Under the pieces are notes generated by a model. It saw only the letters and a list, made by a program, of their open reading frames with translations, searched no databases and had not been told where the DNA came from. 20,800 bases of DNA from a virus, in the IMG/VR virus record IMGVR_UViG_3300031643_000021, positions 1 to 20,800 of that record. One strand, 5' to 3'. The translations under genes and the position numbers were made by a program. Positions 1 to 20,800 of this stretch are shown here, piece after piece. The stretch's first letter is position 1. Each line of letters begins with the position of its first letter.

Positions 1-893
1 GAGATCTTAATCGAGGTCTTTAGACCAAGTTGGCCAACGTCGGGTCTTGCCAACGGTGCATCATAGTGATAGAACCCGGCATCGTAATCTGTATCTGCTA
101 CGTGGTTCTTGTCGAAATAATCACGATCAATGTATCCGATCCACACGCCGCGTCCGGGATGCTCGAGACTCAGGCTGCCGTCAATAGTTGCATCGGTGAA
201 GAACTTCACATTAGGATCGACAAAGACCCACAACTTGGTGCCTGCTACCAGAGATACTCGTACTCTGTAAGTACCGTCGTTGCCTGTCGACCCTGTTACC
301 GTAAACTTGGTTCCCGGCGTGTAAAAATGTCGGTATATCGCTCCATCGATTTCAAATCCACTGAGACTTACATCCACGTCAGTAATGGCATTAGTCATGG
401 TAACTTTGCCCACGTTTCCAGGCAAGAGTCGCATGATTCCGTCGTTGTGGATGATAGGATTCTTGTCCACCTCGTGAAAGTATCGGTATCCACTTCCGAA
501 TTCCGGCCAAGCATTTTCGAGATGCAAAGGCTTGTATGGAGTGTCGCCAGCTACCGGCTCCCACTTACTCGTGGTGGAATCCCACACCCGCAGCGTCAGG
601 ATCGAGTTAGTTACTTTTGCTGCAATATAAGCATAGTCTACACCCGGAGGGTCGACGTCAGCGAGATTTGGGTGGATGTAGGTGGTCAGGTTCTTTGCGT
701 CCGTAATCTGATCAGTATCCGGATAGTCCGCCTGCATTCCGAACGTCTTCACCAGTTTGCCGCGTACCGATTTCATGTTCTCAAGGACGACCACCTCATC
801 GGGGGCCAGGTCCTCAAGATCGGCATACTGTACGGCACCGCCGCTGAAGTCGGAAATCTCTATCTTTTGTAGCTCAGGATGTTCTTCGTGCAT
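1..893 (-). CDS. Stabilisation/tail-tube-like virion protein (5' part, runs off left edge)
   Basis: An open reading frame starts at the ATG at 893 and stays open to base 1, so at least 297 residues are present and the C-terminus lies outside the window. It begins MHEEHPELQKIEISDFSGGA, followed by a segment ending in LENMKSVRGKLVKTFGM. Many phage portal-ring, stabilisation and tail-tube proteins start with a similar 'FSGG...ENM...G.L.K..G' pattern, so a role in closing the head or building the short tail is inferred. The rest has alternating short beta-type segments and no recognisable enzyme motif. The upstream gene's TAA stop directly precedes this ATG (TAAATG), and GAGG lies about 10 bases upstream, so translation is probably coupled. 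The long plus-strand frame over this stretch has no ribosome site and is an antisense shadow. Confidence 0.75.
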   Translation of the reverse strand, partial: MHEEHPELQKIEISDFSGGAVQYADLEDLAPDEVVVLENMKSVRGKLVKTFGMQADYPDTDQITDAKNLTTYIHPNLADVDPPGVDYAYIAAKVTNSILTLRVWDSTTSKWEPVAGDTPYKPLHLENAWPEFGSGYRYFHEVDKNPIIHNDGIMRLLPGNVGKVTMTNAITDVDVSLSGFEIDGAIYRHFYTPGTKFTVTGSTGNDGTYRVRVSLVAGTKLWVFVDPNVKFFTDATIDGSLSLEHPGRGVWIGYIDRDYFDKNHVADTDYDAGFYHYDAPLARPDVGQLGLKTSIKI

Positions 894-1514
894 TTATATA
901 ACTGCCTCGGTTAGCGTGGCGCTGATCGTGTGGAGCAGGTCTGATTTCGACTGCGGGTCCGTCGACGCAGGGACCACGAGGCGCCGGTGAATCCGCAATG
1001 ACTCATCGTAGGCAATGGCCCCGAGAGCATAGGGATCTGCATATGACTCGTCAGGGGATCCGGCATCGTCCCCGCAGTAGTCCATCCAGCTTGTCTCGTC
1101 GTCTCCGTAGTTGTCCTCGGCTGTGATAGCCGCGTCAGATGCCGCATCGTATGCAGAAATGACCTGCGCACCGGTCGTATGTGAAGCCGGTGTGGTACCG
1201 TCCCAGCCACGAACGACCGTCAGGCTTGTGGTACCGTGGCCAGCCGTGATGAGCATCTTCTCGCTGTCGATGACGATCACGGACAACGCGGTGTCGGAGA
1301 ATCGAGCTTCGGCAATCACGACCGTGGTTACGGAACTGTTAATGGTTCCATTGAGTGTGGTCTGCTCCATGGCAATCCAGAGGGACTTTGTGCTCTCCTC
1401 TCCGGCATCGCCCTCGAGATCGGATTCGTCATCCGGATTGACAAAGACCGACTCGAGCGAAATCATGGTTGTGGGATCCGATGCGGGATCCGCCTCAAAC
1501 GCTCTCAGGCCCAT
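894..1514 (-). CDS. Virion-associated protein with phage beta-type domain
   Basis: A 206-residue protein of acidic composition. Residues about 50-120 contain 'TTLNGTINSSVTTVVIAEA' and then a LTVVRGWDGTTPASHTTGAQV segment. This 'V.RG..GT.AASH..GA.V' pattern recurs in many phage tail and baseplate-associated proteins as a small beta domain. The acidic segments around residues 25-40 and 135-165 have no recognised fold. AAAGGAG lies 7 bases upstream of the ATG and supports this start. The gene overlaps the upstream coiled-coil gene by 20 bases and abuts the next gene, so it belongs to the virion operon. I infer a structural role, such as tail or head-completion component; no enzymatic motif is visible. 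Confidence 0.75.
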   Translation of the reverse strand: MGLRAFEADPASDPTTMISLESVFVNPDDESDLEGDAGEESTKSLWIAMEQTTLNGTINSSVTTVVIAEARFSDTALSVIVIDSEKMLITAGHGTTSLTVVRGWDGTTPASHTTGAQVISAYDAASDAAITAEDNYGDDETSWMDYCGDDAGSPDESYADPYALGAIAYDESLRIHRRLVVPASTDPQSKSDLLHTISATLTEAVI

Positions 1515-1689
1515 GCTTTCTCTCCTTTAAGGTTTGCAGAAGCTCTTGCAATACCTGCAAGGCTCCCCTGTTTTCTATAAGTGCAGTGGCCACCTTTGCC
1601 CGCTCTTCATCCAAGCGGGCTCCATGTTCGAGCAGGATTTTCTGCTCTGATTGCAGGGCCTGGATGCGTTCTGTGAGGGGATTGCTCAT
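1495..1689 (-). CDS. Small coiled-coil protein
   Basis: A 64-residue protein that is nearly all predicted helix, rich in Leu, Glu, Gln, Lys and Arg with heptad-like spacing (for example LQSEQKILLEHGARLDEERA). It has no membrane segment or cysteines. The start ATG overlaps the stop of the zinc-ribbon gene upstream in an ATGA arrangement, which indicates translational coupling. The position between the fibre-like gene and structural genes suggests a small assembly or chaperone helper, but the family is not recognised and the function is open. Confidence 0.7.
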   Translation of the reverse strand: MSNPLTERIQALQSEQKILLEHGARLDEERAKVATALIENRGALQVLQELLQTLKERKHGPESV

Positions 1690-1856
1690 GATTTTGTTTC
1701 GGCTTCTATCTGCTCGGGAGTGTATTTCCTCTTCGAGTGAATCGCTGTTTTGTTACCGCACCTTGGGCATTTATAAATATCTTTTACCACCTCATTCTCC
1801 TGATCTGCTTTGTACATTAAATGACAAGGAATGCAATAAAGCATGACAACGGGCAT
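1686..1856 (-). CDS. Small zinc-ribbon protein
   Basis: A 56-residue protein with two CxxC knuckles, C8-IP-C11 and C30-PR-C33, the spacing of a zinc ribbon. The tail is basic and helical. I place the start at 1856, five bases after the stop of the fibre-like gene; a second ATG at 1844 is possible because neither has a strong ribosome site. A longer reading of the frame would run back into the fibre gene and is unlikely. The protein could bind nucleic acid or a protein partner, but the motif alone does not say which. It is one of about six short zinc-ribbon proteins in the window. Confidence 0.7.
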   Translation of the reverse strand: MPVVMLYCIPCHLMYKADQENEVVKDIYKCPRCGNKTAIHSKRKYTPEQIEAETKS

Positions 1857-1860
1857 TTTA

Positions 1861-4005
1861 TTAATCCGGGCTGAATGTGTAAGTAGTATCACCGGTTTCG
1901 TCATAAACTTTGAGTTTATGGTTATCGACATCCCACCAGATATGACCCTGATCTGGTGCTGCAACGTATGGAGTAACAGACGGAAGGGCAAGTCCTCCAT
2001 CCTTTGCGGCCTTTATATAATATCCCCAGATCAAATTCATGAAATCAGGATCGCCTGGTATTTCCATAACATTATCGGGATCCCCTATATGTGCTATGCC
2101 TATCATGGATGCAAAAAACTCAACGCCCTGCAAAGAAACCGTGTCCGAGCCGGTTGTACTTTTGATTTTGACAGCAGGCGCTCCTCCTATTCCATACTCA
2201 CCTATTAAAACTCTATGCCCAGAAGCGGCTGTCGCAATGCCACCGGAAGTTGTCAACAATCCCTGAATCACGGCATCCGCATCGAATACCACCCCGGACG
2301 TTATGTGAAGTTGTGCTCCAGAAAGTCCTGCCGTGGCTGAGATTTCACTGGCCGTAATAGTAGTTGCTGCTATCTCTGAGGCTGTAATAGTATTGGCTGC
2401 AATCTCATTCGCCGTAACTGTATTGGCTGCGATATTATCAGCAGTGAGCAAGGCAAGTCTTCCACCGCTACCACCGAATACTTGATACTCTGCTTTCTTC
2501 CCAGAAGCCACGTTCTTCGCTACGGCTATAAGAATCTTTCCGGCTCCAACTGCCGTGGCTGGCGTAGTCGTAGTTTGAAAGGCTGTTTCCGATATGTTTA
2601 TGTCCAGATAAATGTAGGTCAATGCTGATATGTCACCGGTATTGCCCGCATTTATGGCATAAACGGTACCGTCAGTCAATGTGATCGCAGCGGCTTCCCA
2701 AGCTACGGTATTGTGATCGGTTGCTGAAAAGGCACCAGCAAACTGCCAACCAAAAAGGGCAATTTCGCCTACCTTGTCGGCAGTTACTGCATTGTCCGCA
2801 AGACCGGCAGCAGCGATCTGTTCCGCAGTCAGGACCGATGTCCAAGCACAGTAGGCACTCTCATTTCCGGCGTAATCTACGGCTTTGGCACGGAACTGAA
2901 ATGTGTCTCCCGCCGCTGCCTGAGTCTGAGTAGAAGCCATAAGATAAAAAGCCTTAGTGTCTACTACTCCATCGACAGTTGACGGAACATACGTTGCGTT
3001 ACCACCATTGAGCCGATACTGAACTACCCAATGGTCCCAGTCCGGACAGTCTCCTTCACCGCGGGCCGGGGCCGAGAAAGCCACTTGAAAGACGAGAGCC
3101 AGTTTAGTGATAGTCAAGCTGGGAACGTCCGGCGCCGTGGCATCCGTAGATGGATCAACTTCTTGAGCAGTAGACCAAGCTCCTACATGGCCACTCGGTG
3201 CCATGGCAACGGCAGCCGCAGCGATTTGGACATTGGATCGGCGACTGAAATGATCTCCCTGAATCTCATAATAGAAGATCAGAGGTCTGTTGGAGACAGT
3301 ACTTTTGATACCTGGGATTATAGACCAGGCACCCCAGTTTTCTATATCGTCTTCCCATTGACGAGTCCGAACACGATAGCCGTCAACGTAATGACGCTCT
3401 CCATCGGCGGCCTGTATTTTTATCTTTATAAGAAATTTTTGAGCTGTGGTCTGGATTATCTCTGGATACCCGCCCTCCGTCAGCAATGTCGGGGCCGAAG
3501 GTGTCCAATCGGGGGCAACAGATCGAAGACTCCAGGCAGTTTGCGTGTCGCTTGCAGTGCTTTTCGTGTAGTCCGTAGCAATCGTAATCAGGCGAAACAG
3601 GGCAAACGATGGAACCATGATGTCGTCGGCTTCGAAATCCTTATATAGAATCTTTTGACTGCCCTGGCTCTGAAGCGAAGCCGTAAAGCTGTGTACGTCG
3701 TTGTATTCTTCCGTTTCTACGTTGTACTTCTGAACGCAGTACCATAAAGCATTCGGGGCTACTGAAGTGATTCGAACACGCCATCCGCCAGGGATGCCTT
3801 CTACCTCCCAGTCTGGATTGCTGACTCCTGGATCCTCGATGTACTCTTCCGGAGCCACTGCCCCACTGGACCCGAACAGAGACTTGAGAGTTCTGACCGA
3901 CACCCGCTTGAGCACAGACGGAGCGTCGGCATCCTCAATTACCATCGTATCGGTATCGGTCAGCTCTGTCAGTTCGGTCAGTTCATGTGCGTATTTTCCG
4001 CTCAT
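1861..4005 (-). CDS. Tail fibre / receptor-binding-like protein with Fn3-like region
   Basis: A 714-residue protein. The N-terminus (residues 8-45, 'ELTELTELTDTDTMVIEDAD') resembles the short attachment segment at the start of many tail-fibre proteins. The middle, about residues 100-395, looks like fibronectin-type III or related beta-sandwich repeats, with phrases such as 'YRVRTRQW' and 'FQFRAKAVDYAGNES'. Residues 524-555 hold three 10-residue repeats of the form I-A-A-N-T-I-T-A-S-E, typical of trimeric stalks. The C-terminus (about 600-714) ends in a compact Gly/Asp-rich domain containing GHIWWDVDNHKLKVYD, seen at the tips of many phage fibres. Start and upstream stop overlap by one base (TGATG). 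A role in host adsorption is inferred from these parts; the receptor is unknown. Confidence 0.8.
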   Translation of the reverse strand: MSGKYAHELTELTELTDTDTMVIEDADAPSVLKRVSVRTLKSLFGSSGAVAPEEYIEDPGVSNPDWEVEGIPGGWRVRITSVAPNALWYCVQKYNVETEEYNDVHSFTASLQSQGSQKILYKDFEADDIMVPSFALFRLITIATDYTKSTASDTQTAWSLRSVAPDWTPSAPTLLTEGGYPEIIQTTAQKFLIKIKIQAADGERHYVDGYRVRTRQWEDDIENWGAWSIIPGIKSTVSNRPLIFYYEIQGDHFSRRSNVQIAAAAVAMAPSGHVGAWSTAQEVDPSTDATAPDVPSLTITKLALVFQVAFSAPARGEGDCPDWDHWVVQYRLNGGNATYVPSTVDGVVDTKAFYLMASTQTQAAAGDTFQFRAKAVDYAGNESAYCAWTSVLTAEQIAAAGLADNAVTADKVGEIALFGWQFAGAFSATDHNTVAWEAAAITLTDGTVYAINAGNTGDISALTYIYLDINISETAFQTTTTPATAVGAGKILIAVAKNVASGKKAEYQVFGGSGGRLALLTADNIAANTVTANEIAANTITASEIAATTITASEISATAGLSGAQLHITSGVVFDADAVIQGLLTTSGGIATAASGHRVLIGEYGIGGAPAVKIKSTTGSDTVSLQGVEFFASMIGIAHIGDPDNVMEIPGDPDFMNLIWGYYIKAAKDGGLALPSVTPYVAAPDQGHIWWDVDNHKLKVYDETGDTTYTFSPD

Positions 4006-4934
4006 CAGATAATGCGCTCTCCTCTTGTGAGAGAAACTATCTCGTCAAACCGGACAGGGACTTGCACATCATACTGGGCATTATACCCATCTATGAGCCT
4101 GTAAGCGCTCCGTTCGACTCCAATTGCCTCCGCTGCGTTGAGGCTCTTTAATGCCTGGGCCTCTGCTAGTTCCAGGATCACATCCTGAACGCTCTCAGAG
4201 AGTGCACAAGCCGTGTTAACCCCGGATGTGATGCCCAGCCTGCGCAGGGCAGACTCATCGAAGTCGAATGCTCCGGCAGCACTAATCACTGATGCAGCAG
4301 GAGGCGAGATGGCAAAGAACCGGCTCGCTCCAGTGTATGCCGTTACTACATGATGCGAAGCTTTCGTTCTCAGGTATAGTACAGCCCCGACGTATGCACT
4401 GTCAACGGCAGACAAACCCTGATCATCGTCTCCTGCAAATCCCGTAGTCACGGCTGGATCACGTGGTGCATAAGTAAAGGTTAGCGTCTCAAGGGCCATG
4501 TCCGTCGGAGCGGCTTTGTACGTTATGTCAAAGGTATACCCGGAATACGGATTCACGTACAGCGTGTTGCCTATGATCCAGTATTTAGGAGCAGTATAGT
4601 CGTACGTGACCTGATTGTCGGAGTTCTCTCGGCGCTGCGCATCGGTCAGGAACTCACAGTAGTACCCTCCGGAGTGCTTGATCGAGATTATGCCAGCCCG
4701 TCCGTTGAACAGAGCGGGACTCAGACCGGTCAGGTCGAATCCAGAGGCCCCTCCAGGACTCTGACTGGTGGCACTGTTGACCAGCTCGGGCACCATGAAG
4801 TGTTCCAGTCTGGCTACGGCTACCCGCTGGGCCCTATTGAGCAAGTGCACCAGCTCCAAGGGAGTCCACACGCGATCCTTGTCGCGTGGCTGAAGTCTGG
4901 CTCTCAGAGTATCGTACATCTCTGCCAATGTCAT
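4005..4934 (-). CDS. Head-to-tail adaptor-like protein
   Basis: A 309-residue protein. The first 50 residues form a helical segment (LAEMYDTLRARLQ...WTPLELVHLLNRAQR) like the beginning of adaptor proteins that bind the portal ring. The middle contains a beta-rich stretch with YWIIGNTLYVNPYSGYTFDI, which matches the 'Y.I.GN.IYV.P' pattern of adaptors in SU10-like and related podoviruses. The C-terminus returns to long helices. The ATG overlaps the stop of the preceding gene by four bases (ATGA). The order coat, decoration, HeH-like protein, then this gene fits a connector. The family assignment is inference from motif and position. Confidence 0.7.
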   Translation of the reverse strand: MTLAEMYDTLRARLQPRDKDRVWTPLELVHLLNRAQRVAVARLEHFMVPELVNSATSQSPGGASGFDLTGLSPALFNGRAGIISIKHSGGYYCEFLTDAQRRENSDNQVTYDYTAPKYWIIGNTLYVNPYSGYTFDITYKAAPTDMALETLTFTYAPRDPAVTTGFAGDDDQGLSAVDSAYVGAVLYLRTKASHHVVTAYTGASRFFAISPPAASVISAAGAFDFDESALRRLGITSGVNTACALSESVQDVILELAEAQALKSLNAAEAIGVERSAYRLIDGYNAQYDVQVPVRFDEIVSLTRGERII

Positions 4935-5323
4935 GCTTTGTTAGCCTCCTCGAACGCTTTCCTCTGTTCCTCTTGATAGTCCAGGATCATGTCGATGATC
5001 TCGGCGCGACTGCGACCCTTTCCCTGCTTCTTCGTGATAAGCTTCCGCCTGACAGCCAAGCGAAGCAGGTCATCGTAATCATTGATCCTTTCCAGTTTCT
5101 TCCGGTCGTACTTCGGTGTGTATCTCTTGGCTCCACGCAGGTACTTGTCGGCGAGTTTCTTGGTCATGCTGCGGCACTTCGCCGGATTGTCCTGCCAGCC
5201 TGGATCTTCATTGTCGGCTGCTTCAAACTCTTCCCGAGTATTGAAAAGCCTCGGTTCTACCTTCGGATGATAGCACACATGTGGAAACAAAATCGTAGAC
5301 GAGTCGGCCCGTATAGGTCGCAT
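4931..5323 (-). CDS. Virion protein with HeH/SAP-like C-terminal domain
   Basis: A 130-residue protein. The N-terminal half has 'YHPKVEPRLFNTREEFEAAD' followed by DPGWQDNPAKC, a phrase common in phage head-region proteins (P...R.V.s.eEe.a....GW..sPa). The C-terminal half, about residues 80-118, looks like a helix-extended-helix or SAP/LEM-like fold (LLRLAVRRKL...SRAEIIDMILDY). Such domains often bind DNA. CAGGAG lies 8 bases upstream of the ATG. A strong hairpin with a UUCG loop separates it from the decoration-like gene. I infer a head or connector accessory protein; the exact role is unknown. Confidence 0.7.
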   Translation of the reverse strand: MRPIRADSSTILFPHVCYHPKVEPRLFNTREEFEAADNEDPGWQDNPAKCRSMTKKLADKYLRGAKRYTPKYDRKKLERINDYDDLLRLAVRRKLITKKQGKGRSRAEIIDMILDYQEEQRKAFEEANKA

Positions 5324-5343
5324 GGATTGACTCCTGAAAAGGT

Positions 5344-5367
5344 AAAAGGGGGACCCGAAGGCCCCCC
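5344..5367 (-). terminator. UUCG-capped GC hairpin with short U tract
   Basis: Read on the minus strand, GGGGGGCC-TTCG-GGTCCCCC forms an 8-pair stem (one G-U) closed by a stable C(UUCG)G tetraloop and followed by TTTT. It lies between the second decoration-like gene and the HeH-like gene. It looks like an intrinsic terminator, perhaps partial, that would lower expression of downstream tail genes relative to capsid genes. Confidence 0.7.
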
Positions 5368-5374
5368 ATTAAGA

Positions 5375-5875
5375 TTAAGACACTTGGGAGTACACACCAA
5401 GAAGGACAATGTCCCGAAGAACGTCAGCGTCTGTGGTGTACGCAGCTGCCATCTTCGCACAGCCGTCTGCCGTTCGGGTAGCGTGGTCTATAACAAAGTT
5501 ATCAGCCGCAGCTGCAACCTTGAGATAGGCACCGGCAGTGATATCAGTATCACCATTGACATAGCCACTGCATGGACCCCTCACTTGAATCCAAGTCAGC
5601 ACGTTCTTGGGCTCGTCGCGCCAAGGAACGCCAATACGGAGAAACAGAGTACCAGTGTCGGCAGGAGCTGCTGTTACCAACTCCTGACCAGCAGTGGTAC
5701 CGTAGTCAATCATGTACGGCATGCCCTTGGTTAATGCTGCATGGGTATAAACTGACAGGTACTCCTTGTCTCCCACTACCAGTTCTACCCCTGCATGTAA
5801 CGGACGCCGATTCAGGCTCTTCCAACCCTCGTCGCCGAGACCTTTCCCGAATCTGGCATCAATGTTCTCGCCCAT
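5375..5875 (-). CDS. Capsid decoration-like protein, copy 2
   Basis: A 166-residue protein beginning MGENIDARFGKG. I choose the ATG at 5875 because GGAGG lies 6 bases upstream; the frame continues to 5911 but that would overlap the previous gene. It aligns along its full length with the neighbouring 167-residue protein (shared VYTHAALTKG, YGTT.GQELV, IGVPWR and DHATRTA segments), so the pair is a tandem duplication. Its place right after the coat gene, its size and the beta-rich composition suggest a capsid decoration or cement protein. Structural role is inferred; no enzyme motif is present. Confidence 0.75.
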   Translation of the reverse strand: MGENIDARFGKGLGDEGWKSLNRRPLHAGVELVVGDKEYLSVYTHAALTKGMPYMIDYGTTAGQELVTAAPADTGTLFLRIGVPWRDEPKNVLTWIQVRGPCSGYVNGDTDITAGAYLKVAAAADNFVIDHATRTADGCAKMAAAYTTDADVLRDIVLLGVYSQVS

Positions 5876-5897
5876 TTGTTTCCTCCATGGGAAAGGT

Positions 5898-6401
5898 TTA
5901 TGTAGCGCCAATGTTTACTTGAATGCCAAGAAGGACGATCCGGTGCGAACCAGTGGCATTATTGGTGTATGCAGCCGCCATTTTTGCCGCTCCTTTCGCA
6001 GTCCGAGTCGCGTGGTCCTTGACAAAGTATGTGCCGCCGTTCAGCACTTCAAGATAGTCACCGGCAACCACATCGGTAGTGCCGTTTACAAGAGCGTCGC
6101 ACGGTCCTTTGATCTGGAGCCAGGCAAGTACTCCCTTGCTTTCAGACCGCCACGGGACACCGATATAGTGAAATATCGTAGTCGTAGCAGGAGCTACAGA
6201 CACAAGCTCCTGCCCAGAAGTAGTGCCGTACGTAATCTGGTATGGCTGTCCCTTGGTCAAGGCCGCGTGAGTGTAAACTGCGAGAAACACCTTCGGACCG
6301 ATCTTCAGTTTCAGACCGGCATGCTCCGGCTGTCGGTTCAGGCTTTTCTCGCCCGAATCAGTCAGACCCTTTCCAAATCTGATGTTTAGGTTGTCACGCA
6401 C
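5898..6401 (-). CDS. Capsid decoration-like protein, copy 1
   Basis: A 167-residue protein starting at a GTG at 6401, supported by AGGAGGT six bases upstream. It is the nearest gene downstream of the major coat gene. It is paralogous to the next gene: both share the VYTHAALTKG block near residue 40, 'GTT.GQELV' near residue 60, 'GVPWR' near residue 80 and DHATRTA...KMAAAYT near residue 130. The two copies differ mainly at the termini, as expected if the exposed or partner-binding ends have diverged. A role on the capsid surface is inferred from position and composition. Confidence 0.75.
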   Translation of the reverse strand: MRDNLNIRFGKGLTDSGEKSLNRQPEHAGLKLKIGPKVFLAVYTHAALTKGQPYQITYGTTSGQELVSVAPATTTIFHYIGVPWRSESKGVLAWLQIKGPCDALVNGTTDVVAGDYLEVLNGGTYFVKDHATRTAKGAAKMAAAYTNNATGSHRIVLLGIQVNIGAT

Positions 6402-6416
6402 TTTTACCTCCTAGTC

Positions 6417-6454
6417 GACTGGAAAGGAGGGCCAAGTGACCCTCCAGGCCAGTC
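6417..6454 (-). terminator. Two-tier hairpin after the coat gene
   Basis: On the minus strand, GACTGG pairs with CCAGTC outside and GGAGGG pairs with CCCTCC inside, around an 8-base loop. It sits just after the coat stop codon and before the decoration gene's ribosome site. There is no long U tract, so it may act as an attenuator or mRNA-stabilising end rather than a full terminator. Such hairpins would help make coat protein more abundant than later gene products. Confidence 0.6.
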
Positions 6455-6464
6455 AAGTGAGCGT

Positions 6465-7727
6465 TTAACCCAGCAGACGGACAGCCAGATCGGGATAAAG
6501 GGCTTTCTTCCCATACAGCACATCCAGACGGATAACCTCGTAGTCCGTCAGAATGTTGTAGTCCTTGATGACACGGATTCCCACGCCGTTGTAGTTCTCC
6601 TGAGCCTTGAAAGAAGCGCCGTCAGGCATTTCCAGGGGAACCACCACAAGAGCGAAGGCATTCTTGTGGAATGCCAAGTTCTGCGGCCCTGCGGTGTGGG
6701 TTACGACAGTTAGGGCATCGCCATCGGCAGGCAGCGAATCCACTGTGCTGAAAGCAGCGTTGTCGGGAGTACCGGCAGAGCCAGCATAGTAAATCGGAGC
6801 CGGACGGACATGCACCGGCACATCGTAAGTGCTTGCCGTAGGCGTAGACGGCTCAGTTCCGACAGTAGTCCCATTACCGATAACCGTGAAGTGTTTCAGG
6901 TGAGCCAGCTTCGCACGGCTGATGGGATTAATGTCGTATACGGTAGCGACCTGAACAACGTCACCGATCTTGACAGAGCTGGCTGTTTCCGCGCCAAATC
7001 CATCAAAGTTGGTGGCTTCGTAGTTCGCATCGTATGTTTCTGTGGCAGCTGCTTGGTCCCAAGCAGGTGTTCCGGGCCACCCACCGGGAGTATGAGTACG
7101 GATATTCTGGTCCATAAGAATATCCATACCAGCCAGCGTCCCGAGGTAGCCTCGGTTTACGAGAGCCTCGACACGCTGCTGTAGGAACAGACCCTTCAAG
7201 GCATCTGCGAGACTCCAGTTGGCAGTCGGGTCTAGAACGAGTCTGCGGTCGGTCTGCGGGCATCCAGCCATGTCAAGCATGGCCGCCGCATCACCGAGAT
7301 CGGAGAAACTCTCCGGGGTTTCGCCAGGTGTTCCTACACACCGGTGTACATCGGTGTACAGGCCACACATGGCGTAGTCGATATCATTAGCGAGCGCGAT
7401 CCCGGCAGGCTCGATATACCGTTCGTTGTACTTATCGACGGTAAGAGTCAAGTCTGCTGTCAGGAACTGCCACGGCACGTTAATCTGAGTATCGACATCA
7501 ATGCTTTCGTACGATTCCTTAACGTTCGCGATGTCGTTGGTAACGTCAGCACCCGAGTGGGTGATGAACTTGACGGGCTTGCGGATTCGCACGGAACTTC
7601 CAACCTTGGGAGCTCCAAACTCGGTCACATACTGCCTGTGAACGAGATTTCCCATGACCATATTGTTAAGCAGGTGGGCTAATGCCTCACGCGCAATGAT
7701 GGTCGGTGAAATGAGGGTGTTGGCCAC
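6465..7727 (-). CDS. Major coat protein, P22 coat family
   Basis: A 420-residue protein forming the capsid shell. The N-terminus MANTLISPTIIAREALAHLL, then GNLVHRQYV.EF and 'VGSSVRIRKPVKF', matches the P22 gp5-like coat family, where 'IAREAL..L.N....N.VHR.Y..EF....G..V.IRKP' is characteristic. Length is close to that family's usual 400-430 residues. The start is a GTG (GTG GCC AAC) with AGGAG about 10 bases upstream. The gene follows a scaffold-like gene by 17 bases, which is the expected order. P22-type coat proteins have an HK97 fold with an inserted domain; the region around residues 225-350, rich in Gly/Ala/Thr, could be that insertion, but this is a guess. Confidence 0.92.
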   Translation of the reverse strand: MANTLISPTIIAREALAHLLNNMVMGNLVHRQYVTEFGAPKVGSSVRIRKPVKFITHSGADVTNDIANVKESYESIDVDTQINVPWQFLTADLTLTVDKYNERYIEPAGIALANDIDYAMCGLYTDVHRCVGTPGETPESFSDLGDAAAMLDMAGCPQTDRRLVLDPTANWSLADALKGLFLQQRVEALVNRGYLGTLAGMDILMDQNIRTHTPGGWPGTPAWDQAAATETYDANYEATNFDGFGAETASSVKIGDVVQVATVYDINPISRAKLAHLKHFTVIGNGTTVGTEPSTPTASTYDVPVHVRPAPIYYAGSAGTPDNAAFSTVDSLPADGDALTVVTHTAGPQNLAFHKNAFALVVVPLEMPDGASFKAQENYNGVGIRVIKDYNILTDYEVIRLDVLYGKKALYPDLAVRLLG

Positions 7728-7744
7728 TGTTACGAACTCCTATT

Positions 7745-8668
7745 CTAACTCGGGTTCAGCCTCAACTTCTTGAGCTGGTCCTGCTTCTTCCGAGCCATGA
7801 AGTCCTGTATCGGCTCCGTTTCCGGATCCGGCAGGGCTCCAGTATCGGAGCCTTCAAGATTAGGAACAGGCTCTGGGGCACCAGACGGAATCGGGGTTGA
7901 CGCAGCCTGTAGCTGCGCACTTAACTGGCCAAGTCGTATAGCTGCTGCCATGGGATTCGACTCTGCTTCTCGCAGAATTGTATCGGCTAGGTCGGCATGA
8001 GTTCCCAAATGATGAGCCACGTCCACTCCGTTGTCTGCATTCAAGACGGCGTTCAGGATCACGCCATTCTTGTCATACAAGTCGGGAGAGAGAGCAACAG
8101 AACTGAAATCATTATACTTCTGAGATCCTTCTCTTGCAAACTCATCATATTGGGCATCGAGCTTACGCTGCGCATCCTGCTCAGCGCGAGACTTGCGATC
8201 CTTATCGAGTTCCTCACGCAAAACTCGAGCAGTCCGTTCCAGGGTCTGCTCTGCCAAATAATCGGCATACGCACGGGAATACTCGGCATCGGTATCGTAA
8301 TCCTCGGGTTCCGGAGTCTTTCCCTTCTGTGTGCCAGCGGGCTCTTCAGAGGGAGCCGCTTTGCTCTTCAGGGACTCGAGTTCGGCCAGAAGGTCCTGCT
8401 CCCGCTTTACAGCAGCAGCTTCCCTGCGTTCGGCCTCTCGTTGCTTCCGGACAACTTCGTTGATGCGCTCCTGTACTCTGTCGCGGCGTTGCTGCTCAGA
8501 GTCAAGCTGGTCAGTTTCAGTTGGAGTCTCCGTGGTCTCCGTGGTTTCTTCTTGCGGAGTGTCGGGCAGAGCGCCCTCTTGGTCGGTCGACGGGGAAAAG
8601 TCCTCGTGCGTCTCTACCATCGGGTCAAGCTCTGGGTTCATCGGTACGATGTCTAGTCTGTCAGCCAC
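7745..8668 (-). CDS. Scaffolding protein
   Basis: A 307-residue, highly charged protein that guides coat assembly and leaves the head before or during DNA packaging. Residues 1-60 are acidic and disordered (many Glu, Thr, Pro). Residues about 58-105 form a strong predicted coiled coil (QQRRDRVQERINEVVRKQRE). A second helical region covers about 130-200. The C-terminus is basic (MARKKQDQLKKLRLN), like the coat-binding helix-turn-helix tail of P22-type scaffolds. The start is GTG with AGGAGG 7 bases upstream. Lying between portal and coat genes is the classical location. No protease motif is seen. Confidence 0.88.
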   Translation of the reverse strand: MADRLDIVPMNPELDPMVETHEDFSPSTDQEGALPDTPQEETTETTETPTETDQLDSEQQRRDRVQERINEVVRKQREAERREAAAVKREQDLLAELESLKSKAAPSEEPAGTQKGKTPEPEDYDTDAEYSRAYADYLAEQTLERTARVLREELDKDRKSRAEQDAQRKLDAQYDEFAREGSQKYNDFSSVALSPDLYDKNGVILNAVLNADNGVDVAHHLGTHADLADTILREAESNPMAAAIRLGQLSAQLQAASTPIPSGAPEPVPNLEGSDTGALPDPETEPIQDFMARKKQDQLKKLRLNPS

Positions 8669-8688
8669 TGTGGGCCTCCTGTTTCAGC

Positions 8689-8732
8689 CCGGTGAAAACG
8701 GCACCGGTTCCGCGCCTCGTGAAAGCCACGAG
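8689..8732 (-). other. Two tandem hairpins between portal and scaffold genes
   Basis: In the 68-base gap, CTCGTG-GCTTT-CACGAG (8716-8732) and CCGGTG-CCGTTTT-CACCGG (8689-8707) each form a 6-pair stem on the minus-strand transcript. No U tract follows. They may mark an mRNA processing site or attenuator that lets scaffold and coat be made at higher levels than the portal. Confidence 0.55.
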
Positions 8733-8736
8733 TAAA

Positions 8737-10659
8737 CTATCCAGTCGGCAATCCAACTCCGGCCTCTGAAAAGATCTTTGCTGCATTGCCCTGAGATGTT
8801 AAGGCATCGAAGTGTGCCTTATCTGCTTGCGCTTTCTTCAACTTCGCGTCTAGTTCTGCACCCGCCTGCTCTTCCGGGCTTGGACCCTCTTGCTGTCCTC
8901 CACCAGTGAGCTGCTTCAGATAGAACTCAGACACCGGTTTCAGCACTTCAGCGATCTCTTGAGCTCCAGGCCAGTCCATGCTCTGGACCAACTTGTGTCC
9001 GATCAGCAGGAAGATCTCCGGGTTAGACTGCGCGATCTTCATCATGGCCTCGAGGGCTTCCTGGCGCTGAGTAGTGTATGACGGACCGGCATCGATTACG
9101 ACATCATAGCGGCCTATCGTCAGGTCGTTCAGCAGAGTTCCGTCCTCCTGCTTCTTATTGATCGGGACAAGCGACTGATTTCCGTCCTTACCCGTAATCC
9201 GGATAACACGTGACGTGTCATATATGCGGGGAATCAAGTCTATCAGAATCTTTCCCAGATACCCAAGCGAACGGATAAAATTGTTTATATATGCATATGT
9301 CGCAGTGTCGCCTTCTCGCTGGCGTAGCAGAATAGCCCGTCCCGAGGTCTCGTTCGATTTTGCGCCCAAAGAAGGATCGTACAGCCCTGTGGTGCTCTTT
9401 ATGTGTTCACTGTTGATTTTCGCCCGCTGCTCCAGTCCCGTCGGAATGCCGGGCATCGACTGCCGCTTCGGAGGCGGGGCGTTGATATCTGCATTGTACA
9501 GCAAGTAGGGCATCGACCGCTCGTGCGACTGCCCCCATGCTCGCTCATGCTTGTCTATCTGCTTTCCGGTCAGCAGCCAAGGTGTCCGTGGAGCGAGAGC
9601 AACAGCTTCAGTGGCTAAGCTCTCCCAATAGTTGAACATCCTCTGGGCGTCCTTAGCATAGCGAACCAGTCCGCGTATGCGTCTCTCGCCCTTAATATTC
9701 AGTTCTTTGCCCCACACCGGGATGAGGGGAATCCATTTACCCGCCCACGGGTTCGGCCCGCTAAGGATTTCAGTGCCGGATATGATATACTGGACCACTC
9801 TGTAAGAGTCAACAAGTCGTTCTCTTATCACACCGGGAGGCTTGGGCTCCATTTGCTGTTCCGGTGGCTTTCCATCAGGGCCCTCTAATGGAGGAGTGGT
9901 CAATGGGCGCTGGTCCCTCACAGTACCGTCTTCGAAAAGCCAGATGGTCTTCTTCACCGGATACCGAATCCAGTATTCGCATACCCGAACCCGTCCATCC
10001 TGGTTCCACAATCCTTCATCAGCGGAGGCCGCTCCTTCAAAGCTTGACGGCTCTGCATCCGGGTACTTGGCAAGGAACTGCTCTTTTGTCATCATATCGG
10101 ACACGAAAGCGTGCTTAGCATCGCGCCTTGATTTCTTTTTAGCAGCCGGGTCCCAATACACGCTGAGAGGGTTGTCGATGGAACCGATCACAATTTCCTG
10201 TTCGAAAATGTCATCATCGACATACTGGGTCAGAACGCGATAGTTCGCCATTCCACAAATGGTGGCGTGTTCGAACGCATGGCTGTAAACTTCTTCCGCA
10301 TCACTGTTGGATTCTATGTGCCTTACTATTCCTTCGTAGGTCTCCGCAATTTTCGGATCTGCAACATCGTCAACGCCGACAACCTGCATACCCGGTCGGT
10401 TTTGAAGCATGTCTCCGACCACTTGGTCGACCTTCTCCTGCAACTTGTTGATGACCAGACATGGCCGACCGTCGTTCTCTCGAACAGCTTTCAGAGTATC
10501 GGGCCACTGCTTCCCATCGAAGAATTCGAGGTCCTCGATGGCATGATCCCTGTTCTTGCGATCCGCCTCATAAGCAAGCCTGAACCGCTCTCGTGCGAGC
10601 TTAAGAAAAGCTTCTGTTTTCCCGTCCTTACTCTTTGAAGTAGGAAGTAATTCGGGCAT
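8737..10659 (-). CDS. Portal protein, P22 portal-like
   Basis: A 640-residue protein that forms the dodecameric ring at one capsid vertex through which DNA enters and leaves. The N-terminus has RFRLAYEADRKNRDHAIEDL and FFDGKQWPD, then 'RPCLVINKL' and 'VGDMLQNRPGMQV', a run of motifs typical of the P22-type portal family. The central part carries 'GIPTGLEQRAKIN' and 'SGRAILLRQREGDTATYAY', as seen in clip/stem regions of this family. The C-terminus is helical, Gln- and Lys-rich. I choose the ATG at 10659 because AAGGAG lies about 8 bases upstream; the frame also opens at 10683 inside the terminase gene. It follows terL and precedes the scaffold, the standard order. Confidence 0.92.
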   Translation of the reverse strand: MPELLPTSKSKDGKTEAFLKLARERFRLAYEADRKNRDHAIEDLEFFDGKQWPDTLKAVRENDGRPCLVINKLQEKVDQVVGDMLQNRPGMQVVGVDDVADPKIAETYEGIVRHIESNSDAEEVYSHAFEHATICGMANYRVLTQYVDDDIFEQEIVIGSIDNPLSVYWDPAAKKKSRRDAKHAFVSDMMTKEQFLAKYPDAEPSSFEGAASADEGLWNQDGRVRVCEYWIRYPVKKTIWLFEDGTVRDQRPLTTPPLEGPDGKPPEQQMEPKPPGVIRERLVDSYRVVQYIISGTEILSGPNPWAGKWIPLIPVWGKELNIKGERRIRGLVRYAKDAQRMFNYWESLATEAVALAPRTPWLLTGKQIDKHERAWGQSHERSMPYLLYNADINAPPPKRQSMPGIPTGLEQRAKINSEHIKSTTGLYDPSLGAKSNETSGRAILLRQREGDTATYAYINNFIRSLGYLGKILIDLIPRIYDTSRVIRITGKDGNQSLVPINKKQEDGTLLNDLTIGRYDVVIDAGPSYTTQRQEALEAMMKIAQSNPEIFLLIGHKLVQSMDWPGAQEIAEVLKPVSEFYLKQLTGGGQQEGPSPEEQAGAELDAKLKKAQADKAHFDALTSQGNAAKIFSEAGVGLPTG

Positions 10660-10670
10660 TCGATGTCTCC

Positions 10671-12128
10671 TTATGCCATCCATTTTTCACTTGCTGGTAT
10701 CTGATGCTCATAAGCTGGCGGTATATAGTCCAGTTCTTCAGACGTTGCCAAATGCGTGAATACCCTAACGGCTCCATATTGAAGAGCATCATGAACGTGT
10801 GACCACCTGTTCTTCGCGGGCTTTATACCGTATTGATCGGTGGTTCCGGCAATTCGAGGATAAACATAGCCACCGAGAAATCCATTGGCAAGCTCATAAC
10901 ACAACGGATCTAATACCAGCCCGTCCCGCCGGTCGAGAAGGCGTTGAACACTGTCTATTCTGGCAGTCAGGTTGTTCTCGCTGGGATGCACCTTTATGCC
11001 ACATACCTCATCCATGAGGGCTGCGTTCGACGTAAAGCCGCCGGTCTTGCTTGGAAATTCATTGGATCCGGCAGGGTCCGCCCATTCTACATAGTCGGCT
11101 CCTCGAAAGGCCTGATTGCAGCTTTCGATGACTCTGTCCGTGAAATTGACAATGTCCTCGCGCTCGGTGACAAACTCGCGAAGGACTTCCATTCGATGGG
11201 GCTCTGGAACCTGGAAGACCACACAAGCAGGACAGTTTCCTGTATTATCCCACGCGCGATACAGTTGATCCCCAGTCCACTGCAAGGGCTCGTCCGACAC
11301 GTGAACACGGCGGTCAAAATTGTTGTACACCAAGCGGCCCTTGACAAGCACACCTGGTTTGCCTTCGATGTACATCTCTACCCAATCAGGATAGTCACGG
11401 TACATCTGGCGCATTTCATCGTAGTACCCAGGGCGAAGGTTTTCTTCGTTCTCCCCCGGTGGCTGCCAGAATCCATCATGATTTTCGAGTGGCTTGCCCT
11501 TCGTTATCGGGCCTGGGGGAGGCGCCTGCCACTCAAAGTTGCTGTACAGCGGGTGGTTGGTATAGGGTGGATTGGTGGTTTCTATGCCATACCGCTCTGG
11601 ACTCTTTTTCGGAAATCGTCCAGTCCTGCTGAACAGAAGGAGCTTGACCTCCTCGGGAATCTCGATTGACTCATCTATATGGTACCCGGTGATCTCGAGA
11701 GACTTAAACTGCTTCACATCTTCGGGCCTGTCACAGGCAAGAAACAGAATCTCCACTTCGAGCGACTCTCCCGCATATGGACCCTTATCGATTTCCCACT
11801 CGAGAATGTACCGGTGCTCCTGTTTATAATGACGGCCTTGCGGAAACCACTCGAAATAGGTCCGCTGAGTCGTTGTACGCATCTCTGGAAATGTGTTTCT
11901 CACCACGGCCCAACGTGTTTTCTTGATGCCGTATGTCTCCCACAAGTGCTGTGGCAAGAACATGCATACTTCCATTGCCGCGCTTGTAGATTTGCCAGAG
12001 CCCATCGGACCTACTATAGCTCTTACTTGGGCATTTGACTCATGAAAAAGTTTCATAGTCGGGGACATCTTATAAGACTTGCGCTCTTCTATCCACCCTT
12101 CAGGAACTAGGTCCCTGGTTGTCTCCAT
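10671..12128 (-). CDS. terL: Terminase large subunit
   Basis: A 485-residue DNA-packaging motor and nuclease. Walker A is GPMGSGKST at residues 40-48; the Walker B-like acidic pair is in 'GYHIDES' near residues 148-154. The C-terminal nuclease has an RNase H-like layout with candidate metal ligands in 'RAWDNTG' (D294), 'ADPAGS' (D351) and 'SHVHDALQYGA' (D447). Length is typical of the family. The start overlaps the terS end by 29 bases, and the stop is 11 bases before the portal ATG. ATP hydrolysis and DNA cutting are known roles of this family; headful or cos cutting cannot be told from sequence alone. Confidence 0.95.
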   Translation of the reverse strand: METTRDLVPEGWIEERKSYKMSPTMKLFHESNAQVRAIVGPMGSGKSTSAAMEVCMFLPQHLWETYGIKKTRWAVVRNTFPEMRTTTQRTYFEWFPQGRHYKQEHRYILEWEIDKGPYAGESLEVEILFLACDRPEDVKQFKSLEITGYHIDESIEIPEEVKLLLFSRTGRFPKKSPERYGIETTNPPYTNHPLYSNFEWQAPPPGPITKGKPLENHDGFWQPPGENEENLRPGYYDEMRQMYRDYPDWVEMYIEGKPGVLVKGRLVYNNFDRRVHVSDEPLQWTGDQLYRAWDNTGNCPACVVFQVPEPHRMEVLREFVTEREDIVNFTDRVIESCNQAFRGADYVEWADPAGSNEFPSKTGGFTSNAALMDEVCGIKVHPSENNLTARIDSVQRLLDRRDGLVLDPLCYELANGFLGGYVYPRIAGTTDQYGIKPAKNRWSHVHDALQYGAVRVFTHLATSEELDYIPPAYEHQIPASEKWMA

Positions 12129-12597
12129 CGTCCTGCCTTTTCTTCTTGGGTTTCTTCACGTCGTAGAGAATGACGACCTTCTGGCGGGAATCCACTTCAA
12201 GCTTGTCACGCCATTTCTTAGGCTGGCGATTCTTGAGCCAAAATACAGCGGCGTTGGTATCGGGAGGTATCTCTCTTGTGACCGTGCGCTTCTTCTTAAA
12301 TTTGTACTCTTTTCCTCCACGTACACCCTCTTCCTCTTCTTCGAAACTTTCCTTATATACCTTACCACGAGCCCTGTCGTAAAGCGAATCCTCAATGCCG
12401 TGGTCAGCGTGCTCTCTGCTTATCTTCACGGCATCCCGCAATTCTTTGTGCTCAGCCTGAGCACGATAAAAAGCACGCTCTCCGATACCAAGCTCCGCTG
12501 CAATCTGCTTGACTGTGGCTCCTTCCCGACACCACCAGCGAATCTCTTCCAGCTTGGGCTTTATCTTTAACTCATAGACTGTCTGCTTTGCTGCCAC
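12100..12597 (-). CDS. terS: Terminase small subunit
   Basis: A 165-residue DNA-recognition subunit. Residues about 22-48 look like a helix-turn-helix (REGATVKQIAAELGIGERAF), then a helical oligomerisation region. The C-terminus has 'NAAVFWLKNRQPKKWRD', a phrase characteristic of small terminases, followed by a very basic tail. I choose the GTG at 12597 because TGGAGG lies about 9 bases upstream; the ATG at 12621 would put the ribosome site inside the gene. It overlaps the end of the previous gene by 26 bases and the beginning of terL by 29 bases, suggesting coupled translation. Confidence 0.9.
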   Translation of the reverse strand: MAAKQTVYELKIKPKLEEIRWWCREGATVKQIAAELGIGERAFYRAQAEHKELRDAVKISREHADHGIEDSLYDRARGKVYKESFEEEEEGVRGGKEYKFKKKRTVTREIPPDTNAAVFWLKNRQPKKWRDKLEVDSRQKVVILYDVKKPKKKRQDDGDNQGPSS

Positions 12598-12982
12598 TCT
12601 TATCCTCCAGACGCCCAGCATTATTGAATGGTTTGCCTGCTCGCTGCATACGCCTACGTGCCTCCAACAATGCGCCCACTATTCCGTACAGGTGGTCGCA
12701 ACTCGATACGCGAAAGTCAAACTTGCACTCTGTGGACCCCGTGAACAAAATCCTCATGGAATGCTTTACACGATCCCACAAATTGGTATACCAATGAGCA
12801 TCCGCAAACCATGTGGAAGCGCTTATGAGCTCTCCCTCGAATGAGACGACTACATCGTCGGCAAGCTTATCGTATTCTACAGTCAGCAGAAGAGTGCACT
12901 TAGGATCGCCGCAGCCACACAACAGGTGGTACAGCGTGATATTTTCTTGTTTAATTTTGCCTGCGCCCTGCGTAACCGGCAT
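12572..12982 (-). CDS. Conserved phage-type protein of unknown function upstream of terS
   Basis: The reading frame is open from 13216, but the upstream part reads through tRNA-Tyr and a hairpin, so I place the start at the ATG at 12982 (136 residues); the ribosome site there is weak (GGGGTG). The protein has LLCGCGDPKCTLLLTVEYDK near the start, then VVVSFEGEL and 'LWDRVKHSMRILFTG'. The pattern of a short Cys-containing strand, an acidic 'E.D' segment and 'W.R.K...R.LF' recalls a group of small phage proteins often found near terminase genes, whose role is not known. The tail is basic. Confidence 0.65.
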   Translation of the reverse strand: MPVTQGAGKIKQENITLYHLLCGCGDPKCTLLLTVEYDKLADDVVVSFEGELISASTWFADAHWYTNLWDRVKHSMRILFTGSTECKFDFRVSSCDHLYGIVGALLEARRRMQRAGKPFNNAGRLEDKSGSKADSL

Positions 12983-13084
12983 TTGCGGCACCCCAGAGAT
13001 GGGAAAAGGGAGACTGCCCCCAGAGCGAAAAGCTGTCTGCTCCAGGGACACAATATGGAAGGTATGTACAGTCAGGGTACACTT

Positions 13085-13103
13085 GTTACTACACCGTAGT
13101 AAC
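13085..13103. repeat. Perfect 8-bp inverted repeat
   Basis: GTTACTAC-ACC-GTAGTAAC in the 170-base gap between tRNA-Tyr and the gene upstream of terS. As RNA it gives an 8-pair hairpin with a three-base loop; as DNA it could be a repressor site. There is no U tract, so simple termination is unlikely. It may define the 3' boundary of the tRNA array transcript. I see no other gene in 12983-13152. Confidence 0.6.
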
Positions 13104-13152
13104 GAGTTTGTTCCATTGCGGATAAAACGGGGGTCATGCAAGAGGATAAAGT

Positions 13153-13239
13153 TGGTGGCAACGGGTGGATTTGAACCACCGAAGTCAGAGACGCCAGATT
13201 TACAGTCTGGTGGCATTAATCAGACTCGCCCACGCTGCC
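13153..13239 (-). tRNA. tRNA-Tyr (GUA)
   Basis: Acceptor GGCAGCG pairs with CGTTGCC; A73 and CCA are encoded. The anticodon arm is CCAGA-CTGTAAA-TCTGG, giving GUA. The variable arm is long, as expected for bacterial tRNA-Tyr, and the T loop is TTCAAAT. It is the last RNA gene of the array in transcription order. Confidence 0.92.
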
Positions 13240-13244
13240 CTTTC

Positions 13245-13469
13245 TTATTTGGCTTCCGACCCACACTTGCGGCATTTGTTGGTCTTTGGGTCTATGATGC
13301 CGCCGCACTTACAGAAGCTGCACGGAGTCACTTGCCTGGGCTGCTTATTGTCGCCCCAGGTGAACTTCGGATCCAGATCGGAGGCATACTCGGCTGGTTC
13401 CTGGCCTTCTGGTACGATCTGCTTCACTCCGGTTTCTGTGACTCTCGTACGATTCGGATTAATATTCAT
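13245..13469 (-). CDS. Small zinc-ribbon protein between tRNA genes
   Basis: A 74-residue protein. The C-terminal part has C50-SF-C53-K-C55 and C66-RK-C69, so a zinc ribbon is likely. The N-terminal 45 residues are polar without a recognised motif. I choose the ATG at 13469; GAAGGG lies about 8 bases upstream, while the longer frame runs back through a tRNA gene. The TAA stop ends 5 bases before the 5' end of tRNA-Tyr, so this mRNA would be trimmed by RNase P right after its stop. The function is unknown; the context suggests a role with RNA or in the translation takeover, which is inference. Confidence 0.7.
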   Translation of the reverse strand: MNINPNRTRVTETGVKQIVPEGQEPAEYASDLDPKFTWGDNKQPRQVTPCSFCKCGGIIDPKTNKCRKCGSEAK

Positions 13470-13489
13470 GATAAGCCCTTCTGATAAAC

Positions 13490-13549
13490 TGGTTGGCCCG
13501 GTGGGGCTCGAACCCACGCGGTTGCTTCGCCTGTCTAAGCTACGGGCCG
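13490..13549 (-). tRNA. tRNA gene lacking the anticodon arm
   Basis: On the minus strand the D arm (GCTT-AGACAGGCG-AAGC), the T arm (GTGGG-TTCGAGC-CCCAC), the acceptor (GGCCCG/CGGGCC) and an encoded A73-CCA are intact. Between the D arm and the T stem only AACCGC remains, where about 22 bases including the 17-base anticodon arm should be. The gene is 60 bases long with CCA, against about 76. The terminal pair would be C1-A72. It cannot decode; it may be a pseudogene from a clean deletion or a deliberate tRNA mimic. Confidence 0.75.
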
Positions 13550-13557
13550 TGTGAAAA

Positions 13558-13632
13558 TGGGGTGAGGCGGAAAATTGCACTCCGGCTTCACGGGCCACAA
13601 CCGTGCGTTCTGCTGACTAAACTAGCCTCACC
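13558..13632 (-). tRNA. tRNA-His (GUG)
   Basis: Anticodon arm CACGG-TTGTGGC-CCGTG gives GUG. Acceptor GTGAGGC pairs fully with GCCTCAC; the discriminator is C73 and a G precedes position 1, which matches the histidine G-1:C73 identity pair. CCA is encoded. The T loop reads TGCAATT, with G in place of the usual T55. Confidence 0.88.
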
Positions 13633-13638
13633 ACATTT

Positions 13639-13713
13639 TGGTGGACCCGCTCGGGGTTGAACCGAGGCCTAACTGCGTGCAAAACAGTCGCTCTCCCATT
13701 AAGCTACGAGCCC
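13639..13713 (-). tRNA. tRNA-Ala (UGC)
   Basis: Anticodon arm ACTGT-TTTGCAC-GCAGT gives UGC. Acceptor GGGCTCG/CGGGTCC includes the G3-U70 wobble, the main alanine identity element, and A73. CCA is encoded. Confidence 0.92.
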
Positions 13714-13718
13714 TTGCT

Positions 13719-13793
13719 TGGTTGTGCCGGATGGACTCGAACCGTCAGTCTTCCGGATATCAGCCGGATGCCTTACCGTTGACCTACCCGGCT
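13719..13793 (-). tRNA. tRNA-Ile (GAU), irregular acceptor
   Basis: Anticodon arm TCCGG-CTGATAT-CCGGA gives GAU, and the T loop is TTCGAGT. Measured back from the encoded CCA, the 3' acceptor strand is CGGCACA, which does not pair with the 5' strand in the normal register. GCCGGGT/ATCCGGC would pair but would break the T stem. The anticodon and T arms closely match the neighbouring tRNA-Asn. Confidence 0.7.
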
Positions 13794-13797
13794 GTTT

Positions 13798-13873
13798 TGG
13801 CTCCTGGAGAAGGATTCGAACCTTCAGCCTTCCGGTTAACAGCCGGATGCTCCACCGGTTGAGCTATCCAGGA
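13798..13873 (-). tRNA. tRNA-Asn (GUU)
   Basis: Acceptor TCCTGGA/TCCAGGA pairs fully, with G73 and CCA encoded. Anticodon arm TCCGG-CTGTTAA-CCGGA gives GUU; T arm GAAGG-TTCGAAT-CCTTC. Its 5' end directly follows the stop codon of the ParB-like gene. Confidence 0.94.
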
Positions 13874-14245
13874 TCATAGACTGTACTGCACAGCCCATAT
13901 GTGACTATGCCCTGTTATCAAAGTAGTATACAGCCTGTGAGCTCCATTGTGAACTTGATACGGTGGCCCTCCAGGCGCAATCTGAATTGGCCTAATTGGG
14001 ACTCCTGAAGCAATGCGGCGAAGCCACTTTATCGTACGCTCTTTCTTCAGTAAGGGAACTCCAACGGCCCTCTGCACAGGCTTTATGTCTTCTATGGCTA
14101 TTTTCATGGACTGGCGGTGCTCTGAGTCCTTTGTTGGAGCGTCTTCCGGTGCACGGAAGCCAGAAGCGCCCGCTTCTGCAATCCAAGCAAAGGGAATCGA
14201 AAACTCCATGCCGTTGTGAACTCCATGCTTAACAAACTTGCTCAT
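13874..14245 (-). CDS. ParB-like domain protein
   Basis: A 123-residue protein. Residues about 50-120 look like a ParB/sulfiredoxin-like domain: 'IKPVQRAVGVPLLKKERTIK', 'RPIQIAP', then VHNGAHRLYTTLITGHSHI, which carries the G-x-H-R signature of that fold. Stand-alone ParB-like domains in phages can be nucleases, NTP-using enzymes or DNA-binding proteins; there is no HTH here, so partitioning is unlikely. AGAGGAA lies 5 bases before the ATG. The TGA stop directly abuts the first base of tRNA-Asn. Being inside a tRNA array suggests a role linked to RNA or translation takeover, but that is inference. Confidence 0.78.
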   Translation of the reverse strand: MSKFVKHGVHNGMEFSIPFAWIAEAGASGFRAPEDAPTKDSEHRQSMKIAIEDIKPVQRAVGVPLLKKERTIKWLRRIASGVPIRPIQIAPGGPPYQVHNGAHRLYTTLITGHSHIWAVQYSL

Positions 14246-14261
14246 CAGTTCCTCTGAGATA

Positions 14262-14336
14262 TGGAACGGGTCCAGGGAATCGAACCCTGCCCTCTTGGTT
14301 GGAAGCCAAGTATGCCGCCGACAACACCTTACCCGC
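14262..14336 (-). tRNA. tRNA-Gly (UCC)
   Basis: Anticodon arm CTTGG-CTTCCAA-CCAAG gives UCC; T arm CAGGG-TTCGATT-CCCTG. The acceptor GCGGGTA/GACCCGT has six pairs (one wobble) and an A7-G66 mismatch. Discriminator is U73, as in bacterial tRNA-Gly, and CCA is encoded. The D arm is irregular. Confidence 0.85.
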
Positions 14337-14343
14337 TCGCATT

Positions 14344-14420
14344 TGGTACTCCTGCACGGACTCGAACCGCGAGATTTCTGCTTCTAAGGCAGCTGCCTAT
14401 TCCAATTCGGCTACAGGGGC
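14344..14420 (-). tRNA. tRNA with leucine anticodon UAG on a short-variable-loop body
   Basis: Anticodon arm GCTGC-CTTAGAA-GCAGA gives UAG. Acceptor GCCCCTG/CAGGAGT has one mismatch (C3-A70), with A73 and CCA. The variable loop is only 5 bases (AATCT), while bacterial tRNA-Leu normally has a long variable arm. The 5' part GCCCCTGTAGC resembles tRNA-Arg bodies. The true amino acid is therefore uncertain. Confidence 0.75.
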
Positions 14421-14558
14421 TTACTTTGACCTGCCGCTACCTCCACCGACACCTCCGCCACGTCCGTATCCGGGTCCGCCTTTGCTGCACGGACCGGTGT
14501 TCTTATTACGCCTGAGAGGTCTTTTTCTGGGCGGTCTGCGTTGATTAAGCTGAGCCAT
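14421..14558 (-). CDS. 45-residue Arg/Gly-rich peptide
   Basis: A 45-residue frame on the minus strand. The N-terminal half is very basic (MAQLNQRRPPRKRPLRRNKN) and the C-terminal half is glycine-rich with RG repeats (GPGYGRGGGVGGGSGR). AAAGGA lies about 10 bases before the ATG. The TAA stop ends directly at the first base of the next tRNA, the same layout as the ParB-like gene, which supports translation. Basic and RGG-type segments commonly bind RNA, so an RNA-binding role near the tRNA array is plausible but inferred. No homologue is recognised. Confidence 0.62.
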   Translation of the reverse strand: MAQLNQRRPPRKRPLRRNKNTGPCSKGGPGYGRGGGVGGGSGRSK

Positions 14559-14579
14559 GACTTGTAATTCCTTTCAAAA

Positions 14580-14665
14580 TGGTGCCGAGAGAGGGAATCG
14601 AACCCTCACGCCCGAAGGCACCGGATTTTGAGTCCGGCGTGTCTACCAATTCCATCCATCTCGGC
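14580..14665 (-). tRNA. tRNA-Leu (CAA)
   Basis: A proper class II tRNA: acceptor GCCGAGA/TCTCGGC, A73 and CCA, anticodon arm CCGGA-CTCAAAA-TCCGG giving CAA, and a long variable arm (TGCCTTCGGGCG). This is the only tRNA in the array that has both a leucine anticodon and a leucine-type body. Confidence 0.94.
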
Positions 14666-14669
14666 ATTT

Positions 14670-14746
14670 TGGTGGGGCCGACAGGATTCGAACCTGCACT
14701 GAACCGAGCTTAAATCGGATGCCTCTACCAATTGGGCTACGACCCT
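14670..14746 (-). tRNA. tRNA with leucine anticodon UAA on a short-variable-loop body
   Basis: The anticodon arm CCGA-TTTAAGC-TCGG gives UAA, which reads UUA. The variable loop is 5 bases (TCAGT), not the long arm of bacterial tRNA-Leu. Acceptor AGGGTCG/CGGCCCC has an A1-C72 mismatch; A73 and CCA are present. The T arm is GCAGG-TTCGAAT-CCTGT. Identity is uncertain. Confidence 0.75.
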
Positions 14747-14749
14747 CTG

Positions 14750-14826
14750 TGGGGTCCAGGACCGGATTCGAACCGGCGATCATCAGATTGAAGGTCTGAG
14801 GGCTTGGACCGCTCGCCTACCGGGAC
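14750..14826 (-). tRNA. tRNA-Glu (UUC) with C33
   Basis: Anticodon arm TCAGA-CCTTCAA-TCTGA gives UUC, but position 33 is C instead of the near-universal U. Acceptor GTCCCGG/CCTGGAC has one mismatch (C5-U68), with C73 and encoded CCA. T arm GCCGG-TTCGAAT-CCGGT is regular. Confidence 0.8.
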
Positions 14827-14831
14827 AAAGT

Positions 14832-14906
14832 TGGATGACCGGACAGGACTCGCACCTGCTAAGCCGGGGTTGCGGCCCGGCGCCTCGACTCTTTAGCTTC
14901 CGGTCA
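14832..14906 (-). tRNA. tRNA-Cys (GCA) with C33 and G55
   Basis: Acceptor TGACCGG/CCGGTCA pairs fully with U73, the cysteine identity base, and CCA. The anticodon arm CCGGG-CCGCAAC-CCCGG gives GCA, with C at 33. Position 8 is A and the T loop is TGCGAGT with G at 55. The stop codon of the upstream membrane-peptide gene lies inside its D arm. Confidence 0.82.
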
Positions 14907-15015
14907 GACCCTGCACTAACAAGCGAAAAAGAATCCCAGCAACAAAGGCCACTATAATAACTACAAAAAGGCACATAGACAGAAACCAACCAGGGACTTC
15001 CTTTTCCTTAACCAT
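14893..15015 (-). CDS. 40-residue single-pass membrane peptide
   Basis: The frame starts at the ATG at 15015 with GAGGTG six bases upstream. It has a short charged N-terminus (MVKEKEVPGW), one hydrophobic segment (LSMCLFVVIIVAFVAGILF, residues about 12-31) and a short tail (RLLVQGLTGS). The longer frame upstream runs back into tRNA-Met and is unlikely. The gene overlaps tRNA-Cys by 14 bases, so its last codons and TAA stop lie inside the tRNA. It could be a small lysis or membrane-modifying peptide; this is a guess from topology. Confidence 0.62.
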   Translation of the reverse strand: MVKEKEVPGWFLSMCLFVVIIVAFVAGILFRLLVQGLTGS

Positions 15016-15032
15016 GTTCACCTCAAAGGAGT

Positions 15033-15105
15033 TGGTTGCGGGGACCGGAATCGAACCGGCGTAGTCGGGCTTATGAGGCCTGATGGGATACCAATCCACC
15101 CCGCG
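15033..15105 (-). tRNA. tRNA-Met (CAU), initiator-like
   Basis: The loop CTCATAA gives CAU. The ends CGCGGGG and CCCCGCA-A-CCA are the same as those of the E. coli initiator tRNA, including the unpaired C1-A72 that defines bacterial initiators. The anticodon stem keeps two of the three G-C pairs (29:41 and 30:40), but 31:39 is C-G and 28:42 is mismatched. The D arm is short (GGAT-TGGT-ATCC). Confidence 0.85.
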
Positions 15106-15117
15106 CTCTCTCTGTTT

Positions 15118-15194
15118 TGGAACCGACAGTAGGCCTCGAACCTACAACCCGCTGATTACAGATCAGCCGCTCTACCCACTTGAGCTATGTCGGC
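15118..15194 (-). tRNA. tRNA-Thr (UGU) with C33
   Basis: Acceptor GCCGACA/TGTCGGT, U73 and CCA encoded. The anticodon arm GCTGA-TCTGTAA-TCAGC gives UGU, with C at position 33. T arm GTAGG-TTCGAGG-CCTAC is regular. The frame of the upstream protein gene ends at 15185, inside this tRNA. Confidence 0.82.
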
Positions 15195-15586
15195 ATGTTT
15201 TTGGTGGAGGCGGTCGGAATTGCACCGACGTCCGGGTCCTGCCCGCTTGGGCCTTTAGGGGCCCGTCGACCTAATTCGCCCCCCTTGTTTGTTTCAATGA
15301 GGTCCAAAACCGTACGCGATACCTCGCCAATCATATCGTGGAACTGGTCGTGAGTGAAAACGAAGAGAAGCTCGCCTTTCCAGTTCTTGTATCTATAGCC
15401 GAAGTTCGCCAGTGATGCCTCTATTGCCTCATGGAGATAGTCCTGAACTACCTCAAAGCTCGTCTTGGCATCCTTTGAAACGACAAGCTCCGAGTCGCCA
15501 AGGCTAAAGTGGCTCGAATTACATTTCTCCCGGCGCACCTTCAGCAAGTAACCAAGCGTACAGAATACTTTGGGCAGCTTAAGCAT
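15185..15586 (-). CDS. Protein of unknown function whose frame runs through the tRNA-like RNA
   Basis: Start is the ATG at 15586, with AAGGGG about 5 bases upstream. The frame gives 133 residues. The first about 100 look like a real protein (for example VVQDYLHEAIEASLANFGYR and LFVFTHDQFHDMIGEVSRTV) with a mixed helix/strand pattern and no known motif. The last about 32 residues are the translation of the tRNA-like RNA and end within tRNA-Thr (15185), so this tail may not be a selected protein sequence. If the RNA is cut out of the transcript, the mRNA would have no stop codon. The frame overlaps the next gene upstream by 8 bases. Confidence 0.65.
   Translation of the reverse strand: MLKLPKVFCTLGYLLKVRREKCNSSHFSLGDSELVVSKDAKTSFEVVQDYLHEAIEASLANFGYRYKNWKGELLFVFTHDQFHDMIGEVSRTVLDLIETNKGGELGRRAPKGPSGQDPDVGAIPTASTKNMPT
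15202..15283 (-). ncRNA. tRNA-like RNA resembling the tRNA domain of tmRNA
   Basis: An 82-base RNA. The acceptor GGGGGCG/CGCCTCC pairs with a G3-U70 wobble, followed by A73 and CCA: the alanine-charging signature of tRNA-Ala and tmRNA. The T arm GTCGG-TGCAATT-CCGAC is perfect. The 5' end continues AATTAGGTCGACGGG, close to the tmRNA 5' consensus (GG-TTCGACGGG), and as in tmRNA no D stem forms. The centre folds as GGGCC-CCTAAA-GGCCC (6-base loop, no normal anticodon) plus CGGG-CAGGA-CCCG. It could be a minimal tmRNA-like alanine acceptor or a degenerate class II tRNA. No tag reading frame is seen. Confidence 0.6.
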
Positions 15587-15731
15587 GTTTCCCCTTCCCT
15601 GCATTCGCATACAGCGCAGCCTTCATCCGCTGGCAAGCTGCGAGTGTTTTCTCTTTCGATTGCGAGCTGTTCCTGACCCACTTTCCGTCTTTCTTCACTT
15701 CGAGTACGTGACCGTTACATCGCCAGGGCAT
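15579..15731 (-). CDS. Small basic protein
   Basis: A 50-residue protein starting at the ATG at 15731 with GGGAGGT five bases upstream. It has VLEVKKDGKWVRNSSQSKEK followed by 'ALYANAG'. A pattern of 'kKdGk...SkekA...A.yA' is common in small phage proteins of unknown role. It is basic with two cysteines (C6 and C34). It overlaps the next gene by 8 bases and follows the previous gene by 1 base, so it is in an operon. Confidence 0.7.
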   Translation of the reverse strand: MPWRCNGHVLEVKKDGKWVRNSSQSKEKTLAACQRMKAALYANAGKGKHA

Positions 15732-15732
15732 G

Positions 15733-16194
15733 TTACCTCCCGGTACGAGGTGGCTTGGGCTTTGTGAGAGGAATGAAGTCCGGAATCTCATGGCTCCCAA
15801 AGAAGACAGATTGCGGACACGGATACATTTCATCCTTGGCATCCCGGATCACGAAGTCTCCGGACGAGCCCGTTGCGCGGCCTCTCGGCGTGTCCATTTC
15901 GAAGTCGTAATTCATTTGGACAGCCTGTATAGTCACGGGTTTGCGCTTAAATGGCTTCAGGCGCTTCATCACGTTTTCGGTCACATCCTGACCGCTAACA
16001 AAGACCCGGCAGACATTCGTGTCTCCCTTCAGTCGTTCTTCCCGTCCGCGTTCGAAGCCGAGATCGTAAGCGCTCCGTACCCCGCAAACCGTGCTGACGT
16101 ACCCATAACAGGGGTAGTCTTCCTTGACAAGGGAGCATTGTCCTGGTACGTCGGGCTTGAAATCTGTGATATATGGGCATATCCGGTCGCTCAT
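15733..16194 (-). CDS. Phage protein with PGDYG-like C-terminal domain
   Basis: A 153-residue protein. The N-terminal half has several cysteines (in PYIT...GQCSLVKEDYPC) that may form a metal site. The C-terminal part has 'FKRKPVTIQAVQMNYDF', then GDFVIRDAKDEMYPCPQSVF and 'GSHEI'. This 'y.kkPv..eAvq...GDwvi...kGe.ypck...F...y' arrangement is widespread in phage small proteins and has no settled function. AGAGGT lies 6 bases before the ATG. It is followed within 1 base by the next gene. Confidence 0.75.
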   Translation of the reverse strand: MSDRICPYITDFKPDVPGQCSLVKEDYPCYGYVSTVCGVRSAYDLGFERGREERLKGDTNVCRVFVSGQDVTENVMKRLKPFKRKPVTIQAVQMNYDFEMDTPRGRATGSSGDFVIRDAKDEMYPCPQSVFFGSHEIPDFIPLTKPKPPRTGR

Positions 16195-16228
16195 TGTGTT
16201 ACCTCTTACAGGCCGCTCGAGTAGCTTT

Positions 16229-16265
16229 GGCAGAGCTGTTTTCAGTTCACTTTCGACTCTCTGCC
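16229..16265 (-). repeat. 7-bp inverted repeat over a gene end
   Basis: GGCAGAG and CTCTGCC flank 23 bases across the 3' end of the gene at 16242-16445 and the gap to the next gene. As RNA it can form a 7-pair hairpin close to the stop codon. No U tract follows. It may protect the mRNA end. Confidence 0.4.
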
Positions 16266-16445
16266 GGTGCCAACGGAAGAAAGCAGCGGAGTTGTGCGCA
16301 TATCCCGAGTCAGGCAGTCAGCTATGACCTCAAACTTCTCGTCGATGTCGTCCACACGCTGAACATGAGGCTGAATCATGTGCATAATCTGCATTCTGGT
16401 TTGCAAATCAAGCAAATCCCAGCGTTCCGTGGTCATTTTAGCCAT
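16242..16445 (-). CDS. Small protein of unknown function
   Basis: A 67-residue mostly helical protein (AKMTTERWDLLDLQTRMQIM...VDDIDEKFEVIADCL) with no membrane segment or known motif. GGAGG lies 6 bases upstream of the ATG. The gene overlaps the next upstream gene by 8 bases, so the pair is probably translated together. Function is unknown. Confidence 0.7.
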   Translation of the reverse strand: MAKMTTERWDLLDLQTRMQIMHMIQPHVQRVDDIDEKFEVIADCLTRDMRTTPLLSSVGTGRESKVN

Positions 16446-16707
16446 TTTCTGCCTCCGGAGCCTCTCCGATTGGAGTGCTGAAGAGCTTGTCGAGGATTTT
16501 TCCAGCGATTTCGCGGCATCCAGGCCAGTCGCTCAGGTTCAGCGCCGGCTGGTCCGTTCTTCCCTCTTTCTGACCACGCTGATCGTCGTAAATCAGGGCC
16601 GAAATCAGGTCGATACTGGCCCCTCTGAACTCGATGTCGTCTGCCAGTCGGTCACGGAAGTGCTTGCGAGCACTGACGATGGCGTTTTCAGGCTTTTTCT
16701 TGCTCAT
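16438..16707 (-). CDS. Small protein of unknown function, first gene of the leftward operon
   Basis: An 89-residue protein. I choose the ATG at 16707 because AAAGGAG lies 7 bases upstream; the frame extends to 16788 without a ribosome site. The sequence starts MSKKKPENAIVSARKHFRDR and has an acidic tail (PIGEAPEAENG). It is helical with no recognised motif. It is the first gene downstream of the strong leftward promoter, about 315 bases from the expected transcript start, with a structured leader between. Confidence 0.72.
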   Translation of the reverse strand: MSKKKPENAIVSARKHFRDRLADDIEFRGASIDLISALIYDDQRGQKEGRTDQPALNLSDWPGCREIAGKILDKLFSTPIGEAPEAENG

Positions 16708-17020
16708 GGTGTCTCTCCTTTGAAACAAGTGAAGGGGTTTCCGGTTTTGTACCCCGCACACTGGAAAAAGTTCCATCGGCGCCCTCATTTGAGGGAAAAG
16801 AGTGGGATCCCCCGGAAATTTGAAAATTTTTTCGGGTAGCTCACCTCGGCAAAGGAGCGCACGAAGGAGCTTTATTTATTATGATATGCCCCTTGTACGG
16901 CGGAGTCGCTTTCACGGTGTACCCCGGGGGGTAGGTAGAGCCTGATAGCCTGCACCGGCTTGGTAGGAGAGAGGAGAGAGGAGCAGGAAACCGGGGTAGG
17001 GACAGGCTACCAGGATACCA

Positions 17021-17056
17021 TGAGCACAATATAACTCTCAAAGTCCCCCTTGTCAA
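17021..17056 (-). promoter_or_regulatory. Leftward sigma-70 promoter
   Basis: On the minus strand, TTGACA (17056-17051), a spacer of exactly 17 bases, then TATATT (17033-17028). The -35 matches the consensus fully and the -10 at five of six positions. Transcription would start near 17021 and run into the small-gene, tRNA and virion block. Confidence 0.85.
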
Positions 17057-17154
17057 GAGAATTGCTGCACAGCGAATTCCTATGCCTGTACGCATTATCC
17101 GGGCGCCTGCTCGATTCGGCGCATAGATCGCATATCATTTGTGCTTGTATTGTA

Positions 17155-17169
17155 CGGCAAATTCTGCCG
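17155..17169. promoter_or_regulatory. Operator-like palindrome A
   Basis: CGGCA-AATTC-TGCCG, a perfect 5-bp inverted repeat with an AT-rich centre. A related site lies at 17439-17454. The layout fits a dimeric repressor site about 100 bases upstream of the leftward promoter. Confidence 0.5.
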
Positions 17170-17300
17170 CACCCGAAATCGCCGCAAAGTCACGCCAGTC
17201 CTGCATCTGAGCCAGATTGGCTCCCTGGCACATTTCTTGCGACACTCCCGAGCTAAGTACCTACTCCTGAAAGAAATACATCAAATTCCGGCGTGCGAAC

Positions 17301-17339
17301 CGGCGCTTTTTGCCGACTGCCCGGCACTTTTTGCCCACT
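17301..17339. repeat. Direct repeats, 21-bp period
   Basis: CGGCGCTTTTTGCCGACT (17301-17318) and CGGCACTTTTTGCCCACT (17322-17339) match at 16 of 18 bases and start 21 bases apart, two DNA turns. They could be iterons or activator/repressor sites just upstream of a possible rightward promoter. Confidence 0.65.
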
Positions 17340-17359
17340 TGAATCGCATCCAATAATAT
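17331..17359 (+). promoter_or_regulatory. Possible rightward promoter
   Basis: TTGCCC (17331-17336), 17-base spacer, TAATAT (17354-17359). Each element matches four of six consensus bases, so it is a weak candidate. The direct repeats overlap its -35, as expected for a regulated promoter. It would serve the gene at 17494. Confidence 0.35.
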
Positions 17360-17386
17360 TGCATCGCCGCAAATCCGCTGTTGGCG

Positions 17387-17416
17387 GGCTTTTGCTGATG
17401 TGGCATGGCTTTTGCT
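17387..17416. repeat. Second pair of short direct repeats, 20-bp period
   Basis: GGCTTTTGCT occurs at 17387-17396 and 17407-17416. The core GGC-CTTTTGC resembles the pair at 17301-17339, so four related copies lie within about 120 bases. Confidence 0.55.
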
Positions 17417-17438
17417 TCATGTTCAGCCGACGTTGCAA

Positions 17439-17454
17439 TCGGCAATTTGGCCGA
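17439..17454. promoter_or_regulatory. Operator-like palindrome B
   Basis: TCGGC-AATTTG-GCCGA, a 5-bp inverted repeat related to palindrome A. It lies 40 bases before the first rightward gene and could regulate it. Confidence 0.45.
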
Positions 17455-17493
17455 CTAAGTTCTTTCTCACAACTCTTACCCAGGAGACTGACA

Positions 17494-17682
17494 ATGCATA
17501 ACGTCTCGATAAAGACCCAGGGTAACAAGGTAGTCATTACGGCAGACCTTAGCCGTAAACCTCTCCCGGTGAGTAACCCGGAGAGTCCCAACGTCTTGGT
17601 AGCCTCTACCAAAGGCAACCAGGACTTGGTACACAACAACAAGCTGTACAAAATCGGGCTAAATATCTTCACCAGGAAATAG
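17494..17682 (+). CDS. Small conserved-type phage protein, first rightward gene
   Basis: A 62-residue protein. I choose the ATG at 17494 because AGGAG lies 7 bases upstream. It starts MHNVSIKTQGNKVVITADLS and later has VLVASTKGNQDL. The pattern 'i.v.gnkl.i.vDls......s.sGkt.vvAsT.Gn' occurs in many small phage proteins of unknown role. It is probably a small beta-sheet protein. A strong UUCG-capped terminator follows 7 bases after the stop, so this gene may be transcribed alone at a high level. Confidence 0.75.
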   Translation: MHNVSIKTQGNKVVITADLSRKPLPVSNPESPNVLVASTKGNQDLVHNNKLYKIGLNIFTRK

Positions 17683-17689
17683 CCCAGTA

Positions 17690-17717
17690 GGAGAGGGAGT
17701 CTTCGGACTCTCTCTCC
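17690..17717 (+). terminator. Strong UUCG-capped hairpin
   Basis: GGAGAGGGAGTC and GACTCTCTCTCC form 12 consecutive pairs (one G-U) around a TTCG loop. CCCA and TGGG nearby could extend the base. The following bases are pyrimidine-rich (TCTCTCTT) rather than a pure U run. It probably terminates or attenuates transcription after the first gene. Confidence 0.75.
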
Positions 17718-17817
17718 TCTCTCTTGGGTATCCGACAGGGTCTCTGTACTGGCCTGCGGGGTATCCAGGAGAGAGACAGAAACACAGGCTCTCTGTAGGA
17801 CTGCACACTAACCCAGT

Positions 17818-17837
17818 TAGCCAGGAGTACCTGGCTA
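17818..17837 (+). promoter_or_regulatory. 8-pair hairpin before a small gene
   Basis: TAGCCAGG-AGTA-CCTGGCTA, a perfect 8-pair stem with a four-base loop, ending 19 bases before the next ATG. It may position or protect the 5' end of that mRNA. The stretch 17718-17817 otherwise shows no gene; it has repeated CTCTCTGT and GTATCC blocks. Confidence 0.5.
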
Positions 17838-17856
17838 TCGACAGCAGGAGTGCGCC

Positions 17857-18117
17857 ATGAAACGGAGTAAGACCTGCTACTGTGTAGTCTGTCATAGTCC
17901 CACAAAAAAGTCCCACCCTGTTGACGGGACTGAATACTGCCGCAGGTGTCGGCCGTACTGGTCATGGCTCCGGGCAGTCAGGAGCTTTCTGTGGGATGCT
18001 ACTGAGATAGACTACTCACTCGAAGAAGTTGATGCACTGTGGCATGGACTCTGCCACACTCTGTATGAAGAAGGTCACAGACCCTCTGTATCTGCCAGAG
18101 TACTGTTGGCCACTTGA
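17857..18117 (+). CDS. Small zinc-binding protein
   Basis: An 86-residue basic protein. C7, C9 and C12 are followed by C28-RR-C31, so C9/C12 with C28/C31 gives a zinc ribbon. The rest is helical with Trp-rich segments (YWSWLRAVRSFLW). CAGGAG lies 8 bases before the ATG. It shares a 14-base start block (TGCGCCATGAAACG) with the next gene, so both begin Met-Lys-Arg. Likely an early gene that binds nucleic acid or a host protein; the function is unknown. Confidence 0.68.
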   Translation: MKRSKTCYCVVCHSPTKKSHPVDGTEYCRRCRPYWSWLRAVRSFLWDATEIDYSLEEVDALWHGLCHTLYEEGHRPSVSARVLLAT

Positions 18118-18192
18118 AGTACCCAGAATCGCTCTGTACCGTACCACATACTACTTGTCATGAGATAGACAGGGAAAGGGAGAGACTGCGCC

Positions 18193-18378
18193 ATGAAACG
18201 CTTCCACTGGATAGCCTGGGACTCAGCCAGGTCGATCTTTTGCCTAATCCGAAGCAACCACATACCACCTCACACTAACATTTACCGGAACTTCCCCGAA
18301 GGACTGGTAGCACTGTCAGACCTGAGAAAGACTGTCAGACGGCCAGTGGGGAATGACACACGGTATCGCTGGATCTGA
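18193..18378 (+). CDS. Small basic protein of unknown function
   Basis: A 61-residue basic protein (MKRFHWIAWDSARSIFCLIR at the start, TVRRPVGNDTRYRWI at the end). GGGAGAG lies about 10 bases before the ATG. No motif is recognised. The start region repeats that of the previous gene. Composition fits a small early phage protein, but coding evidence rests mainly on the ribosome site and spacing. Confidence 0.5.
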   Translation: MKRFHWIAWDSARSIFCLIRSNHIPPHTNIYRNFPEGLVALSDLRKTVRRPVGNDTRYRWI

Positions 18379-18469
18379 AAGGACACACTAAGGAGAGCTA
18401 TGAACAGGGCGTGATAGAAGGCATTGACAACTACATCCGTAACCTCTGACCAGAAAGGAGCACCACACT

Positions 18470-18520
18470 ATGACCGAAGCACAACTCACTGGCAGGCACT
18501 CTGTCTGCCTCATCATGTAA
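18470..18520 (+). CDS. Possible 16-residue leader peptide
   Basis: AAAGGAG precedes an ATG by 9 bases and a 16-codon frame follows (MTEAQLTGRHSVCLIM). The stop is 23 bases before the membrane-protein start. It might be a leader peptide tied to expression of that gene, or a chance frame between 18379 and 18543, where I see no other supported gene. Confidence 0.3.
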   Translation: MTEAQLTGRHSVCLIM

Positions 18521-18543
18521 CCTTCTCACCAAAGGAGAATGAG

Positions 18544-18891
18544 ATGGAAGAAACCGCAAAAATGGCACTTGATAAGGTCGATGAGCTTATCAGGGCTGCC
18601 GGAGGGCTGGGGGAGCAGGCCTGGCCATACCTTATCCGGCAGAATATTGCCGAAGGAATCGTATACGTAGCCATTGGAGTACTCTTGGCTATTGTGATCG
18701 CTGCCTTCATGAAGTGGGTGGTTATAGCAAGGTGGAACAATACGAATGAGGACGAGAGAGCTGTTTCCTCACTTCTGGTATTTGGTTTTGCCGCACTCGA
18801 TACCCTGTTCTTAGCTACGGGATTTCTCAGGGTAATCAATCCCGAATACTATGCCATAGCGGAGCTACTGAAAAGAACCTTGGGAGGCTGA
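18544..18891 (+). CDS. Two-helix membrane protein, holin candidate
   Basis: A 115-residue protein. I choose the ATG at 18544 with AAAGGAG 8 bases upstream; the frame is open from 18424 but without a comparable site. The first about 35 residues form an amphipathic helix (MALDKVDELIRAAG...WPYLIRQNI). Two membrane segments follow, at about 38-58 (GIVYVAIGVLLAIVIAAF) and 78-98 (SSLLVFGFAALDTLFLATGF). The size and two-segment topology fit class II holins, but phages also encode other small membrane proteins, and no endolysin gene is nearby to support a lysis cassette. Confidence 0.7.
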   Translation: MEETAKMALDKVDELIRAAGGLGEQAWPYLIRQNIAEGIVYVAIGVLLAIVIAAFMKWVVIARWNNTNEDERAVSSLLVFGFAALDTLFLATGFLRVINPEYYAIAELLKRTLGG

Positions 18892-18903
18892 ACCCTTCTA
18901 ACC

Positions 18904-18949
18904 TGACCGCTACTCGGTCAACCGGCGGACATGCCAGTGTCCACTGCCG
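18904..18949 (+). other. Two consecutive hairpins after the membrane protein gene
   Basis: TGACCG-CTACT-CGGTCA (18904-18920) is followed by GGACA-TGCCAG-TGTCC (18927-18942), which is itself enclosed by CGGC/GCCG (18923-18949). There is no U tract. The 161-base gap 18892-19052 otherwise contains no supported gene. Confidence 0.5.
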
Positions 18950-19052
18950 CTGGAGGGCAGGCTGAGTCCCCTTCCTGGCTTGCCTGTCTTTCGGCGGAAG
19001 TCCACTCTCTGTGGGCTTGCCTTGAACCTTAACCTGGAAGGAGAGCCACACC

Positions 19053-19193
19053 ATGACCCCACTGAGATACCTGAAGGAGAACCTCAATCAGGAGCAGAGC
19101 TTCGTGAGGGAGTTCATGAAGCTGTCCCATGAGGACAAAGAGGATCTCCAGAGAGCCGCTAAAGAGGAGATGAGACTCCTCGGCGTCGAATAG
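19053..19193 (+). CDS. 46-residue charged helical protein
   Basis: GGAAGGAG precedes the ATG by about 9 bases. The product (MTPLRYLKENLNQEQSFVRE... ending RLLGVE) is rich in Glu, Lys and Leu and should be largely helical, perhaps with a coiled coil. No motif is recognised. It is similar in style to other very small phage early proteins that bind a host partner; that is inference only. Confidence 0.58.
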   Translation: MTPLRYLKENLNQEQSFVREFMKLSHEDKEDLQRAAKEEMRLLGVE

Positions 19194-19273
19194 CTGAGTC
19201 CGGGGATACCACATCAGGCCTTACATTGATGAAAGCCTGTTTCTCAATGGCCCTGGTGTCCCTGTAAAGCCCA

Positions 19274-19298
19274 GTCCCGGAAAGGACAAGGCCGGGAC
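19274..19298 (+). other. 7-pair hairpin in the gap before the next gene
   Basis: GTCCCGG and CCGGGAC enclose an 11-base loop containing AAAGGA. Immediately after it is an AC dinucleotide run. The gap 19194-19343 has no other supported gene. Confidence 0.5.
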
Positions 19299-19312
19299 AC
19301 ACACACACACAC
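19297..19312. repeat. (AC)8 dinucleotide repeat
   Basis: Eight uninterrupted AC units in the untranslated gap. Such tracts can slip during replication, and this one sits next to a hairpin about 30 bases upstream of a start codon. Confidence 0.85.
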
Positions 19313-19343
19313 TACCTGCACTTAGCTGGGAAAGGAGTAAACT

Positions 19344-19544
19344 ATGCCCGTCGTTTACGAAATCAGAATGAAAAAGAGGTATGGCATTTTCGACATGGGA
19401 ACTGAATCGTCACCGCTTCTGAGATATATTCCAGCTGAATTTTTCCAGGCCGATCTGGATAGCATGGCCCCGGGAGAAAAGCTGGTACAAGAGGTCAAAA
19501 CGTGGTCTGCGGCAGTAAGATTGGCAAACGAACTTAATCGCTGA
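19344..19544 (+). CDS. Small protein of unknown function
   Basis: A 66-residue protein starting at 19344 with AAAGGAG 7 bases upstream. It begins MPVVYEIRMKKRYGIFDMGT and ends with a helix (VKTWSAAVRLANELNR). The pattern of a beta-strand start and an amphipathic C-terminal helix is plausible for a folded small protein. No family is recognised. Confidence 0.68.
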   Translation: MPVVYEIRMKKRYGIFDMGTESSPLLRYIPAEFFQADLDSMAPGEKLVQEVKTWSAAVRLANELNR

Positions 19545-19580
19545 ACTGAGGGCAAACTATGCCCAGAAAAGGAGAATACC

Positions 19581-19766
19581 ATGCCCGATTATATTTGCCC
19601 TAACTGTGGAGCAACTGGCCCGTTTTATGTCGAGGGGATAGCTTCGTTCACTATACGGGAGGACGGAGTCATCGAGACAAACGAAGCTGACTGGGAACCC
19701 GACTCAATGTGCCGGTGTGGAAGCTGTGATCATGAAAGCTGCATCCGGAATTTTGGAACACCTTGA
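19581..19766 (+). CDS. Small zinc-ribbon protein
   Basis: A 61-residue protein with C6-PN-C9 at the start and C44, C46, C49 and C54 near the end, enough for one zinc ribbon with extra cysteines. Between them are two short strands (FYVEGIASFTIREDG). AAAGGAG lies 7 bases before the ATG. It is acidic overall, so direct DNA binding is less likely than for basic ribbons. The function is unknown. Confidence 0.72.
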   Translation: MPDYICPNCGATGPFYVEGIASFTIREDGVIETNEADWEPDSMCRCGSCDHESCIRNFGTP

Positions 19767-19814
19767 GAGACCAATAAAAATCATCTTGAGCCTGCCTGAG
19801 AGGAGAACCGAACC

Positions 19815-20036
19815 ATGCCTGCTCCAAAAGACCAATACCCTGAGTGCTTGATTACACCAGGCAAGCTGTTTATTGTCTGGGACAGGGACGAGGACATCCT
19901 GGAGCCATCGATTATTGATGTAATGGTGCCTCTGTCCAAAATAGAGGGACACAACCAGCAAGTAAGCCTCGACGAACTGGTGAAGGCTTGGCTGCAAAAA
20001 CATGGAATCCCAAGTAGCCACATTGGTCACAACTAA
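19815..20036 (+). CDS. Small protein of unknown function
   Basis: A 73-residue protein with GAGGAG about 9 bases before the ATG. It contains LITPGKLFIVWDRDEDILEP and a helical end (LDELVKAWLQKHGIPSSH). No recognised motif or membrane segment. The gene is 12 bases before the next one. Confidence 0.68.
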   Translation: MPAPKDQYPECLITPGKLFIVWDRDEDILEPSIIDVMVPLSKIEGHNQQVSLDELVKAWLQKHGIPSSHIGHN

Positions 20037-20048
20037 GGAGGACTGCAC

Positions 20049-20267
20049 ATGACTATCTGTGATCGATGTCAGCAACGCTATGCAGATGTAGAACACGGAG
20101 GAATGGTTTATTGCATAGACTGCTTGGAAGAGAAGCTGTCCATCCTTGAAAAAGAGCACGCCGAACTCAAAGCCAAATTAGAAGAGACAGAAGCTGAACG
20201 GGACAGACAGCGACGCATGATCGAAGGTCTTCGTATAGGAGAAATATACCTTGGCGAGAATGCCTAA
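20049..20267 (+). CDS. Zinc-ribbon plus coiled-coil protein
   Basis: A 72-residue protein. C4-DR-C7 and C22-ID-C25 form a zinc ribbon, followed by a strong coiled coil at about residues 27-58 (EEKLSILEKEHAELKAKLEE). AAGGAGG lies 7 bases before the ATG. The coiled coil suggests a dimer presenting two zinc modules. Small ribbon proteins of this design can bind host transcription or replication proteins, but no target can be named. Confidence 0.74.
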   Translation: MTICDRCQQRYADVEHGGMVYCIDCLEEKLSILEKEHAELKAKLEETEAERDRQRRMIEGLRIGEIYLGENA

Positions 20268-20288
20268 ACTCAGAAAGGAGTGGACTTA

Positions 20289-20465
20289 ATGGAATCAAAT
20301 GGATTGATTCACAAGGGCTGTGGCGGGAAGCAGAGGGTCGTTCTGATAAAGGGCAAGGGATTAGTGGTGCAGTGTGAGAAGTGCCATAAGCTCTTGCCAC
20401 CAGAGGAACGAGAATATCGAGAGAAGGAGGCACCTAACCCTCACAGAGGAGGACTGCACACATGA
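20289..20465 (+). CDS. Small zinc-binding protein
   Basis: A 58-residue basic protein. I choose the ATG at 20289 with AAAGGAG 8 bases upstream; the GTG at 20280 lies inside that ribosome site. C29-EK-C32 with H8 and C11 gives a possible zinc site (IHKGCGG ... VQCEKCH). The C-terminus is charged. The next gene starts inside its last codons (ATGA overlap), so translation is probably coupled. Confidence 0.7.
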   Translation: MESNGLIHKGCGGKQRVVLIKGKGLVVQCEKCHKLLPPEEREYREKEAPNPHRGGLHT

Positions 20466-20800
20466 AGCCAAGAAAAGGATGGAAAGTTGTTTCGCTTTGG
20501 AGAGACAAGCAGAAACGCTCCTGCATGGCATTTCGTTTGATAACGGCAGTCGTATACTCTGTAGGTAATCGAACAGCTCCAGAGCCGGGAGCTGGCCCTC
20601 TCTGTGTATTCTCCGAGAAAAGATTTGCAGAGGACTTTATCAAGCTCTTTTACAATCCAAAAAAGCTAAGAATCTTACCCTGTAGGTTCTTGCCCTCAAA
20701 CGAGACTCATGTATACAATGACCGTTATGTGTATGCCCTTCACATCAGTCAATTACCCACCGGCACTGTCTTAGCAGACTGGGTCGAACTGACAGAGGAG
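20462..20800 (+). CDS. Basic protein of unknown function (runs off right edge)
   Basis: The frame starts at the ATG at 20462 with AGGAGG 9 bases upstream and stays open to base 20800 (113 residues so far). It begins MKPRKGWKVVSLWRDKQKRS and continues with mixed strands (VYNDRYVYALHISQLPTGTV). The Trp, Arg and Lys content is high at the start. No family is recognised; the end of the protein is outside the window. Confidence 0.65.
   Translation, partial: MKPRKGWKVVSLWRDKQKRSCMAFRLITAVVYSVGNRTAPEPGAGPLCVFSEKRFAEDFIKLFYNPKKLRILPCRFLPSNETHVYNDRYVYALHISQLPTGTVLADWVELTEE

Follow-up and report, generated by a model that had tools for sequence, protein, structure and literature searches.

A compact RNA at the head of a phage tRNA array

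What is a phage RNA of 82 nt that has the acceptor of an alanine-accepting RNA and neither an anticodon arm nor a tag reading frame, and what could it do during infection? The question arises from a virus record of 20,800 bases (the window, meaning the whole stretch of DNA analysed), which encodes P22-type coat and portal proteins and a terminase, indicating a P22-like tailed phage. The RNA, hereafter the mini-tmRNA (GGGGGCGAATTAGGTCGACGGGCCCCTAAAGGCCCAAGCGGGCAGGACCCGGACGTCGGTGCAATTCCGACCGCCTCCACCA), lies on the minus strand at 15283-15202, with its 5' end at 15283. It is the first RNA of a tRNA array that follows directly downstream (13153-15194, minus strand) and contains 12 tRNAs called by ARAGORN plus one found by Rfam only. 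ARAGORN called no RNA of any kind at 15202-15283. The original prediction had proposed a tRNA-domain-only relative of tmRNA at 15202-15283, and these coordinates held exactly, on the minus strand.

The mini-tmRNA resembles tmRNA at both ends (all positions on the minus strand). Its 7-bp acceptor stem is formed by the 5' strand GGGGGCG, which contains G3 (15277-15283) and pairs at 7/7 positions with 15206-15212; the 3' strand CGCCTCC, providing U70 of the G3-U70 pair, is followed by A73 and an encoded CCA (15202-15212 in total). A TCGAC segment (15265-15269), in the context GG-TCGAC-GGG, occupies the D-loop-like region that takes the place of the D arm in tmRNA. A GAC linker (15230-15232), corresponding to the "GGAC" of tmRNA, precedes a perfect T arm, GTCGG-TGCAATT-CCGAC (15213-15229), with 5/5 pairs and G for U at position 55. 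No D stem forms in this sequence, and no anticodon arm with a 7-base loop was found. A tag reading frame, a resume codon and a pseudoknot region are likewise missing, the mRNA-like domain being absent from the alignment with the Rfam tmRNA model RF00023. Thus, the predicted G3-U70 pair, A73, encoded CCA, tmRNA-like 5' segment, lack of a D stem and perfect T arm all held.

The middle of the molecule is a connector (15233-15265) that substitutes for the mRNA-like domain and pseudoknots. The minimum-energy fold places a hairpin with a 6-base loop here, as had been predicted, and that claim holds only for this fold. Comparison with relatives, including a syntenic one (L307, below), makes it very likely that the connector instead comprises a P2 helix, CGGG/CCCG (15262-15265 with 15233-15236), a CC/A internal loop between P2 and a CCU/AGG helix (15257-15259 with 15238-15240), a purine bulge, AAAG (15253-15256), and a hairpin, GCCC-AAGC-GGGC (15241-15252).

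We also inspected the surroundings of the mini-tmRNA. Immediately upstream there is a weak promoter-like site (15358-15330, 9/12 match), and a better one is located at 17056-17028 (11/12 match). No tyrosine integrase was found in the window. An upstream ORF (15185-15610, minus strand) is open across the entire mini-tmRNA without a stop, so that RNA processing would leave a non-stop mRNA; the stop codon of its L307 counterpart falls within the mini-tmRNA. A programmed non-stop mRNA was rejected as a general explanation, as the upstream frame was open for ≥60 codons in 13/110 mini-tmRNAs versus 11/141 tRNAs, showing no family-wide enrichment.

Within the array, two other RNAs were unusual. A second odd tRNA-like RNA (13490-13547, minus strand; GGCCCGTAGCTTAGACAGGCGAAGCAACCGCGTGGGTTCGAGCCCCACCGGGCCAACCA) has an acceptor, a D-arm-like stem, a T arm and ACCA, lacks an anticodon arm, and was called by neither ARAGORN nor Rfam. 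A tRNA read by eye as Cys (anticodon GCA; 14835-14906, minus strand), scored by Rfam at 37.7 bits and missed by ARAGORN, has the T loop TGCGAGT, with G at position 55 as in the mini-tmRNA.

The mini-tmRNA matches the tmRNA covariance model

RF00023 matched the mini-tmRNA end to end (45.4 bits, E = 2.7e-15, model positions 1-374). This score falls slightly below the gathering score of 47, as would be expected for an RNA that lacks most of the modelled positions. A narrow search aligned the model from the acceptor and UCGACGGG through CCCGGACG, the T arm and CCA, with a 25-nt insert bridging 316 model positions of the mRNA-like domain. None of the window's tRNAs matched the tmRNA model in a search of the whole record. 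The model also matched in each of 14 control genomes, among them those of archaea. E-values alone therefore cannot be trusted, and the gap in bit scores is the better control: when the same model was run on 30 other phage records carrying mini-tmRNAs, ordinary tRNAs scored at most 29.9 bits and mini-tmRNAs 35.7-75.9, with 28 of the 30 records exceeding the cut-off of 47. The permuted tmRNA model, RF04321, matched only weakly (25.8-27.3 bits). A permuted two-piece tmRNA, in which the 3' half precedes the 5' half in the gene, was rejected: here the 5' acceptor strand comes first, immediately upstream, in normal gene order.

A good class II tRNA fit would have refuted the original prediction. None was found: Rfam scored the mini-tmRNA as tmRNA over tRNA, ARAGORN found no tRNA, and the family-wide absence of an anticodon arm refutes a class II or degenerate tRNA. 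The claim of a tRNA-domain-only tmRNA relative was upheld, both by the model match and by segments in the relatives that are found only in tmRNA. We conclude that the window RNA is almost certainly a tmRNA consisting of the tRNA-like domain (TLD) only, with the mRNA-like domain deleted.

Selection on the mini-tmRNA in its own lineage

We then compared the window with related phages. One relative, L003, was 99.6% identical and, because of this near-identity, gave little information on selection. A second, L307, encodes a related terminase (79% identity), and its neighbouring DNA is ~69% identical, in an alignment that begins exactly at 15283. It carries a mini-tmRNA in the same place (GGGGGTGAATAGGTCGACGAGCCTCCTTCAAGGCTCAAGCGAGCAAGGACTCGGACCCGAGTGCAATTCTCGGCACCTCCACCA; 45.0 bits with RF00023). 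Between the two, seven helix pairs have changed on both sides and all remain paired in the helices as drawn: four of these lie in the five-pair T stem, and the acceptor, P2 and the inner hairpin each contribute one. These two-sided changes fix the middle structure given above, and together with synteny they show that selection acts on the mini-tmRNA in this lineage. The L307 tRNA array also contains a weak tRNA-Sec-like match (1693-1783; 35.8 bits, cut-off 47).

A widespread viral family with invariant alanine identity

A strict pattern search recovered an 81-nt mini-tmRNA scoring 67 bits in an unrelated phage (L001/L002). To count the family, we used only patterns that ended at the T arm and required neither an acceptor nor CCA, and then kept matches with ≥6/7 acceptor pairs. 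Scans of viral contigs with these acceptor-free patterns yielded 238 mini-tmRNAs, representing 164 distinct sequences and 55 clusters (80% identity). The patterns demanded CGAC, GGAC and the T arm, so conservation of these elements is partly query-selected, whereas that of the acceptor, position 73 and P2 is not. UCGAC was invariant in the alignment of relatives, though the scans had selected for CGAC, and GGAC was mostly conserved.

G1-C72, G2-C71, G3-U70 and A73 were present in 164/164 distinct sequences, while acceptor pairs 4-69, 5-68 and 6-67 varied with compensation; CCA was encoded in only 60/164. The original prediction would have failed had relatives not conserved the acceptor and the TCGAC segment; it survived, with G3-U70 and A73 invariant without any acceptor in the query and the TCGAC segment also conserved. 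This invariance suggests that the family is under strong selection for chargeability with alanine, charging itself being inferred.

P2 covaried strongly across the family. Pairs 2-6 of this helix were paired in 88.7% of cases, compared with 45.1% (sd 2.8, maximum 55.6) when partners were swapped among clusters. For 32 sequences counted separately, 96.5% of cells were paired versus 66.8% when shuffled and 45-53% with slid partners; the covariation score was 0.752 versus 0.152, and both sides changed in 13/19 pairs. A MAFFT alignment without padding put the acceptor stem in the wrong place; lengths in the 32-sequence alignment were hence equalised with N before pairs were counted, and the P2 register is assumed rather than inferred. 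The inner hairpin, which follows a purine-rich stretch, scored 8.8, compared with 7.0 (sd 0.47) when the middles were shuffled. A shorter form of the family has a plain hairpin in place of the purine stretch and hairpin.

Some loci departed from this layout. Five related loci (L005, L011, L024, L041 and L056) contain TGACGACAGG...GGAC, a T arm and CACCTCCACCA, with no matching 5' acceptor strand nearby. Another record (L033, 14052 bases) apparently holds a pair of distinct mini-tmRNAs; the T stem of one of them is bulged, as is also seen in L410, L464 and L467.

Carriers of the mini-tmRNA

Cultured carriers include the Streptomyces phages LuckySocke, Alone3, GiJojo, pSt2308 and BRock and the Stenotrophomonas virus Jojan60, with GiJojo and Alone3 assigned by BLAST match. 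In the isolate phage annotations that we inspected, no feature labels the mini-tmRNA as tmRNA. In Streptomyces phage Tomas, a more degenerate mini-tmRNA without TCGAC was read by eye. Synechococcus phage S-H34, Marzo, Xanthomonas phage X1, PaMx31 and Cellulophaga phage phi40:1 were checked and no mini-tmRNA was found. When individual 80-nt sequences were compared with phage records by BLAST, most matches were to tRNAs or to the 3' half of a full tmRNA. Many mini-tmRNAs lie near tRNA genes, but at several loci tRNAs are entirely absent.

A pattern scan of 84,980 bacterial and archaeal genomes, in which output rows were limited, gave one clear mini-tmRNA among at least 119 matches; this sole copy was on a low-coverage cyanobacterial contig that may itself be viral. 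Within the limit of that scan, the mini-tmRNA is likely a phage RNA. One 123.6-kb record (L081, IMGVR_UViG_3300025362_000004) encodes both a mini-tmRNA (46486-46567) and a 392-nt full tmRNA (77588-77979), and the two have very similar T arms.

We searched 30 carrier records for partner genes. None (0/30) encoded SmpB, so host SmpB must be used. An RF-1 domain of the ArfB type was found in 1/30, as a partial match, and a tyrosine integrase in only 3/30, more than 10 kb from the mini-tmRNA. Separately, in Tunturiibacter phage Tunturi_4 (L304, 1118-1532), a gene for an RF-1-domain (ArfB-like) release factor adjoins the 3' end of an unannotated tmRNA.

Proposed function and alternative explanations

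The homology of the mini-tmRNA to tmRNA, its structure, the selection on it, its conserved alanine identity, its spread among phages and its lack of a tag frame are shown; that it is expressed, charged, bound by SmpB and admitted to the ribosome, and that the phage benefits, is inferred. Previous work provides a basis for this inference. With SmpB, the TLD mimics a whole tRNA, its D arm contacts SmpB, and G3-U70 directs alanyl-tRNA synthetase (AlaRS) (PMC3985003). A TLD-only RNA like that of mycobacteriophage DS6A has been reported to inhibit tmRNA strongly in E. coli whether or not it can be charged, perhaps by titrating SmpB (PMC4131195, PMC11915505). From this inhibition and the perfectly conserved alanine determinants, we infer a host-charged, SmpB-bound competitor that would enter stalled ribosomes without templating a tag. 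This is the best explanation available, and we consider it as likely to be wrong as right.

According to this competitor model, host tRNA-processing enzymes would excise the mini-tmRNA from the array transcript, host AlaRS would charge it with alanine, and host SmpB and EF-Tu would bind the charged form, which would then replace host tmRNA at ribosomes stalled on truncated mRNA. Having no tag reading frame, the mini-tmRNA would be unable to template a degradation tag, and would thereby compete with and damp host trans-translation during infection. Nascent phage proteins and cut phage mRNAs may thus be spared from tagging and decay. The original prediction had offered ribosome rescue, competition with host tmRNA or peptide tagging as functions. 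Peptide tagging by the mini-tmRNA alone is excluded by the absence of a reading frame and resume codon; competition is favoured, and rescue without a tag remains possible, both by inference.

Tagless rescue is the main rival, since charging appears to be selected; we rate it well below an even chance. Here, alanyl-mini-tmRNA with SmpB would enter a stalled ribosome and take the nascent chain, and the ribosome would be freed untagged, either by drop-off and peptidyl-tRNA hydrolysis or by a release factor. Such an activity would suit phages exposed to toxins that cut mRNA or to heavy turnover of mRNA. In its favour, a nascent-chain acceptor requires alanine identity, which is invariant (164/164), and mitochondrial tmRNAs without a tag or pseudoknots have been kept together with SmpB (PMC11915505, PMC3985003), suggesting that a tagless RNA may also perform useful rescue (PMC11915505). 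Against it, no RF-1/ArfB-type gene accompanies the mini-tmRNA beyond the single partial match, to our knowledge no step frees a ribosome holding peptidyl-TLD without a template, and the TLD-only RNA that was tested was inhibitory (PMC4131195).

A pure sponge, titrating SmpB (or AlaRS/EF-Tu) and never acting on the ribosome, is unlikely. Inhibition by an unchargeable TLD-only RNA, perhaps through SmpB titration, supports it (PMC4131195). However, a sponge needs no charging, yet G1-C72, G2-C71, G3-U70 and A73 are kept in every distinct sequence while other acceptor pairs vary; perfect alanine identity exceeds what plain SmpB titration would need. It is very unlikely that a non-ribosomal or phage enzyme takes alanine from the mini-tmRNA, or that the Ala-RNA has another use outside trans-translation: AlaRS identity is retained without codon reading, but such a role would not need the conserved SmpB-contact segment TCGAC or a tmRNA-type P2.

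Two further explanations are all but excluded. Cluster K mycobacteriophages hold a tmRNA 3' half at attP beside the integrase (PMC10865867), but an attachment-site remnant or host ssrA pseudogene left by a temperate phage is refuted here by compensatory changes between two halves that are both present and co-evolving, and by integrases that are rare among carriers and distant. A degenerate ordinary tRNA-Ala would account for G3-U70, A73 and the location in a tRNA array, but not for the missing D stem and 7-base anticodon loop, the Rfam preference for tmRNA, or the tmRNA-only TCGAC and GGAC segments of relatives.

Overall, the mini-tmRNA probably interferes with, or bypasses, host ribosome-rescue tagging, the mechanism being inferred. 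A bolder reading, which we offer only tentatively and would not yet back, is that tagless tmRNA is a widespread, selected phage tool that would be charged with alanine and seize host SmpB-dependent rescue without tagging. As part of the same joint claim, held with equal reserve, it would counter host quality control or mRNA-cutting defences, and the purine-bulge hairpin would have a ribosomal role of its own. The spread of the family and the selection on it make one clear question testable, namely whether phages cause host ribosome rescue to proceed without tagging. Tests do not require the uncultured phage, as Streptomyces phages that carry the mini-tmRNA are in culture (BRock, LuckySocke, Alone3 and pSt2308).

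Comparison with known systems

A phage TLD-only tmRNA was already known from one phage, DS6A, listed as "TLD only" (PMC4131195), and the window RNA is almost certainly an additional one. In a 2025 survey, just nine tmRNA genes in total were listed as "standard, no CDS" (PMC11915505). In the literature searched, which excluded subscription literature, we found no description of the family's frequency, its conserved connector or its invariant alanine identity over 55 clusters. In the present scans, TLD-only tmRNA is common in viral contigs, overlooked by ARAGORN and mostly unannotated.

The mini-tmRNA shares with standard one-piece tmRNA (ssrA, RF00023) the G3-U70/A73 acceptor, the TCGAC D-like segment, P2, the GGAC linker and the T arm; it differs in being about 80 instead of about 360 nt long and in lacking the tag frame, resume codon and pseudoknots. 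The tmRNAs of Mosig, Melnitz, Gordonia phage Forza and Stenotrophomonas phage Marzo are also phage-encoded, several of them in tRNA arrays, but their genes, full-size or permuted, include an mRNA-like part. Jakobid and oomycete mitochondrial tmRNAs and the roughly 65-bp plastid tmRNA of Mallomonadaceae also have no tag frame (PMC3985003, PMC11915505), but they are organellar, and the mitochondrial genes are usually permuted. The Thermus thermophilus TLD fragment crystallised with SmpB (PDB 2CZJ; PMC3985003), in which 25 5' residues and 34 3' residues are connected by a short joining loop, has the same design, but is engineered and lacks the 3' CCA. The one published phage precedent is the DS6A TLD-only tmRNA (Mao et al. 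2009, cited in PMC4131195 and PMC11915505), by its description likewise phage-encoded, with little beyond the tRNA-like domain and no tag frame. The window RNA has this layout, with both halves of the tRNA-like domain, 5' and 3', contiguous in one short RNA. Whereas DS6A is a single reported phage case, the present family comprises 55 clusters, in which P2 covaries and a purine bulge with a hairpin is often present.
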